A DNA stretch of 64,000 bases from Haladaptatus sp. QDMS2 (GTDB lineage Archaea; Halobacteriota; Halobacteria; Halobacteriales; Halococcaceae): positions 124,001-188,000 of the forward strand of contig NZ_CP119791.1 in NCBI RefSeq assembly GCF_029338295.1. The letters are read 5' to 3'. The translations under genes were made by a program, and so were the position numbers. The notes under the pieces are model-generated. The model saw nothing but the letters and a program-made list of their open reading frames with translations. It made no database searches and was not told the origin of the DNA. Below are positions 1 to 64,000 of the stretch, piece after piece. Each line of letters begins with the position of its first letter. Position 1 is the first letter of the stretch.

Positions 1-579
1 TTCGCTGTCGTCGGCGCGGGCAGACGTGTAAATCCACCTGAACATGACAGGGTGGGCGACCGCGGGGTTGGCCCCCCAGACGATGTGCGACGACGCCTTG
101 GGGATGTCGTCGTACGTTGGCGGTGGCGCGTCGCTCCCGAAGGCATCATAATAGGCGGTTACGGCGCTCGCCATGCACAGCGTGGTGTTCGCGTCGTAGT
201 TGCGCGTCCCGACCACGCCCCGAGCGAGTTTTCCGAGGAGGTAGGCCGCCTCGTTGGTCTGCTGGCCACTGCCGAGAATCGCCACGTCGTCAGGCTGCGT
301 GGCCATCGCGTCCTCAATGGCCGTCGAAACTCGGGTGAGGGCGGCTTCCCATGTCGTCCGAACGAGCTCGCCGTCCTTGCGGACGAGGGGTCTCGTCAGC
401 CAGTCACCCCCGGGATTCGCTGTCTCGCGAATACCTCGGCCACAGGCGAGACCTCTGTTCACCGGGTGGTTCGCGTCGCCTCGCACTGAATCGATGCCGT
501 AACCGATATCCGCTCCGACCTGAAGGTGGCCACACCCCACGGCACACCGCATGCACGTCGTGGGAACGGGGTCGCTCAC
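1..579 (-). CDS. nasA: Assimilatory nitrate reductase (molybdopterin oxidoreductase), N-terminal part
   Basis: This is the first 193 codons of a minus-strand gene that runs off the left edge. The protein opens with MSDPVPTTCMRCAVGCGH, and a fourth cysteine follows in GLACGRGI. That is the [4Fe-4S] motif (CxxCxxxC...C) at the start of formate-dehydrogenase/Nas-type bis-MGD enzymes. It continues with the GDANHPVNRG and TRPLVR segments and with NTTLCMASA, where the cysteine sits in the part of the fold that carries the metal ligand region. The GTG start is preceded by a strong GGAGGTG ribosome site a few bases upstream. Nitrate reduction in nitrogen assimilation is the likely role; formate dehydrogenase-like is the alternative. 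No in-frame ATG with a better site is visible. Confidence 0.8.
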   Translation of the reverse strand, partial: MSDPVPTTCMRCAVGCGHLQVGADIGYGIDSVRGDANHPVNRGLACGRGIRETANPGGDWLTRPLVRKDGELVRTTWEAALTRVSTAIEDAMATQPDDVAILGSGQQTNEAAYLLGKLARGVVGTRNYDANTTLCMASAVTAYYDAFGSDAPPPTYDDIPKASSHIVWGANPAVAHPVMFRWIYTSARADDSE

Positions 580-890
580 ACGGCCACCTCCGATTGACCA
601 AACAGACTAATCCTACGTTCGTCGAACAACAGTAAAAATTCCGTTAACTCATTTCGATATTGCATGCTTTAGCGTGACTGATTCGAGTAATAAAACGATA
701 ACTGTTGAAAAAAGAATTTTCTGACGAATTTTTAGAGACGCGTGTCTGGTTTATAATGAACTTTAAACTCCTAAGTCACATATTCTGTCCAGATAATTGG
801 ATATTTTCTGGATGAATGCAACAAAATACTTTGGCCAACGTCCGTGTACATCTCTATGCGCGAACTCGAATCTGCGCACGAACTTCGGTG
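580..890. promoter_or_regulatory. AT-rich intergenic region upstream of nasA
   Basis: About 310 bp without a credible gene, much more AT-rich than its surroundings. On the minus strand a TTTTATTA box at about 690-700 could serve nasA. An inverted repeat TCCAGA/TCTGGA sits at 788-793 and 807-812. No specific nitrogen regulator site can be named. Confidence 0.4.
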
Positions 891-920
891 AAAAACGACT
901 CGGCCGAGCACTGGGTGCTC
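891..920 (-). terminator. Hairpin plus T-run after the thiolase gene
   Basis: Immediately downstream of the thiolase stop (minus strand) there is a 6-bp stem GAGCAC/GTGCTC with a 3-base loop (906-920), followed in the direction of transcription by five T residues (891-895). This is a plausible archaeal terminator. Confidence 0.5.
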
Positions 921-935
921 ACAGGGGTCGTCGCT

Positions 936-2072
936 CTATCGGCTGAACTCGATAGCGGCCCCTTGGCCAAAGCCGACGCACAGCGTCGCGAGCCCGTTCT
1001 CTGCGTCCTGCTTGATCATCTCGTGGATGAGGGTGACCGGGAGGCGTGCGCCACTCGCGCCGAGTGGGTGGCCGATAGCGATTGCGCCGCCGTTTACGTT
1101 GAGTTTCTCCTGGTCGATGCCGAGTTCGTTCGCGGAGTAGACACACTGGCTCGCGAACGCCTCGTTGATTTCGTAGAGGTCGTAGTCCTCGATGTCGGTG
1201 CCCGAGCGTTCGAGCAGGCCGCGGGTCGCCGGAACGGGGCCGATGCCCATCACGGTCGGGTCGACGCCGGCGACGTTGTTGTTGCCGACTTCGGCGAGGA
1301 TGTCGAGGTCGCGTTCCTCTGCGAAGGCCTTCGAGGTGACGAGCAGGGCTGCTGCGCCGTCAGAAATCTGGGAGGCGTTGCCGGGGGTGACGGTGCCGTC
1401 TGCTTTGAAGACGGTCGGGAGGCCAGCGAGTTTCTCCGCGGTCGTGCCGGGGCGGAGACCCTCGTCTTTGGTGACTTTCTCCTCGCCGTTGTCGATTGGG
1501 ACGATTTCGTCCTCGAAGCGGCCGGATTCAGTTGCCTCGACGGCGCGCTGCTGGCTGCGTGCGGCGAACTCGTCTTGCGTCTCGCGGGAGATGTCGTACT
1601 CCTCTGCGACCTTTTCTGCGGTCATGCCCATCTGGAGTTCGGCGACGTTGTACACCTCGTTCATGCGTGGGTGGGTTTTGTGGGTGTTGCCGCCCATCTC
1701 GACGCGGGACATGTTCTCGACGCCGCCCGCGATGATGGCGTCGCGCTGGCCGGCGCGGATGGCGTCGGAGGCGGAGATGAGCGCCTGCATCGAGGAGGCA
1801 CACCAGCGGTTGATGGTCGTCGCGGGGACGGATTCGCCGAGTTCCGAGAGGAGCGCGATGACGCGGGCGACGTTGTTGCCCTGTTCGTCGCGCTGCTGGG
1901 CACAGCCCCACATCAGGTCGTCGATGTCCTCGCCTGCGAGGTTCGTTCGGGCGAGAATTTCGTTGATGAGCGGAATCGAGAGGTCCTCAGAGCGAACGTC
2001 TGCGAACACGCCACCGTCTTTCCCTTGCGGGGTTCGGACAGCCTGGACGATGACGGGAGTGTTGTCTGCCAT
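936..2072 (-). CDS. Acetyl-CoA acetyltransferase (thiolase)
   Basis: A 378-residue thiolase, the usual length. The nucleophilic cysteine is C91 in [10 protein letters not shown], the C-terminal [10 protein letters not shown] block carries the catalytic His, and the closing CVGFGQG block carries the second active-site Cys. It condenses or cleaves acyl-CoA (acetoacetyl-CoA or 3-ketoacyl-CoA) in the cytoplasm. The frame is open for about 100 codons upstream, but [15 protein letters not shown] is the standard thiolase start, and a TATA-like GGGTTTAAC lies about 28 bp before it, fitting a leaderless mRNA. No beta-oxidation partner is adjacent, so biosynthetic and degradative roles cannot be separated. 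Confidence 0.9.
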
Positions 2073-2189
2073 GGCTGTCTCTAGAGGACCGGTGCGTGTT
2101 AAACCCACTCGAACCCACATGGCTAGCACCGAGAGTTTATTCGGCCTGTTCGACGGTCTTATGCCACTCCCACTCTTATTCCCCCGAGA
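2073..2189. promoter_or_regulatory. Divergent promoter region, thiolase / AAA ATPase
   Basis: A 117-bp gap between divergent genes. The minus-strand TTTAAC box (about 2098-2104) sits at leaderless distance from the thiolase ATG. A plus-strand GAGTTTATTC box (about 2131-2140) could drive the ATPase with a leader of about 25 nt. Confidence 0.4.
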
Positions 2190-3557
2190 ATGAGCAGCCC
2201 GGAGCTTGACGTCGTTGAGTTCTTGTTGACGACACATCTCTACAACCAAGACCGCGACCGCGACGAGAACGACCTGCCGCCCCGATATCGCCGGGTTTTC
2301 TGGGGCGAGGATGGCATCGAACGACCGCTTCCCTCGACCACGAAGAAGGCCGCCGCGGCCACGGGCGTCGAACACCCCTGGGAAGCCGTCTCGGGGTTGA
2401 TGTTCACGGACTTCGACGACTTCAATCAGGTCATCAAACTCACCGAGGCCGACCTCGCGAAGCAGTGGTATCTCGACCGTGCCGACCCAGAGCGCATCAT
2501 GGGCGTCCCGACGCTCACCGCCGCCTTCGCCGAGGAAGTCGAGGACCTCGATTACGACCGCGCTCGCGCCGAGAATCGACCACTGCGTGCCGACCGCGTC
2601 TGGATTGACAGCCTGTTAGAGGAGTACTTCGACAGCGAGGAAGAAGAGGAGATGCTCGACCTCGTGGACGTGCTCGCGCCCGAGGAAATCGAGATGAGCT
2701 TAGACGACCTCGTCCTCACCGAGGACCAGGAGGGCGAGATTCTGAAAATCATGAAGGCCATCGAGCATCGCGACTACCTCGCCCAGATTGGCCTCCGCGA
2801 AATCGGGAAACTCCTCTACGTCGGCCCGCCCGGAACCGGGAAGACGACGACGGCACGCGCTCTCGCCCACGAACTCGACCTGCCATTCGTCGAGGTGAAA
2901 CTGTCGATGATTACGAGCCAGTATCTCGGTGAGACGGCAAAGAACGTCGAGAAAACGTTCGAGGTCGCAAAACGCCTCTCGCCGTGTATCCTGTTCATGG
3001 ACGAGTTCGACTTCGTGGCGAAAACCCGCGCGTCGGACGAGCACGCGGCCATCAAGCGCGCCGTGAACACCCTGCTCAAGTCCATCGACAACATCAGCCT
3101 GGTGCAGGACGACGTACTTCTCATTGGGGCGACGAACCACCCCGACCAACTCGACGCGGCGGCGTGGCGACGCTTCGACGAAATCGTCAACTTCCCGAAG
3201 CCGGACCACCAGATGCGCTCTGACATTCTCTGGGTCATCACCCGGAACATGGAAATCGTGGATTTCGACCCCGGCGAAGTTGCAGACCTCACCGAGGGGC
3301 TGACCGGCAGCGACCTTCGTCTCGTGATGCGCGAAGCCGTGCTCGAAGCACTCACCGAAGAGCGGATGGTGCTCACCCAGCAGGACCTTCTCGACGCGAT
3401 TACCGACTTCGAGGAACGTGATACGCTGAAGGACCTGGACATGATGAACGGCGACCACGACGCGCTCATCGCGGGCGGGAGCGACTTGCCCGGCGGCTCC
3501 GACGACGGCCACGATCACGACCACGACGACCACGATCACGACCACAGTCACGACTGA
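2190..3557 (+). CDS. AAA+ ATPase with His/Asp-rich C-terminal tail
   Basis: 455 residues. An N-terminal region of about 190 residues is of no family I recognise and includes a run of acidic residues near 149-154. A single AAA+ module follows: Walker A GPPGTGKT at 212-219, Walker B LFMDEFD at 268-274, sensor-1 ATN at 314-316 and arginines in AAWRRFD at 327-328. The module resembles Cdc48/SpoVK-like AAA proteins. The last 16 residues are an alternating His/Asp tail with seven histidines, which looks metal-binding. The stop codon overlaps the ATG of the next gene by one base (TGATG), so the two are translationally coupled. A remodelling or metal-insertion role for the partner hydrolase is an inference. 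Confidence 0.85.
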   Translation: MSSPELDVVEFLLTTHLYNQDRDRDENDLPPRYRRVFWGEDGIERPLPSTTKKAAAATGVEHPWEAVSGLMFTDFDDFNQVIKLTEADLAKQWYLDRADPERIMGVPTLTAAFAEEVEDLDYDRARAENRPLRADRVWIDSLLEEYFDSEEEEEMLDLVDVLAPEEIEMSLDDLVLTEDQEGEILKIMKAIEHRDYLAQIGLREIGKLLYVGPPGTGKTTTARALAHELDLPFVEVKLSMITSQYLGETAKNVEKTFEVAKRLSPCILFMDEFDFVAKTRASDEHAAIKRAVNTLLKSIDNISLVQDDVLLIGATNHPDQLDAAAWRRFDEIVNFPKPDHQMRSDILWVITRNMEIVDFDPGEVADLTEGLTGSDLRLVMREAVLEALTEERMVLTQQDLLDAITDFEERDTLKDLDMMNGDHDALIAGGSDLPGGSDDGHDHDHDDHDHDHSHD

Positions 3558-4381
3558 TGCAGGTCACGCTCCTCGGGACGGGTGACACGACGGGGACGCC
3601 CACGCCGAACTGCGACTGTGACACCTGCGTCGAAGCCCGGGAGCGTGGCGTCCACCGCAGCCGATTTTCCGTCCACATTCACAACGAACGCACCGAGGAG
3701 ACGCTGCTCGTCGATGTGAGCCCCGACTTTCGCCACCAGTTTCTCACGAACGACGTGCCGCTCCCCGACGCGGCGCTCATCACCCACATCCACTTCGACC
3801 ACGTCGACGGCCTCGGCAACGTCTATCGCCTGCTCTCTGACCTCCCCGTGTACGCCGCAGACGAGACGGACCCAGTCACCGGCGAGAGCGTCGCCGAAAC
3901 GATTCGGGACAAATTCGACTACCTGAGCGCCATCACCGTCTGCGACTTCTCGCCGTTCGAAACTCGGAGGATTTGCGGCCTCGACGTGACGCTCGTGCCG
4001 GTTGACCACCCGCCGCTGCTCTGCTACGGACTCACCGTCGAAGACCCGGAGACCGGCGCGAAACTCTCGATTTCCGGTGATACGAGCTTCGACCTGCCCG
4101 ACGACTCACGAGAACTGCTCAAAAACCCGGACCTCCTGCTCGCCGACGGCATCGTCCCAGGCCACCTCTCCGAGTACCACCCCGCCGGCGGAAGCCACCA
4201 CGACGCAGATGGCACCGCCCGAACCTTCGGGACGAAACACATGACTCGCGAAGGCGCGATTGCTCTCGGCGAGGAACTGAACGCCTCAATCACTCGCCTC
4301 GTGCACATCGCCCACTACTATCCCGTCGAAGAAGCGTTCGAAGACCCGCTCGCCGTAGACGGCGAGCAGTATCAGCTATAG
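3557..4381 (+). CDS. Metallo-beta-lactamase-fold hydrolase, PhnP-like
   Basis: 274 residues. It has the metal-binding HIHFDHVDG motif at 77-85, the N-terminal Cys cluster CDCDTC (19-24) seen in PhnP-type phosphodiesterases, the core motif ISGDTSFD and a C-terminal VHIAHYY block. Members of this family hydrolyse phosphodiester bonds, such as cyclic ribose phosphate or related substrates; the substrate here is unknown. It follows the AAA+ ATPase with a 1-bp overlap and converges with the next gene with a 6-bp overlap. Confidence 0.85.
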   Translation: MQVTLLGTGDTTGTPTPNCDCDTCVEARERGVHRSRFSVHIHNERTEETLLVDVSPDFRHQFLTNDVPLPDAALITHIHFDHVDGLGNVYRLLSDLPVYAADETDPVTGESVAETIRDKFDYLSAITVCDFSPFETRRICGLDVTLVPVDHPPLLCYGLTVEDPETGAKLSISGDTSFDLPDDSRELLKNPDLLLADGIVPGHLSEYHPAGGSHHDADGTARTFGTKHMTREGAIALGEELNASITRLVHIAHYYPVEEAFEDPLAVDGEQYQL

Positions 4382-5341
4382 AAATCGGTCGAGGCCGCTC
4401 TGTTTTCGCGGGCCACTCGGGTTCGCGACCCACGGTGTCCGCCCGTCGCGGATGGCTGTGATGTCTACTGCGGGCGGGTCGGCCGGTTCGTAGCCGGGAC
4501 ACGCCGGCCCGCACGCTTCTGCCGGATTGACGATTGCATCTTTCCACTCGCAGTAGGGGATGCCATCGGCTCCTGCAACCACCGTCGTCGCCCCGTGGAC
4601 ACACGCCGGAAGGTCGAAACTTCGCCAGCCTTTGCCATACGCGCGCTCGGCCATCCGGCGGCGGAGTCGGGCCTTTTCTTCGGGCGTCGCGACGCGCATG
4701 TCGGTCCGCCCGGCGAACTCGTCGACGATGTCTACGCCCGACGCAGACGGGTCAAGCGGGGTCGGTTCCCGCACGACTTCGAGCCCCCCCGTTTCGGGTC
4801 GAAACCGCCAGACACCGACTTCTGCGGGGATGCGGTTCAGGTGCGCCCGTGTCACGTAGGATTCAGTGGCGAGAATCACCTCGTCGAACACGCCGAGAGA
4901 GACGTCTTTTCGCAACTGGAGTTCCAAATCGCCCGGCACGGAGAGGTCTGGTTTGTTCTCGATGCCGACGACCTTCCCGAACCAGTCGTCGGGATAGCGC
5001 GCCGTCTGGCGGACGTAGAGGCGTGACCCCCGGCGCACGCGCTCGAAGAAACCGATGTCGATGGCGCGCTCTGCGACGCTCCGTGCCCGCTCTGGGTGCA
5101 TATCGAAGCAGTTGCGGTAGTATTTGGCCTGCCCGACGCCCGCACTGCTCTCGATGGCCGCGTCGGGAATCTCGTGGGGTGTAATCGACGCCCGGGCGTC
5201 GAACTCGGGGCCGGGTTGGACGCAGACGATGTCCATGATGCGCCGCCCGTGGACGCTCGCGCCCAGTTGGCGGGCGATAATTTGGGCTCGCTCGCGCTCG
5301 AGCTGGGCGCACAGGGCCACCTCGAACGCGAATTCAGACAC
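4376..5341 (-). CDS. DUF5787-like protein, putative PD-(D/E)XK nuclease
   Basis: 321 residues from a GTG start at VSEFAFEVALCAQLE. The open frame extends 31 codons further, but that part is not of conserved character. From memory it matches the haloarchaeal family DUF5787. It has nuclease-like signatures: D37 in RIMDIV, then E128-N-K130 in GIENKPDL followed by a strand-helix segment, the layout of a PD-(D/E)XK core. The C-terminal part has four cysteines (C247, C264, C277, C281) that could bind zinc or an Fe-S cluster as in RecB/Cas4-like nucleases. Function is inferred, not established. Confidence 0.7.
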   Translation of the reverse strand: MSEFAFEVALCAQLERERAQIIARQLGASVHGRRIMDIVCVQPGPEFDARASITPHEIPDAAIESSAGVGQAKYYRNCFDMHPERARSVAERAIDIGFFERVRRGSRLYVRQTARYPDDWFGKVVGIENKPDLSVPGDLELQLRKDVSLGVFDEVILATESYVTRAHLNRIPAEVGVWRFRPETGGLEVVREPTPLDPSASGVDIVDEFAGRTDMRVATPEEKARLRRRMAERAYGKGWRSFDLPACVHGATTVVAGADGIPYCEWKDAIVNPAEACGPACPGYEPADPPAVDITAIRDGRTPWVANPSGPRKQSGLDRFL

Positions 5342-5438
5342 GTATGAAGGGTGGTGTTGGTGGCTGAAAAACCTCGTGCTAGATGGAGTTTTGTATGGGT
5401 ATTCTGGAGCTGTGTCACACGGGGCTTCCAACACCTCG

Positions 5439-5540
5439 AAAGCCCCCGACTTCTCGACGGCTGCACCTCGCTGCGCGCTTCGCTCGCGTCGCTCGCTCCA
5501 GTGCTTCCGTCGGTTCGCTCGCCGAGAAGTCGGCCCCTTT
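5439..5540. repeat. Long palindromic element in a non-coding gap
   Basis: The 357-bp gap 5342-5698 has no credible gene. It contains an exact 11-bp inverted repeat, CCGACTTCTCG at 5446-5456 and CGAGAAGTCGG at 5523-5533. The arms extend to 18 bp (5439-5456 and 5523-5540) with three mismatches. The interior is rich in CGCTTCGCTCGC-like words that themselves form small hairpins. It looks like an interspersed haloarchaeal palindromic repeat; copy number cannot be judged from one window. Confidence 0.55.
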
Positions 5541-5698
5541 CAGTCCCACCCACGTGGTTTGCCTCCCCGCTCTACGGGCCGGGAAGCGCGTCTCGTCGCG
5601 CGACCCGGGGGAGGGCAGGCATGCTGTCTCTCATTGTGGCTCGTGATTCGTGCGGTCTTGGACCACTCACGAACTTCTCCCGAGCAACTTCGACCCTC

Positions 5699-6382
5699 CT
5701 AAACACCCAGCTCGTCAGCCAGGTCGTAAAACGTCTCAATCGTCAGGTCAGGCTCCCCGCCGAACGTCTCGTAGGGCGTGCCCTTCCTATCGACCCACAC
5801 GCCTTGCATCCCGGCGTGCTGTGCGCCCATCACGTCGAACCAGCCGGCCGAAACGTGGGCGATCTCTTTTATCGGGGTTCCCGTCCGCCCCGCCGCGTGG
5901 CGATAAATCTCGGCGTCCGGCTTGAACGTCTCCACCTCGTGGGCCGAAATCGTGTCGGCGAGGAGGTCCGTGATTCCGGCGTGTTTCACCATCGAGTCGA
6001 GCATCTCGGGGTTTCCATTCGAGACGACGTAGCAGTCGTAGCCGCCGTCTTGCAGGCGCTCTATCCCGTCGCGCACGTCGTCGAACACGTCGAGTTCGTG
6101 GTAGACGGCGAGGATTTCGTCGCGCTCGTCGGTGGAGATGTCCACGCCGTGGACGTCTAAGGCGTACTGGAGGGCGTCGCGGTTCATCTCGTAGAAGGGC
6201 TGGTAGGCGTCAACGAAGTTCGCGACCATCGTGTACTCGATGGAGCGCGCGCGCCACAATTTAGAAACGGGTTCGGGGTCCGCAACCCGGTCCGCGAGCG
6301 CCTGCTCTGCGGCGTCTACGTCGACAATTGTACTGTACGAATCGAAGGTGACGGTCGTAACCCGGGCCGCGTCGAATGCCAT
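5699..6382 (-). CDS. Haloacid dehalogenase, type II (HAD superfamily)
   Basis: 227 residues. Motif I has the nucleophile D14 in TVTFDSYST, motif II is VVSNGN, motif III Lys lies in SAHEVETFKPD, and the motif IV region is HVSAGWFDVMGA. The overall pattern is that of (S)-2-haloacid dehalogenases rather than phosphatases such as phosphoglycolate phosphatase. The natural substrate in haloarchaea is uncertain; small-molecule phosphatase activity is possible. It stands alone between the palindromic element and the twin regulator units. Confidence 0.85.
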   Translation of the reverse strand: MAFDAARVTTVTFDSYSTIVDVDAAEQALADRVADPEPVSKLWRARSIEYTMVANFVDAYQPFYEMNRDALQYALDVHGVDISTDERDEILAVYHELDVFDDVRDGIERLQDGGYDCYVVSNGNPEMLDSMVKHAGITDLLADTISAHEVETFKPDAEIYRHAAGRTGTPIKEIAHVSAGWFDVMGAQHAGMQGVWVDRKGTPYETFGGEPDLTIETFYDLADELGV

Positions 6383-6420
6383 GTCAGTGGGTTGCGCGCC
6401 GGGTTACAGAACTGTTTCCC

Positions 6421-6666
6421 TCACCGGGTGAGGAGCGACCCCACGGCGAACGGGAGCGCAAGCAAGCCGGCGACGCCACCGACCCACAGCGCCACGAACA
6501 GGGCTGGTGCGGGCAGGAGGGCCGTCGCCGCCACCGCGAGCGCGGCGAGTGCCGCGAACGCGAGGGTCACGAACAGCAGCGTGACGAGTGCGTCTGCGGC
6601 GGCGTCAGTGGGCGTTCTCGGGCCGAGTCGGGCGGCGGATGACAGGTGCGGGTTGGTTGCAGCCAT
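6421..6666 (-). CDS. Small two-helix membrane protein (paralogue of 7753-8019)
   Basis: 81 residues. A polar N-terminus of about 25 residues is followed by two hydrophobic segments joined at LLPAPALFV. The protein at 7753-8019 has the same C-terminal half (LLPxPALFV, then Gly-rich helix, then PFA). Each copy follows a zinc-ribbon HTH regulator and an identical palindromic site, so the two are products of a duplication. No known family is recognised. A membrane effector controlled by the adjacent regulator is an inference. Confidence 0.7.
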   Translation of the reverse strand: MAATNPHLSSAARLGPRTPTDAAADALVTLLFVTLAFAALAALAVAATALLPAPALFVALWVGGVAGLLALPFAVGSLLTR

Positions 6667-6720
6667 GGGCTTCTTCCTCAGATAAAGAAAGGAGCCACGG
6701 CACCATATCTGATTCCTGAA

Positions 6721-6734
6721 TTACATTTCTGTAA
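6721..6734 (-). promoter_or_regulatory. Palindromic operator TTACATTTCTGTAA, copy 1
   Basis: A dyad TTACA-N4-TGTAA lies 55 bp upstream of the small membrane protein start (6666) and just after the regulator gene (stop at 6776). The same sequence, extended to CTGAATTACATTTCTGTAA, recurs at 8060-8078 in the equivalent position. It lies upstream of TTTATC-like promoter bases (about 6682-6690), as an operator or activator site would. Confidence 0.6.
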
Positions 6735-6775
6735 ACGGGTGGACTGAACTGCGTTTCTGGAAGAAATGTGATAGT

Positions 6776-7687
6776 TCAGGCGGTCGTCCGCGAGTCGGCG
6801 GGTGCGGTGGCGGGGAACGTCTCTACGTCCGTCACGCGCAGGTCGCCGTCGAGGGTGACGCGCAGTTCCTCGTCGTCGAGCGGAATCGTGACCTGAATCG
6901 ACCACGGGTCTTCGGAGACGATGGTGGTGTGGTTGTCGGAGACGCACCAGTCGAACTCCCAGTACGGCGTCGCACAGAGGTCGATGCCGTGATTTCGATG
7001 GAAGGTAACCATGTCCGACTGGTCGAGCAGTTTCAGCCCCACCGCAGAGCTAATCTGGTGGTTGCACTGCGCGCAGGTCAGCTCGACGCAGACCTCGCCC
7101 GCGAAGTCGGCGTCCTCGGCCCGTCTGAGGGTGGTCTCCATCCGCCCGGTACACTCGGGGCAGACGCCGTCGGCAGCGAGACAGTGGAGGTGGCGCACGC
7201 GCTGGTTGAACGCGGCCATGATCTCTTCGCGGGTGCGGTCGTTCAGGCCGCCCGGCGGGAAGGAGTAGCGAGAGTGAAATCGCCCGCAGACGGTGCAGTC
7301 GATGGTGATTTGTTCGTCGGCATAGGCGGCCTGTAGCCCGCCGCCGCAGTCGGCACACGACCCGGAAATCCCGAACGAGGGGAGTTCTGGGTCCTCGTTG
7401 AACGAGCCTTCGAGGACGGCGCGAACCACCTTCTTACCTGCGTGGCGAAAGTCGTAGCCGTCGTCGGTCTTCTTCACGAAGTGGCCGGTCAGCTTGCCGA
7501 GGTGGTAGTTGAACTGCGCGGAGTCACGCATCCCGACCGACCGCCGGAGTTCGGAGAAACTGACGGGCCGCTCGGGGGCCGTCCAGAGCGCTTCCAGAAT
7601 GGCGAGGCGCGTCTCGTTGGCGATAGTGGAGAAGGCGTCGGCGGGTGCGAGACATTCCTCGCAGTCCTGGATGGAGGATTCCTTCAT
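6776..7687 (-). CDS. ArsR-like HTH regulator with two zinc ribbons, copy 1
   Basis: 303 residues. Residues about 15-95 form a winged HTH of ArsR type (NETRLAILEALW, SELRRSVGMRDSAQFNYHL, GYDFRHAGKKVVRAV). Two zinc ribbons follow: C111/C114 with C131/C134, and C176/C179 with C205/C208. The C-terminal portion is conserved in its paralogue at 8119-9036 (HGIDLxxxPYWE...W, then a beta-rich end). It is a DNA-binding regulator that may sense a metal or redox signal through the cysteines. The adjacent dyad and small membrane protein gene are its likely targets. Confidence 0.8.
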   Translation of the reverse strand: MKESSIQDCEECLAPADAFSTIANETRLAILEALWTAPERPVSFSELRRSVGMRDSAQFNYHLGKLTGHFVKKTDDGYDFRHAGKKVVRAVLEGSFNEDPELPSFGISGSCADCGGGLQAAYADEQITIDCTVCGRFHSRYSFPPGGLNDRTREEIMAAFNQRVRHLHCLAADGVCPECTGRMETTLRRAEDADFAGEVCVELTCAQCNHQISSAVGLKLLDQSDMVTFHRNHGIDLCATPYWEFDWCVSDNHTTIVSEDPWSIQVTIPLDDEELRVTLDGDLRVTDVETFPATAPADSRTTA

Positions 7688-7752
7688 TGTGGTAACAGTT
7701 GTGACCCCGTTGCAAAAAGTTTCAGTGAAATAAATTTAGGTTGGATTCGTGA

Positions 7753-8019
7753 TTACGCCTCCACCGCCGAGACGACGAGTTTGATGGCCGCGAACGGGAC
7801 GAGCACGAGGGCGCTCACCAGGCCGACCATCCCGAGGACGAACAGCGCGGGGCCGGGGAGGAGTGAACTGACACCCACGGTCAGGACCGCGAGGGCGGTG
7901 GCGATGGCGAGTAGGATGACCCCAGCGCGGAGGTACTCGCTGAGGCGCTCTGCGGCCGTTCGAGCGGGTCTGCGGTAGGCGTACTGTGCGGCAGACAGGG
8001 TGCGAGTGTCGGTCTTCAT
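7753..8019 (-). CDS. Small two-helix membrane protein (paralogue of 6421-6666)
   Basis: 88 residues with an N-terminal polar/basic segment and two hydrophobic helices around LLPGPALFV. It aligns with the 81-residue protein at 6421-6666 over the helical part. It lies downstream of the regulator at 8119-9036 and of the second dyad copy. A TATA-like CTTTTTAACC about 28 bp before the ATG fits a leaderless transcript. No named family is recognised. Confidence 0.7.
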   Translation of the reverse strand: MKTDTRTLSAAQYAYRRPARTAAERLSEYLRAGVILLAIATALAVLTVGVSSLLPGPALFVLGMVGLVSALVLVPFAAIKLVVSAVEA

Positions 8020-8064
8020 GGACAGGTGAACGGAGGCGTTCGGGGTTAAAAAGAGTAATCTGAA

Positions 8065-8078
8065 TTACATTTCTGTAA
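8065..8078 (-). promoter_or_regulatory. Palindromic operator TTACATTTCTGTAA, copy 2
   Basis: Identical to 6721-6734 and placed 46 bp upstream of the small membrane protein ATG (8019). The sequence on both sides is also partly conserved between copies: a preceding CTGAA, and a downstream ACTGAA...GTTTCTG block. Confidence 0.6.
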
Positions 8079-8118
8079 GCGACGATACTGAAGTCTGTTT
8101 CTGTCGAAAATCGGATAA

Positions 8119-9036
8119 TTACTCGCGCCGGTAGGACTTCGCCCGCTCGACGGCGACGACGTCGAAGGTGTCGTCGAGGGTGACGCGCAGTTCCTCGGCT
8201 TCGAGGCTGATGTCGACGCGTGCCATCCACGGGTCGTCCTGGATGACGGTCGTGTGCTCGTCGCCGACGCACCACGGCAGTTCCCAGTAGGGAATGGTTC
8301 TGAGGTCGATGCCGTGGTCGCGGTAGAAACTCACCACGTCGGGCTGGTCGAGCAGGGTCATCCCGACGGCGGCGATGGCGCTCGCGTCGCACTGGACGCA
8401 GCGGTGGCTCACGGCGATTTCGAGTTCCGGCAGGCAGTGTTCGCCATCGACGATTTTCGAGCCCATCGAACTGCCACACTCGGGGCAGACGCCGTCGGCG
8501 GCGAGGCCGTAGAGGTGGCGCACCCACCGATTGTAGCCCTTCATCAACTCGTCGCGGGTGCGCCCGTAGATGCCCGCCGGCGGGTAGGGGTAGGCGCTGT
8601 GGACCCGGTCACAGGCCGGACAGACCACGGTGAGGTGTTCTTTCTCGTAGGCCGCCACCAGCGTCTCGCCACAGGAGACGCACGTTCCGGGCAGTGAGAA
8701 GGCGTCGATGCTCACGTCGTCGGTGAACATCCCCGAGATGAGGGTGCGCATCACGCGCTTGCCGGCGAACGTGAGGTCGTAACCGTCGTCTGATTTCTGG
8801 ACGAAGCGGTCGAGCAACTGGCGCAGGTGGTAGTTGAACTGCGCCGAATCCTTCATGCCAACCGCTCGATTCAGGTCAGAGAACGTCACGGGCCGGGTCT
8901 CTGCGGCCCACAGCGCCTCTAAGATGGCCAGTCGTGTCTCGTTCGAGATGACGGCGAACACCTCTGCGGGCGCGGTTTTCGGTGTCGCAGAGAGTGGCAC
9001 GACGGGTGCATCGCCCGGCGTGGGGTGAGATGACAT
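8119..9036 (-). CDS. ArsR-like HTH regulator with two zinc ribbons, copy 2
   Basis: 305 residues, collinear with the regulator at 6776-7687 across the whole length: HTH core (ISNETRLAILEALW, AVGMKDSAQFNYHL), a first ribbon (CVSC...CPAC), a second ribbon (CPEC...CVQC) and the C-terminal HGIDLRTIPYWELPWC block. The N-terminus is about 10 residues longer. It heads the four-gene minus-strand array regulator-membrane-regulator-membrane. Cytoplasmic; the ligand is unknown. Confidence 0.8.
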   Translation of the reverse strand: MSSHPTPGDAPVVPLSATPKTAPAEVFAVISNETRLAILEALWAAETRPVTFSDLNRAVGMKDSAQFNYHLRQLLDRFVQKSDDGYDLTFAGKRVMRTLISGMFTDDVSIDAFSLPGTCVSCGETLVAAYEKEHLTVVCPACDRVHSAYPYPPAGIYGRTRDELMKGYNRWVRHLYGLAADGVCPECGSSMGSKIVDGEHCLPELEIAVSHRCVQCDASAIAAVGMTLLDQPDVVSFYRDHGIDLRTIPYWELPWCVGDEHTTVIQDDPWMARVDISLEAEELRVTLDDTFDVVAVERAKSYRRE

Positions 9037-9210
9037 ACCACCTGTACGCCGCGAGGGGTCTAATCCCTTCCCTGAAGGAATCTTCAGCAGACCTGGGGAA
9101 ACCCACAGCAGGCGGAGGGGCGCTCTGGCCCGCCCTCGCGCGGGGTGTGGGGCGAGAACAGTAGGTTTATGCGTCGCTCGGGGTGACTACTCTGTAAGAT
9201 TACTCTCGAA

Positions 9211-10443
<1,233 letters not shown>

Positions 10444-10444
10444 G

Positions 10445-10831
10445 ATGGCGGTGACGGTGCTCATGGACGCGAACGCTCTGATGATGCCGGTCGAACTCGA
10501 CGTGCGCGTGTTCGACGAACTCGACCGGTTGCTCGGCGTGGTCGACCTCGTGACCCCCGAAGCGGTCGTAGCCGAGTTGGAGAAACTCGCTGCGGGCGCG
10601 AGTCGCGAGGCGGTCGCCGCGAGCGTCGGAGCGGACCTCGCCCGCGAGCGCTGTCGCACCCTCACACACGATGCATCGTATGCGGACGACGCGATCGTCG
10701 AACTCGCCGACGACGGTGAGTGCGACTACGTCGTCACGAACGACGGACCCCTGAAACGGCGGTTGCTGGCCGCTGGCGTACCAGTAATTGGTATAAGGGG
10801 CCGGAACAAACTGGCAATCACTCGACCATAA
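10445..10831 (+). CDS. PIN-domain endonuclease, FCF1/UTP24-like
   Basis: 128 residues starting at MAVTVLMDANAL, one base after the aIF2-gamma stop. A PIN domain with acidic residues in LMDANA, the mid-domain ASYADDAIVEL block and DYVVTNDGPLKRRL. It ends with IGIRGRNKL, typical of the FCF1/UTP24-like group linked to rRNA processing. Its position between aIF2-gamma and Rpo7 supports a role in RNA maturation. Confidence 0.85.
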   Translation: MAVTVLMDANALMMPVELDVRVFDELDRLLGVVDLVTPEAVVAELEKLAAGASREAVAASVGADLARERCRTLTHDASYADDAIVELADDGECDYVVTNDGPLKRRLLAAGVPVIGIRGRNKLAITRP

Positions 10832-10833
10832 GT

Positions 10834-11403
10834 ATGTACAAACGGGTCAGACTCAAGGACACAGTCGAGGTGCCACCGAAGCACCTCGCGGACGTGTCTC
10901 CACAACTGGTAAAGCAGCTGTTACAGGACAAACTCGAAGGGCGGATGGACGAAGACGTGGGCAGCATCGTCAGCGTGACGAAGGTCCACGAAATCGGCGA
11001 CGGCGCGGTCATCCCGAACAAGCCCGGCGTCTACTACGAAGCGGATTTCGACGCTCTCACCTACGACCCACAGATGCAGGAAGTCGTAGACGGCGAAGTC
11101 GTCGAAGTGGTCAACTTCGGCGCGTTCGTCGGCATCGGTCCCGTGGACGGGCTGCTCCACGTCTCACAGATTTCAGACGAATACCTCGCGTTCGACGAGG
11201 AAGGCCAACAACTGGCCTCCCGCGAGTCCAACCGCGCCCTCGGTGTGGGCGACTCGGTTCGCGCCCGCATCGTCACGAAGAGCATCGACGAGCGCAACCC
11301 ACGCGACAGCAAAATCGGCCTCACGGCCAAACAGGTCGGCCTCGGCAAACACGGCTGGCTGAAAGAGGAGCGCGAACGCCGGCAGGCCGCTGCGGGTGAA
11401 TAA
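10834..11403 (+). CDS. rpo7: DNA-directed RNA polymerase subunit Rpo7 (RpoE')
   Basis: 189 residues from MYKRVRLKDTVEVPP. It has the N-terminal RNP-like domain and then an S1 domain from about residue 80 (GEVVEVVNFGAFVGIGPVDGLLHVS). It forms the Rpo4/7 stalk of archaeal RNA polymerase. The frame is open further upstream, but this ATG matches the family start. It is followed after 2 bp by spt4. Confidence 0.95.
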   Translation: MYKRVRLKDTVEVPPKHLADVSPQLVKQLLQDKLEGRMDEDVGSIVSVTKVHEIGDGAVIPNKPGVYYEADFDALTYDPQMQEVVDGEVVEVVNFGAFVGIGPVDGLLHVSQISDEYLAFDEEGQQLASRESNRALGVGDSVRARIVTKSIDERNPRDSKIGLTAKQVGLGKHGWLKEERERRQAAAGE

Positions 11404-11405
11404 CC

Positions 11406-11606
11406 ATGGCAAAGAAGCGCAAAGTGTGTCGCGACTGCCACCGCGTCCTCGAAGTCTCGGACGGTGACGTCTGTCCGGACTGTGGGTCTACGAGCCTCAC
11501 CGAGGACTGGGCGGGCTACGTCGTCATCGCCCATCCCGAGAAGAGCGACATCGCCAAAGAGATGGGCGTCACCTCGCCGGGCGCCTACGCACTGAAGGTT
11601 CGATAG
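11406..11606 (+). CDS. spt4: Transcription elongation factor Spt4 (RpoE'')
   Basis: 66 residues. A four-Cys zinc ribbon (CRDCHR...CPDCGS) is followed by the short alpha/beta segment DWAGYVVIAHPEKSDIAKEMG typical of Spt4, and it ends in YALKVR. It pairs with Spt5 to make polymerase processive. The stop codon overlaps the GTG start of the next gene (TAGTG). Confidence 0.95.
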   Translation: MAKKRKVCRDCHRVLEVSDGDVCPDCGSTSLTEDWAGYVVIAHPEKSDIAKEMGVTSPGAYALKVR

Positions 11607-12157
11607 TGACCGACGACGCCGTCCTCACGCTCCCCGACGAATTGCGGTCGGCGTTCAAAGACCCGCTCGGACCGCTGTTTACCGACCCGGACGAACTCCT
11701 CCAACAGGCAGGGCGCCCGATTATCGCCGTCGGCGACATCGTCACCTACCATCTGACGCAGGCGGGCGTCGTCCCCGACGTGGCCGTCATCGACGGCAAG
11801 ACCAAGCGCAAAGCCGTAGACGAGGCCATCTCCGAGGCCATCGGCGGGTACGACCGTCGTCTCACGTCGGTCAACCCGGCCGCGACGCTCACCGAGGAGT
11901 TGCTCTCGGTGCTGCGGGAGGCCATCGACGCGCCGGAGACCGTCGTCATCGTCGTCGAGGGCGAAGAGGACCTCGCGACGCTGCCGGCCATCGTCGCCGC
12001 CCCGGAGGGGGCAAGCGTGGTCTACGGCCAACCCGACGCGGGCATGGTGCTCGTCACCGTGACGCCGGAGGTCCGCCATCGCATGTTTTCCCTGCTCGAA
12101 GCGATGGCGGGCGACCACGAAGCGGCGTGGACAGCCCTCGGCGTTGACGCAGAATAG
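11606..12157 (+). CDS. GTP-dependent dephospho-CoA kinase (DUF359 family)
   Basis: 183 residues from a GTG start overlapping the spt4 stop. It has the DUF359 motifs IAVGDIVTYHL, PDVAVIDGKTKR, TSVNPAATL, VVIVVEGEEDLATLPAI and VYGQPDAGMVLV. The archaeal family performs the last step of CoA synthesis with GTP. The order rpo7-spt4-kinase-S24e is common in archaea. Confidence 0.9.
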   Translation: MTDDAVLTLPDELRSAFKDPLGPLFTDPDELLQQAGRPIIAVGDIVTYHLTQAGVVPDVAVIDGKTKRKAVDEAISEAIGGYDRRLTSVNPAATLTEELLSVLREAIDAPETVVIVVEGEEDLATLPAIVAAPEGASVVYGQPDAGMVLVTVTPEVRHRMFSLLEAMAGDHEAAWTALGVDAE

Positions 12158-12220
12158 GCCGCCAGTCCCTTCGAAATCCTTTTAGCCGGTTCGCCGCCAA
12201 ATCCCTGTAACTGAGTTACC

Positions 12221-12538
12221 ATGGACATTACCATCCTCGAAGAATCGGAAAATCCGATGCTTCACCGAACGGACGTTCGCTTCGAAATCATCCACGACGA
12301 GGCCACGCCGTCGCGCCTTTCGGTCCGCGACAGCCTCGCCGCGAAACTGAACAAAGACGCCTCGGAAGTCGTCGTCCGCAAGATGGACACGAAGTTCGGC
12401 ATGCGCAAGACCCGCGGCGTCGCGAAGGTCTACGACAGCTCCGAGTTCGCCCGTGAGGTCGAACAGAAGCACATGCTAGAACGCAACAAGATTCTCGCAG
12501 ACGGCGAGGACGCAGACGCCGAGGCGGAGGAAGCGTAG
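12221..12538 (+). CDS. rps24e: 30S ribosomal protein S24e
   Basis: 105 residues beginning MDITILEESENPMLHR, with the S24e core (VRFEIIHDEATPSR, KMDTKFGMRKTRGVAKVYD) and an acidic C-terminus. A TATA-like CCTTTTAG lies at about 12178-12185. The stop codon abuts the ATG of rps27ae. Confidence 0.97.
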   Translation: MDITILEESENPMLHRTDVRFEIIHDEATPSRLSVRDSLAAKLNKDASEVVVRKMDTKFGMRKTRGVAKVYDSSEFAREVEQKHMLERNKILADGEDADAEAEEA

Positions 12539-12673
12539 ATGGCCCGTCACGAACTCTACAACGAAGACGGCACGACCGACCGCGAGATGTGCCCAGAGTG
12601 TGGCGACGCATTCCTCGCAGAGCACAGTGACCGCTTCCACTGCGGCCGCTGTGGCTACACCGAGTGGAAATAG
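12539..12673 (+). CDS. rps27ae: 30S ribosomal protein S27ae
   Basis: A 44-residue gene starting directly after the S24e stop (TAGATG). The protein has a four-Cys zinc ribbon, CPECGD...CGRCGY, and ends TEWK, the standard archaeal S27ae. The next gene starts 3 bp after its stop. Confidence 0.95.
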
Positions 12674-12676
12674 GGA

Positions 12677-14254
12677 ATGCGCGTACTCGGTATCGAGGGG
12701 ACCGCGTGGGCGGCGAGCGCGGCGATTCACGACACCGAGACCGATTCAACTGTTATCGTCTCAGACCCCTACCAACCAGCGACGGGTGGGATTCACCCGC
12801 GCGAGGCCGCAGAACACATGGCCAGTGCCATCCCTCGCGTCGTCTCCGAGGTCCTTGACGAGGCAGCGGGCCCCGTCAACTACGTCGCCTTCTCTCGGGG
12901 ACCGGGACTCGGCCCGTGTCTCAGAATCGTCGGTACGGCCGCCCGGTCGCTCGCACAGGCACTCGACGTTCCGCTCGTCGGCGTCAACCACATGGTGGCT
13001 CACCTGGAAATCGGCCGCCACCAGTCGGGATTCGACTCGCCGGTCTGTCTGAACGCGAGCGGCGCGAACGCCCACCTCCTCGGCTTCCACAACGGGCGCT
13101 ATCAGGTGCTCGGCGAGACGATGGACACCGGCGTCGGCAACGCAATCGACAAGTTCTCTCGGCACGTCGGCTGGTCGCATCCCGGCGGCCCGAAAGTCGA
13201 AAAGTACGCCGAGGGCGGGGAACTCATCGACCTGCCCTACGTCGTCAAGGGAATGGACTTCTCGTTTTCCGGCATCATGAGTGCGGCCAAACAGGCCTAC
13301 GACGACGGCGCGTCTGTCGAGGACGTCTGTTTCTCGCTGCAAGAGAACATCTTCGGGATGCTCACCGAAGTCGCAGAGCGCGCGCTCTCGCTCACCGGAA
13401 GCGACGAACTCGTCCTCGGGGGTGGGGTCGCCCAGAACGCCCGCCTTCAGGAGATGTTGCGGACGATGTGCGAGGAGCGGGGCGCTGACTTCTACGCCCC
13501 CGAACCGCGCTTCCTGCGCGACAACGCCGGCATGATTGCGGTGCTCGGCGCGACGATGGCGCAAGCAGGCGACACCATCGCCGTCGCGGAGTCGGCGGTC
13601 AACCCCGACTTCCGCCCGGACCAGGTGCCCGTCACCTGGCGCGAGGACGAGAGCGTCGCCGTCGTTGGCGAGGCCGGACGTGAACTGGTCGGCGCGGAGG
13701 CCACCGTCACCGTCGAAGGTAACCAGGTCGTGAAACGCCGCCTGCCCAAGACGTATCGCCATCCCGAGTTGGACGCCCACCTCCGCAAGACTCGCACCGT
13801 TCAGGAGGCGCGTCTGTTCAGCGAGGCGCGAAAACACGGCGTCCCGACGCCCGTCGTCTACGACGTGGACGTCCGCGAGGGCGCGCTCACGCTCGAATTC
13901 GTCGGCGAGAAGGATTTGAGTGCGGACCTCACCGCCGCGCGCGTTCGGGACGTGGGCCGCCACCTCGCCGCGCTCCATCGGGCGGGATTCGTCCACGGCG
14001 ACCCGACGACACGCAACGTCCGCGTCGGCGAGTTCACCTACCTCATCGACTTCGGCCTCGGGTTCTACACCGACCACGTCGAGGACTACGCGATGGACCT
14101 CCACGTCTTCCACCAGAGTCTGACGGGGACGGCGAGCGACCCAGAACCGCTGCGCGACGCGGTAGAGGCCGGCTATCGCGAGGCGGGCGACGAGCGCGTC
14201 CTGCGCCAACTCCGGGAAATCGAGGGTCGCGGGCGGTATCAGGAAAGCCACTAA
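12677..14254 (+). CDS. kae1-bud32: Bifunctional Kae1-Bud32 (KEOPS tRNA t6A synthesis)
   Basis: 525 residues, a natural fusion. The N-terminal Kae1/TsaD ATPase (about 1-325) carries metal-binding H105 and H109 in NHMVAHLE and the VLGGGVAQNARLQ block. The C-terminal Bud32 kinase (about 335-525) carries HGDPTTRNV and the metal-binding LIDFGLGFYT. It transfers threonylcarbamoyl to A37 of ANN-decoding tRNAs and has an atypical kinase/ATPase module. The fusion is known in several euryarchaea. It is linked to rps24e-rps27ae. Confidence 0.95.
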   Translation: MRVLGIEGTAWAASAAIHDTETDSTVIVSDPYQPATGGIHPREAAEHMASAIPRVVSEVLDEAAGPVNYVAFSRGPGLGPCLRIVGTAARSLAQALDVPLVGVNHMVAHLEIGRHQSGFDSPVCLNASGANAHLLGFHNGRYQVLGETMDTGVGNAIDKFSRHVGWSHPGGPKVEKYAEGGELIDLPYVVKGMDFSFSGIMSAAKQAYDDGASVEDVCFSLQENIFGMLTEVAERALSLTGSDELVLGGGVAQNARLQEMLRTMCEERGADFYAPEPRFLRDNAGMIAVLGATMAQAGDTIAVAESAVNPDFRPDQVPVTWREDESVAVVGEAGRELVGAEATVTVEGNQVVKRRLPKTYRHPELDAHLRKTRTVQEARLFSEARKHGVPTPVVYDVDVREGALTLEFVGEKDLSADLTAARVRDVGRHLAALHRAGFVHGDPTTRNVRVGEFTYLIDFGLGFYTDHVEDYAMDLHVFHQSLTGTASDPEPLRDAVEAGYREAGDERVLRQLREIEGRGRYQESH

Positions 14255-14285
14255 TTCCTTAACCCTCCCCTTCGTATGCGTTCGT

Positions 14286-14558
14286 ATGGCTGACAAACCA
14301 TCGTCCGGAGAGATACTGGGGATTCCGTACAACTTCGAACGCCCGAGCCTGAAGCGCATGCTGCAGTCGTACTGGCAGCCAGGCGACGAGATGCTCGTCG
14401 AGAAGCCCTTCGGCATCGGCTACACCCTGAACCTCGCCAATTGGCGGTCGTGGATCGTCCTCGGCGTCGTCGGCGCACTGCTCTACCAGGAGCGCAACAA
14501 GGTCGTCGAGAAAGAAGACCTGCCGGACGAGGGGCCGGTCGAGGTCATCGTCGACTGA
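14286..14558 (+). CDS. DUF5808-like small membrane-anchored protein
   Basis: 90 residues. The N-terminal half has the GILGIPYNFERPSLKRM-type motif I recall from haloarchaeal DUF5808 proteins. One hydrophobic segment lies near residues 56-67 (SWIVLGVVGALLY), followed by an acidic tail. No function is known. It sits between kae1-bud32 and the ITP pyrophosphatase in the same direction. Confidence 0.75.
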   Translation: MADKPSSGEILGIPYNFERPSLKRMLQSYWQPGDEMLVEKPFGIGYTLNLANWRSWIVLGVVGALLYQERNKVVEKEDLPDEGPVEVIVD

Positions 14559-14628
14559 GCGCGACTCGTTTTTCCGCCCGGCATCGACATTCGACAGGCT
14601 ATTTTCTCCCGCCCACGCCCACTTGGAT

Positions 14629-15192
14629 ATGCTCCGGTTCGTCACAGGCAACGAGGGGAAGGTCCGCGAGGCAGAAACCTACCTCACGGAACCACTCGCA
14701 CAGGCCGACTTCGACTACACCGAAGTCCAGAGCGACAGTTTAGCCGAAATCGCGCTCCACGGCGCGCGAGAGGCGTTCGACCACCTCGACGGCGACGACC
14801 CCATCATCGTAGACGATTCGGGACTGTTCATCGACGCACTCGGCGGCTTTCCCGGCCCGTACTCGGCGTACGTCGAGGACACCGTCGGCGTCGAGCGGGT
14901 CTGGAACCTCACCGAGATGGAGGACAATCGCCGCGCTCGATTTCGTTCTGTGGTGGCCTACTACGACGGCGAACGGGCGGAGACGTTCGAGGGGAGCGTT
15001 CGTGGGCGCATCGTCGCGCCCCGCGGTGAGGGTGGCTTTGGCTACGACCCAATCTTCGAGCACAACGGGACGACGCTCGCGGAGATGGACGTGGAGACGA
15101 AAAACTCGATTAGCCACCGCGGGCGGGCGCTGGCGAAGTTCGCCGAGTGGTTCAGCACCGACGGCGAGTGGAATCCGGGCGTGCCGGAATAG
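14629..15192 (+). CDS. rdgB: XTP/dITP diphosphatase (RdgB/HAM1)
   Basis: 187 residues from MLRFVTGNEGKVREAE. It has the HAM1 signature TGNxxK at the N-terminus, IIVDDSGLFIDALGGFPGPYSA in the middle and FGYDPIFE near the C-terminus. It removes non-canonical purine triphosphates from the nucleotide pool. The ATG at 14629 is preferred to a TTG six bases earlier. Confidence 0.93.
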   Translation: MLRFVTGNEGKVREAETYLTEPLAQADFDYTEVQSDSLAEIALHGAREAFDHLDGDDPIIVDDSGLFIDALGGFPGPYSAYVEDTVGVERVWNLTEMEDNRRARFRSVVAYYDGERAETFEGSVRGRIVAPRGEGGFGYDPIFEHNGTTLAEMDVETKNSISHRGRALAKFAEWFSTDGEWNPGVPE

Positions 15193-15222
15193 GCGCGAGC
15201 GTCGAGGGTTGCCTGCCCCAGT

Positions 15223-15693
15223 CTACGCACGCGGGTCGCGGTCCGGGCCGGGATACTCGCCGCCGCCGACCACGTCGTAGAGCGATTCGGGGTCGAACAG
15301 TTTTGCGAAGGCGTCGGGGTGCTTGACGCTCGTTTTCACGCGTTTTTGCATGGCTGCACCGGCTTTCGCGCTCCGGAAGCCTTCGTCGAACGAGAGGATG
15401 TGGGCGGCCTGCCCGTGGTAGGCCGAGGCGAGCGCGGGGTGGTCTTGTGGCGGGTGTTCGACGCGCACTCGGAGGGTCTCGATTTTCGCGCGCCAGTCTG
15501 CGGCGAGTTCGGCGTCCGCGAGTCGGGTGATGACGGCTTCTGCGTCGTCGAGCAACTCGTCTGAGGCCACCAGTTCGACCCACGAGTGGCGGCGAACGTG
15601 GTCGAGCGCCTCGCGGGCGGGGCCGCCGACGAGCAGGTCCGCGGCCAACACGTCCGCGTCGCCGACCACGCGTGCGGGGTTCGGATTACTCAT
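15223..15693 (-). CDS. PIN-like protein (DUF7384-type)
   Basis: 156 residues from MSNPNPARVVGDADVLAADLL. The DADVLAADLLVGG opening, ASDELLDDAEAVI and ILSFDEGFRS near the end follow the acidic-residue spacing of a PIN domain, so an RNase or toxin-like nuclease fold is plausible. Its start codon overlaps the stop of a 30-residue upstream ORF (ATGAGTAA), indicating translational coupling. I recall a haloarchaeal family DUF7384 of this character. Confidence 0.7.
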   Translation of the reverse strand: MSNPNPARVVGDADVLAADLLVGGPAREALDHVRRHSWVELVASDELLDDAEAVITRLADAELAADWRAKIETLRVRVEHPPQDHPALASAYHGQAAHILSFDEGFRSAKAGAAMQKRVKTSVKHPDAFAKLFDPESLYDVVGGGEYPGPDRDPRA

Positions 15694-15778
15694 CGCGCAC
15701 CTCGGTGAGGGCGTCTCGCACCGCTCGTTCGGTGGTTTCGTGACGCGCCGCACGCTCGAACAGGTCGGCCCAGGTCAT
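15686..15778 (-). CDS. 30-residue ORF coupled to the PIN-like gene
   Basis: It encodes MTWADLFERAARHETTERAV followed by RDALTEVRDE: acidic/basic, probably two short helices. Its stop overlaps the start of the PIN-like gene by 8 bp, and its codon use is haloarchaeal. The arrangement resembles a small antitoxin or accessory peptide before a PIN protein, but such short peptides are also seen as simple coupled leader ORFs. Confidence 0.5.
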   Translation of the reverse strand: MTWADLFERAARHETTERAVRDALTEVRDE

Positions 15779-15810
15779 GCTCGCAGGTTGCAGGGCGCGG
15801 GCGAAAACCG

Positions 15811-16893
15811 TTACGCGCGCCGGGAGAGAAGCCACCAGCCAGCGAGGCCGACGACGAAGGCGACGCCCACGCCGAAGACGAGGCCGAGCAGGCCCACCGC
15901 GATGGTGACCGGCAGGTGGTCTGATTCGAGCGAGACGCGACCCAGCTGGAGGGCGACCACGACGAGAAGGACGCCGAGCAGCGCCATCGGGAAGCCAACG
16001 AGCACGCCCGCCACGAGTGCCGCAAGCCCGTAGAGGACGCCGAGGATGACGTTCGCGCCGCCGGTTCGCGCACCGAAGGCGTACTTGCCGGCGAGGCCGC
16101 CGCTGCCGTGGCACATCGGAAGGCCGCCGAGCGGGACGGCGAGCAGGTTCATCGAGCCCATGCTGCCGGCGAGGCGGTCTGCGGACACGTCGCGGTCGAA
16201 GAGGTCGGAGAGCAGGAGCGAGGTGGCGACGGCGGCGTTGCCGACGGTCATCGCTAACTGGCCGGCGAGGCCCTCCGTTGCGGCGAGCGAGAGCGTGGGT
16301 GGCCCGGCCGGGAATAGTGCCAGCGAGGGAACGGAAACAGTAAACGGCGTCTGTGAGAGGGCCACGAAAACCCCGACTCCGAGCACGACGAGCGCACTCG
16401 CCTGCGTGTATCCGAAGAGCGCGACGACGCCGACGAGTGCCACGCCGCCGACGGCGATGGCTGGGTCACCGACACCAAGGGAGAGACCGGTCTGGGCGAG
16501 CAGGAGGGCGACGGCGAGTTGTACGCCTCGGATGACCGGTAATCCCACGATTTCGGAAAGTCGAGAGAGCGTTCCCAGTCGCCCCGCGACGAGCAAGATT
16601 CCCCCGGCCAGCAGGCCCGCGGCGACGAGTTCGCCGTGGGTGATTGCGCCGGCGATCGCGAGTCCGGCGAGTGCCTTCATCGGTTCGACTGAGAGGGGAA
16701 GTCCGTAGCGGACGCCCCAGACGACCTGAAACAGCCCGAAGAAGAGCAGAATGTGGGCGAGCGACGCCTCTGTGAGCGTTCCAATCGCGACGATGAGCGG
16801 GAGGGCCGTAATCGAATCTCCTAACGCGCCAGTCAGTTCGTTCGTCGTGAATTTGAGTGCCGGACGGGTCCGCTCGGCGTGCCCAATCGCCAT
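15811..16893 (-). CDS. Molybdate/sulfate transporter, MOT1-like
   Basis: 360 residues, about ten hydrophobic segments. It has the MOT1/SulP-like motifs TTNELTGALGDSITALPL near the start, the SVEPMKALAGLAIAGAI block, and PMCHGSGGLAGKYAFGARTGG in the second half. The family includes high-affinity molybdate permeases. It is transcribed divergently from tupABC with 137 bp between them, which supports oxyanion (Mo/W) uptake over sulfate. Confidence 0.85.
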   Translation of the reverse strand: MAIGHAERTRPALKFTTNELTGALGDSITALPLIVAIGTLTEASLAHILLFFGLFQVVWGVRYGLPLSVEPMKALAGLAIAGAITHGELVAAGLLAGGILLVAGRLGTLSRLSEIVGLPVIRGVQLAVALLLAQTGLSLGVGDPAIAVGGVALVGVVALFGYTQASALVVLGVGVFVALSQTPFTVSVPSLALFPAGPPTLSLAATEGLAGQLAMTVGNAAVATSLLLSDLFDRDVSADRLAGSMGSMNLLAVPLGGLPMCHGSGGLAGKYAFGARTGGANVILGVLYGLAALVAGVLVGFPMALLGVLLVVVALQLGRVSLESDHLPVTIAVGLLGLVFGVGVAFVVGLAGWWLLSRRA

Positions 16894-16966
16894 CGTGTGG
16901 GTCGTAGCGCTCGATTGGCTTCATTCTTCTCAGTAACCTCATCTCCAAACGTTTTCCACACGATGC

Positions 16967-16980
16967 AACCAAATTTGGTT
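16967..16980. promoter_or_regulatory. 14-bp perfect palindrome between MOT1 and tupA
   Basis: AACCAAATTTGGTT is a perfect dyad located just upstream of a TATA-like GATTTAATG (about 16995-17003) for tupA, and between the divergent MOT1 and tup promoters. A wider inverted repeat, ATCGTGTGG (16892-16900) and CCACACGAT (16956-16964), brackets the rest of the spacer. Likely operator of a Mo/W-responsive repressor. Confidence 0.55.
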
Positions 16981-17030
16981 ATTCCGCTTCATCAAGATTT
17001 AATGCGGGTACCGCCATCGATACGCTCAGG

Positions 17031-18035
17031 ATGCAACGACGACGGTTCCTCCAGGCGACGGGCGCGGGCGCGCTTCTCGGGCTCAGTGGCTGTCTCGACT
17101 CCGATGGCAACGACGCGGCGAACAACCAACAGACGCCCGCCCAGTCCGGGCAAATTGGCGACGGCGAACTCGTCCTCGCGACGACGACGAGCACGTACGA
17201 CACGGGCCTGCTCGACGCGATTCACCCAACCTTCGAGAAGAACTTCGGCGTGACGATAAAAACCCTCTCGAAGGGAACGGGTGCGAGTCTCCGTACCGCC
17301 CGTGACGGGGACGCGGACGTCATCCTCGTCCACGCCCGGAACGCAGAAGACAAGTTCATGCAGGATGGCTTCGGCGTCAACCGCCGCGACGTGATGTTCA
17401 ACGACTTCGTCGTCGTCGGGCCCGAGGACGATTCGGCGGGAATCAACGGAATGGGGAGCGCCACGGAAGCGTTCTCGACCATCGCCGAGTCTGAAGCCGT
17501 GTTCGTCTCTCGCGGCGACGATTCCGGCACGCACAAGAAAGAACGCATCATCTGGGAGGAGGCCGGCGTCGAACCGAGCGGTGGGTGGTACCGCGAAGTC
17601 GGGAAAGGGATGGGTGATACGCTCATCCAGGCAGACCAGACGGGTGCCTACACGCTCGCAGACCGGGGGACGTACCTCTCGATGCAGAGCGACATCGACC
17701 TCGTCATCCACGTCCAGGGGCCGCTCAAGGGTGGACCGGTCATCCTGAAAAACCCCTACGGCGTGATGGCCGTAAACCCCGCAAAGTACGAGGACGTGAA
17801 CTACCAGGCCGCGATGGCGTACATTGGGTTCCTCACGAGCCCTCAGGGCCAGTCGATGATCGAGAACTACACCGCGAACGGCTCGCAGTTGTTCTTCCCG
17901 AACGCCATTTCAGAAGAGCCGAACTTCGAGCAGTACGTCCCCCAGGGTTACTCCGCGTCGCAGGCGCAGTCGCTCTCGACGCGCGACAAGCAGTACCTCT
18001 ACTGGGTCGACCAGCAGGTTCCGGCCGATTACTAA
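17031..18035 (+). CDS. tupA: Tungstate ABC transporter, substrate-binding lipoprotein
   Basis: 334 residues. The Tat signal [17 protein letters not shown] is followed by the lipobox LSGC, so the mature protein is anchored outside the cell. The binding core begins [16 protein letters not shown] and contains [19 protein letters not shown] and [12 protein letters not shown], all characteristic of TupA-type tungstate/molybdate binding proteins. The genes for the permease and ATPase follow after an unusual 677-bp interruption. Confidence 0.9.
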
Positions 18036-18091
18036 CGGCCACTTTCACCCACAGCGTGTGCCCGCCCGATTCCCCACTCACAGAAATACAA

Positions 18092-18668
18092 GGAGGAAGC
18101 CCACGGCTTTAGCCGTCCTCAGAACGGCAGAGCCGTTCTGATGGGCTGCACAAGAGCTGTACTCTTGTGAACGTGGGAGGAATCCGATAGCAGATGGATA
18201 CCGACGACGTTACATTGCCAACCCCATCGAAAACGCTTTGATTGGTGGTGTTGGCCCTTGAACTGCCTGATTGGGATGTTGCACCACGGGAACTTCGTCC
18301 AACACAGGCACACGTCGCGGGCGCACTGCGAGCGACGTGAACCCCGCTTCGTGGGGCGAGGGCGCATCCTCTCCGTCGAAACATCCGACGTCCAGCATGG
18401 AACACTGTACCACGGGGCACAAGAACCGCAGGCGGTTGTGCTACCTCCACGTTTCGGTGGACGCTGTTCTGGCCACGTCCGCGTGAGACACGCACTCCCT
18501 GTGGGTTGGGTCGCCCGTCAGGAGGCCCGAGAGTCCGAGACGATGAACACGAGTGGTTGCTCCATGCTCCCACGCTGTCAGGCGTTAGAGTCGGAGTCTC
18601 CTGGACAATTAAATTGCCACGGCGGGTGGCCCACCGCTGAGGCAAACCCACGACTGTAGTCGTGAGTA
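18092..18668. mobile_element. Hairpin-rich element between tupA and tupB, probable mobile-element remnant
   Basis: The 677-bp gap 18036-18712 has no convincing gene. Its left part has GGAGGAAGCCCACGGC followed by a near-palindrome (CACGGCTTTAGCCGT), then two strong hairpins: AGAACGGCAGAGCCGTTCT at 18121-18139, and the arms CACAAGAG/CTCTTGTG at about 18149-18169. The right part ends with CACGACTGTAGTCGTG (18649-18664). These ends resemble the 3' hairpins of haloarchaeal IS200/IS605-type elements, from memory. A 180-codon minus-strand open stretch inside is not recognisable as a transposase. Non-autonomous or decayed element is the best reading. Confidence 0.45.
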
Positions 18669-18680
18669 CCTGACTCGTGG

Positions 18681-18690
18681 CCTTTTAGTC
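18681..18690 (+). promoter_or_regulatory. TATA-like box for tupB
   Basis: CCTTTTAGTC is centred about 27 bp before the tupB GTG, the distance expected for a leaderless archaeal promoter. It lies just outside the hairpin-rich element, so tupBC could be transcribed separately from tupA. Confidence 0.4.
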
Positions 18691-18712
18691 ACCTGACACC
18701 CGAGGACAGCAC

Positions 18713-19402
18713 GTGTTAGAGAGCCTCGCGGACCTGAACTGGCGCTATCTCATCAGCATCACTGTCGTGTCCCTCCAGGTGAGCACGACGGCGGTGCTGT
18801 TGAGCACCCTGTTCAGCCTACCCGTGGCGCTCTCTGTAGGATTCACCGACTTCCCCGGTAAGCGCGTCGTCACCGCCGTCATCAACACGGGGATGGGTCT
18901 CCCGAGCGTGGTCGTCGGCCTCGTCGTCTTGCTCGCGCTCTCTCGGTCCGGCCCCCTCGGGAGCCTCCAACTGTTGTTCACCCCGGAGGCCATGATCATC
19001 TCGCAGGTCATCCTCGCGGCCCCCGTCATTACGAGCGTGACGCTCTCGGCCATCGAGAGCGTCGGCCAATCGGTCAGAGACGCCGCCTATGCCGCCGGTG
19101 GCACCCAACTGGACGTGGCCCTCGTCGTCGTCAAAGAAGCCCGGTACGGCATCGTCACGGCCATTCTCGCGGGTTACGGTCGGGCAATCAGCGAGGTCGG
19201 GTCGATTCTTATCGTCGGGGGGAACATCGTCCTCTCCGACGGCACGTCGCTCACCCGAACGCTCACGACAGCCATCACCGTGGAGGCTCGACGCGGGCGC
19301 TTCGAGACGGGTATCGCCCTCGGTATCGTCCTCCTCGTCCTCGTCCTCGGCGTGAACGCGCTTGGGGCGTGGGTCCGCGACCGCGGACGGTGGGACGCAT
19401 GA
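18713..19402 (+). CDS. tupB: Tungstate ABC transporter permease
   Basis: 229 residues from a GTG start, with six likely membrane segments. It contains the ABC permease EAA-type loop [18 protein letters not shown]...[20 protein letters not shown] typical of TupB/ModB-like proteins, plus [18 protein letters not shown] near residue 60. The stop overlaps the start of tupC (ATGA). It is separated from tupA by the hairpin element. Confidence 0.9.
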
Positions 19403-20151
19403 TTCGAATCGAGAACCTCTCACACGGCTTCGACAACGGGCGGGTCCTCGCCGACGTTTCGCTCGCCGTCGAACCGGGCGAAGTCCTGGCTATCGTGGGT
19501 CCCTCTGGAACCGGGAAAACGACGCTGTTGCGCCTGCTCGCGCTGTTCGAACCGCCTCAGGAGGGGTCGGTTCGCGTAGACGACACGGACGTCTGGTCGC
19601 TCCCACGAGAGAACCGCCTCGCGCTCCGACGACGCATCGGCATGGTGTTCCAGGACCGAAGTCTGTTCAGTACGACCGTCGGCAAGAATGCGGCCTACGG
19701 CCTCGAAGTGCGTCGGTCGTGGACCGACCGCCTCGCCGGGCGACTGTCCCGAAACGGCACCCACGAGGCGGTCCTCGACGCCCTCGAAACGGTCGGCATG
19801 CGCGACCAGGTAGACCAACACGCCCTCGGGCTGTCGGCGGGTGAAGCCCAGCGCGTCGCGTTCGCCCGGGCACTCGCCGTCGAACCGGACGTGCTCCTCC
19901 TCGACGAACCGACCTCGAATCTGGACCCCCGGAACACCGCGTTGCTCGAACAGGCCGTAGACCGGGCGCGTGATCGTGGCATCGGCGTCGTCATCGCGAC
20001 CCACGACATGCAGCAAGCACGCCGCGTGTCCGACCGCACGGCGGTGCTGTTGGCTGGTGAGTGTATCGAACGCGGGCCGACAGAACGAGTGTTCGAGCAC
20101 CCACACGACGAGCGGGCGCGAAAGTTCATCACCGGCGAACTGGTGTACTAG
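19399..20151 (+). CDS. tupC: Tungstate ABC transporter ATP-binding protein
   Basis: 250 residues starting [11 protein letters not shown], with a 4-bp overlap with tupB. Walker A is [10 protein letters not shown], the ABC signature is [15 protein letters not shown], Walker B is LLLDEPTS and the switch His lies in [10 protein letters not shown]. The frame is open ten codons further upstream inside tupB, but the ATGA overlap start is preferred. It powers oxyanion import with TupAB. Confidence 0.92.
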
Positions 20152-20825
20152 CTGGCCGTCGCCTGTCGGTTCTCACCAAGCAGGACGTTTTTCACTTCGT
20201 CCATGTCACCAACCTCTGCGATGACCGAGACGCGATCTCCCGGCTGGACGACGGTCTGGGGTAGCGGGATAGTCTGGGCGTTGTGCGCCCGACCGTGGGC
20301 GTAGAGGACGGCCCGGTCTGGGAGTTCGATTTCGCTGATGTGCAGGTCGATGACCGGCGAGTCGTCGGGCAGCGAGAAACTCGCGAGCGAGAGGTCTGCG
20401 GTGAGGTCTGCGATGATGTTGAAGTCGCCGCCGAGCAGCGCGTTCTTCGCGCCGATAGCTCCGAGGCGCTCGGGATAGATGATTTCGTCTACCTCTGCCG
20501 CGTACTTCTGGTAAATTTCTTCGCGGTAGTCCTCGTCGATGCGCATGACCGTTCGACAGCCGTGGTTCGCGGCGACGATACAGGCCGCGTAGTTCACGTT
20601 CAGGTCGCCGGAGAGGCCGCCGAAGGCGTCCGCCGAATCGAGGTCTGCGTCGTTCAGTATCTGTTCGTCCATCGCGTCGCCTTCGATGACCGAGAACCCC
20701 TCGTCGCGGGCACGGTCACACTTTTTCGGGTCGATTTCGATGATGGTGACGTCGTGCCCCTCCTCTTTTAGAATTCGCGCGGTTCGGTGACCCACGCGCC
20801 CGAAGCCTACAATGACATACCTCAT
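20148..20825 (-). CDS. TrkA-type potassium channel regulatory protein
   Basis: 225 residues. An N-terminal Rossmann RCK domain (MRYVIVGFGRVGHRTARIL, with acidic IIEIDPKK at the second strand) binds NAD(H) or nucleotide. A TrkA-C domain (about 140-220) follows a hinge. It usually gates a K+ channel or TrkH-type transporter; none is adjacent, so the partner must be elsewhere. It overlaps the end of tupC by 4 bp, convergently. Confidence 0.88.
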   Translation of the reverse strand: MRYVIVGFGRVGHRTARILKEEGHDVTIIEIDPKKCDRARDEGFSVIEGDAMDEQILNDADLDSADAFGGLSGDLNVNYAACIVAANHGCRTVMRIDEDYREEIYQKYAAEVDEIIYPERLGAIGAKNALLGGDFNIIADLTADLSLASFSLPDDSPVIDLHISEIELPDRAVLYAHGRAHNAQTIPLPQTVVQPGDRVSVIAEVGDMDEVKNVLLGENRQATAS

Positions 20826-20913
20826 ACGGCCTCCATACGACGGCGGGCGTAAAAACGTTAGTTACTGACTATCACGTCGCAAGCTTCAGGCTCATCCTCC
20901 GTCTTCGTGGTGT

Positions 20914-21108
20914 ATGGCGCGACAGCGAACCGCCGTCCGGGGATTCGGTCTCGCGATGATCACCCTCGCGTGCGGTGGTCAGGTCTGGCTGTTCACCATG
21001 GTCGGAACGCCCGCGGTCGGCGAGTGGTTCCTCTACCTCTCGCCAGCCTTCGGACTGCTCGGATTCGTCGGCTTTGGCACCCTGCTCACCTCGTATATGG
21101 ACCGGTAA
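20914..21108 (+). CDS. Small two-helix membrane protein
   Basis: 64 residues: a basic N-terminus (MARQRTAVRG), two hydrophobic helices separated by a short GTPAVGEWF loop, and a YMDR end. Codon use fits the host. No family is recognised. The downstream gap to 21400 holds no firm gene. Confidence 0.6.
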   Translation: MARQRTAVRGFGLAMITLACGGQVWLFTMVGTPAVGEWFLYLSPAFGLLGFVGFGTLLTSYMDR

Positions 21109-21400
21109 TCGCTCACTTCACGCCGCTCCCGTCAGTTAATTTCAGAACGTTGGACAGTAGATATAAGTTCGCGCGGCCCAATCGTCCATCCGGGGGTGGG
21201 ACGCGGTGACTGTGCCACGAACCTCGTCAGTCCGGTTCGTCGCATACCGCCCTGAATGCCGTCGGATTGGGGTCCCGGCGGCGGTCCCCTTCGTTTCGAC
21301 GCAGACGCGACAAGCCGTGCTCACGTCCGTCATCATCCACGGTTCGTGGCTCGACTGTCCACGCCGTCTCCTGCCCCTTTCGAAAAACGAGGAGTGACGA

Positions 21401-22684
21401 CTATTCTTCGCCGTGTGGCGGCTGGAGCGCTGCGTTGCTCGGCCGCGACCCGCTGAACTTCGGCGCGGCGCGTTTGCCGCGGTCGTCGCTGAGGAACACG
21501 ATTCCGCGACCGATGTCGCTCGCGATGGTCGTCCCGCGCTCGTAGACGGCCCCCCAGAACGAGGACCCATCGGGGTCGTAGCGAGACAGTTCCTCGGGAT
21601 TCGCAGGGTCGATCACGTTGAACACCGTGAGGCCCCCGTCGTACCACGAGGTATAGAGGCGATTGCTCGTCACGTCGAAATTATGCGACGTGCGGAACGC
21701 CTCGACGTCAGGCGGACTGATGCGTGCCACCTGTTCGGGATTGTCGAAATCAGTCACGTCGAACACCTTGATGCCGCCGTAGTCGTCGTTGTCCGGTTTG
21801 TCGACGTATCCGCCGGGGAACGTCTCTGCGCCCACGAACACGTACTTGCCGTCGGGAGTTGGTTGGACGTAGTGGGAATTCCCCGGGAGGGTGAGGAGGC
21901 GTTCCCAGAGATTCCCGTTGGGAGCTTGGTCCGCGTTCGGAGCCATTCCGAACCCGCTTACAGCCTCGGGGTTTGCCGGGTCGCTCACATCGAGCACCCA
22001 CGTCCCGGCGTCCCAGTAGGCGAGGTAGGCGTAGTCACCCTGAACGTACACGTCGTGGATGAAATTGGTCTCTCGGTCGAGTTCCGGTCGGTCGTCCTCG
22101 ACGGCCCACCGCGAGAGCAGCGACGGGTTCGTCGGGTCGCTCACGTCCACGATTTGCAGTTCGCTGTCGTCGAACGGCGCTTCCTTCGCAATGTAACAGA
22201 CGTCTCCGACGAGGTAGTGGTTGTGGACTCCCTCGGGAAGGACCTGCCACGTCCCCTGGAACTCGGGGTTCGCTGGGTCGCTGATGTCGTAAAAGTGCGT
22301 CCCGATTTCGTCTTCGGGAGCGCGGTCTTCGTCCCCATCGCCGTCGCCGTGGTCGTGTTCTTCGCTACCCTGACTGCTGATGGCGAGCAGGTCGCCGTCT
22401 ACTTTCACGTCCCAGACGCCCGCGCCGGGGACTTCCATGTCTACGAGCAGTTCCGGGTCGTGGGGTTTACGCCAATCGACGACGGCGAGTCCATCGTTCG
22501 TCGCCGCGTAGGCGTAGGTTCCCTGCGTCGTCACCTCCGTGATTCCGCTCACGCCGACTTCGCCGAGCAGTGAGAGGGTTCGGTCGTCTTGTTTCGCACT
22601 CGCTACGCCCATACCGCCCGCCGCAACCGCGGAGGCGCCGAGCAACTTGAGCGCCTGCCGTCGTGTCGTGTGGTTGGAAGGCAT
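21401..22684 (-). CDS. Tat-exported LVIVD-repeat (beta-propeller) protein
   Basis: 427 residues. A Tat signal (TTRRQALKLLGASAVAAGG) is followed by repeated units with the VxDVSDPxNPExxxx pattern, the hallmark of LVIVD repeats that form a beta-propeller. It contains an HDHGDGDGDEDRAPEDE acidic insert near residue 110 that could bind cations. It acts outside the membrane; function unknown. A dyad sits upstream of its promoter. Confidence 0.85.
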   Translation of the reverse strand: MPSNHTTRRQALKLLGASAVAAGGMGVASAKQDDRTLSLLGEVGVSGITEVTTQGTYAYAATNDGLAVVDWRKPHDPELLVDMEVPGAGVWDVKVDGDLLAISSQGSEEHDHGDGDGDEDRAPEDEIGTHFYDISDPANPEFQGTWQVLPEGVHNHYLVGDVCYIAKEAPFDDSELQIVDVSDPTNPSLLSRWAVEDDRPELDRETNFIHDVYVQGDYAYLAYWDAGTWVLDVSDPANPEAVSGFGMAPNADQAPNGNLWERLLTLPGNSHYVQPTPDGKYVFVGAETFPGGYVDKPDNDDYGGIKVFDVTDFDNPEQVARISPPDVEAFRTSHNFDVTSNRLYTSWYDGGLTVFNVIDPANPEELSRYDPDGSSFWGAVYERGTTIASDIGRGIVFLSDDRGKRAAPKFSGSRPSNAALQPPHGEE

Positions 22685-22721
22685 AATCCATCCCTTCGGT
22701 CACGCCGGAATTAATTAAAAT

Positions 22722-22738
22722 ATTCTTACGTTAGGAAT
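22722..22738 (-). promoter_or_regulatory. Imperfect dyad upstream of the LVIVD gene
   Basis: ATTCTTACGTTAGGAAT is symmetric apart from two mismatched pairs and the centre. It lies directly upstream of the TATA-like TTTTAATTAATT (about 22706-22718) that is at leaderless distance from the LVIVD ATG. It looks like a repressor site; the regulator is unknown. Confidence 0.4.
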
Positions 22739-22831
22739 AATATTGACGTTGATAGTTTGACACGCTTGCGCAGCTGGTTTTGCGACGACGGCCACGCGAG
22801 ACAGACGACCTAATCGTCTTCAAACGCCGCG

Positions 22832-23134
22832 TCAGAACGACTGGTCTTCTTCGTCTTCGGATTCGCTCGCCTCGTTTCCGCTCGTTCCCCTGTCCGTGTA
22901 CCCCTCGCGTCCGACGTACTCAGCTGGCAGATTTGCCTGAATCGACTCGAACAGTTCCACTGGCGAGCCGTACTCCTCGTCTTCGATGTGCGAGAGCACC
23001 TCCGCGATGGTCAGCTCGTCGTCGGTGTTCGCCGATTCGAGTTTCGTCTCCCCAATCTCCTCGCGGACCGTCGCGATGTCTGCGGGAAAGTCGAGTTCGG
23101 ATTCGAGGTAGTCCTGCAGTTCTTGAACGTCCAT
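22832..23134 (-). CDS. DUF5789-like small acidic protein
   Basis: 100 residues from MDVQELQDYLESELDFPAD. The fold pattern (short helix, DFPADIATVREEIG, ELTIAEVLSHI, VELFESIQANLPAEYVG) is what I recall for haloarchaeal DUF5789. It ends in an acidic tail. The open frame continues 38 codons upstream, but that part is not of conserved character. Cytoplasmic, function unknown. Confidence 0.75.
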   Translation of the reverse strand: MDVQELQDYLESELDFPADIATVREEIGETKLESANTDDELTIAEVLSHIEDEEYGSPVELFESIQANLPAEYVGREGYTDRGTSGNEASESEDEEDQSF

Positions 23135-23282
23135 GCTCGGAGATTCGTGAGCCAGTGGTTTCGGTGTTGTGGCAGTCTTCACGGCAATCCAAACTCCCAC
23201 GTCCTTCGCAGATGCCGTATGTGGACGCCTCACGGCTCCTGTCCGCACACGTTCATCTTCTCACGCGACGCTAGATACACCT

Positions 23283-24107
23283 GTGCCAACGATCCGAACG
23301 AACGACGTTCTCACCTACTACGAGGAGCGTGGCGACGGGCCACCTCTCGTGTTCATTCACGGGGCCATCGTGGACCACAACCAGTGGAACCCGCAGATAG
23401 ACGCCCTCAGCGACGGCTACCGGACCATCGCCTACGACGTGCGCGGCCACGGCCGAACCGGCGGCTCCGACCGAGACGCCTACTCCATCGACCTCTTTGC
23501 GGACGACCTGGACGCGCTCATCGACGGCCTCGGCCTCGACCGGCCAGTCCTCTGTGGCACCTCGACGGGTGGCTGCATCGCGCAGGTGTACGCCGCCCGC
23601 CACCCCGAGAAGATTGCCGGCCTCGTGCTTGCGGACACGTTCACCCCCGCCCTCCTCACTCGCGGCGAGTGGCTCCAGCGGTCTACGATGCTCAAAGCGA
23701 CAATTCCGTTCGTCCGCCTCGTCGGCTACGAGCGCGTCGAGAAGGTCCTTGTCAGGATTCAAGAACGCCTCTCCCGGGGCGCGAGCGGCGATTACGAGCA
23801 CATCGAACGGCTCCGCGAGCAGGGACCAAAGATGACCACCGACGAGTTCGCGAAGGTGATTCGCGCCGTCGCAAGTTTCCACGAGACGACCGTCGAGTAC
23901 GCGGCGATTACCGCCCCGACGCTCGTGCTCTACGGCGAAAACGAACCGCCGTTTCTCCGCCGCCACGCACCCCTCCTCGGCGCTCGAATCGACGGGGCCG
24001 TCGTCCGGACCGTCCCCGAGGGTGGCCACGCCTCGAACCTCGACAACCCCGCGTTCTTCAGCGATGCGATGCGGGCGTTTCTGGAGGCGAACGTCGTGAC
24101 TGTGTAG
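23283..24107 (+). CDS. Alpha/beta hydrolase
   Basis: 274 residues from a GTG at VPTIRTNDVLTYYEERG. The oxyanion motif VFIHGA is near residue 26, YDVRGHGRT follows, and the nucleophile Ser is in CGTSTGGCIAQ. The acid is likely Asp/Glu near LVLYGENEPP, and the catalytic His is in VPEGGHASNLDNP. Typical of esterase, epoxide-hydrolase or enol-lactonase-type enzymes; the substrate is not predictable. It is monocistronic, followed by the tRNA-Thr locus on the opposite strand. Confidence 0.85.
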   Translation: MPTIRTNDVLTYYEERGDGPPLVFIHGAIVDHNQWNPQIDALSDGYRTIAYDVRGHGRTGGSDRDAYSIDLFADDLDALIDGLGLDRPVLCGTSTGGCIAQVYAARHPEKIAGLVLADTFTPALLTRGEWLQRSTMLKATIPFVRLVGYERVEKVLVRIQERLSRGASGDYEHIERLREQGPKMTTDEFAKVIRAVASFHETTVEYAAITAPTLVLYGENEPPFLRRHAPLLGARIDGAVVRTVPEGGHASNLDNPAFFSDAMRAFLEANVVTV

Positions 24108-24135
24108 GATTTGGATTGCTGAGACACGTGAGGCT

Positions 24136-24229
24136 GGGATTTGAACTCAGTCGCTAACGCTCCTTGCTCAAATCCCGCTGACGGCTCACTACTCACTCGA
24201 AACGACTCGCTATCGCTCGTTGTGTGAGT
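24136..24229. repeat. tRNA-T-arm-like fragment and hairpins beside tRNA-Thr
   Basis: GGGATTTGA (24136-24144) and TCAAATCCC (24168-24176) form a 9-bp inverted repeat. The first arm with its flank (GGGATTTGAAC) copies the T-arm of the neighbouring tRNA-Thr, with further matches outside it. A second hairpin has arms ACTCAC (24191-24196) and GTGAGT. Possible old integration scar or tRNA-flank repeat. Confidence 0.45.
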
Positions 24230-24239
24230 TCGTAAGAAG

Positions 24240-24311
24240 AGCCTAGGCCGGGATTTGAACCCGGGCTCTCGTCCTTACCAAGGACGCGCTTTACCGCTAA
24301 GCTACCCAGGC
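24240..24311 (-). tRNA. tRNA-Thr (GGU)
   Basis: 72 nt, a full cloverleaf on the minus strand: acceptor GCCTGGG/CCTAGGC with one G-U pair and discriminator U, anticodon stem CGTCC/GGACG with loop TTGGTAA, and T-arm CCGGG-TTCAAAT-CCCGG. Anticodon GGU reads ACC and ACU. No CCA is encoded. Confidence 0.95.
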
Positions 24312-24359
24312 AGGCATTACCCACTTACGGCGGTTTGTTGTTAGACGTTTCGATTCGCA

Positions 24360-25034
24360 TCAGGGGTCCGTCGCCGAGGTTCGGACCCCGTCGTCCAGTC
24401 CCTTGCCCGCGTCGTGGGCCGCGAGATGGCCCGCGAGCGACTTCGTGACGGCGTCCGTGTAGAGAATCGTCGCCGTGGGGAAGGCGACGGCCTCATAGGT
24501 CGTCGTCAGGTTGCGGACGAACGCCCGCAGGGCGGGTGAGATAGTCGCGCCGACGGCGGTGGTTCCCGCGACGAGCGCGAGGTCGAGGACATCGCGTTCT
24601 AAGTTGCGGTCTAAGTCGTCGGTGTCGGCGTCGGGTTCGCCTCGCAGCGTCTGGTCGCGGCCGAAGGCCTGGACCGTCGCGACGGCGTTGTTCGCGGCTT
24701 CGGTCCGGGCGAGAAGGTGAAATCCGCGGGAGACGAGCACGTCCGCGGCGAGTACGTCCAAATTCGCCTGTTCGACGTTGGTCTCCCACGAGGGGTTCTG
24801 TGTGAGGGTTCGCGTGAGGCGAAGGCCTTCGTAAATTAGCTGGACGCCCGCGGCCCGGGTTCGAATCGCGTGTGGTTCGGCACCGTCGATGGCCTGGGCA
24901 CAAAGGAGCGTCAGGACCCCCGGGGCCATCGACCCTGTAGAGAGTATGGCCTCCAAGTCGCCACGGAGGCGCACTGGCTCGATTTCACGTATCGCGTCCA
25001 GCGCGGCGCGGCGGACCGCATCGGCTTCCTCCAT
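24360..25034 (-). CDS. DUF7114-like, polyprenyl-synthase-like helical protein
   Basis: 224 residues, almost all predicted helix. From memory it fits haloarchaeal DUF7114. Segments such as AGVQLIYEGLRLTRTL and LAADVLVSRGFHLLART echo the helices of isoprenyl diphosphate synthases, but the DDxxD metal motifs are absent, so catalysis of that type is unlikely. It is divergent from the crotonase gene. Confidence 0.65.
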   Translation of the reverse strand: MEEADAVRRAALDAIREIEPVRLRGDLEAILSTGSMAPGVLTLLCAQAIDGAEPHAIRTRAAGVQLIYEGLRLTRTLTQNPSWETNVEQANLDVLAADVLVSRGFHLLARTEAANNAVATVQAFGRDQTLRGEPDADTDDLDRNLERDVLDLALVAGTTAVGATISPALRAFVRNLTTTYEAVAFPTATILYTDAVTKSLAGHLAAHDAGKGLDDGVRTSATDP

Positions 25035-25094
25035 TGCCCCAATTTAGCGGCGGGAAGGGCAAAGACCTTTGGAAACGGACGGTCACTTCCTGCC

Positions 25095-25793
25095 ATGATT
25101 TCGACCACGGATACCGGGGCTTTGCGGGTGGTCACTCTGGACCGCCCCGCCCAGCGAAACGCCCTCACGGTCGACGGTCTCGAAGCCCTCTCCGAGGCCG
25201 TCACCGAGACGGACGCGACAGTCGTCTACATCCACGGCGCGGGCAGCGCCTTCTCCGCGGGGGCAGACCTCTCCGAAGTGCGGGACTTGGACGGCCAAGC
25301 AGCGAAGGAGTTCGCCGAACTCGGCCAGCGCGTCGCCGCGGACATCGAGAATGCGGAGGCCGTCACCGTCGCGGGTATCGACGGCGCGGCGCGCGGTGGC
25401 GGCGTCGAACTCGCGCTCGCCTGCGACGTTCGGGTGGCGACCCAGCGGGCGACGTTCGCGGAACCCGGCGTCGTGTTCGGCCTCTTCGGTGCGTGGGGCG
25501 GGACGGTTCGCCTGCCGAAAATCGTCGGCCAGGGCGAAGCACTCGACATCGGCCTCACCGGTCGCATTATCGACGCGGACGAGGCCCTTCGCGTGGGGCT
25601 CATCTCCCAGATCACCGAAAACCCGCAGGCGGTCGCAGAGCGCATCGCGTCGAACAACCCGGCTGCACTCCGAGTCGTGAAAGAACGCATCAGAGACGAG
25701 GCCACGACGGACGCTCAAGAGCGCGCCGAGGCCGAGGCGTTCGCCGACCTCGTCGAGACGGCGGTCGATTTTGACTCTCACCGAAAAGGTTGA
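25095..25793 (+). CDS. Enoyl-CoA hydratase/isomerase family protein
   Basis: 232 residues from MISTTDTGALRVVTLDRPAQRNAL, a compact crotonase. The oxyanion-hole segments are AGSAFSAGADLSE and DGAARGGGVELALACD. The active-site acid position is in FAEPGVVFGLFGAWGGTVRLP. It probably hydrates or isomerises acyl-CoA. The longer open frame upstream reads through the promoter gap and is not used. Confidence 0.88.
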   Translation: MISTTDTGALRVVTLDRPAQRNALTVDGLEALSEAVTETDATVVYIHGAGSAFSAGADLSEVRDLDGQAAKEFAELGQRVAADIENAEAVTVAGIDGAARGGGVELALACDVRVATQRATFAEPGVVFGLFGAWGGTVRLPKIVGQGEALDIGLTGRIIDADEALRVGLISQITENPQAVAERIASNNPAALRVVKERIRDEATTDAQERAEAEAFADLVETAVDFDSHRKG

Positions 25794-25823
25794 GTCGCTT
25801 CCACGTGCAGGAGTTGCTAACCA

Positions 25824-26405
25824 ATGCCCGAGTGTTCGTACTGTGATGCGTCGTTCGCAGACGAGGCGGCCTACCACCGTCACCTGCGCGACGAACACGC
25901 CGCAGAACTCGGGCCAATCGACCGCAGACGGGTGGGCGTAGACCGCGACCAGCCGACGGCCGTCGATGCCGCACCCTACGCGCTCGTGGTGGTCGTCGTC
26001 ACCGTCGCGGCCATCATCGGCTACGTCACCTTCTTCGCGGGAAGCGACGAGATTCGCCCGACGAACTTCGGCGGCGCGCACTTCCACGGTCCAATCACAG
26101 TGACCATCGGCGGTGACCAGCTGGATTTCAGCCAGGACCGCTTCCAGCGTCAGGACGCCGCCTTCCACTTCGAGGGCGGTGACGGCACCACCTGGCACGG
26201 TCACGCGAATCAAATCACGCTCAAATACGCCATGGGGACACTCAACATCTCGGTGACGGAATCGACTGTCTCGTACGACGGCACGACCTACTCGGAAGCC
26301 GACGGCGACACGGTGCGCGTGCAGGTAAACGGCCGGTCTGTGACGCCGGGTGACTATCTGCTCGCTGAGGGTGACCGCATCGCCATCGTCGCGGAAAAAG
26401 GGTAG
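25824..26405 (+). CDS. C2H2 zinc finger fused to a membrane helix and extracytoplasmic domain
   Basis: 193 residues. A classical C2H2 finger at 4-25 (C4, C7, H20, H25) is followed by a short basic linker, one transmembrane helix at about 52-71 and a beta-rich domain of about 120 residues outside. The outer domain has several histidines (GGAHFHGP, TTWHGHANQ), possibly metal-binding. The finger would be cytoplasmic. A transmembrane sensor is one idea; no function is known. Confidence 0.75.
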   Translation: MPECSYCDASFADEAAYHRHLRDEHAAELGPIDRRRVGVDRDQPTAVDAAPYALVVVVVTVAAIIGYVTFFAGSDEIRPTNFGGAHFHGPITVTIGGDQLDFSQDRFQRQDAAFHFEGGDGTTWHGHANQITLKYAMGTLNISVTESTVSYDGTTYSEADGDTVRVQVNGRSVTPGDYLLAEGDRIAIVAEKG

Positions 26406-26423
26406 GTCCCGAAACGGAACGCC

Positions 26424-27257
26424 TCAGTGCCCCGAGAGCGGGTCGGGGCCCGGCGGGACGTGACGTTTGTGCTCGCTTTTCGTGTACAGTTCGTCTACCC
26501 GGTCGACGACGGACTCGTCTACGCCGAGGGTCGCCATCGTCTGTGCCTTCGTGAGCGGGCCGTCTACGTGCAGGGCGAGCACCTGGTCTAAGGTGTCGTA
26601 GGAGACGCCCATCTCTTCTTCGTCGGTCTGGCCGACCCACATCTCCGCGGTAGCGGTCTTCGCCGCGAGGTCTTCGGAGACGCCGACGTGGCGGGCCAGT
26701 TGCCGTACCTGCCCCTTATAGAGGTTCGCGATTGGGTGGCAATCGACCGCGCCGTCGCCGTACTTCGTGAAGTAGCCGACGAGCGCCTCAGACCGGTTGC
26801 CCGTCCCGAGGACGAGTCGGCTGTCGTGATTCGCGACGAGGTAGTTGAGCACGGCTCGCGTGCGGACGCGGACGTTCCCGGCGGCGAGCTGGTCGTCTGC
26901 GGCCTCCGGCACGGCGGCGAGGAACTCTTCGACGATGGGGTTGATTTCGATGACGTCGTACTCGATTTCGAGCAGCTGGGCGACGCGCTCTGCGTCGCTC
27001 ATGTTGTCCGCCGCGTTGACCTCACTCGGGAGGACGAGGCCTCGGACGTGTTTCTTCCCGAGTGCTTCGACCGCGAGAAACGCTGTGAGCGTCGAGTCGA
27101 TACCGCCCGAGAGACCGAGGACGGCCCCATCGACGCCCGCGGCGCGAACCTGGTCGCGGATGAACTGAGTGATGTGTTCGCGGTGGGCGTCGAGTTCGGC
27201 CTCTGTAAACGAGAGGTCGATTCGAGTTGCGACGTCGGCGGACTGAGTATCGGTCAT
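26424..27257 (-). CDS. nadE: NAD synthetase, ammonia-dependent
   Basis: 277 residues from MTDTQSADVATRIDLS. The PP-loop ATP motif is LGLSGGIDSTL, and it has the NadE blocks NRSEALVGYFTKYGDGA and HPIANLYKGQVRQLA. It converts deamido-NAD to NAD. No glutaminase domain is present, so it is the ammonia-dependent form. A TATA-like CTATTTGA (27281-27288 region) puts this ATG at leaderless distance, against the ATG nine codons upstream. Confidence 0.93.
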   Translation of the reverse strand: MTDTQSADVATRIDLSFTEAELDAHREHITQFIRDQVRAAGVDGAVLGLSGGIDSTLTAFLAVEALGKKHVRGLVLPSEVNAADNMSDAERVAQLLEIEYDVIEINPIVEEFLAAVPEAADDQLAAGNVRVRTRAVLNYLVANHDSRLVLGTGNRSEALVGYFTKYGDGAVDCHPIANLYKGQVRQLARHVGVSEDLAAKTATAEMWVGQTDEEEMGVSYDTLDQVLALHVDGPLTKAQTMATLGVDESVVDRVDELYTKSEHKRHVPPGPDPLSGH

Positions 27258-27365
27258 TGGCGAAAGTAGGGGCGGGAGCGTCAAATAGCCTTGTTACCAC
27301 GGCGAATTTGTGGACGTTCGTAGCGCGAACGGGGCCGTGGCTCGTCGATTCGAGGGTCTGAGAAG

Positions 27366-27436
27366 TGCGCCCGCCGGGAATTGAACCCGGATTGTAGCCT
27401 TGGGAAGGCTAAGTCATGCCATTAGACCACGGACGC
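27366..27436 (-). tRNA. tRNA-Gly (CCC)
   Basis: 71 nt on the minus strand: acceptor GCGTCCG/CGGGCGC with discriminator A, D-arm GTC...GAC, anticodon stem TAGCC/GGCTA with loop TTCCCAA, and T-arm CCGGG-TTCAATT-CCCGG. Anticodon CCC reads GGG. Confidence 0.95.
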
Positions 27437-27548
27437 GCTGTCTGCGTCTTTCCATTCTTCGGCGTCACACTTGAACGTAGCGCTTCTCGCGGGTCGTGAC
27501 TGCGCGGCTGTACAGCGATTCGGTTCCGCAGCGGATGTACGTTCGCCC

Positions 27549-28781
27549 TCACGTCCCGTAGGTTCCGGGTACGGGCAACAGCGCGTAGACGATGGCCGAG
27601 ACGACAGTCACGCCGCCGAGGACGAGGAACGTCGTCTCGAACCCGGAGAAATCGCTGAGGAGGCCGACGAGGGCCGGACCCGCCGCGCCGACGAGGAAGA
27701 ACACGGTTCGGACGAGTCCCCACGATGCGCCCTGCACCTCGTCCGGGAGCAACCGGATGATGTAGGCGTTCGTGACCGGATAGGTCCCGAGTCGCACCCC
27801 GACTACGGCCGAGAGAATGGCGAACGGGACGACCCCGGAGACGAACGGGACGACGAACAGCGGGAGTGCGCCGATGGCCGCCGCGACGGCGAGGACGGCC
27901 CGGTCGCTGTACGTGTCGGCGAGGCCGCCCGCGAGCGGTTGGGCCACCGCTCCGGCGAGGAAAATGAGCCCATAGAGTCCCGCCGCTGTCCCCTGATTGA
28001 GTCCCTTCACTTCGGTCAGGTAGGTCGGAAAGAACGCGGCGAAGCCCTGAAAACTCGAGAGCAGGAGCGTAATCGCGACGACGGCGATGAGTACCGGACG
28101 CTTGAGCACACCCTCGACGATGCCGTCCATATCCTTGGCGACACTGCGCCCATCGTTGCCGACTGCTGCAGACCGGGCACGAGGGACGACGCGCCAGACG
28201 AACAGGGCGATGAGCGCGAACAGGGGGACGAGCAGGCCGAGGGTGGTGCGCCAGCCGATGCTGACCACCAGCACCCCGGCCAGAAAGGGGATCAGCGCCC
28301 CGCCGATGCTCCCCGCGGCGAACGTCACGCCGATTGCGGTTCCATCGCTTTTGTCGTACACTGCAGAGAGTATCGTCCCGCGTGCCGGGCCGTAGAGTCC
28401 CATCCCCAGGCCGAGCAACAGGCTACCGAGGACGAACGCGGCGAACAGCGGCGAGAGTGCGAGTCCGGCGACGGCAAGCGCGGTGAGGCCGAGACTCGCC
28501 ACGAGGAGCGTCCGCTCGCCGAAGCGGTCGACGAGCAGCCCCGCCGGAAACTGCATGATGGCGTAGCCACTCCACAGCGCGGAGTAGGCGAGGCCGGCGG
28601 CGGCGTTGTCGAGGACGAACGCCGTCTTGATTTGCGGTAGAATCGCGGGCACCGCGGCTCTGAGTCCGTAGACGAGAAACCAGCCGAGCGCAATCGAAAC
28701 GAGAATCGGGCCGCGGCCATCGCTCCAGAGTCCCCGAACGTTCGCTGCGAGTGAGGTTCGTTCGGGGGACTCTGTGGCCAT
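27549..28781 (-). CDS. Major facilitator superfamily transporter
   Basis: 410 residues, twelve predicted membrane helices in two halves split by a basic loop near residue 190-200 (RVVPRARSAAVG). The MFS A-motif-like LLVDRFGERTLLV lies after helix 2, and GLADTYSDRAVLAV is its counterpart in the second half. The substrate cannot be inferred; drug/sugar-type exporters look similar. Confidence 0.85.
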   Translation of the reverse strand: MATESPERTSLAANVRGLWSDGRGPILVSIALGWFLVYGLRAAVPAILPQIKTAFVLDNAAAGLAYSALWSGYAIMQFPAGLLVDRFGERTLLVASLGLTALAVAGLALSPLFAAFVLGSLLLGLGMGLYGPARGTILSAVYDKSDGTAIGVTFAAGSIGGALIPFLAGVLVVSIGWRTTLGLLVPLFALIALFVWRVVPRARSAAVGNDGRSVAKDMDGIVEGVLKRPVLIAVVAITLLLSSFQGFAAFFPTYLTEVKGLNQGTAAGLYGLIFLAGAVAQPLAGGLADTYSDRAVLAVAAAIGALPLFVVPFVSGVVPFAILSAVVGVRLGTYPVTNAYIIRLLPDEVQGASWGLVRTVFFLVGAAGPALVGLLSDFSGFETTFLVLGGVTVVSAIVYALLPVPGTYGT

Positions 28782-28857
28782 GCACCGGGCGTTTCGGGCG
28801 AGCCCTCAAAACGGTATGTGAGCCGTCAGGGTCTGCCGGATTCTCAGGTTGCCTCGG

Positions 28858-30672
28858 TTAGAGGCCGCCCTGATTGACGCTGGTCGTCCAGCCTGTTCGT
28901 TCGCCCGACATGCTCGTTCCGCTTCTGAAGCGATTGCCCGTCACGATCCCGTTCTTGAGCGAGGCGCGACTGTACTGGTACAGCTTTCCGGCTTTGAAGT
29001 CGTTGTTCTGAAGCCGGATGTAGTCGGCACCGTCGTCGAGCAGCAGCGAGAGGCCGTCGTCTCCCTTCCCGTGATAGAACGTACAGCCACTGATGTCCAC
29101 CCACGGCGCGTCGATGACGAGGCCGTGGCGCTTGCCGTCGGACGGCGGGTTCAACCGGACTTCCCAGTCCTTAATCTTCACGTTCGCGCGGCTGATGCGC
29201 CCGAGTTGCGCCCGGGTGCCGCTCCCGCCAGTGTCGTTGATGGTCCAGTTCGAACAGACGATCATCCCTTCGTCGTCGCCGCTGCCCCTGAACTCACAAA
29301 TGTACTGGGAGTCGTCGGAGTTGACGTGAATGTTCGTCAGTTGGCAGTGTTTCGTGTCCTCGTTTACGCGAATGAGTTCGGAGGGCGTCCCCTGAATCGC
29401 ATCGATGTAGATGCTGTTCGCGACGGCGTGGCGGGCTTTCGCGACCCAGAGGGCGGCATAGGAGTAGTCGCGGTCCTCCGCGTCGTCGTTTATCAGGTGG
29501 CACTTGTACGCGAAGTCACCGTCGCCGAGGCGAAGCATCCCGGCACCACAGTTTTTGATCTGGGTGTTTCGGACGCTCACCTGGCCGTTGTGTCCGGCGC
29601 TGTAGATGCCGTTGTTGATGAACCCCTCGATGAACGAGTTCTCGATGACGATGTGACCGAGGTGGTCACGTTCGAGCGAGATACCCATCGGATGTTCTTG
29701 CTCCCTTTGCTCCGGGTTGTAGTATCCGCCGTCGGGCATGGTGACGCTCACGTAGCCGCGACCGGTTTCCTTGAGCAGGGTCGGGTGGATGGAGTAGACC
29801 TGACCGTAGTCGCGGTCCATCTCGCCGATGATTTTGATGTTGTTGATGTAGAGGTATTCGTCTACGGCCGCCTGGATGGAGGAAGCCGCACACTGGGGCA
29901 TGGTAATGTCGAACGTGATGTTCTCTGTGAGGAACATGTCCGCGTTGTCCTTCGCCCCGCTGCCCAACTTCAGGAAGTGGGTCATCTGCGGATCTCTGCA
30001 TTTCACCCTCGCCTGTGGCTTCCCGATAATACCGAAGGCGTCGAACTTCTCGACGGTGACTGCGGTGTTCCAGGTGTACTCGCCCTCTGGGAGAACGTAG
30101 ATGGTCGTGCTGTTGACGCCACCGTCGAAGTCGTCCTTGATGAACTTCCCGAGGTCGTCGTCCGTTCCCGGCTGGATGCCGCGCTCGGTGACGTCCACGA
30201 CGTTCCAGCTCTTGACGGACATCGAATCGAGGATTGCGCCCTTGGTGATTTCCAGGCTTCCTGGATTTACGGCACCGGCATCATCCTCGTCTGCGCCCGA
30301 AATCGGCGACTGGAATTTGACCGGGCCGGGGGCGTCGCCGTCGCCCTCGTAGGCCCGCATCGACCACGTTTGGGCGGTCGAGTCACGGAGTTGGATGGTC
30401 CCGTTTCCGGAGCCGGAGGTGCTCCAGGACGAGAAATCATCCGACGTCGTGATGTCGTTCAGATTGAGGATGTTGTTCCCCTCCATGTTGAGGTTGCCGT
30501 CGATGGAGAGGGCGTCGTTCTCCGGGGTCAGATTTCGGAACGATGCGTTGGGGGATGGTCGGCCGTTGCCAACCACGCTCAGCCCTGTGAGCCCCGCCAG
30601 CGCGAGTAATCCCCGTCGAGTCGTATCGAACGTCTCGTCGTTGTCGTCCGGTTCGTCAGTATTTTCTTTCAT
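28858..30672 (-). CDS. Tat-exported parallel beta-helix surface protein
   Basis: 604 residues. A Tat signal (TTRRGLLALAGLTGLSVVG) follows an acidic 17-residue leader. The mature part has NLNMEGNNILNLNDIT near the start, a pectate-lyase-like opening (DFDGGVNSTTIYVLPEGEYTW), and then rungs with Asn/Gly/Asp turns (NNGIYSAGHNGQVSVRNTQIKN and similar), the pattern of a right-handed beta-helix. Such proteins are polysaccharide lyases, hydrolases or adhesins. No catalytic residues can be picked out with confidence. Confidence 0.75.
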   Translation of the reverse strand: MKENTDEPDDNDETFDTTRRGLLALAGLTGLSVVGNGRPSPNASFRNLTPENDALSIDGNLNMEGNNILNLNDITTSDDFSSWSTSGSGNGTIQLRDSTAQTWSMRAYEGDGDAPGPVKFQSPISGADEDDAGAVNPGSLEITKGAILDSMSVKSWNVVDVTERGIQPGTDDDLGKFIKDDFDGGVNSTTIYVLPEGEYTWNTAVTVEKFDAFGIIGKPQARVKCRDPQMTHFLKLGSGAKDNADMFLTENITFDITMPQCAASSIQAAVDEYLYINNIKIIGEMDRDYGQVYSIHPTLLKETGRGYVSVTMPDGGYYNPEQREQEHPMGISLERDHLGHIVIENSFIEGFINNGIYSAGHNGQVSVRNTQIKNCGAGMLRLGDGDFAYKCHLINDDAEDRDYSYAALWVAKARHAVANSIYIDAIQGTPSELIRVNEDTKHCQLTNIHVNSDDSQYICEFRGSGDDEGMIVCSNWTINDTGGSGTRAQLGRISRANVKIKDWEVRLNPPSDGKRHGLVIDAPWVDISGCTFYHGKGDDGLSLLLDDGADYIRLQNNDFKAGKLYQYSRASLKNGIVTGNRFRSGTSMSGERTGWTTSVNQGGL

Positions 30673-31036
30673 GCTATAAATTGCCCCTCGGCAAGACAGT
30701 AACGTACTAACGACTGTTATTATAGAGTGACTAAACTATGACGAAACGAAAGGATGATGCTGCGTTAACAACTCGTTATCCAGCATAATTACGGGTTATT
30801 CCGGGTTTTACGGGCTCGTATTCCGGATGAAACGACATTTTCGAGATTGACATCTACAGTGGCTCACATTTTCGGCATCCGGCGGGTGTTTTTCCCGACA
30901 ACCGTTATCGGAGCGGCCTTTCGACGTAGCAACCCCGTTATCAGGTAGGTAACAATACCCATGGCTCACTCATCACATACTGGGGGAAACGCGTGTACGG
31001 ACAATCGGACAATTCGGCAACCGTGGGGGGTCGCCG
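30673..31036. promoter_or_regulatory. Divergent intergenic region with three CAAC..CGTTATC motifs
   Basis: 364 bp without a firm gene, AT-rich near the beta-helix start. It contains three related words: CAACTCGTTATC (30769-30780), CAACCGTTATC (30899-30909) and CAACCCCGTTATC (30930-30942). A short ATG frame from 30961 overlaps the next gene and is not supported. Confidence 0.4.
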
Positions 31037-31660
31037 ATGAAAACAGTCTCAACAGGTATCGAAATTTTAGATCGCAAACTCGGTGGTGGCATTCCGGCCG
31101 GCAGTATCGTCGCGCTCGTGGCGAAGCCTGCGAGCCAGGCAGAACTGGTGCTCTTGGAATTGACTGCCGAGCACGAAACGCTGTATCTCACCACCCAGCG
31201 ATCCGCACAGGCGGTCCGCGACGCGATAGACCGAACGTCTACGCGAGTGGGTGAACCGGTCGTCCAGGAAGTCGAAGCTGAAGCGCCAATCGACCACGCG
31301 CTGGCACTGATTCGGCAGCTGCCAGAGGGGGTCAACCTCATCGTAGACTCCGTCGACGTGCTCGAAGCAGATGGGGGCGTTCGGTATCGCAACTTCCTGA
31401 ACGACCTCCAGACTCACATGGTGAACATCGGCGGCGTTGCCTACCTGCACTGCCTCGACGGGCGGGCCGTTCCGCCGATGCGAGATACCACCGAGTACAT
31501 GGCGGACCTCGTCTTCACGCTCTCGACGGACGTGAAGGGCGAAACCATCGAGAATCGCCTGACGATTCCAAAGTATCGCGGCGGGGCCGCGATTCGAGAC
31601 GCCATCAAGCTCCAGTTGGCAGACCGAGTCGCCATCGACACCAGCCGCGACATCGCCTAG
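31037..31660 (+). CDS. RecA/KaiC-superfamily protein with degenerate P-loop
   Basis: 207 residues. It opens like a RadA/KaiC core (STGIEILDRKLGGGIPAGSIVALVAKP), but the Walker A GxGKT is replaced by KPASQAE. The Walker B-like strand VNLIVDSVDVLE remains. This suggests a non-catalytic RecA-fold protein, as seen in several haloarchaeal regulators. It converges with the Nmad3-like gene with a 4-bp overlap. Confidence 0.75.
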   Translation: MKTVSTGIEILDRKLGGGIPAGSIVALVAKPASQAELVLLELTAEHETLYLTTQRSAQAVRDAIDRTSTRVGEPVVQEVEAEAPIDHALALIRQLPEGVNLIVDSVDVLEADGGVRYRNFLNDLQTHMVNIGGVAYLHCLDGRAVPPMRDTTEYMADLVFTLSTDVKGETIENRLTIPKYRGGAAIRDAIKLQLADRVAIDTSRDIA

Positions 31661-32367
31661 TCCTGCGTTTTCTCCCCGAGTTCTGCCCGAAGTTTTTCAG
31701 TTGCAGATTCATCGAACCGCAGCGGTCGTCGCCACCACGGTCCCTTTCCAGAATCGCTGGACCACTCGGTGACGGCGTGATTCGCCGTCGCTCCCGCCTC
31801 CGGCGTGCTGAGCGGGAACGCCCGGTCGAACAGGCGCGACTCATTGGGGTCGCCGCGAAGCAACACTCGGGCGTCGAAGGGATCGCGTTTGAGGTGGGCG
31901 TTCGAGGCGAATGCCGCTTTCTCAGTCGCCGAAAGCTCGTCGAAATCGTCGCCCGAAACCGGGTCGCGGGCGAGTTCGAACTGCCCGATGATGTAACAGC
32001 CCCAGCGCGGGGCAATCCAGGGCGCGGGGTCGTCGCCCGCTGTCGAAAGGGTGGCGTAAAAGTACACGAAATCACCCGCTTCGAGCGATTGCAGCGGTCG
32101 GGCTTTGACGCCGAACGGGTCGCCGTAGGTGTAGTTTTCACACGGACCATAGTCGGCGAACTCCGGGTCCAAGTGGACCGGTGTCTCGCGGATTTCTGCT
32201 GGTATCTCCATCGAGAGACCGAGGTCTGCGTAGGTCGGGACCGGGTCGGTCGTGGACGCTTCTTCCGGTATCGGGACGTACTCGAAACTGCCGTCGTCGT
32301 AAATCGGGCCGCGAAAGCCGGGCGCGTTGGTGTTCGCGCCGATGTTGATGGCGACGCTTCGTGGCAT
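31657..32367 (-). CDS. Nmad3-like putative nucleotide modification protein
   Basis: 236 residues from MPRSVAINIGANTNAPGFRGPIY. The N-terminal block and the later DFVYFYATLSTAG and WGCYIIGQFELA segments match what I recall as the Nmad3 domain (nucleotide modification-associated domain 3). Members occur with DNA-modification or mobile systems, but biochemistry is scarce. The start six codons inside the longest frame is chosen for family resemblance. Confidence 0.65.
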   Translation of the reverse strand: MPRSVAINIGANTNAPGFRGPIYDDGSFEYVPIPEEASTTDPVPTYADLGLSMEIPAEIRETPVHLDPEFADYGPCENYTYGDPFGVKARPLQSLEAGDFVYFYATLSTAGDDPAPWIAPRWGCYIIGQFELARDPVSGDDFDELSATEKAAFASNAHLKRDPFDARVLLRGDPNESRLFDRAFPLSTPEAGATANHAVTEWSSDSGKGPWWRRPLRFDESATEKLRAELGEKTQD

Positions 32368-32397
32368 AGTGGTCACTCGGGGCACGACGCTAAAACG

Positions 32398-32679
32398 TTA
32401 AACGGAGAGTGGCTGGATACACTCTTTGCAAAAGACGAACACCGGGTCTGCCTCGTTCTGGGTGCCACAATGTGGACACTGGCGGAACTCGCCCGGGACG
32501 TGCCCGCTCTGGGTTCCGTAGTCCGCAGTCGCGCTCGACCCCTCGTACCCGGAGGCGTCGCTCGGCGAGAATTGTTCGAATCGAGACTCATCGCTCGTGC
32601 GGAGGTATTGGTAGACCAACAGGTGGATGACGGTGAACCCGATGATGTAGGCGACAACCCACCCCCACGCGTCGAGCAT
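32398..32679 (-). CDS. Small membrane protein with C-terminal zinc ribbon
   Basis: 93 residues. The N-terminal transmembrane helix is WGWVVAYIIGFTVIHLLVY, a low-complexity Ser/Gly linker follows, and the C-terminal four-Cys ribbon is CPHCGTQNEADPVFVFCKEC. The architecture is common among haloarchaeal zinc-ribbon membrane proteins of unknown role. Confidence 0.75.
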   Translation of the reverse strand: MLDAWGWVVAYIIGFTVIHLLVYQYLRTSDESRFEQFSPSDASGYEGSSATADYGTQSGHVPGEFRQCPHCGTQNEADPVFVFCKECIQPLSV

Positions 32680-32729
32680 ACTTTGAGATACGGTGTCAAG
32701 GTACTTTGTCTCTTCGGCGTTACAGGCCC

Positions 32730-33821
32730 TTAGGCTGGTCTAAGCCGGATGACGCGATCGTCACCGTCCTTGGCAAGTCCGCGCCCGTCTCGATTGCTCG
32801 TCGTGACGTAGAGGTGGCCGCCCGGTCCCGAAAATGCCGTCCTGAGTCGGCCGAATTCATCGACTAACAACTGTTCTTGTTCGGTTACAGTCCGGTTATC
32901 GAACCGAATTCGCCGCAGATACGACCCTTTCAGCATCGGCACGAAGAGGTCACCCTGCCACTGGCTGATGGGGCCGTCGTAAAACGCCGCGCTCCCCGGG
33001 GCAATCGTGGGCGTGTAGGAGACGAGCGGGTCGGTGTACTCGCCACCGGAATCGCCCATCACGTCGGGCCAACCGTAGTTGTTCCCGGCTTCGAGGACGT
33101 TGATTTCGTCCGCGCGGTCCGGGCCGTGTTCACTCGAAAAGAGCACGCCGTCATCACGGAAGGCGAGGCCCTGTGGATTCCGGTGGCCGTAGGTGAACAC
33201 CGCGTTGTCGAAGTGATTGTCCGGGTGTGGTTCCCCGTCGAGGGTCAGGCGTAGCACCTTCCCGTTTAACGTCTCTGTGTCCTGTGCGCCGTCGCGTTCG
33301 CGGGCGTCGCCCGCCGTCGCGTACAGTGCGCCCTCGGGACCGACCGCGAGGCGGCCGCCGTCGTGGGTGGTCGCGCCGGGGATGCCCGAAACGATTTCTT
33401 CGAATGCCCAGTCGTTCCCGACGTCGTGGCGGAGGATACGATTCAGCATTCGCGTGTTCGGGGTGTGCGTCTGGTAGGTGTAGGCCACGTCGGGGTCGTC
33501 GGGGTGGAACACGAGGCCGAGCAGGCCCGCCTCCCCCCTCGCTGCCGTCGCATCGGTCATGTCCCGGACCACCTCGCGCTCGCCGTCGCGAACGCGGACG
33601 ATGCGGCCCGGGCGCTCGGTGAGATACAGGTCGCCATCGCGAAACGCTGCCCCCCACGGGACTTCGAGGCCGGTTGCGAAGGTTTCGACCACGACCTCCT
33701 GGTCACCGACTGTGGTCGTCGAATCGTCGGGGGCGGACCCGCCGAGGCCGGGGAGGGTACAGCCGGCGAGTCCGGCCGTGGCAGTGGCTGCGACGCCTGC
33801 GAGGTAGGCGCGTCGATTCAT
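32730..33821 (-). CDS. PQQ-dependent aldose/glucose dehydrogenase-like lipoprotein
   Basis: 363 residues. A Tat-type signal with lipobox (AGLAGC) is followed by the soluble glucose dehydrogenase (GDH-B/Asd) beta-propeller: GLEVPWGAAFRDG, GEAGLLGLVFHPD, HDGGRLAVGPEGALYATAGDA, GHRNPQGLAF and EHGPDRADEINVLEAGNNYGWP. It oxidises sugars outside the membrane using PQQ or a similar cofactor. It lies 8 bp after the gamma-carbonic-anhydrase-like gene. Confidence 0.88.
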   Translation of the reverse strand: MNRRAYLAGVAATATAGLAGCTLPGLGGSAPDDSTTTVGDQEVVVETFATGLEVPWGAAFRDGDLYLTERPGRIVRVRDGEREVVRDMTDATAARGEAGLLGLVFHPDDPDVAYTYQTHTPNTRMLNRILRHDVGNDWAFEEIVSGIPGATTHDGGRLAVGPEGALYATAGDARERDGAQDTETLNGKVLRLTLDGEPHPDNHFDNAVFTYGHRNPQGLAFRDDGVLFSSEHGPDRADEINVLEAGNNYGWPDVMGDSGGEYTDPLVSYTPTIAPGSAAFYDGPISQWQGDLFVPMLKGSYLRRIRFDNRTVTEQEQLLVDEFGRLRTAFSGPGGHLYVTTSNRDGRGLAKDGDDRVIRLRPA

Positions 33822-33829
33822 GCTCGCAG

Positions 33830-34357
33830 TTAGGGCTCACGGGCGGAAAAGCCCTCGTCTGCGAGCAATTCCGACGTTTCCGCGTGGCGCTTTGAAAGGG
33901 CGACGTACCGGTCGCCGGCGGCGAACCAGCCCGAGTCCTCCAGTTCGAACTTCACTTCGGCGGGCGACCCGGCCACGAGCACGCCGCCGGGGATTTCGGT
34001 GTCCTCGGTGACGACGCTGCCGGCCGCGACGATGGACTTCTCGCCAATTACCGCCCGGTCGAGGACGACGGCGTTCATGCCGACGAGACTTCGCTCGCGT
34101 ACCGTCGCGTCGTGGACGATCGCGCCGTGGCCGACGGTGGCGTAGGGTTCGAGGACGGCGTCCTCGTGGAGCGTCGCGTTGTCCTGGACGTTCGCCCCTT
34201 CGCCGATTTCGATGGTTCCGACGTCCCCTCGGAGGACGGCGTTCGGCCAGACGCTGGCGTCGGGACCGATTCGCACGTCGCCGATGACCACGGCTGCGGG
34301 GTCGACGTAGGCACTGTCTGCGATTTGGGGTTCCTTCCCGTCGAACGAGCGGAGCAT
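33830..34357 (-). CDS. Gamma-carbonic anhydrase-like hexapeptide protein
   Basis: 175 residues with left-handed beta-helix hexapeptide repeats (VVIGDVRIGPDASVWPNAVLRGDVG...). The zinc ligands fit H64, H77 and H82, the spacing of gamma-carbonic anhydrases. It may hydrate CO2 or be a related acyltransferase-like scaffold (YrdA group). It is the first of two neighbouring hexapeptide genes. Confidence 0.88.
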   Translation of the reverse strand: MLRSFDGKEPQIADSAYVDPAAVVIGDVRIGPDASVWPNAVLRGDVGTIEIGEGANVQDNATLHEDAVLEPYATVGHGAIVHDATVRERSLVGMNAVVLDRAVIGEKSIVAAGSVVTEDTEIPGGVLVAGSPAEVKFELEDSGWFAAGDRYVALSKRHAETSELLADEGFSAREP

Positions 34358-34406
34358 AGCCTCGCTTGGTGGGTCTGGGCCAAAAGTCCTCGTCTGGGTG
34401 GGAAAA

Positions 34407-35309
34407 TCAGTTCGGCGGCTGTCGCGTGCGCCCGAATTCGTCGAACTCGTCTAACTCCTCGGGGAGTTCGTACGGAATCTTGCGCTCGTCGCGGTGGCTC
34501 TCGTAGCGTTCGTCGACCGGGTGGGCGACTGACTCCCAGCCGGGTTTGACGCGGACGCTCTTTGCGGGCTGGCCGACGACGACGTGGTGGGGTGGCACGT
34601 CGTGCTGGACGACCGACCGGGCACCGGCGACCGAGTTTTCGCCGACTTTGACCCCGGCGCGAACCATCACGTCGAACGTCAGGCGTGCGTCGTCTTCGAC
34701 GATGGTGTGGAAGTTTTCGACGGCGGTCTGGTCGTTGATGTCGTGGTCGTGGCTGTAGATGTGGACGCCGTCGGAAATCGAACAGCGACGCCCGATGGTG
34801 AGCTTGCCGCGGTCGTCAAGGTGGACGTCGTCGTGGATGACGGTGTTGTCGCCGATGGAAATGTTGTGCCCGTAGGTCATCGTGACGCCCTTGAAGATGC
34901 GGAGGTTGTCGCCTGCATCCTCGAAGAGGTGGTTCGCGAGCATTTGCCGGAAGCGCAGGGCGAACTCGATGTTGTCCGCCATCGGCGTCGCGTCGAACTG
35001 CCGCCAGAGCCACTGGAGGTGTTTCGAGCGCTTGAACTTCTCCTCGTCTTTCTCCGCGTAGTACTCGCTTTCGAGGGTGGAGTTACACGGGTCGTAGCCC
35101 TGCAGGCGAACGCGCTCTGCGGTAGAGACCGACTCGCCGTTCTGCCAGCGTTCGTATGCGTCTCGGTCGCCGTAGAGGTCTACGAGAACGTCCTCTACGA
35201 CCTCGCAGGTACTTTCTTCGTCACCCGAGAGTCGCTCATCGACCTCGTCGATGAACGCCCTGACGCCTGCCTCTGCGGCGTCAGGCAGGTGGACGTGTCG
35301 CTTCGTCAT
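34407..35309 (-). CDS. Hexapeptide-repeat acyltransferase-like protein
   Basis: 300 residues from MTKRHVHLPDAAEAG. The helical N-terminal half (about 1-145) includes a DPCNSTLESEYYAEKDEEKF segment. The C-terminal half has the left-handed beta-helix of O-acetyltransferases (ISIGDNTVIHDDVHLDDRGKLTIGRRCSISDGVHIYSHDH, then VHDVPPHHVVVGQPAK-like end). It probably acetylates a sugar or similar substrate. Confidence 0.85.
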   Translation of the reverse strand: MTKRHVHLPDAAEAGVRAFIDEVDERLSGDEESTCEVVEDVLVDLYGDRDAYERWQNGESVSTAERVRLQGYDPCNSTLESEYYAEKDEEKFKRSKHLQWLWRQFDATPMADNIEFALRFRQMLANHLFEDAGDNLRIFKGVTMTYGHNISIGDNTVIHDDVHLDDRGKLTIGRRCSISDGVHIYSHDHDINDQTAVENFHTIVEDDARLTFDVMVRAGVKVGENSVAGARSVVQHDVPPHHVVVGQPAKSVRVKPGWESVAHPVDERYESHRDERKIPYELPEELDEFDEFGRTRQPPN

Positions 35310-35442
35310 GGCAACTCGTTCACGCTGGTGACTGATAGGGGTTTCCGTTACGGCACTTCCGGAACCGCACTCCACAATAACTGTAACGGCCGGTCGGGGC
35401 AGAATGCACACGGATAAGTGCGTCTCGTCCCTACCCCCGCCC

Positions 35443-36501
35443 ATGCACTACCGAACACTCGGCGACTCGGGCGTCGAGGTCAGCGAAGTCGGCTTCGGTG
35501 CGTGGGTCGTCGGCACCGACTGGTGGGGCGACAAATCGGAAGCCGAATCCATCGAGATGGTCCAGCACGCCCTCTCCGAGGGAATCACCTTCTTCGACAC
35601 CGGTGACGTGTACGGCCACGGCCGCAGCGAGGAACTCATCGGCCAGGCACTCGCAGAACACCGCGACGAAGTCACCATCGGCACGAAAATCGGCTACGAC
35701 TTCTACAACCACGCGCAGGCCGGCCACGGCGAGATTCCGAAGAACCTCGACCCCGACTGGATGCGCCAGTGCGTCGAAAAGAGCATCGACCGCCTCGGCG
35801 TCGAGCACATCGACTTCCTGCAACTGCACAACGCGAACGTAGACGAGGTCACGCCCGAGGTCATGGACGTGCTCTACGAACTGCGCGACGAGGGCCGCGT
35901 GGATGCCCTCGGCTGGGCGCTCGGCCCCTCGATTGGGTGGCTCGCAGAAGGCGACCGCGCCGTCGAACTCGACTTCGACGCCATCCAGACGGTGTACAAC
36001 ATGTTCGAGCAGGTGCCCGGCCAGCACTTCCTCGACACCATCCGTCGTGAGAACGCGGACACCTCCATCATCGCCCGCGTGCCCCACTCCTCGGGCCTCC
36101 TGAACGAGCAGGTCCGTCCGGAGACGGAACTCGAATCCGGTGACCACCGTGGGTTCCGCCCCGACGCCTGGTACGAAACCGGCTGGGATAAACTCGAAAC
36201 CGTGCGCTTCCTCGAACGGGATGGCCAGCGCTCCATGGCCCAGGCCGCAATCCAGTGGCTCCTCAGCCACGACGAAGTCGCCTCCGTCACGCCGACGTTC
36301 CACTCCACCGACGACATCACCGAGTGGGCCGCTGCCTCCGAGACGCCGCCGCTCTCGCCGGAAGAACAGGAGCGCGTCGCCGCGCTCTACGAGACCAACT
36401 TCGAAATCGACCGCAACGACGGCATGGACAGCCTTCGCTCCTCTGTCGATGGCGAAGACATCGAAGCCGCCGGCCTGAAACTTAAGAACGCTGGCGCGTA
36501 A
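35443..36501 (+). CDS. Aldo/keto reductase
   Basis: 352 residues from MHYRTLGDSGVEVSEVGFG. It has the AKR tetrad pattern: Asp and Tyr in FFDTGDVYGHGRSEELIGQAL, Lys in GTKIGYDF and His in LQLHNANVDEV. It uses NADPH to reduce carbonyls. The ATG at 35443 is preferred to the one 13 codons earlier because it gives the family N-terminus. Confidence 0.92.
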   Translation: MHYRTLGDSGVEVSEVGFGAWVVGTDWWGDKSEAESIEMVQHALSEGITFFDTGDVYGHGRSEELIGQALAEHRDEVTIGTKIGYDFYNHAQAGHGEIPKNLDPDWMRQCVEKSIDRLGVEHIDFLQLHNANVDEVTPEVMDVLYELRDEGRVDALGWALGPSIGWLAEGDRAVELDFDAIQTVYNMFEQVPGQHFLDTIRRENADTSIIARVPHSSGLLNEQVRPETELESGDHRGFRPDAWYETGWDKLETVRFLERDGQRSMAQAAIQWLLSHDEVASVTPTFHSTDDITEWAAASETPPLSPEEQERVAALYETNFEIDRNDGMDSLRSSVDGEDIEAAGLKLKNAGA

Positions 36502-36503
36502 TC

Positions 36504-36647
36504 GCAACCCCTCGGTTGCAACTCGAAAACCGAATGCAGGCTGGCGTCTGACGCTGATTTTCGTTCACTTTCACCACGGTTTACCTGTCAGCGACAGCGC
36601 GTAACTGAACTGCAAAGTCGAACCCCTTCGTTGCGAGTCGAGACCCG
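36504..36647 (+). repeat. Diverged direct repeat after the aldo-keto reductase
   Basis: Two similar words lie 116 bp apart in the 234-bp gap 36502-36735: GCAACCCCTCGGTTGC...ACTCGA (36504-36525) and GAACCCCTTCGTTGC...AGTCGA (36620-36641). The first also forms a small hairpin (GCAACC/GGTTGC). No gene is visible here. Confidence 0.3.
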
Positions 36648-36735
36648 CTTACGGAACCTGTCTGACGGTCGAAGTGAAGTGGGCGAACCTGTTGACGGGC
36701 CAAGACTTACGCACCGACGGTGCGGAGGTCTTCAC

Positions 36736-37116
36736 ATGGTAGACGTGCTCCTCGTGAACCAGCGCATCGCGGACGGAAACGTAGACCGCGCGAAGGCTCT
36801 CCTGTCGCAGCTGGACGACCCAGAAACGCTGGACGCCGCACTCGCTATCCTCGACGCGGAGGGCGTCCACACTGAATCGGCGTTCCTTCGGCACGACGAC
36901 GAAGGCCCGTTCGTCACCTACTACATCGAAGCCGAAGACGGCGCGACGGTGTACGACGTGTTCAAACACGTCACCGAAAATCCCGAGGCGCAACCCGACG
37001 AGATGGCGGCCTTCATCGAAGAATTTAACGCCGTGATGGACGGCGACCCGTATCTCGTCGAATCAGAGGTGCTGTACCATCTGGTGAATCCCGAGCGGCC
37101 AGAAAAGGTGAACTGA
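36736..37116 (+). CDS. DUF6176-like small protein
   Basis: 126 residues from MVDVLLVNQRIADGNVDRAK. It alternates helix and strand (ESAFLRHDDEGPFVTYYIEAED, VYDVFKHVTEN), resembling single ferredoxin-like (ABM) domains and, from memory, DUF6176. It converges with the PitA gene, which carries ABM domains itself. Function unknown. Confidence 0.65.
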   Translation: MVDVLLVNQRIADGNVDRAKALLSQLDDPETLDAALAILDAEGVHTESAFLRHDDEGPFVTYYIEAEDGATVYDVFKHVTENPEAQPDEMAAFIEEFNAVMDGDPYLVESEVLYHLVNPERPEKVN

Positions 37117-37120
37117 ACTT

Positions 37121-38944
37121 CTACGCCAAGAAGACGTGCCGCGGCCGGTCTGCAAGGATGTCGCGGCCCCACTGCACGGTGTCGCGGAAAGCTTCACTGC
37201 GGAAGAACGCCATCGCGTCCTCCTTGTCGCGCCACTGGCTGGCGATGAACATGTCGTTCTCGTCGTCCAGATTGGCGAGCAGCGCGGTCTCTAAGTGGCC
37301 GTCCATGTCGTCGAGCAGGCCGCCGACGACCTCGAACTTCTCGACGAAGTCCTCGCGGTGCTCCGGTTTCACGGTGTAGAACATTCCCATTGTCCCGAAG
37401 CCGGATTCTTCGCCGGCGCGGGCGACGATGCCGGGCAGGTCTGCGAGGAACCCGCCTGCGGTGTTGGCCGCGCTCTGGGTCTTCCAGATGCTGACGATGG
37501 CCGTCTTGTCGGCCATCTCGGCGTCGTAGACGGCCGTCTTGACGTGGGTGTCGTAGTGGTCGAACCGTTCGCGCATGCCGTCGACTTCGTCGTAGACTTC
37601 CTGCGGGTCGGCCTCCGAGTAGAGCACCATCGCGTAGACATCTTCGCCGTGTGGCTGGCCGGAGTAGATGTTCAGGTCCTCCAGTTCGGCGCGGAGGTCT
37701 GCGTCTTCGTCAGTGCCGTGTGAGGCGGTCTCGTCTGCTTCGTCGTCGCTCTCGGTGCCCCCTTCTTCGCCAATCTGTGCGCCCATCCCCGACTGGACGC
37801 CTTCTAAGTCGGAGAGGAAGCCGGATGCGGTGTCGGCGGCGCGCTTGTTCTTCCAGAGGCTGATGACGCCCGCGTGGCCGGCGTCGGCCCGCACCGCGGT
37901 CATGACGTGGGTGTCGTAGTGGTCGAAGTTTGTGCGCAGGCCGCTGACTTCGGCGGCGAGGTCCTCTGCGTCGGCGGTGGACTCGAAGATGAGGCCGTAG
38001 CCCGTTTCTGGATACTCGTCGAGTCGGACGCCGTACTTGCGCAGTTCCTGTTCGAACTGGTCGCGGTCGACTTCCTCGTGGGTGTCCTCTTCTGGAACCG
38101 GTGGCTTGCCGCCTGAACTGGCGCTGTCTGCGGATTTCTGCTCAACTGCGGGGGCCGTTCCGGTCGGGACGTGTTCGCCCGCGAGGTAGGCTTCCAGGTC
38201 AGCGGGCGGGAATCGGCGCCCGACGTAGAACTGGCCGAACTCCGCGAAGCGGGAGGTAGAGGGGTCGAAGCGCATCTCGTTGAGCAGTTGTTTTACGTCG
38301 GTCAGGTCGTCGGCGAACAGGGTGACGCCCCACTCCCAGTCGTCCATGCCGATGGAGCCGGTGATGACCTGTTTTACCTTCCCGGCGTACTGCTTGCCGA
38401 TTTCGCCGTGGGCCGAGAGGTGGTCCGCCCGCTCGTCGAACGGCAGGTCGTACCAGTTGTCCTCGGGGCCGCGGCGCTTGCTCATCGGGTAGAAGGAGAC
38501 GAACTCGGCGTCCGGGATGTCCGGCTTGATGCGCGACTGGATGTACCGGGCGATGCCGGTGTCCACGTCGCCGTCCTCCTCGAAGTACTCCTGGGACATG
38601 TACCCCGAAACCTCCGTCACGGAGACGTACGAGGAGGTCTGCTCTGTGAACTGGGCGAAGGCGGTCTGTTCGAACTGGCGCTCTGCGACGTCAAGGTGGG
38701 CCATCGTCGGGCGCAGGTGCAAGATGAGCAGGTCGGCCTTGTGCCCGAGAATCGAGAAGACGGCCGACGCACCCTCCTCCGCATCGGCGAGTGCCTCGTG
38801 GTCGGTGAGGAACTCGACGCCCTCTGCTGTGGCTCGCTCTCGGATGCGGGCGGGGGCCTCGCGCCAGGCGTCCCAGTCCACCGTCCGAAAGTCGTGCAGT
38901 GCGTACCAGCCCTCGTCGGTCTGTGGCGGTTCGCGTCGCTCCAT
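37121..38944 (-). CDS. pitA: PitA-type heme protein: chlorite-dismutase-like domain plus ABM domains
   Basis: 607 residues. An N-terminal Cld/HemQ-like domain (about 1-255) has a probable proximal heme ligand H179 in LSAHGEIGKQYAGKVKQVI. A Ser/Pro/Glu linker follows, then three ferredoxin-like ABM modules at about 290-390, 415-510 and 515-605. The first two share FDHYDTHVxTAV and SxWKxxxAAxTAxGFLxDL, so they are internal duplicates. Haloferax PitA is the known relative. Possible roles are heme synthesis (coproheme decarboxylation) or heme-based detoxification. Confidence 0.85.
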   Translation of the reverse strand: MERREPPQTDEGWYALHDFRTVDWDAWREAPARIRERATAEGVEFLTDHEALADAEEGASAVFSILGHKADLLILHLRPTMAHLDVAERQFEQTAFAQFTEQTSSYVSVTEVSGYMSQEYFEEDGDVDTGIARYIQSRIKPDIPDAEFVSFYPMSKRRGPEDNWYDLPFDERADHLSAHGEIGKQYAGKVKQVITGSIGMDDWEWGVTLFADDLTDVKQLLNEMRFDPSTSRFAEFGQFYVGRRFPPADLEAYLAGEHVPTGTAPAVEQKSADSASSGGKPPVPEEDTHEEVDRDQFEQELRKYGVRLDEYPETGYGLIFESTADAEDLAAEVSGLRTNFDHYDTHVMTAVRADAGHAGVISLWKNKRAADTASGFLSDLEGVQSGMGAQIGEEGGTESDDEADETASHGTDEDADLRAELEDLNIYSGQPHGEDVYAMVLYSEADPQEVYDEVDGMRERFDHYDTHVKTAVYDAEMADKTAIVSIWKTQSAANTAGGFLADLPGIVARAGEESGFGTMGMFYTVKPEHREDFVEKFEVVGGLLDDMDGHLETALLANLDDENDMFIASQWRDKEDAMAFFRSEAFRDTVQWGRDILADRPRHVFLA

Positions 38945-38984
38945 GGATGGACGTTAGCGGGCAAAGATAAGGGCGTTTTGAGTT

Positions 38985-40754
38985 TCAGGCGAGCAGTTGC
39001 GGCCCGAAGATCATCACCACGAGGCCCGCGAGCATCGTGAGGCTAATCGAGGTCGTAATCGCTCTGGACAACTCACGGCCGTCCTGCACGGGAAGTCGCG
39101 AGACGATGGCTTCCGTGCTCGTCCGGAGAATGTGCCCGCCGTCGAGCGGGAACGCCGGAATGCAGTTGAAGAAGCCGAGCTGGAGGTTCACCCAGCCGCT
39201 CCAGAACAGGACGTTGGCGAGGGTGAACACGCCACCGCCGAGGAACGCGAGCGGGCCGCGAATCTCGTAGAAGTTCGTCACCATGTCCACGAACCCGGCG
39301 AAGTTGTAGCTGAGTCCGGGCGAGAGGACGCTCGCGAACGGCAGGAACAGGATGACGCCGATGCGCTGGATGAACGACACTGCGCCGAACCCGCCCTCGC
39401 CGTCGCCGCCGAGTGCCGCGAGGTACTCGTCTGCGGGGTACGGGTCCACGCCGAAGTCGTCAACCGTCACACCGGAGATGCCGGGCTGGGTGAACACGCC
39501 GAGCAGACCGCCACCCGTCCGTGGGTTCTCGTCGAGTTCCACGTCGTAGCTGACCTGTTCACCGTCGAGGACGCCTTCGATGGTCACCGTCTGGCCGGCC
39601 TGCGTGTTCGCGAGTGCTCGCTGGAGTGCCTGCTGGTCCACCGTCCGCGTGCCGTTTACGGACGTGATGACCATCGTCTCCTCTTCGGGTGCGCCAGCGT
39701 CGGTGAGCGGGCCGTCGGGGCTCACCTGTACGAGTGCCCCGGCGGCGAACGTCGCGCTCCCTTTGTCCGTCTGGATGGTCGAGACGGTGCGGTTCTGGAG
39801 GGCGTCACGGAGTTCTGCCTCCGTGCCGACTTGCGTACCGTTCACCGACTGAATCGTCGGCGGGTCGCCAGAGAGGTCGATGCCCTCGACTACGCGGGGG
39901 ACGGCCCCGGTAATGATGAGCGACCGCTCTACGGTGCGTTGTTCGCCGCTTTTGAGCGACACGTCCACGGTTCGGCTCTCGTTCGCGAGGACGGCGTCGA
40001 GTTCGCTCGCGCTCGTCACGTCCTGGCCGTTTATCTGCGTGATGACGTCACCGGGTTGGAGGCCGGCAGCAGCGGCCGCAGAGCCGTCTGCGACGTTTCC
40101 GACCGGTGCGCCGGGCACGACGGCGATAGAGCCGACGACGGGACCGAACAGCAGCGCGAACGCCACGAGCGAGATGGCGAAGTTGTTGGTCACGCCGGCG
40201 GCGAACATCCGCGTCTGTCCGCCGCGGTCGGCCTTCTGTCTGCTCTCCTCGTCGGGTTCGACGAACGCGCCGACGGGAATCAGCGTGAGCAGGGCGAGGC
40301 CCATCGACTCGATTTTTATGTCTTCGACCCGGCAGAGCAGGCCGTGGCCGCCCTCGTGGACGACGAGGCCGATGAGGAGGCCGAGGACGATTTCGGGGGC
40401 CGCAGAGAGCGGGAGGAAGTCGTTGACCCCCGGAATCACGAGGACGTTTCGCGGTTCGGTGATGGCACTCGCCGTTGGCTGGGTGAGCGTGCTGTACGCA
40501 GAGAAGAGCACGGCGAGGAACGACCCGACCATGATAACGAGCGCGATGCCGATGCCGAGATTGCCCCACGCCCGCCAGAACCGACGGGGGCCCGCCAACC
40601 AGTCGAGAAATGCCTTGCCGCGTTGTGTATGAATCGTCGTGATGGGGCCCTGAATCCGCACGGACGGCGGGAGCAGGCCCCGTGCTCGCAGGCCCATTGC
40701 GACGACCGTATAGAAGGCCAGGCCAGCGAGTACCCACACGAGGGTGTCTACCAT
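38985..40754 (-). CDS. Site-2-protease-like membrane metalloprotease with PDZ domains
   Basis: 589 residues. The zinc motif HEGGH is at 133-137 inside a membrane helix, and the second motif FPLDGGHIL is near residue 540. Two PDZ-like regions lie between (about 205-290 and about 305-400; the first has GLQPGDVITQINGQDV). Family M50 enzymes cut transmembrane substrates, usually anti-sigma or lipid regulators in bacteria; haloarchaeal substrates are mostly unknown. Confidence 0.9.
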   Translation of the reverse strand: MVDTLVWVLAGLAFYTVVAMGLRARGLLPPSVRIQGPITTIHTQRGKAFLDWLAGPRRFWRAWGNLGIGIALVIMVGSFLAVLFSAYSTLTQPTASAITEPRNVLVIPGVNDFLPLSAAPEIVLGLLIGLVVHEGGHGLLCRVEDIKIESMGLALLTLIPVGAFVEPDEESRQKADRGGQTRMFAAGVTNNFAISLVAFALLFGPVVGSIAVVPGAPVGNVADGSAAAAAGLQPGDVITQINGQDVTSASELDAVLANESRTVDVSLKSGEQRTVERSLIITGAVPRVVEGIDLSGDPPTIQSVNGTQVGTEAELRDALQNRTVSTIQTDKGSATFAAGALVQVSPDGPLTDAGAPEEETMVITSVNGTRTVDQQALQRALANTQAGQTVTIEGVLDGEQVSYDVELDENPRTGGGLLGVFTQPGISGVTVDDFGVDPYPADEYLAALGGDGEGGFGAVSFIQRIGVILFLPFASVLSPGLSYNFAGFVDMVTNFYEIRGPLAFLGGGVFTLANVLFWSGWVNLQLGFFNCIPAFPLDGGHILRTSTEAIVSRLPVQDGRELSRAITTSISLTMLAGLVVMIFGPQLLA

Positions 40755-40809
40755 TACCCCAAATCAGGTGCCTAACCGCAAAGAGGGTTTTGGGGTACGA
40801 CGAGGTGGG

Positions 40810-42435
40810 TCAGCCCTGTCGGCGCAGGCGGGTCACGACGAACTCCCGGTCGAGTTCGCCGAGGAAGGTGCCGAGTCGCGGCCCCTGTTCGGCGTCGAAA
40901 AATAACCGGTAGCCAGCGGTGAAGAAGTCGCCGACGCCGACGTCGTGGCGCTTTGCCGTCTCGTAGATTTCGCCCTGAATCGCCTCGCCGTCGTGGCCCG
41001 CTTCGACGAACTCAGCGAGGTCTTCGAGGGCGGCCTGTGTCGCCTCGTCGAAGTCCGTCTCCGGCAACTCAACTTGCAGGCGGTAGTTGTACTCGTTGTC
41101 CATGCGCTCGGCCCAGTTGCGCGCCTTCTCGACGCGCTTCAGGGCGTCTTCGACCGCCCACGCGGGCGTGTCGTCGGTGAAGTGCTCCTCGTTGCGCGCC
41201 ATCTCTTCGCGCAGGTCCACGTCGTCGGTCATCCCGAGGACGGCCGCGAAGGTGTAGGGTAGGCGCACGCGGTCTTCGTTCACTTCGTCTACGAGGAACG
41301 GATAGACGCGGTCTGCGAGCGGTTTCAGGTCCTCGTCGTCGGTGCGGTCGAAGTAGATGGCCTCGAAGCGGTCGAAGTCGTCGACGAGCTGGTTCAGCCG
41401 CGAGACGTCGAAGTCGCGGGCCTTCTTCGGCGAGAGCGAGAAGAAGTACTTGAACACTTCCGGTTCGAGGAGTTCGAGCACTTCGTGGGCGGTCACGACG
41501 TTCCCGGCGGAGGAGGAGAGTGCCTCTCCATTGTAGGTGAACCACTCGTATACCATCGGGACGGGGGCCTCGTTGCCGAGGACGTTTTCTGCGATGTCCT
41601 TGCCGGAGGGCCACGACCCGGCGGCGTGGTCCTTGCCGAACGGTTCGTGGTCGACCTTGAGGACCTGCCACTGGGCGGGCCACTCGAAGCGCCACGGCAA
41701 CTTGCCGTCGCGGAAGGTGGCCGTGCCTTTGTGCCCACAGCCCTCGATGACGTTGCCGCCGGCTTTCAGGTCGGTACACTCGTACTCGACGGTGCCCGCC
41801 TCGATGTCGTAGGAAAGCACCGTCTCGGTGAGTTTGCCGCAGTTCTCACAGATGGGATTGAACGGAATGTAGTCGGCATCGACCTTGTCCTGATACTTCG
41901 AGAGCACATCTGCGGCCTTCTCCTGATTTTCGAGCAGGTAGGCGACCACGTCGTCGAACTTGCCTTCGGCGTACAGTTCTGTGTTCGAGATAACCTCGAT
42001 TGGGATGCCGAACGCTTCCGCATTCTTCGCGAGCAGTTTCGTCTGGTGTGCGCCAAAGGAGTCACAGCACCCGAACGGATCGGGCACCGAGGTCAGTGGC
42101 TTGCCGAGGTTGCGCCCGAGTGCGCCCGGATTCTCGAGCTCGCCGAGTTCCTTGATGTTGAAGTCCAGGTCGGCGAGTTTACGCGGAATCTTGCGCAGCG
42201 GGTCCTTGTCGTCGGAGGTGAACACCTGTCGGACCTCGTGGCCGCGCTCGCGGAGGACTTCGGCGACGAAGTAGCCGCGAATAATCTCGTTCAGGTGGCC
42301 GATGTGGGGGATGCCGGAGGGCGAGACGCCGCCCTTGATGATGATGGGGTCTTCGGGGTCGCGCGCTTCTATCTCGTCTGCCACCTCGTCCGCCCAGAAG
42401 ACGCGGTGTTCGGGAGCGGCTGCTGTGTCGCTCAT
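40810..42435 (-). CDS. lysS: Lysyl-tRNA synthetase, class I
   Basis: 541 residues. Class I signatures: HIGH as PHIGHLN in GVSPSGIPHIGHLNE, and a KMSKS-like LSSSAGNVV loop. It has the archaeal class I LysRS-specific zinc-binding ICENCGKLTE region near residue 195. It charges tRNA-Lys. The upstream pyrH gene ends one base before this start, so the two form an operon. Confidence 0.95.
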   Translation of the reverse strand: MSDTAAAPEHRVFWADEVADEIEARDPEDPIIIKGGVSPSGIPHIGHLNEIIRGYFVAEVLRERGHEVRQVFTSDDKDPLRKIPRKLADLDFNIKELGELENPGALGRNLGKPLTSVPDPFGCCDSFGAHQTKLLAKNAEAFGIPIEVISNTELYAEGKFDDVVAYLLENQEKAADVLSKYQDKVDADYIPFNPICENCGKLTETVLSYDIEAGTVEYECTDLKAGGNVIEGCGHKGTATFRDGKLPWRFEWPAQWQVLKVDHEPFGKDHAAGSWPSGKDIAENVLGNEAPVPMVYEWFTYNGEALSSSAGNVVTAHEVLELLEPEVFKYFFSLSPKKARDFDVSRLNQLVDDFDRFEAIYFDRTDDEDLKPLADRVYPFLVDEVNEDRVRLPYTFAAVLGMTDDVDLREEMARNEEHFTDDTPAWAVEDALKRVEKARNWAERMDNEYNYRLQVELPETDFDEATQAALEDLAEFVEAGHDGEAIQGEIYETAKRHDVGVGDFFTAGYRLFFDAEQGPRLGTFLGELDREFVVTRLRRQG

Positions 42436-42436
42436 C

Positions 42437-43153
42437 TTACGGAACCCAGAACGTCGGTTCGTTGCCCACGCCCTCGGGGACGATGTCCGTACCCTCGTGT
42501 TCGCCGGTGCGGACGGCCTTCCCGATGCGCTCGGGGTCGGTGCCGTCTAAGACGATGGCGCGCATCGAGGAGCGCTCGATGAGTTTCGCAGCGAGCAGGT
42601 CGACCGGGGCACTCGACCCCGCGCTCATCTCGATGTTGGCGATGACGTCTACGAGTTCGCTCGCGGTCATCTCCTCGAAGCGCGTGGCGTCAGCTTCTGT
42701 GCGTGGGTCAGCCGAGTAGACACCGTCCACGCTCGTCGCGTAGACGAGCAAGTCGGCGTTCACGTACTCCGCGAGTGCGGCGCTTACGGCGTCGGTCGTC
42801 TGGCCGGGGGTGACGCCACCCATCACGGCGATGTCGCCGCGACGGAGGGCTTCGCCCGCTTCCTCGTAGGTGAGGGCGGGTTTCGGCGCGGCGCGCTCGC
42901 CGAGGGCGGTGAGCAGGAGGCGCGCGTTGAGCCGCGTCACGTCGATGCCCAGCTGGTCGAGCTGGATTTCGTTCGCGCCGTGGGCGCGGGCGGCCTTGAT
43001 GTACTGGCGGGCGACGCCGCCCCCACCGACGACGATGCCGAGGTTGATTCCCTCTCCTGCGAGCGATTCGACGACGGCGGCGTGCTCTTCGACTCGCTCT
43101 GACCCAAGCGACGGTGCGAGCACGCTCCCACCGATAGAAACGACGACCTTCAT
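42437..43153 (-). CDS. pyrH: UMP kinase (archaeal type)
   Basis: 238 residues from MKVVVSIGGSVLAP. It has the amino acid kinase fold, with the GGGG phosphate loop IVVGGGGVARQYI, and GGVTPGQTTDAVSAALAEY and ATSVDGVYSADPR as in archaeal PyrH. It makes UDP from UMP. It leads the lysS operon. Confidence 0.94.
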   Translation of the reverse strand: MKVVVSIGGSVLAPSLGSERVEEHAAVVESLAGEGINLGIVVGGGGVARQYIKAARAHGANEIQLDQLGIDVTRLNARLLLTALGERAAPKPALTYEEAGEALRRGDIAVMGGVTPGQTTDAVSAALAEYVNADLLVYATSVDGVYSADPRTEADATRFEEMTASELVDVIANIEMSAGSSAPVDLLAAKLIERSSMRAIVLDGTDPERIGKAVRTGEHEGTDIVPEGVGNEPTFWVP

Positions 43154-43240
43154 GTCTGTTCGTGGTAGCCCAGAGTTCGCCTTAAGAGTTGCCAACTTGG
43201 CGGCGAAGCGTACAAGCGAGTCGCGCCCGTTTCGGCGGAT

Positions 43241-44029
43241 ATGCAGGTCTTCTCAGTTTGTGGCGACGGGGCCGACGCGCTGGCGGCACGACTCGCCGCG
43301 CGACTCGATTCGAACGGGCGGGTAGCGACGATTTCTCGGGTGGACGTCACACCCGAGGACCCGCGTCCAGCGGGCGTTTCGACAGCCTACACGCTCACTG
43401 ACGCCGGCTGGTCGGGCGCGGGCGACGGGTCGCTTTCGGCCCTCATCGACCGCGTCGCGCCGGACCACGCCTACGCCATCGTCACGGGCGAGCCAGGTGC
43501 GCGACTGCCCCACGTCGTCTGTGGCGACGTCGAACACGCGGGCGAGACGCTCTACCGGGTCGAGGACGCTGAATCGGCAGCCGTTCCCGCAATCGTCGAA
43601 GCCGTAGCGGACCTCGAACCGTACGAGACGCTCGAATCGCTCGTCGCACAGGTCAAGGCTTCAGAACGGGCAGAACTGTCGGGCGCGATCGCCACGTTCA
43701 CGGGTCGCGTGCGTGCGAAGGAGTCTACTAACGATGCGCCGACGGAGTACCTCCAGTTCGAGAAGTACGAGGGCATCGCAGAGGAGCGCATGGACACTAT
43801 CTCGCGGGAACTCGAAGAACGCGACGGCGTCCTCGACGTGGTGATGCACCACCGGACGGGCGTCATCGAGTACGGCGAGGACATCGTCTTCGTGGTCGTG
43901 CTCGCCGCCCACCGTGGTGAGGCCTTCCAGACGGTCGAAGACGGCATCAATCGCCTCAAAGAAGAAGTTCCGCTGTTTAAAAAGGAAGTGACAGTTGACG
44001 AGGAGTTCTGGGTCCACGAACGCCAGTAG
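43241..44029 (+). CDS. moaE: MobB-like / MoaE fusion (molybdopterin synthase large subunit)
   Basis: 262 residues. The N-terminal half (about 1-130) resembles MobB, but its P-loop is degenerate (VCGDGADALAARL, no GKS/T). The C-terminal half is MoaE: GAIATFTGRVR, KYEGIAEERM, VVMHHRTGVIEYGEDIVFVVV and PLFKKEVTVDEEFW, with the catalytic Lys in the last block. It adds sulfur to precursor Z to make molybdopterin, the cofactor of enzymes like the nitrate reductase at the left edge. Confidence 0.88.
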   Translation: MQVFSVCGDGADALAARLAARLDSNGRVATISRVDVTPEDPRPAGVSTAYTLTDAGWSGAGDGSLSALIDRVAPDHAYAIVTGEPGARLPHVVCGDVEHAGETLYRVEDAESAAVPAIVEAVADLEPYETLESLVAQVKASERAELSGAIATFTGRVRAKESTNDAPTEYLQFEKYEGIAEERMDTISRELEERDGVLDVVMHHRTGVIEYGEDIVFVVVLAAHRGEAFQTVEDGINRLKEEVPLFKKEVTVDEEFWVHERQ

Positions 44030-44267
44030 TCTGCGCGCCACTGAGCGCGCGCAATCCGAGGCAAACTGTGCTTGCGGAACAATTTGCCGCATTTGTGGAC
44101 TCGAGACGCTCGAATTTCCCTCGAATATCGTGACTTACCAACTCTTGATTTTACGCCGTTAGCTCGGGCTTTAAAATGTTAAACGCCCGCAAAACACGTC
44201 GTAAAAGATTGTCTGACGGACGCTTCAGCGGTAAAACGACCCAAATCAATCCTAAGGTTCTGGCCCT

Positions 44268-44277
44268 TATATGCTCC
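44268..44277 (+). promoter_or_regulatory. TATA-like box for the DUF7123-like gene
   Basis: CTTATATGCT within the AT-rich gap 44030-44309, about 37 bp before the ATG, gives a short leader. No other gene is seen in this gap. Confidence 0.4.
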
Positions 44278-44309
44278 CGAAGTTTGAATGAGCAGTCGAG
44301 GTGTTAGAG

Positions 44310-44561
44310 ATGAGCGCTACAACGCAGCAGCCCTCCACTGTCAGCAAAGAAGATCGGCTCAAGAACTACCTGAAGCAACGCGCAATGGAGAAGGGTGAAT
44401 TCTTCTTCAAAGGCAAGTTCATCGCCGACGACGTCGGTCTCTCCCCAAAGGAGATCGGCGGGCTGATGGTCAAGCTCAAGGAGTCAGCTACTGACATTAC
44501 CATCGAAAAGTGGTCGTACACGAGCGCCACCACCTGGCGCGTTCAGCAGGCCACGGTCTAA
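44310..44561 (+). CDS. DUF7123-like small basic protein
   Basis: 83 residues from MSATTQQPSTVSKEDRLKNY. A winged-helix-like pattern (KNYLKQRAMEKGEFFFKGKFIADDVGLSPKEIGGLMVKL, then a beta hairpin ending TTWRVQ) is what I recall for DUF7123. It is short, partly basic, and probably binds nucleic acid. Start three codons inside the longest frame. Confidence 0.7.
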   Translation: MSATTQQPSTVSKEDRLKNYLKQRAMEKGEFFFKGKFIADDVGLSPKEIGGLMVKLKESATDITIEKWSYTSATTWRVQQATV

Positions 44562-44589
44562 GCGCCAAACTGCACCTACAGCGAAACCA

Positions 44590-44682
44590 GTCACCGCGTG
44601 CCACCACACGCACTGACATCCCAACAGACGGTCACCGCGTGCCACATTGGTGACCAACCAATCTGCGTGCCACCACACGCAC
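44590..44682. repeat. Array of short hairpins with an exact 18-bp direct repeat
   Basis: GCGTGCCACCACACGCAC occurs at 44596-44613 and 44665-44682. Each copy folds as GCGTG/CACGC with loop CCACCA. Between them, GGTCACC (44630-44636) and GGTGACC (44649-44655) form a third hairpin, and GTCACCGCGTGCCAC also repeats at 44590-44604 and 44631-44645. Located after the DUF7123-like gene and before the M50 protease; terminator or small RNA are both possible. Confidence 0.6.
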
Positions 44683-44756
44683 ACCACACCGTTCCACTTC
44701 TCGTCCCGTGATCCCCGTCACGGGATTTATCAACGCTCCACCCGTAGCGAGAGCCA

Positions 44757-45875
44757 ATGGACCCCCCCGGTCCACCGGAAGACGGCCCACCGGTGGATGC
44801 ATTTTCGACCGCGTTTCACGTCTACGAGACTCGGACTGACGGAACGCGCCTGTTCTACTACGGCGTGCCCCTCGACACGACCGAGTCGGTCGAGCGGCAG
44901 GTCTGGCCGCTGTTCAAAGAACACGGCTACGAAGTCGTCCTCACCCAGCAGACCGGCGAACACGTCCTCGTCGCCGAACCCCGGTCGAACGGCGGCAACG
45001 GCTTCCCGTGGACGAACGTGCTGATGGCGCTGCTCACGATTCTTTCGACGCTCTACGCGGGCACGGCGTGGTACTACATCGACCTCGCCGAGAACCCACT
45101 CGACATCGTTCAAGCCCTCCCCTTTACCCTCGCCATCCTGGGCGTACTCGGCGTTCACGAGTTCGGCCACTACATCATGAGCCGGTACCACGACGTGGAC
45201 GCGAGTCTTCCGTACTTCATCCCGTTCCCGACGCTCATCGGGACCATGGGCGCAGTCATCCGGATGCGCGGGCGGATGCCAGACCGCAAGGCGCTGTTCG
45301 ACATCGGCGTTGCTGGCCCGCTCGCTGGCCTCGTCGCTGCGGTCGTCGTTACCGTCATCGGCCTGTTCATGGACCCCGTCGTCGCCCCCGCCCACGTTCT
45401 GAACGACCCGGGCGCGGTGCAGGTGCGGTTCAACAACCCAATCCTCCTCGAGTGGATTGCCGCCGCCGTTGGCCAGCCACTGGAGTACGCGGACCCCGCG
45501 AAGTCCGTGAATCCCGTCGTGATGGGCGGGTGGGTCGGCTTCTTCGTCACCTTCTTGAACCTGCTCCCAGTTGGGCAACTGGACGGCGGCCACCTCGTGC
45601 GCTCGATGCTCGGTGAACGCCAGGAGACGCTCGCGGCGTTCGTCCCCGCAGTCCTCTTCGGCCTCGCGGGCTATCTCTACTACTTCCAGGACGCCTCGAA
45701 CGCCGCCGGCATCTGGTTCTTCTGGGGGCTGTTCGCGATGGGAATTGCCTACGCCGGGCCGGCCCAGCCGGTCCACGACGACCCGATGGACGCAAAGCGC
45801 ATCGCTGTCGGCATCCTGACCTTCGTGCTCGGCATCCTCTGTTTCACGCCGATTCCAATCGAGTTCCTGAGCTAA
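44757..45875 (+). CDS. Site-2-protease-like membrane metalloprotease (second copy)
   Basis: 372 residues. A soluble N-terminal domain of about 80 residues is followed by membrane helices carrying HEFGH at 134-138 and the second zinc motif PVGQLDGGHLV near 278. It lacks PDZ domains and is distinct from the 589-residue copy. Family M50. It overlaps the thiL gene convergently by 4 bp. Confidence 0.9.
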   Translation: MDPPGPPEDGPPVDAFSTAFHVYETRTDGTRLFYYGVPLDTTESVERQVWPLFKEHGYEVVLTQQTGEHVLVAEPRSNGGNGFPWTNVLMALLTILSTLYAGTAWYYIDLAENPLDIVQALPFTLAILGVLGVHEFGHYIMSRYHDVDASLPYFIPFPTLIGTMGAVIRMRGRMPDRKALFDIGVAGPLAGLVAAVVVTVIGLFMDPVVAPAHVLNDPGAVQVRFNNPILLEWIAAAVGQPLEYADPAKSVNPVVMGGWVGFFVTFLNLLPVGQLDGGHLVRSMLGERQETLAAFVPAVLFGLAGYLYYFQDASNAAGIWFFWGLFAMGIAYAGPAQPVHDDPMDAKRIAVGILTFVLGILCFTPIPIEFLS

Positions 45876-46753
45876 TCCGGGCCGCCGTGGGTGTACCCCC
45901 GGTCAGGAAGCGAGTCTCCATCCATCTCGACGCCCTTTTCAGTGACTTCGCCGATGCGAGTCAGCGGGTCTGGACACGCGGCGACGGCCGCCTCCCACGA
46001 CGCTTCGGGAACCGTCAGAAGTAACTCGAAATCTTCGCCGAAAAAGAGGCTCAGTTCGCGTCGGTCTGCCGCGTCCGCGGCGAGTTCGGAGACGGCGGCC
46101 GTGACGGGTATCGACGCCTCTTCGACGGTGAATCCACAGTCACTCGCTTCTGCGAGTTGGTGTAGCGAGCGTGCGAGGCCGTCGCTCACATCCATCATGG
46201 CCGACGCGTGAGGCGCGAGCGCGACGCCCGCGGCCACGCGCGGCGTGAACTGGAACAGGTCGTTCGCCCGCGTCACGTCGTCCTGTTCGAACAGCCTGAG
46301 TGCGGCGGCTGACTGACCGAGTGCGCCCGTGACGGCCACCACGTCGCCGGGTTCTGCACCCGACCGCAACACGGGTGTGTCCGTCTCGCCGAGCGCCGTC
46401 GTCGCCACGGTGAACTCGGTGTGGGTGTCGAGGTCGCCGCCGACGTACTCCGCGCCGACCGCCTCGCACACGTCGCTCGCGCCCGAGAGAAAGTCATCGA
46501 GTTCGGCCGCGTCGAAGGCGGGAGCGGCGTAGACCGCGACGGCGGCCGTCGCCTGTGCGCCCATCCCGGCAACGTCTGAGAGCGACGCGCCGACGGCGCG
46601 CCACCCGGCGGTGTAGCGGGTCGTCCCCTCGGGGAAGTCCGTCCGCTCGTGCAGCATGTCGGTGGTGATGACCTGTCCGTCCACGACCGCGGCGTCGTCG
46701 CCCGCGGCCGCGAGCGTCGCTTCGATGCGCGAAAGGGCGGCCCGCTCGTCCAT
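45872..46753 (-). CDS. thiL: Thiamine-monophosphate kinase
   Basis: 293 residues. It has the AIR-synthase-like ThiL pattern: AGDDAAVVDG, TTDMLHERTDF, GWRAVGASLSDVAGMGAQ and MDVSDGLARSLHQLA, then FGEDFELLLTVP. It phosphorylates ThMP to ThDP. The start MDERAALSRI matches the family N-terminus. Confidence 0.92.
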   Translation of the reverse strand: MDERAALSRIEATLAAAGDDAAVVDGQVITTDMLHERTDFPEGTTRYTAGWRAVGASLSDVAGMGAQATAAVAVYAAPAFDAAELDDFLSGASDVCEAVGAEYVGGDLDTHTEFTVATTALGETDTPVLRSGAEPGDVVAVTGALGQSAAALRLFEQDDVTRANDLFQFTPRVAAGVALAPHASAMMDVSDGLARSLHQLAEASDCGFTVEEASIPVTAAVSELAADAADRRELSLFFGEDFELLLTVPEASWEAAVAACPDPLTRIGEVTEKGVEMDGDSLPDRGYTHGGPD

Positions 46754-46843
46754 ACCGAGTGCTTTCCCGCGAACCGAGAAAAAGGCGCGTGGTCCGCGTG
46801 TAGTCGGAGGGTTGAAGCGCCCCACCGCCGTTCGTGTCACCAC

Positions 46844-47863
46844 ATGGGCCTCGACGCCGACGTTCGAACGATTGCACTCGGATTTTTGAGCGCCATCGTC
46901 GTCCTCGCCGTCGTGTTCTGGCTCGTCGGCATCGACGCCATCCTCGCTGCACTCTCGACGGCGAACCCGCCGATTCTCGTCGGCGTGCTCGTCTCCGGGG
47001 CCGTCTGGATCGTCGCGTGGGGACTCGCCCTCTGGACCGTCGTGACGGTGTTGAACGGCCCGATGAACGCGTTTCACGGCGTGATGCTCTACTCGGCGGC
47101 TATCTTCGCCAACAACATCACGCCCTTCGGACAGGCCGGTGGCGAACCGTTCAGCGCGCTCCTCATCTCGCGGACGACCAAGACGAACTACGAGACGGGT
47201 CTCGCGGCCATCGCCAGCGTAGACGCCCTCAATTTCGTCCCCTCCATCGGCCTCGGCCTCGTCGCCGTGGGCTACTTTCTGACCACGGCGACGGTCGGCG
47301 GTCGCCTCGAAATCGCCGTCACGGCCGTGGGCGTCCTCGCCGTCGCGGTCCCGGTGGCTGGCTTCCTCCTCTGGCAGAAGCGCGACGCAGTCAAGCGCCG
47401 GGCTGTGGGCGCGCTCACGCCGACGGCGCGGGTCATCGCTCGGGTGCTCCCTCGCGTCAAGCCGCCCGAACGCGAGAGCGTCATCCGGCGTATCGACACC
47501 TTCTTCGCCTCGCTCGAGCGCGTCGCCGCGAGTCGGCGGACGATGGCGCAGGCGCTTGGCTTCTCCGCGCTCGGCTGGCTCGCGCTCGCTACGTCGCTGT
47601 GGTTCGCGCTGCTCTCGCTCGGCCACGCCGTGCCCTATCCGGTCGTGTTGCTCGTCATTCCGCTCGGGAGCGTCGCGAGCATCACGCCGCTGCCTGGCGG
47701 CCTCGGCGGTGTGGAGGCGGTTCTCGTCGGTTTGCTCGTCCCGGTCACGAGCCTCGACCCGGCGACGGCGGGTGCGGCGGTCATCCTCCACCGCCTCGGG
47801 ACGTACTGGCTGCCAACGGCGCTCGGCGGCGGGGTGGCGGCAGTCATCGCCAACCGGACGTGA
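46844..47863 (+). CDS. UPF0104 / lysylphosphatidylglycerol synthase-like membrane protein
   Basis: 339 residues, about eight membrane helices. Typical UPF0104 features are NNITPFGQAGGEP, the SVDALNFVPSIGLGL block and ITPLPGGLGGVEA near the C-terminus. Relatives include the haloarchaeal dolichol-linked sugar protein AglD-type C-terminal domain and flippase-like proteins. A lipid or glycolipid handling role is likely. Confidence 0.85.
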   Translation: MGLDADVRTIALGFLSAIVVLAVVFWLVGIDAILAALSTANPPILVGVLVSGAVWIVAWGLALWTVVTVLNGPMNAFHGVMLYSAAIFANNITPFGQAGGEPFSALLISRTTKTNYETGLAAIASVDALNFVPSIGLGLVAVGYFLTTATVGGRLEIAVTAVGVLAVAVPVAGFLLWQKRDAVKRRAVGALTPTARVIARVLPRVKPPERESVIRRIDTFFASLERVAASRRTMAQALGFSALGWLALATSLWFALLSLGHAVPYPVVLLVIPLGSVASITPLPGGLGGVEAVLVGLLVPVTSLDPATAGAAVILHRLGTYWLPTALGGGVAAVIANRT

Positions 47864-47902
47864 AACAGTGAATTTAAACCTCGTGCGACGGAAGGCGTAG
47901 CC

Positions 47903-48358
47903 ATGCCAACGCTCTATGACGTGCCGGCAGATGCGCTCATCGAGGCGCTCGCCGAACGTCTTGCCGACGAGATCGAGGAGCCCGAGTGGGCCGCCCTCGT
48001 GAAGACAGGTGCCGACCGAGAACTGCCACCAGAGCAGGACGACTTCTGGTACCTCCGCGCCGCGAGCCTCATGCGCAAGGTCGCCACGGACGGCCCCGTC
48101 GGCGTCGACCGCCTCAGCACGGCCTACGGCCAGTCGAAGAAGGGCTCGAACCGCTATCAGGTCGCTCCCGCGCACAAGGGATCGGGCAGCAAGAAGGTCA
48201 TCCGCACCATCCTCCAGCAGTTAGAGGAGGCGGGCTACGTCGGCACCGAGGGTAGCGCCGGGCGCATCGTGACCGCAGAGGGTCGCAGCCTCCTCGACTC
48301 CGTCGCGGGCGACGTCATGGAAGAGTTAGACCGCCCCGACCTCGAACGCTACGCCTGA
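47903..48358 (+). CDS. rps19e: 30S ribosomal protein S19e
   Basis: 151 residues, with the S19e blocks DDFWYLRAASLMRKV, GPVGVDRLSTAYGQSKKG and KKVIRTILQQLEEAGYV. A TATA-like ATTTAAAC is at about 47871-47878. Followed after 82 bp by the PDCD5-like gene. Confidence 0.96.
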   Translation: MPTLYDVPADALIEALAERLADEIEEPEWAALVKTGADRELPPEQDDFWYLRAASLMRKVATDGPVGVDRLSTAYGQSKKGSNRYQVAPAHKGSGSKKVIRTILQQLEEAGYVGTEGSAGRIVTAEGRSLLDSVAGDVMEELDRPDLERYA

Positions 48359-48440
48359 GACCGTCTGCCGGCGTTCTCCGGTCGAGCACGTGTGACGTGC
48401 CTCCGTAATTGTTTTGCCGACCAATCTGTAAGTGACAGCC

Positions 48441-48794
48441 ATGAGTGGCGCACCGGACGAAGACGAACTCGAGGAACTTCGACGCAAGAAGATGCAGCAA
48501 CTGCAGGAACAACAGGACCAGGGCGGGCAAAACGAAGCCGCCCAGGAGGCTCAGCGCCAGCAGGCTGAGGCCCAGAAGAACGCGATGCTCCGGCAGTACC
48601 TGACCGACGGCGCGCGAAAGCGCCTGAACTCCGTGCGGATGTCGAAGCCGGATTTCGCAGATCAGGTCGAACAACAGATTCTCGCGCTCGCCCAGAGTGG
48701 CCGCCTCGGCGGACGCATCGATGAAGACCAGATGAAGAACCTGCTGCGCGAACTCAAGCCGGACTCCAAAGACTTCAACATCCGCCGTCGGTGA
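48441..48794 (+). CDS. PDCD5-like DNA-binding protein
   Basis: 117 residues from [21 protein letters not shown]. The Gln-rich N-terminal helix, then [52 protein letters not shown], are the archaeal PDCD5/DUF122 core. Linkage to rps19e is conserved in archaea. The stop overlaps the ATG of the next gene (TGATG). Confidence 0.93.
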
Positions 48795-49384
48795 TGGAGG
48801 CTGGATTGTTGTTCAGCGGGGGGAAAGACTCCTCGCTCGCCGCGCTCATTTTAGACGAGTTCTACGACGTCACCCTCGTGAGTGCCCACTTCGAGGTGAC
48901 AGACGCGTGGAAACACGCGCGCAAGACAGCCGAGGCGCTCGGCTTCGACTTCGAGCCCGTGGCCATAGACCAGGAGATCGCCAAGACTGCGGTGGCCCAG
49001 ATGGTCGACGACGGCTTCCCGCGAAACGGCATCCAGCAGGTCCACAGCCACGCGCTGGAAACCGTCGCGGCGATGGAGTTCGACGCCATCGCGGACGGGA
49101 CGCGCCGCGACGACCGCGTGCCGAGCGTCTCGCGCGCGCAGGCTCAGAGCCTCGAAGACCGCCACGATGTAGACTACCTCGCGCCGCTCACCGGCATCGG
49201 CCGCCGGGCGGTGGACAAGATGGTCGCCCAGACGCTCGAAATCGAGAGCGGGCCGAGCGAGGAGATTCGGAAGGGGGACTACGAGGAGGATTTGCGCGCG
49301 CTGATGGTCGAAGCCCACGGCGCGGAGATGGTCGGGAGGGTGTTCCCCGACCACACCCAGACGCGCGTCGTCGCCCGCCGCTGA
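48794..49384 (+). CDS. PP-loop ATPase-like protein
   Basis: 196 residues from [20 protein letters not shown]. The SGGKDSS P-loop is that of the adenylating PP-loop family (QueC, DPH6, tRNA thiolation). Later motifs are FDAIADGTRRDDRVPSVS and the C-terminal VEAHGAEMVGRVFPDHTQTRVV. I recall it as a haloarchaeal DUF7411-type protein linked to PDCD5. The substrate is unknown; tRNA or diphthamide modification is possible. Confidence 0.85.
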   Translation: MEAGLLFSGGKDSSLAALILDEFYDVTLVSAHFEVTDAWKHARKTAEALGFDFEPVAIDQEIAKTAVAQMVDDGFPRNGIQQVHSHALETVAAMEFDAIADGTRRDDRVPSVSRAQAQSLEDRHDVDYLAPLTGIGRRAVDKMVAQTLEIESGPSEEIRKGDYEEDLRALMVEAHGAEMVGRVFPDHTQTRVVARR

Positions 49385-49385
49385 A

Positions 49386-50123
49386 TCACGCTTTTTCGAG
49401 TTTTACCCGGTAGTACGCGTCTCGCTCCCAGCACGTCCCGAGCTCCCACGGCGTCCCGATGAGCGTCTCGCGGAGGCGCGCTCGGCTGAGATAGCAAAAG
49501 TGGAGGGACCGCCCTACCAGTCGCTCAATCTCGCCGTCGTCGGTTTCTCGCTCGTACTCGACGTGGAAGACGCGCTGACAGACCCCTTCGCGGGGGTCGG
49601 GCCGGTAGCCAAAGCAGTCTTCGGGGGTGAGGTGGGTCGGGTCGTAACCGTCAACGACGGCGACTCCATCCTCGTCCGTCACCCGCGCGAGGTCGCCGAG
49701 GAAGGCTGAGACGCCGGCGGGCGACCCCGCGAGTCCGAGTTGCGTGCCGTTCACGAGCGCCGCGTCGAAGGCGTCGCGAGGGAACTCGAGGGCGAACATG
49801 TCCATGACACGGACGTCGCCGACGCCACGCTCGCGGGCCGTCTCGACCGCACCCAAACTCGCGTCGATTCCCACGACGTCGCGACCCCTCTCCTCCAACC
49901 ACGTCGCGTACTGGCCGATGCCACAGCCTACGTCGAGGACGCTCCCCTGGAGCGCGGCGAGCGCCTCGCGCACGTCGTCGTCGAGGTCGTCCATCGGGTG
50001 GAAGTAGTTCTCGGCGATGTGCGCCGAGGCCACCTCGGGACCGTCTCGGTAGAGACAGTCACCCCTGAGGCCGCCGTGGTGGAAATCGAGCATCGCCTGG
50101 CCGAGCGCATCGCCAGAAGCCAT
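49386..50123 (-). CDS. SAM-dependent methyltransferase
   Basis: 245 residues from MASGDALGQAMLDFHHGG. Class I motifs: VLDVGCGIGQYATWLEERG (motif I), acidic residue in VVGIDAS, RVMDMFALEFP and FDAALVNGTQLGLAG. The substrate is unknown. It converges with the PP-loop gene (1 bp apart). Confidence 0.88.
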   Translation of the reverse strand: MASGDALGQAMLDFHHGGLRGDCLYRDGPEVASAHIAENYFHPMDDLDDDVREALAALQGSVLDVGCGIGQYATWLEERGRDVVGIDASLGAVETARERGVGDVRVMDMFALEFPRDAFDAALVNGTQLGLAGSPAGVSAFLGDLARVTDEDGVAVVDGYDPTHLTPEDCFGYRPDPREGVCQRVFHVEYERETDDGEIERLVGRSLHFCYLSRARLRETLIGTPWELGTCWERDAYYRVKLEKA

Positions 50124-50235
50124 ACCGTGATAGAAGCAGCCATATGTAATAAATTCGCTACGATACGCTATCACGTCGCATGCTCCTCCCGCACGAACGA
50201 AAGGGTTCAAGCGACCCCTCCACCAACGGGCGGGC

Positions 50236-51540
50236 ATGTACGACCGCATCAAGGGCTTTCGGGACTTCTATCCCGACGAGATGCAGGCCTATCGCGCCAC
50301 CTTCGACACGCTCGAAGCCACGGCGCAGGGCTACGGCTTTCGTGAAATCGGCACCCCGGCACTCGAACGCACGCAGATGTACGTGGACAAGTCCGGCGAG
50401 GAAATCGTCGAGGAACTCTACAGCTTCGAAGACAAGGGCGGCCGTGACATCGCGCTCACCCCCGAACTGACGCCGACCGTCGCGCGGATGGTCGTCGCCA
50501 AACAGCAGGAACTCGCGAAGCCAATCAAATGGTTCTCGACCCGGCCGTTCTGGCGCTACGAGCAGGTCCAGCAGGGTCGCTTCCGCGAGTTCTACCAGAC
50601 CAACATCGACATCTTTGGCTCCGCGGAACCGGAGGCCGACGCAGAGGTCATCGCCACCGCCGCGGACGCGCTCACCAACCTCGGCCTCGAAAACGAGGAC
50701 TTCGAGTTCCGCGTCTCCCACCGCGACATCCTCGGCGGCCTGCTCGAATCGTTCGACACGGACGTTGACACCGAAGAAGCCATCCGCACGGTGGACAAGA
50801 GCGACAAAATCAGCCACGCCGAGTACATGGACCTCCTCGTCGCCGCTGGCCTCACCCGTGAACAGGCCGAGCAGTTCGACGACCTGCTCGCGGTCGACCC
50901 GGACGAACTGGACGACCTCATCGAGTTCGCCGGAACCGACCGCGTCGAGGAAGCCGTCACGAACCTCCAGAACGTCCTCGACGCCGCAGAAGACTTCGGC
51001 GCACGCCAGTACTGCACGCTCTCGCTCGAAACCGCCCGCGGCCTCGACTACTACACGGGCGTCGTCTTCGAGTGCTTCGACTCGACGGGCGAGGTCAGCC
51101 GTGCCGTCTTCGGCGGCGGGCGCTACGACGACCTCATCGAAGGCTTCGGCGGCCAGTCAACGCCCGCCGTCGGGTTCGCCGTCGGTGACGCCACGCTCTC
51201 GCTCCTGCTCCAGCGCGCCGGTGTCTGGCCGGACGAGGAACTCTCGACGGACTATTACATCCTGCAAGTCGGCGACACCCGCAAAGAGGCCGCCCGAATC
51301 GCCCGCGGCCTCCGCGAGCGGGGCCACGTCGTCGAATCCGACGTGTCCGGGCGCAGTTTCGGCGCACAGATGGGCTACGCCGACTCCATCAACGCGGAGA
51401 CCGTCGTCATCGTCGGCGAACAGGACCTCGCGAACGACGAGGTCACGCTGAAGGACATGAAATCCGGCGACCAGGTGCAGGTCCCAGTAGATGGGTTTCC
51501 TGAGGAGTACGACCGACCGACGGTCGCCGACTTCGAATAA
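50236..51540 (+). CDS. hisS: Histidyl-tRNA synthetase
   Basis: 434 residues from MYDRIKGFRDFYPDEMQAY. Class II motif 1 is in the N-terminal helix, motif 2 contains LTPELTPTVARMV and the WRYEQVQQGRFREFYQ block, motif 3 is in GGGRYDDLIEGFGGQSTPAVGFAVG, and it has a C-terminal anticodon domain. It charges tRNA-His. In many haloarchaea truA follows; here proS intervenes. Confidence 0.96.
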   Translation: MYDRIKGFRDFYPDEMQAYRATFDTLEATAQGYGFREIGTPALERTQMYVDKSGEEIVEELYSFEDKGGRDIALTPELTPTVARMVVAKQQELAKPIKWFSTRPFWRYEQVQQGRFREFYQTNIDIFGSAEPEADAEVIATAADALTNLGLENEDFEFRVSHRDILGGLLESFDTDVDTEEAIRTVDKSDKISHAEYMDLLVAAGLTREQAEQFDDLLAVDPDELDDLIEFAGTDRVEEAVTNLQNVLDAAEDFGARQYCTLSLETARGLDYYTGVVFECFDSTGEVSRAVFGGGRYDDLIEGFGGQSTPAVGFAVGDATLSLLLQRAGVWPDEELSTDYYILQVGDTRKEAARIARGLRERGHVVESDVSGRSFGAQMGYADSINAETVVIVGEQDLANDEVTLKDMKSGDQVQVPVDGFPEEYDRPTVADFE

Positions 51541-51607
51541 CTCTCTCTGTCGTTCTCGCGGTTAGAAATCGACAGACAGCGGGCGTTCGCTGGAACAGCC
51601 ACCACGA

Positions 51608-51618
51608 ACATTTATGTA
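51608..51618 (+). promoter_or_regulatory. TATA-like box of the proS leader
   Basis: CATTTATGTAG centred near 51613. Typical archaeal spacing would put the transcription start near 51639, a few bases before the upstream ORF ATG at 51643 and about 135 nt before the proS start. Confidence 0.45.
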
Positions 51619-51642
51619 GGGAAGCGAAGAAGTCTCAGTCAC

Positions 51643-51729
51643 ATGTGTCGAACTGAACACACAGTGACGCTCAACCGTGAGCCCGGCGCGGCTCACGGCT
51701 GGGTTCCGCGAAAGCTGCATCGACGCTGA
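51643..51729 (+). CDS. Upstream ORF (28 residues) in the proS leader
   Basis: It encodes MCRTEHTVTLNREPGAAHGW then VPRKLHRR, ending with a TGA at 51727-51729, 44 bp before the proS GTG. The TATA-like box puts the ATG at leaderless distance. The middle contains a stable hairpin, GTGAGCC/GGCTCAC (about 51678-51697), so translation of the uORF and folding could compete. Prolines occur twice. Its reality rests on position and promoter spacing alone. Confidence 0.45.
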   Translation: MCRTEHTVTLNREPGAAHGWVPRKLHRR

Positions 51730-51773
51730 TTCTACCGTAGTCTTGACTGTACACACGCCCGCATTCGAGCGGA

Positions 51774-53051
51774 GTGGCGACGCTCTCGGAGGTGAGTCCC
51801 GTGCGTCGGAGTAAGACACTCCTCTTCACGCGTAGAGACACTGACACCCGTGAGTGGGACAACGAGACGGTGCAACTCACACTCCGCGCTGGCCTCGTCC
51901 GGCAGTTCGGTGGCGGCCTGTACGGATTTACGCCTACCGGAGAACGAGTTCGCCAGCACCTCATCGACCGCATCCACGCGGCGATGACGGCAATTGGCGG
52001 ACAGGCCATCTCACTGCCCCAACTCCAGTACCGAGACATCTGGGAGCGAAGCGGGCGCTGGGCGAACTTCGAGGACGAGATGTTCACGCTCCAGAACCGC
52101 GACGGGCAGGACATGTGCCTTGCACCTTCGCACGAGGAAGGTGTCGTCCACCTCTGTGAGGGGTTCGTCAGGTCGTACGAGGACCTGCCCCTGCTCCTCT
52201 ATCAGATTTCGACCAAGCACCGGGACGACCACCCCCGAAACGGCCTGCTTCGGACGAAGGAGTTCACGATGAAGGACGCCTACAGCCTCCATGCCTCCCA
52301 CGAGTCACTCGACGAGTGGTATGACCGCGTGCAGGCGGCCTACTGCTCGCTGTTCGAGGGCCTCGGCATCGATTTCGTCGTCGCCAGTGCCGACAACAGC
52401 GTGATGGGCGGGAACGATTCAGAGGAGTTCATCGCGCCTGTCGAGTCAGGAACCGTCGAACTCGTCTACTGTGAGACGACCGACTGTCGCTTCGGAATCA
52501 CCGACGAATCTCCCCGGAACGACCTGACTGCTGGCAATTCGTGCCCTACCTGTGGGAACGAACTCATCGAGGGCGAAGGCATCGAAATCGGCCACGTGTT
52601 CAAACTGGGCACCCGCTACGCAGACGCGATGGATTTCACCATCGACGTGGCAAACGGGTCGAAGCAGTCGGTCGTCATGGGGAGCTATGGCATCGGCGTG
52701 GAGCGCCTCATCCACACGCTCCTCGCCCAGCGCAGCGACGAGGCTGGTTGTCGGTGGCCCGCTGAGACAATGGCTCCCTACGCTGTCTCGATAATCCCCC
52801 TCCAATACGAGGGAGAAATTCGAGAGGCCGCAGACCGGTTGCACGAGGAGTTGGGAGTCTCGGACACAATCCTGTTCGACGACGACCGGCAGTCCATCGG
52901 CGAGCGATTCACCGAGAGCGACCTACTTGGGATTCCCCTGAAGGTGGTCCTTGGAAACCACTTCCTCGAAACTGGGGAGGTCGAACTCGAAACGCGTGAC
53001 GGTGACAAAGCGTTCGTCGAACTCGACGAGGTGACGGGGCTCCGTGGGTAA
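51774..53051 (+). CDS. proS: Bacterial-type prolyl-tRNA synthetase lacking the INS editing domain
   Basis: 425 residues (GTG start; a GTG six codons later is also possible). Bacterial-type ProRS features: TLRAGLVRQFGGGLYGFTPTG, the SHEE loop (119-122), motif 2 RTKEFTMKDAYS (160-171) and motif 3 GSYGIGVERL (303-312), then the anticodon domain. The ~180-residue INS editing domain of bacterial ProRS is replaced by a short Cys-containing segment (C233, C238, C257, C260) before GIEIGHVFKLG. Standard haloarchaea use archaeal-type ProRS, so this looks like an acquired paralogue. It may be for resistance or special tRNA use. Confidence 0.85.
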   Translation: MATLSEVSPVRRSKTLLFTRRDTDTREWDNETVQLTLRAGLVRQFGGGLYGFTPTGERVRQHLIDRIHAAMTAIGGQAISLPQLQYRDIWERSGRWANFEDEMFTLQNRDGQDMCLAPSHEEGVVHLCEGFVRSYEDLPLLLYQISTKHRDDHPRNGLLRTKEFTMKDAYSLHASHESLDEWYDRVQAAYCSLFEGLGIDFVVASADNSVMGGNDSEEFIAPVESGTVELVYCETTDCRFGITDESPRNDLTAGNSCPTCGNELIEGEGIEIGHVFKLGTRYADAMDFTIDVANGSKQSVVMGSYGIGVERLIHTLLAQRSDEAGCRWPAETMAPYAVSIIPLQYEGEIREAADRLHEELGVSDTILFDDDRQSIGERFTESDLLGIPLKVVLGNHFLETGEVELETRDGDKAFVELDEVTGLRG

Positions 53052-53105
53052 CGCTCGCTCGTCGAAACTGACACGCTTTTACTTTTCTCGCCCAATGTGC
53101 GAGCA

Positions 53106-53912
53106 ATGCGCGCGTTCCGGGTGGCCTACGACGGCAAGCAATACAGAGGCTTCCAGCGCCAGCCACACGGACAGACGGTCGAAGACACGATTATCGAGAG
53201 CCTCCGAAAAATCGGGGCGTTCCCTGAAGACGACCCACTCCCACCGCAGTTCACAGCCTCGGGGCGGACCGATAAGGGCGTCTCTGCGCTCGGCCAGACG
53301 GTCGCGCTCGAGTGTCCCGACTGGCTCACACCACGGGCGTTCAACGGCGAGTTGCCGGGATCGATTCGAGCGTGGGCGATGGCCAAAGCGCCCGAGGGCT
53401 TTCACGCTACCCACCACGCCAAACGCCGCCACTACACCTACCACCTCTATGAGCCGGTGGTGAGCCGCGAGGACGTCGCTGCGGTGCTCGACTCGCTCTC
53501 TGGAACCCACGACTACCACAACTTCACGCCCGATTCTCGCAACACAGAGCGCGTCGTGGACGCCGCCGTTTCCCGGGACGGGAACTACCTCGTCTTCGAG
53601 ATATCCTCGGACGGGTTTCCCCGTCATTTCGTCCGACGATTCGTCTCGCTGGCGCACGAAGTCGTGACGGGACGGCGACCGCGGTCGTTCGTCGACCGAG
53701 CACTTTCAGACGAGGTGCTGTCGGGTGGTGACGGCCTCCGCCCCGCGCCGCCCGAACCACTCGTGTTGCGCCACGTCGAGTATCCTCAGTTCGACTTTTC
53801 GGTAGACGAGGAGGCGCGAGAGAGTGCCTACCGTGTGTTTTCCGAGCGGTCGCGGTACCATCAGACGGCAACGCGGGTTGCAGACCAACTCCGCCACGGC
53901 ATGGATGGCTAG
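53106..53912 (+). CDS. truA: tRNA pseudouridine synthase A
   Basis: 268 residues from MRAFRVAYDGKQYRGFQRQ. The catalytic Asp is in ASGRTDKGVSALGQ, and a conserved GTHDYHNFTP and VRRFVSLAHEVVTG follow. It modifies U38-40 of tRNAs. A TATA-like CTTTTACTTTTC is at about 53076-53087, so it has its own promoter separate from proS. Confidence 0.94.
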   Translation: MRAFRVAYDGKQYRGFQRQPHGQTVEDTIIESLRKIGAFPEDDPLPPQFTASGRTDKGVSALGQTVALECPDWLTPRAFNGELPGSIRAWAMAKAPEGFHATHHAKRRHYTYHLYEPVVSREDVAAVLDSLSGTHDYHNFTPDSRNTERVVDAAVSRDGNYLVFEISSDGFPRHFVRRFVSLAHEVVTGRRPRSFVDRALSDEVLSGGDGLRPAPPEPLVLRHVEYPQFDFSVDEEARESAYRVFSERSRYHQTATRVADQLRHGMDG

Positions 53913-53959
53913 CGAAAAACGTCCGAAGGCTTACTTCCCTCTCCGTGTAAGGGGAAGCC

Positions 53960-55747
53960 ATGAGTTCGGTTCCCGAACGAAGCGAAATTTCTGCAGAGCA
54001 TAAGTGGGACCTCGACAGTCTCTACGCCTCGGTCGACGAGTGGGAGACGGCCTACGAGGAAGCCGAATCCCAAATCGAGGACTTAGAAGAGTACGAAGGA
54101 CAGGTCACCGACGACGCCGAAACGCTACTCTCGATTCTCCAGCTAGAGGAGGCGGTGATGCGCCGGGTTTCGAACGTCGCCTCCTACGCCCGAATGCGCC
54201 GGGACGAGGACACCCGCGACCAAGATGCACAGGCGCTCCTTGGAAAGGCTCAAACGCTCGTCTCGAAGGCGTCAAGCGCCTCAAGTTACATCGAACCTGA
54301 ACTCCAGCAGTCCACTCGCGACCAGCTCCAGGCGTTCGTTGAGACCGAACCCGAGCTCGCGACCTACGAGCACTACTTCGACGAAGTGCTGCGGATGAAA
54401 CCCCACACCCGGTCTGCGGAAGTCGAGAACCTGCTCGCCGAACTCGGCGAGGTGACCGGCGCGTCCGGTGAAATCTACAACATGCTCACCAACGCGGACC
54501 TCACCTTCCCGTCGGTCGACCACGACGGCGAGGAGGTCACCATCACCCAGAGCAACTTCACCAAACTCCAGCAAGAGCAGGACCGCGACCTGCGCCGGAA
54601 GGTGTACGAGACGTTCTACGGCGAGTGGGAGACCATCCGGAACGCGGTGGGGTCCTCGTACAAGAACAGCGTGAAGGCGGACGTGAAGCTCTCTCGGGCA
54701 CGCAACTACGACTCCGCGCGCGAGGCCGCCCTCGACTCCGCGAACATCCCGGTCGACGTTTACGACAACCTCCTCTCTGTCGTCCGCGACAACCTCGACT
54801 TGCTCCACCAGCACGCAGAACTCAAGCGCGACAGCCTCGGCGTGGACGACCTCCAGATGTGGGACATCTACATGCCGATGGTCAACTCAGAATCCCCGGA
54901 GATCCCGTACGAGGACGCCCGCGAGTACATCGTCGAGGCGGTGGCTCCGCTCGGTGAGGACTACCAGAACCGCCTCGCGCGCGGACTAGATTCGCGCTGG
55001 GTCGACGTCTACGAGAACAAGGGCAAGCAGTCGGGTGCGTACTCCGGCGGAACCTACGACTCCCAGCCGTTCATCCTGATGAACTATCAGGACGACCTGT
55101 CGAGCCTGTTCACGCTCGCTCACGAACTCGGCCACTCGCTGCACTCAGAGTACACGAGCGACACCCAGCCGTACGTCTACAGCGGCTACGAAATCTTCGT
55201 CGCGGAGGTGGCGAGTACGGTCAACGAATCGCTACTCACCCACCACCTGCTGGAGACGGTCGAAGACGAGAACCTCCGGCGACACATCCTGAACGAGTAC
55301 TTAGAACGGTTCCGCTCGACGCTGTATCGCCAGACGATGTTCGCGGACTTCGAACACCAGACCCACCAGTTGGTCGAGAACGGCGAACCGCTCACGCCGG
55401 ACCGACTGGACGGCCTCTATCGCGACCTGAAAAAGGAGTTTTACGAACCGGCCGTCGTGGACGACCACATCGCCCGCGAGTGGATGCGCATCCCCCACTT
55501 CTATCGCGCGTTCTACGTCTACCAGTACTCGACGGGCATCAGCGCGGCCGTCGCGCTCACCGAGGACATCTTAGAGCGGGGCGAACCCGCCGCGAATGAC
55601 TACATCGAGTTCTTGCGCGGTGGCTCTTCGACGTACCCACTCGAACTCCTCCGTGGGGCGGGCGTGGACATGGCCTCGCCGGAACCAGTCGAATCTGCCC
55701 TGTCCGTGTACGGTCAGTATCTCGACGAGTTCGCGCAGTTGCAGTAG
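53960..55747 (+). CDS. pepF: Oligoendopeptidase F (M3 metallopeptidase)
   Basis: 595 residues. The zinc motif is HELGHSLHSEY from residue 388, with the third ligand Glu about 25 residues later in EIFVAEVAST. The N-terminal helical part and LSRARNYDSAREAALDSANIP are typical PepF. It degrades small peptides in the cytoplasm, a natural follow-up to the proteasome encoded nearby (pan). Confidence 0.95.
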   Translation: MSSVPERSEISAEHKWDLDSLYASVDEWETAYEEAESQIEDLEEYEGQVTDDAETLLSILQLEEAVMRRVSNVASYARMRRDEDTRDQDAQALLGKAQTLVSKASSASSYIEPELQQSTRDQLQAFVETEPELATYEHYFDEVLRMKPHTRSAEVENLLAELGEVTGASGEIYNMLTNADLTFPSVDHDGEEVTITQSNFTKLQQEQDRDLRRKVYETFYGEWETIRNAVGSSYKNSVKADVKLSRARNYDSAREAALDSANIPVDVYDNLLSVVRDNLDLLHQHAELKRDSLGVDDLQMWDIYMPMVNSESPEIPYEDAREYIVEAVAPLGEDYQNRLARGLDSRWVDVYENKGKQSGAYSGGTYDSQPFILMNYQDDLSSLFTLAHELGHSLHSEYTSDTQPYVYSGYEIFVAEVASTVNESLLTHHLLETVEDENLRRHILNEYLERFRSTLYRQTMFADFEHQTHQLVENGEPLTPDRLDGLYRDLKKEFYEPAVVDDHIAREWMRIPHFYRAFYVYQYSTGISAAVALTEDILERGEPAANDYIEFLRGGSSTYPLELLRGAGVDMASPEPVESALSVYGQYLDEFAQLQ

Positions 55748-55864
55748 CTGGCGCTCGAATTTTTATTCTCACCTATTACCAGTATCCTTTCACAGCAAGT
55801 GTTGCCGAAATCGACCGCGACCCAAAAGCACTTCTAAGGGTGGGTACTTAGTCGGCGTTGTCTG

Positions 55865-57085
55865 ATGTCACGCAGCCCCTCTCTCCCTGACAGGCCGCGG
55901 CTCGACCTGGACAGCGATCTGTCCGATGACGAGCGCCTCGCGGTCTTAGAAGAACACTTCGCGGAGATCCTGCAGGTGAACCGCGAGCTCGGCAACCAAC
56001 TCGAAAAGACCCAGAACCACGGTGAGAAACTTCGCGAGGACGTTTCGCGACTCGAACGGGAAAACGAGACGCTCAAGACGGCCTCGCTGTACCTCGCCAC
56101 CATCGAGGACCTTACCGACGAGGGCGTCGTCATCAAACAGCACGGCAACAACCAGGAGGTGTTCGTGGAGGTCTCCCAGCAACTGAAAGACCGCCTCGAA
56201 GCCGGTGACCGCGTCGCGATAAACGACTCCTTCGGAATCCAGACGCGCCTCGAACAGGAGACCGACGCCCGCGCACAGGCGATGGAGGTCACGGCCAACC
56301 CACAGGTGTCCTATGAGGACATCGGCGGCATCGATGACCAAATTCGCGAGGTGCGCGAGACGGTCGAACTGCCGCTGCTCGACCCCGGCCAGTTCGAAGA
56401 AGTCGGCATCCAGCCACCCGGCGGCGTCCTGCTCTACGGCCCACCAGGCACGGGCAAGACGATGCTCGCGAAGGCCGTCGCGAACCAGACCGACGCTACC
56501 TTCATCAAGATGGCTGGCTCCGAACTCGTCCAGAAGTTCATCGGCGAGGGCTCCCGGCTCGTCCGCGACCTATTCAAACTCGCAGAGGAAAAAGAGCCAG
56601 CGGTCATCTTCATCGACGAAATCGACGCCGTCGCGAGCAAGCGCACCGACTCGAAGACGTCGGGTGACGCTGAAGTTCAGCGGACCATGATGCAGTTGCT
56701 CTCTGAGATGGACGGCTTCGACGACCGCGGGGACATCCGCATCATCGCGGCGACCAACCGCTACGACATGCTCGACAGCGCTATCTTGCGCCCGGGCCGG
56801 TTCGACCGCCTCATCGAAGTGCCCGAACCGAACGAGGAGGGTCGCCTGCAAATCCTCCAGATTCACACGCGCCGGATGAATCTCGTAGAGGAAATCGACT
56901 TCGAGACGCTCGCCGCCGAAACTGAGGGATTCAGCGGCGCGGAGATAGAGAGCCTCTCGACGGAGGCCGGCATGTTCGCGCTGCGTGACGAGCGAACGGA
57001 AGTTCGGATGGCCGACTTCGTGGACGCCCTCGACAAACTCACGTCTGACGACGACCCCGTCGGCCAGCCAGTCGCGTTCTACTGA
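55865..57085 (+). CDS. pan: Proteasome-activating nucleotidase PAN
   Basis: 406 residues. Coiled-coil N-terminus (about 28-75), OB domain, then AAA+ with Walker A GPPGTGKT at 192-199, Walker B VIFIDEID and arginine finger ILRPGRFDR. It unfolds substrates into the 20S proteasome. The C-terminus ends AFY; the expected gate-opening HbYX would have Tyr next to last, so docking by this C-terminus is noncanonical or uses another contact. Confidence 0.95.
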   Translation: MSRSPSLPDRPRLDLDSDLSDDERLAVLEEHFAEILQVNRELGNQLEKTQNHGEKLREDVSRLERENETLKTASLYLATIEDLTDEGVVIKQHGNNQEVFVEVSQQLKDRLEAGDRVAINDSFGIQTRLEQETDARAQAMEVTANPQVSYEDIGGIDDQIREVRETVELPLLDPGQFEEVGIQPPGGVLLYGPPGTGKTMLAKAVANQTDATFIKMAGSELVQKFIGEGSRLVRDLFKLAEEKEPAVIFIDEIDAVASKRTDSKTSGDAEVQRTMMQLLSEMDGFDDRGDIRIIAATNRYDMLDSAILRPGRFDRLIEVPEPNEEGRLQILQIHTRRMNLVEEIDFETLAAETEGFSGAEIESLSTEAGMFALRDERTEVRMADFVDALDKLTSDDDPVGQPVAFY

Positions 57086-57130
57086 AGCGGAATCGTAACC
57101 GCTTACCCCGGTTCGCTGTTTTCCACACCT

Positions 57131-57610
57131 ATGAGCACCATCCGCGTCGTCTGGGGGAGCGGGCGCGCGCCAACGCCCATGGCCTCGTTCGACGCCGCCC
57201 TCAAGGCGGCGAATATCCACAACTACAACCTCGTCACCGTCTCTTCAGTGATTCCAGACGACGTGACGGTCGAAGCCGTCGGTACGGCCCCCGACCTCGG
57301 TCCCGTCGGCAACCGCCTGACCGTTGTCGAGGGGATGGCAACCGTCTCCCCTGGCGCAGACGAATCCGCGGCGGCCGCCCTCGCGTGGGCGCAGACCCTC
57401 TCCGGAAAAGGCATTTTCTACGAAGCGTCGGGAACCGACCCCGAAGACGTTCGCGCCCGCGTCGAGACCGGACTCGAGGCTGGAAAAGCGCTTCGCGACT
57501 GGGACTTTGGCGAGTCGCACGTCCGTGTCGAGGCGGCCGAAGCGGACCCCGAGGAGTACGTCACGGCGCTCGTCGTGGCCGCCTACGGCCAGAGCGACCC
57601 CATCGTGTGA
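57131..57610 (+). CDS. pdaD: Pyruvoyl-dependent arginine decarboxylase
   Basis: 159 residues. The self-cleavage site is VSSVIP (S38-S39, S39 becoming the pyruvoyl group). Other family blocks are GPVGNRLTVVEGMATVSPG and KGIFYEASGTD. It makes agmatine for polyamine and agmatidine (tRNA-Ile) synthesis. Its order after pan is common in haloarchaea. Confidence 0.93.
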   Translation: MSTIRVVWGSGRAPTPMASFDAALKAANIHNYNLVTVSSVIPDDVTVEAVGTAPDLGPVGNRLTVVEGMATVSPGADESAAAALAWAQTLSGKGIFYEASGTDPEDVRARVETGLEAGKALRDWDFGESHVRVEAAEADPEEYVTALVVAAYGQSDPIV

Positions 57611-57669
57611 GAAACTCGCAAGCCGTCGGAGGGTTTTTACCTGCGTAGTCGTAACTGCTGGTAGCTTTT

Positions 57670-58056
57670 ATGTATGGAAACACCCCGTATGCGGGCAACG
57701 ACAGCACCGACCGGGCGGCGCAACCCCCAGCGCTCACGCCCGACCAGCGCCGGGAACTCAGGCGGGGCGTCGTCGGTGTCGCCGCGCGAACGCGGGAGTT
57801 CCTCCCAGACGAGTACGTCATCGGCACGGAACTGACCGCGGGCATGGATGGGACCCCCCACGCCTTCGTTGCGGTTCACCCGCCGATTGGCTCGCCCGTG
57901 AGCGCCGGCATCGCCCCCGACGACGGTGACTTCGAGCGCGAAGAGGGCATTATCAGCGCCGAAGACCGCGAGGAAGTCGCTCGCAGTCTCGCCGCACAGG
58001 CGGCGCTGCAGGTAAAGCAGTCACTCGATTCCGACGTCGACGCCACCGCCCGCTAG
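57670..58056 (+). CDS. DUF5811-like protein
   Basis: 128 residues from MYGNTPYAGND. The NTPYAG opening and EYVIGTELTAGMDGTPHAFVAVHPPIGSPVSAG block match what I recall of haloarchaeal DUF5811, normally next to pan/pdaD. No function is known. It overlaps the small membrane gene convergently by 4 bp. Confidence 0.8.
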   Translation: MYGNTPYAGNDSTDRAAQPPALTPDQRRELRRGVVGVAARTREFLPDEYVIGTELTAGMDGTPHAFVAVHPPIGSPVSAGIAPDDGDFEREEGIISAEDREEVARSLAAQAALQVKQSLDSDVDATAR

Positions 58057-58286
58057 GTCACGGGGTCGGGCGGATTGTAGAACAGTACGTAGCCCATCGC
58101 CGCGAGCACGGGCAGCGAGCCGAGAACGACCGAGAAGTGCATCGGGACGGCGAACGCCCAGCCGGCGACGAACCCGACGAGGAGACCGACCGGTATCACC
58201 ACGAACACGGCGTCGTAAGCCGTCTTGCCCGGCCAGTGGGCCACCACCAACTGGAGGAGGCGGTGAACCGGTCGCTTCAGTACCAT
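58053..58286 (-). CDS. Small two-helix membrane protein
   Basis: 77 residues. A basic N-terminus (MVLKRPVHRLLQLVV) is followed by two hydrophobic helices (AVFVVIPVGLLVGFVAGWAFAV and VVLGSLPVLAAMGYVLFY) and an NPPDPVT end. Family not recognised; function unknown. Confidence 0.7.
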   Translation of the reverse strand: MVLKRPVHRLLQLVVAHWPGKTAYDAVFVVIPVGLLVGFVAGWAFAVPMHFSVVLGSLPVLAAMGYVLFYNPPDPVT

Positions 58287-58339
58287 CGTATTGGCGAAAA
58301 CGAACGTATTCCCTTTAACGGTGGTGGCCTGTCGCGGCG

Positions 58340-60139
58340 TTATTTGCCCCAGAACGGGTCGCGCTTTCGGTGCTTCTGCAGGTACATGCTGAGCGCCTCG
58401 CGTTCGTCGGCTGGAATGTCTTCCTTCAGTTCCTGCTCTAAAATCTTCGCGTGCTTCTCGGGGAGCTCGGCCCAGAGCGTGTCGCCTTCGTCGATTTGGC
58501 GGCCAACGGTCGGGCCGTCGATGGCGACGCTCACGCGGGTTCCGGCGCGGGCTTCGTCCACGTCCTCACCCTGTTCTTGAATCCCTTTGACCATGCCGAC
58601 GCGCTTGGGTTCTGCACCCTCGAAATCCACGACGGGCGTGTTGCGCTTGAGCGTTCCAGAGAGGACTTCGACGCCCACCACCGCGGGGTTCGACTGGCGG
58701 AAGACGTGGTCCTGGAGAATCTGGAAGCGGGCGGGGCGACGAATCTTGTCGAGCACCGCGGTCTGCTGGGCGCGTTTGATTTCGTCTACGTGTTCCTCGT
58801 AGTCGTCGATGAGCTGGTAGATGACGTCGGATTCGAAGATTTTCACGCCGGATTCCTCGGCGCGGCGCTCGGCGTCGTCTAAGACGCCAACGTTGAACGC
58901 GAGGACGACCTGATTTAGTTCCTCGTCGGCGGTGGAGGCGACGGAGATGTCGCGGGGAGCCACATCGCCGACTTCGGCGCGCATGATTGGCACTTCGGCT
59001 TCCTTCAGCGCGCTCGCAATCGCTTCGAGGCTGCCGAGGGTGTCCGCCTTCACGACCACGCCGTCGTCCGCGGTGTGGACGTCGATTTCGGAGAGTTCGG
59101 CCTCGACTTCCTCGATGACCTCCGCGACCGGGCGGTCGCGGACGACGCGCACGGGCGCGCCGGCCATCGCGTCGTCTAAGTCGGGGGCGGCGATTTTGAT
59201 ACCCGCCGCCGCCGTCACTTCGTCGAAACGGTCGAAGCGTTTCTCCGTACGAATCTCTGCGAGCGGACGCGGCTTGAGCAGCGCGCGCACGTCGGTCACG
59301 ATAGGGTCGTTCTTCCCGCCGACGACGATGGTGTCGCCCTCGCGGACAGAGCCGTTGTAGAGCACCACGTCGAGGGTTGCGCCGAAGCCGCGTTCCTCTT
59401 TGACTTCGAGAACCGTCCCTGCGCCGGGGCCGGTCACGTCGATTTCCATGGCCTCCTTCATGTACCGCTGGGAGAGGCCCATGAGGACGGTCAGGAGGTC
59501 CGCCATCCCCTCGCCGGTGAGCGCGGAGACGGGGACGACGCCGATGTTCTTCTGGAAGTTCTGGACGCGCCAGTAGAAGTCGGCGGAGAAGCCGGCGTCG
59601 CTCATGTTGCCGATGACCTCGTAGAGTTTCTCTTCGAGTTTCCGGCGCGCGCGGTCGGATTGCTTGTCGAAGGTTTCCTGGACGGCGGTGTCCGGTTGGG
59701 GGTTCCAGCCGGGGGTTGTGTCGATTTTGTTCGCAGCGACGATGAACGGCGTCTGCGTGCGTTTGAGGATGTCGATAGCTTCGAGCGTCTGTGGCTGGAA
59801 GCCGTCGTTTACGTCTACGACGAGGACGGCGATGTCAGCGAGTGCCCCGCCCCGCGAGCGCAGGGTCGAAAACGAGTGGTGACCGGGCGTGTCGATGAAC
59901 AGCAGGCCCGGCAGGTCGAAGTCGTCTGGGTCGACGAGGTCGCCAGCGATTTCGGAGATGACGTCGAGGGGGACGGCCGTCGCCCCGATGTGCTGAGTAA
60001 TTGCGCCGGCTTCGCCCTCGATGACGGCGGAGCCGCGAATCTTGTCGAGCAGACTGGTCTTGCCGTGGTCGACGTGGCCGAGGACGGCGACGATGGGGGT
60101 CCGCAGTGAGTGTGTATCTGGTGTGTTATTGTCCGACAT
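58340..60139 (-). CDS. infB: Translation initiation factor aIF5B (InfB)
   Basis: 599 residues from [29 protein letters not shown]1 is GHVDHGKT, G3 DTPGHHSF and G4 NKID. It has the long C-terminal domains with [19 protein letters not shown] and [26 protein letters not shown]. It joins ribosomal subunits at initiation. The ATG six codons inside the longest frame gives the usual short N-terminus. Confidence 0.95.
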
Positions 60140-60215
60140 GAAATCCACCCGTAACAAAGGTTCTTACCTAGACCAGCAATTCTCGGCTTAAAAGTCTTTC
60201 AAAAGGCTCTATTGG

Positions 60216-60749
60216 CTATTCGACCACTTCGAGGATCGCTTCCATGCCGAAACTGCGGTGGGGCGCACAGTAGTACTCGTACGTGCCGGGCACGTCGAAC
60301 GTGAACGTGAACTCGTCGCCCGACTGATACGTGGTTCCGTTGCCGCCGGGGGTCCCCTCCCAACTCGCCCCATCTGGCTGGGAATTCGGCCGTACGTTGT
60401 GACCCGACGAATCGAATGTGAAGGTCACCTCGCCACCGGCCTGCACGGATGCCCGCGTCGGCGAAAAGCGAAGGTTGCCGCCCGGCCCGACGGTGATTGT
60501 GATGGCCGACTGAACCGGCGTCGTCTGCTGGGTCGTGGTCTCCGCTGCCGTGGTGGTCGCCTGAGTCGTCTGTTGAGTCGTCGTTTCCGCTGCCGTGGTG
60601 GTCGTCTGCGTCGTGGCTTGGGTTGTCGTTTCCGCCGCGGTGGTGGTGTCCTGTGTCGTCGTCCCATCGTCGCCACCGCCCGTACAACCGGTCAGCAGTC
60701 CGAGTGTTCCGACCGCGAGGCCATGTTTCAGTAGCGTTCGTCTGTCCAT
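60216..60749 (-). CDS. Halocyanin-type blue copper lipoprotein
   Basis: 177 residues from MDRRTLLKHGLAVG. A Tat lipoprotein signal leads into lipobox LLTGC (C22). A Thr-rich linker (35-79) with three 15-residue repeats is followed by a plastocyanin fold. Copper ligands are His in SSGHNV, then Cys, His and Met in YYCAPHRSFGM. It carries electrons outside the membrane. Confidence 0.9.
   Translation of the reverse strand: MDRRTLLKHGLAVGTLGLLTGCTGGGDDGTTTQDTTTAAETTTQATTQTTTTAAETTTQQTTQATTTAAETTTQQTTPVQSAITITVGPGGNLRFSPTRASVQAGGEVTFTFDSSGHNVRPNSQPDGASWEGTPGGNGTTYQSGDEFTFTFDVPGTYEYYCAPHRSFGMEAILEVVE
60513..60647 (-). repeat. Three 45-bp tandem repeats in the halocyanin linker
   Basis: They encode TTTAAETTTQATTQT, TTTAAETTTQQTTQA and TTTAAETTTQQTTPV in frame. 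The repeats form an extended Thr-rich stalk, likely glycosylated, whose copy number may vary between strains. Confidence 0.8.
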
Positions 60750-60855
60750 AGGGTGAAATACGTGATGGCGAGGTATCAATTTTCGCTGGTCATGCGGCCG
60801 ACGGATGTCAGACATCCCCGTGCCGTTTATATGAGTTGACTCAGAACTGGTGGGT

Positions 60856-61101
60856 ATGCCCGAAATACTCGCCGAGAATCTCTCGGGGAAGGCCGTCATG
60901 GGGTCAGACGGTGCTGAAATCGGGATGCTTTACAACATCACGATGGACCTCAAGACGGGGTCGCTGAACGACCTCATCGTCGAACCGACCGAACAGACCA
61001 ACACGCGAAACGTCGACTTCAGCGTAGACGACAGCGGGCGGTTCAAAGTGCCCGTAAACCGCGTTCAGGCAGTGAAAGACCACATCGTCATCCGTCGGTA
61101 A
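60856..61101 (+). CDS. PRC-barrel domain protein
   Basis: 81 residues from MPEILAENLSGKAVMGSDGAEIG. A single PRC-barrel fold ending VPVNRVQAVKDHIVIRR. Archaeal stand-alone PRC proteins are linked to RNA processing or cell division (CdpB-type). Its stop overlaps the NOB1 start by one base, so it is probably co-transcribed with an rRNA endonuclease. Confidence 0.88.
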   Translation: MPEILAENLSGKAVMGSDGAEIGMLYNITMDLKTGSLNDLIVEPTEQTNTRNVDFSVDDSGRFKVPVNRVQAVKDHIVIRR

Positions 61102-61565
61102 TGCACGTTCTCGACACGTCGGCCTTTATCAACGAGTACCACACGCAAGCCAAGAAAGCGTCCATCCCCCTCGTCCGCGAGGAACTGGAGGGCGAACACG
61201 CGTTCCGTTTCGACGCGATGGAAGGCGCCGGGATGTACATCCACATCCCCGACGACCAATCGGTCGAAACCGTCGAACGCGCCGCCCGCCAGTCGGGTGA
61301 CTTAGCGGAACTCTCCGCTACTGACATACGCCTCATCGCGGCGGCCTACGAACTGGAAGGCACGCTCGTCACAGACGACTACGCGATGCAGAACGTCGCA
61401 GAGCGTCTCGAAGTCACCGTCGAGGTCATCGCTCAGGACGGCATCGAAGAGCAGCGAAACTGGAAGTTCCAGTGTCAGGGCTGTGGGCGCGTCTTCGACG
61501 AGAACAAAGAGCGCTGTCCCATCTGCGGGACGGGACTCACACGGAAGAACCCAGGCCGGGCCTAA
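61101..61565 (+). CDS. nob1: NOB1 ribosome-maturation endonuclease (PIN + zinc ribbon)
   Basis: 154 residues. PIN domain with acidic residues in MHVLDTSAFINEY, ATDIRLIAAAYEL and TLVTDDYAMQN. The C-terminal zinc ribbon is CQGCGRVF...CPICG. It trims the 3' end of 16S rRNA. The stop is convergent with and overlaps the small CopG-like gene. Confidence 0.93.
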   Translation: MHVLDTSAFINEYHTQAKKASIPLVREELEGEHAFRFDAMEGAGMYIHIPDDQSVETVERAARQSGDLAELSATDIRLIAAAYELEGTLVTDDYAMQNVAERLEVTVEVIAQDGIEEQRNWKFQCQGCGRVFDENKERCPICGTGLTRKNPGRA

Positions 61566-61693
61566 TCGAGCGACTGTAGGCCCGCTTCTACCAACTGCCG
61601 GAGCACCTCTGCTTCTGTGAGCCCGTACTCAGCAGACAGTTCCGACACCCGCGCTGCCTGCTGGTCCTCACAGAGAAACGAGTAACGGTGCAT
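61562..61693 (-). CDS. Small ribbon-helix-helix (CopG-like) protein
   Basis: 43 residues: MHRYSFLCEDQQAARVSELS then AEYGLTEAEVLRQLVEAGLQ, SLD. The strand-helix-helix order matches CopG/MetJ-type DNA-binding proteins. A strong TATA (TATAAATATTC) about 27 bp before the ATG gives a leaderless mRNA. It converges on nob1 with a 4-bp overlap. Confidence 0.75.
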   Translation of the reverse strand: MHRYSFLCEDQQAARVSELSAEYGLTEAEVLRQLVEAGLQSLD

Positions 61694-61709
61694 GCGCAAT
61701 GCTACCGCG

Positions 61710-61727
61710 CTCGAATATTTATACTTC
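61710..61727 (-). promoter_or_regulatory. TATA box of the CopG-like gene
   Basis: On the minus strand GAAGTATAAATATTCGAG contains the best archaeal TATA match I see in the window, at leaderless distance from the ATG at 61693. Confidence 0.6.
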
Positions 61728-61740
61728 AGTCAGACGGCCG

Positions 61741-62838
61741 TCACACCGGACTGCCGGCGAGTTGGACGTACAACTGGGCGAACTGAACGGCGTTGAACGT
61801 GCCGTGGATGAGGATGGGGACGACGAGGTTCTTCGTCCGGCGGTAGGTCTCTCCGAGCAACAACGAGAGGATGAAGATGACCGCGAGGGTCGTGACCGTC
61901 GAAGCGGGGTTCGTCGCGCTGTAGTACTGGGGGATGTGGATGAGGGCGAAGATGATGCTCGCGACGATGACGGCCGCTTTCTCCGAGAAACTGTCGTAGA
62001 GCGACTTCTGGACGATGTTTCGGAACACGAGTTCCTCACCCGGGCCGATGACGAGCCACGAGAGCGGAATCAGGACGAGCAACAGCGTCGGGTTCCCCTC
62101 TCTGGCTTGCTGTTCGATGCTGCTCTCTGCCCCGGAGAGACCGACCGACTCGAGGATGAGACCGATGACGATGGCCGCCCCGTAGAGGGCGACGATGCCG
62201 CCCACCGCGTACGCGAGGTCGCGGCGAGAGGGCCGCCGAATGTCGATGTAGTCGAGGCCGATGTCGCGAATCTTCAGGTAGGCAATCGCCGAGAGGGCGA
62301 GTCCGAGGCCGAAGAAGGTGGTGAACACGCCAAACTGGATGGCGAAGCCTGCATCCGCGACGATGGATGCCGGAATGACCGAGAGCGCCATCCCGACGAG
62401 GAAGCTGATGAGACCGACCGCCGCGGCCGTCGAGACGTCCTGGACCATTCGCACGAGGTGTTTGGTGGAGACGCCCGCGCCGTCTGCCGCGGCCGCGCCG
62501 ACCGAGACGAGACCCGCAATCGCCGCGATGGGGAGGCCGCGGCCCACGTCCGGGGTCGGCACGCCGGCCGTCGCTGGCGCGAGGAGGGCGTAGGCGGCTA
62601 CGCCGACCACGGCGAAACTGGCGGTGCCGGCGAGGGGAGCGCCCCACGACCGGGGAATCACGTCGTGGCGGCGAAGGAGGAAGGCGAGCAACGCAAGCCC
62701 GGCGAGGGCTGCACCGGCGACGCTGCCGACGGTCAGACTGGCGACGGAGACGCCGCTTCCCGTCCACGGGAGGAACGCGGCGGCGAGCGCGACGCCAGCG
62801 AGCGCGAGGCCCACGCTGGCCGCAGGGCTCTTTGACAT
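61741..62838 (-). CDS. CPBP-family intramembrane protease
   Basis: 365 residues, about ten membrane helices. The Abi/CPBP signature is in the C-terminal half: EELVFRN, FALIHIP and HGTFNA, the Glu-Glu, His and His motifs. The family includes Rce1 and bacteriocin-immunity proteins. The N-terminal half is hydrophobic and unannotated. Substrate unknown. Confidence 0.88.
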   Translation of the reverse strand: MSKSPAASVGLALAGVALAAAFLPWTGSGVSVASLTVGSVAGAALAGLALLAFLLRRHDVIPRSWGAPLAGTASFAVVGVAAYALLAPATAGVPTPDVGRGLPIAAIAGLVSVGAAAADGAGVSTKHLVRMVQDVSTAAAVGLISFLVGMALSVIPASIVADAGFAIQFGVFTTFFGLGLALSAIAYLKIRDIGLDYIDIRRPSRRDLAYAVGGIVALYGAAIVIGLILESVGLSGAESSIEQQAREGNPTLLLVLIPLSWLVIGPGEELVFRNIVQKSLYDSFSEKAAVIVASIIFALIHIPQYYSATNPASTVTTLAVIFILSLLLGETYRRTKNLVVPILIHGTFNAVQFAQLYVQLAGSPV

Positions 62839-62877
62839 ACCGGGAGGTAGGCGGGGACGGCTAAAATCGCTACGGTC

Positions 62878-64000
62878 TCAGCGAATCCACTTGGTCTCTT
62901 TGTCGGCGACGGCCTGCGCTTCTGCGAAGTCGCCACCGCCGAGCAGTCCGCGTGCGGCGCGCTTGCCCCACTCGACGGCAGGTTGGGTGAACGTCTCGAC
63001 GGAGTAGAGTTCCCCCGCGAGGATGCACGCCGCTTCCATGCTGTAGAGCAGGTCGCCGATGCCCACGGCGTCGACGCGGCCGATTTCGATGCGGACGTTC
63101 GGCTGACTCGCGGCGGCGAGGGAGGCTTCCGTCGCGCGAAACTCTGCATCCAGCAGTTCACCGAGCGAATTCCCACTCAGGTAGGCGAGTTCCTCCGCAC
63201 CGGTCTCTGGAATCTCTCGGTCGTCGCGCTCCTGTGAGCGCACGAGCGTGACGAGTTTGTCGTTCGGGCCGGCCCGATAGAGCTGCAACTGCGAGTGCTG
63301 GTCGGTCGCGCCGAGGGCGCGCACCGGCGTCTGGCCCATGCCGTCCTTGCCGAGGCTCTCGGCCCAGAGCTGGGCGAACCACTCGGCGAACGGTTCGAGT
63401 GCCTCGGCGTAGGGCACCATCGCGTTGATGTGTGCGCCCCGGAGGTCGAGGGCGTAGGCAATCGCGCCGTAGGCGTAGGCCGGGGAGTCGAACAGCGACC
63501 CGGAGAGCGACTCCATCGCTCGCTCGCCGCCTTCGAGAACCGCTTCGATGTCGCCGCCAAGGATGGCCGCGGGCACGAGACCGACCGCAGAAAGCGCAGA
63601 GAAGCGACCCGGCACGCCGTCCGGAACCGTGAGCGTCGGCAGGTGGTGGGTGTCCGCGAGGTCACGGAGGGGGCCGGACTCGCCGGTGGTGACAATGGTC
63701 TGGTCAGTCCAATCGACGCCCGCGGCCTTCATCGCGTCGCGAACGACGAGGAACGTGGCGAGCGTCTCGGCCGTCGTGCCAGAGCGCGAGACGACGTTCA
63801 CGGCGGTGGTCGCCAGGTCGAGTTCGTCGAGGACGGCGCTCGTGTGCTCTGGGTCCACGTTATCGAGGACGTAGGCGTTCTCGATGCCGAGTGCCCGGGA
63901 GATGGTCGCCGCCCCGAGGGCGCTGCCGCCGATGCCGACGGTGAGCACCGACTCGGCGTCGGTGAGCGGAGCGATGGCATCACGAATCTCCGCGGCGTCC
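62878..64000 (-). CDS. pgi: Glucose-6-phosphate isomerase, C-terminal part
   Basis: At least 374 codons; the start lies beyond the right edge. Visible blocks are VGIGGSALGAATISRALG (active-site loop), NVVSRSGTTAETLATF, the GERAMESLSGSLFDSPAYAYGAIAYAL region and the C-terminal FAEAQAVADKETKWIR. It converts glucose-6-P and fructose-6-P. Confidence 0.92.
   Translation of the reverse strand, partial: DAAEIRDAIAPLTDAESVLTVGIGGSALGAATISRALGIENAYVLDNVDPEHTSAVLDELDLATTAVNVVSRSGTTAETLATFLVVRDAMKAAGVDWTDQTIVTTGESGPLRDLADTHHLPTLTVPDGVPGRFSALSAVGLVPAAILGGDIEAVLEGGERAMESLSGSLFDSPAYAYGAIAYALDLRGAHINAMVPYAEALEPFAEWFAQLWAESLGKDGMGQTPVRALGATDQHSQLQLYRAGPNDKLVTLVRSQERDDREIPETGAEELAYLSGNSLGELLDAEFRATEASLAAASQPNVRIEIGRVDAVGIGDLLYSMEAACILAGELYSVETFTQPAVEWGKRAARGLLGGGDFAEAQAVADKETKWIR

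Follow-up and report, generated by a model that had tools for sequence, protein, structure and literature searches.

We propose that proS2, a second prolyl-tRNA synthetase gene in a haloarchaeon, is preceded by a regulatory leader-peptide cassette that accompanies this auxiliary bacterial-type enzyme, and in which the ribosome senses decoding of the proline codon CCG. We regard this reading as likely, although the transcript start, translation, stalling and output that it involves are inferred. The window, that is, the whole stretch of 64,000 nucleotides that was analysed, is haloarchaeal (Haladaptatus sp. QDMS2, G000:C1:124001-188000). In it proS2 sits between hisS (50236-51540) and truA (53097-53912); unless noted otherwise, all features described below are on the forward (+) strand. 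The layout of a leader-peptide attenuator had been suggested here by a sequence-only reading. It is supported by conservation of the upstream ORF (uORF), stem and proline codon, by the codon usage of proS2, and by uORFs carrying Trp or Phe codons elsewhere. As far as sequence comparison can establish them, the parts are a conserved uORF, a stem, an invariant CCG, a TTYT element, a Shine-Dalgarno (SD) sequence and codon avoidance in the gene.

The product of proS2 (51801-53051, 416 aa) is a bacterial-type prolyl-tRNA synthetase (ProRS), an assignment based on family models and structural homologues. It scores 366.9 bits against TIGR00409 (cut-off 306.7), contains the class II core (PF00587) and the anticodon-binding domain (PF03129), and has bacterial ProRSs as its structural homologues. 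It lacks the INS editing domain, and because this insertion is absent it misses the PRK09194 equivalog cut-off (558). The most likely start codon is GTG at 51801, since the residues MRRS align with the N-terminus of bacterial ProRS and relatives have the same start and SD core. The SD sequence itself, GGAGGTGA, lies at 51788-51795, and an SD core is found no more than 16 nt from the proS2 start in 34/36 cases. With this start the distance between the uORF and proS2 is 71 nt, not 44 bp as had been claimed.

A standard archaeal ProRS is encoded elsewhere in the same genome; no tRNA-Pro gene was found within the window. Of the 391 haloarchaeal species of the class that were sampled, 36 carry proS2, and in the window's own family only 1 of 18 does, so its spread is patchy. 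All but two of the 36 also have the archaeal ProRS. In these two (G018 and G024), whose genomes are ~99% complete, proS2 is the sole ProRS found; it is therefore probably capable of a housekeeping role, and the bacterial-type enzyme seems to have taken over from the archaeal one. The neighbours of proS2 vary by genus (hisS/truA, an EF-1-alpha-like gene, an aldolase, transporters), so that genomic context gives no functional hint. An EF-1-alpha-like elongation factor gene adjoins proS2 both in Haloferax (L011-L013) and in an unrelated Haloarculaceae MAG (L023). In Haladaptatus halobius (L026) the proS2 frame stops after 67 codons and the leader is intact; the likely cause is a frameshift, either in the gene or in the assembly.

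The leader was visible by eye upstream of proS2 already in the first relatives. We built a covariance model on its 44-nt core and searched it over 391 genomes. At E < 1e-5 there were 30 matches, each immediately ahead of proS2 except in one genome, where a deleted remnant of the gene follows; this is well outside what chance would give. At that locus (L124, G192:C47 ~131921) the leader, the SD and the first proS2 codons are kept and the body of the gene is deleted, leaving a leader fossil. The pattern GGCNNGGGTTCCGCGA, run over the same 391 genomes, is one base longer than the proper GGCNGGG...; it served as a background control only, and the covariance model was used instead. Counting matches at E < 1e-5, weaker but well-placed matches and one leader read by eye, the leader precedes proS2 in 33 of 36 species; Haloferax larsenii and H. 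elongans are among the natural carriers. On the tree, it is ancestral in haloarchaeal proS2 and was lost in two clades. One of the clades that lost it holds the two species without the main ProRS, and another leaderless clade retains the main ProRS. Both the leader and the avoidance of CCG have been lost at the proS2 loci of those two species (L135 and L136). No Rfam family matches the leader, and cmscan of 51400-52000 gave no T-box match up to E 10; the leader is not a T-box. Absence of the uORF from relatives that keep proS had been set beforehand as a refuting test, and the uORF turned out to be conserved across several haloarchaeal families, together with its frame, the position of its start codon, the stem and one Pro codon.

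Sequence checks bore out both the TATA-like promoter element (CATTTATGTAG, 51608-51618) and the 28-codon ORF (MCRTEHTVTLNREPGAAHGWVPRKLHRR, 51643-51729) that had been described. The transcript start is predicted at ~51638-51643, at the uORF start codon. We derived uORF statistics from 36 tabulated leaders; the start codons of L026, L027 and L101 were re-assigned before later analyses. The frame from the start to CCG is free of stops in 36/36; of the two alternative frames, one is interrupted by stops in 16 leaders and the other in 11. The first ATG shares the uORF frame in 34/36 leaders and lies outside it in none; the remaining two start with GTG. The TATA-like box usually lies ~30-34 nt ahead of the uORF start. 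Conservation of frame, start and promoter spacing shows selection on coding, translation and co-transcription being inferred only. Given this spacing, from which the transcript start is inferred, the uORF is probably leaderless. Since 72% of H. volcanii transcripts are leaderless (PMC4983044), leaderless translation is the natural reading for it. Near the end of the uORF are the Val-Pro codons GTT-CCG (51703-51708), each present in 36/36 leaders, and no position of the six ever varies. The two proline codons that had been noted in the window's uORF are both there; the conserved one is CCG at 51706-51708 (36/36), the proposed sensor codon, and the other, a CCC in the stem, is a Ser codon in most relatives.

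The decisive evidence is codon choice in proS2 itself. Prolines in leader-bearing proS2 genes are encoded by CCC (89%), CCT (6%), CCG (3%, 15/444) and CCA (< 2%), and the window's proS2 has 12 proline codons with no CCG and no CCA. By comparison, the CCG share is 50% (345/695) in neighbouring genes (Fisher p ~2e-72) and 42% (53/127) in leaderless proS2 genes (Fisher p ~4e-26). These p-values assume independent codons though the genes are related, and a better control is provided by the leaderless relatives. The divergence in codon choice is 0.32 for Pro and no more than 0.055 for every other amino acid. The total proline content of leader-bearing proS2 is also lower, at 3.1% vs 4.9%, and in the window's genome the housekeeping proS shows normal CCG use (14/25). 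One exception is the leaderless proS2 of L023, which likewise avoids CCG. Ser shows the second largest codon shift in leader-bearing proS2, a mild one (AGC 44% vs 22% in neighbours; TCG 22% vs 39%). The leader carries the very codon that its gene avoids, which gives indirect support to an expression response to aminoacyl-tRNA that is itself inferred. As a general feature of haloarchaeal tRNA sets, CCC/CCT and CCG are served by different tRNA-Pro species. According to established theory on the selective charging of isoacceptors, reportedly set out by Elf and colleagues in 2003, the codon most sensitive to starvation belongs in a sensor and the least sensitive one in the gene to be rescued; sensor codon against avoided codon makes a natural test of that theory.

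Comparable uORFs precede two other synthetase genes. Published dRNA-seq of H. volcanii lists uORFs in the mapped 5’-UTRs of tryptophan--tRNA ligase (23 aa) and pheS (26 aa) (PMC4983044, Table 2). The uORFs listed there span 15-31 aa with mapped starts and do not include proS2; that study makes no mention of attenuation or leader peptides, and concluded that haloarchaea do not typically use control by structured leaders. We found that the auxiliary trpS of Haloferax and relatives has upstream uORFs such as MVSTSRATCWRWRSTWEVDSIAV, with the residues WRW, and that the TrpRS proteins behind these uORFs are nearly free of Trp (4 in 9175 residues, 24 proteins). An inverted repeat, CCACTTCC/GGAAGTGG, surrounds the Trp codons of the Haloferax trpS2 uORF. 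Across haloarchaea pheS is preceded by uORFs ending in GFGFFF, a textbook Phe leader peptide that has apparently not been described as such; Haloferax pheS has a uORF with a Phe-rich end in 14/14 cases. In a class-wide pheS sample, 19/30 meet a strict Phe-run criterion and several others have F-rich ends. The genome of the window has both kinds, outside the window and on the minus strand: a pheS uORF, MATEPTPVLTGDDSLRTAGFGFFRF (G000:C1:2515900-2518400, L242), and an auxiliary trpS2 uORF with WRW, MESAFDWRWPGSRADSFACAGVAA (G000:C1:2582900-2585600, L243). The masses of our uORFs differ from those in the published table because the sequences come from other species, and equivalence with the published uORFs rests on gene and length. 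We lean, with less assurance than for proS2 alone, towards a general and undescribed ribosome-mediated leader-peptide attenuation of ProRS2, TrpRS2 and PheRS in haloarchaea, with leaderless uORFs and, for the auxiliary enzymes, coding made proof against starvation, in which the starvation-sensitive codon sits in the sensor and the gene avoids that codon or amino acid.

The uORF peptide has the consensus M..T....R[GE]SxxA[RH]G[WR]VP, in which the N-terminal half varies freely and the C-terminus, [RE]-S-x-x-A-[RH]-G-[WR]-V-P, is conserved. GTT is a rare codon, accounting for ~7-8% of the valines of proS2 and the genes around it, yet every leader has it just ahead of the sensor. A plain codon sensor neither requires nor explains how strongly GTT and RGSxxARG are conserved; a contribution of the nascent chain to stalling is possible. 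It could be that the peptide alone is responsible, as in TnaC or ErmC, with ...RGSxxARG[WR]VP(R) stalling the ribosome near its end on a small molecule (for example, one directed at ProRS or the ribosome) instead of on uncharged tRNA-Pro. This would suit a peptide whose conservation extends past the Pro codon, near the stop codon, and in which W and R alternate while V-P is fixed. However, it leaves unexplained both the specific avoidance of CCG and CCA in proS2 and the cognate Trp and Phe codons in the uORFs of trpS2 and pheS, and the residues within the stem follow base pairing (E/G, H/R/P). We consider such an arrest unlikely.

A GC-rich stem had been noted inside the uORF as 7 bp long. It is there, ahead of CCG, but the perfect stem, P1, is 9 bp and consists of CCGTGAGCC (51675-51683) and GGCTCACGG (51690-51698). 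Across 33 distinct cores (297 cells), 97% of the pairs are standard and 23 cells have changed on both sides; 0/500 shuffles reach either value. Residues coded within P1 vary to suit the pairing. G-U pairs are common and A-C occurs once, indicating an RNA stem of the + strand, unlike a DNA palindrome. Such strong covariation might suggest that the RNA itself is the sensor, with P1 or the loop CGG-CTGGGTT-CCG, which contains GGG, imitating tRNA-Pro and being bound by ProRS2 or a ligand, as in thrS, and the uORF being incidental; the loop does resemble a Pro anticodon in most leaders. The GGG is missing from Halobacterium-type leaders, however, and an incidental uORF would account neither for its conserved frame, start codon and promoter spacing nor for the codon avoidance, and we find this autoregulation quite improbable. 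We give still less weight to the idea that the uORF product acts in trans as a micropeptide with a separate function. The peptide is conserved, but the leader is always in cis to proS2 and never stands alone at E < 1e-5, the N-terminal half is free to vary, and several residues are dictated by the stem. Weakest is a DNA operator (a transcription factor palindrome) or chance similarity, which the inverted repeat near the promoter might recall and which, already disfavoured by the conserved reading frame, can hardly be reconciled with the many G-U pairs and single A-C of strand-specific RNA pairing.

A possible alternative helix, P2, would pair CGCGG (51687-51691) with 51706-51710, which includes the CCG, and would exclude P1. 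In 33 leaders 86% of its cells are paired, with 4 two-sided changes, and 18/500 shuffles reach its covariation score; the evidence looked suggestive in the first 17 leaders and was weaker in the 33, and we treat P2 as suggestive only. Past the uORF, TTYT occurs within 45 nt in 33/36 leaders, compared to 4.7 expected by shuffling. In the window this is the TTCT at 51730-51733, part of a conserved (C)TGNTTYT element and a candidate termination or pause site. The leaders contain no classical terminator: a strong T-run is lacking, as is a hairpin immediately ahead of one. Single-sequence folds of the leaders showed no conserved pairing of the SD. Four other candidates were rejected. Sequestration of the SD by the P1 3’ arm (GGCTCAC with GTGAGTC after the SD) is possible in the window and in L031 but is lost where the arm reads CCCGCGG, and so does not hold in general. 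T-box-like UGGU/ACCA pairing at a CTGGTT element failed as its GG is not conserved, and a mimic of the tRNA-Pro anticodon in the loop failed as the GGG is gone in Halobacterium-type leaders. In some clades GTTCCGCG could pair with a CGCGAAC further downstream, but without covariation.

Under the leader-peptide reading, the mRNA would begin at or beside the uORF ATG, judging from the TATA spacing, so that a ribosome would load at the 5’ end immediately. It would then read through P1 and, after ~20 codons, arrive at GTT-CCG close to the uORF's end, a path whose conservation is observed and whose translation is inferred. With the CCG-reading Pro-tRNA charged, the ribosome would complete the uORF and depart, and proS2 expression would be low. 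If this tRNA were uncharged, through proline shortage or because the main archaeal ProRS was failing or inhibited, the ribosome would stall at CCG and proS2 would be turned on. A ribosome stalled with CCG in its A site is predicted to cover the P1 3’ arm and the stretch ahead of the T-rich TTYT element, and could thus block termination there. The proS2 message should stay readable during the stall, since CCC and CCT, which would use a different tRNA-Pro isoacceptor, account for 95% of its prolines. The output we infer is that premature termination near TTYT, either intrinsic or aCPSF1/FttA-dependent, would be prevented. In archaea, transcription terminates either intrinsically at U-stretches or through the action of aCPSF1/FttA (PMC8116511), and promoter-proximal recruitment of aCPSF1 correlates with low output (PMC8448881). 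We favour a transcriptional output over translational control at the proS2 SD, but the data do not separate the two and translational control, as the sequence-only reading had it, is not excluded. Against an attenuator stands the fact that just one Pro codon is conserved, runs of codons being usual in bacterial leaders.

In the open-access literature, to which our search was limited, leader-peptide control of an archaeal synthetase did not turn up, and a 2021 study described promoter recruitment as the only known target of archaeal transcription regulation (PMC8448881). If the conserved leader-peptide switch is real, archaea too link gene expression to where the ribosome stands, using a transcription and termination machinery that differs from that of bacteria. 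The proS2 leader is a small, movable cassette that makes archaeal transcription-translation coupling testable.

On this reading the proS2 leader works like a bacterial leader-peptide attenuator; we do not claim membership of that class, as translation, stalling and output are inferred. Bacterial synthetase genes under such control include gamma-proteobacterial pheST, Streptomyces leuS and S. avermitilis trpS2 (PMC1262725). They share with proS2 a short uORF with one or more cognate codons and an mRNA hairpin before the synthetase gene, and the enzyme controlled by the Streptomyces trpS2 attenuator is probably auxiliary too. Unlike them, the proS2 leader has an archaeal host and transcription machinery, a probably leaderless uORF, and a single invariant codon in place of a run. 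It also has no terminator made of a GC-hairpin and U-run, its stem lies within the uORF before the sensor codon, and its gene avoids that codon. As proposed for proS2, T-box riboswitches sense tRNA charging to control a synthetase gene, but the proS2 leader has no Rfam match, conserved specifier loop or UGGN bulge, and sensing would be by the ribosome. In tnaC-type leaders, factor-dependent termination is under leader control. Rho is not known to operate in archaea; here too, a ribosome that pauses as it nears the end of its short uORF could protect the RNA from a termination factor, possibly aCPSF1/FttA, although the proposed effector is uncharged tRNA and that of tnaC is a free amino acid. 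Within haloarchaea themselves, the uORFs listed for long H. volcanii 5’-UTRs (PMC4983044) resemble the proS2 leader in being short and in standing before tryptophan--tRNA ligase and pheS.
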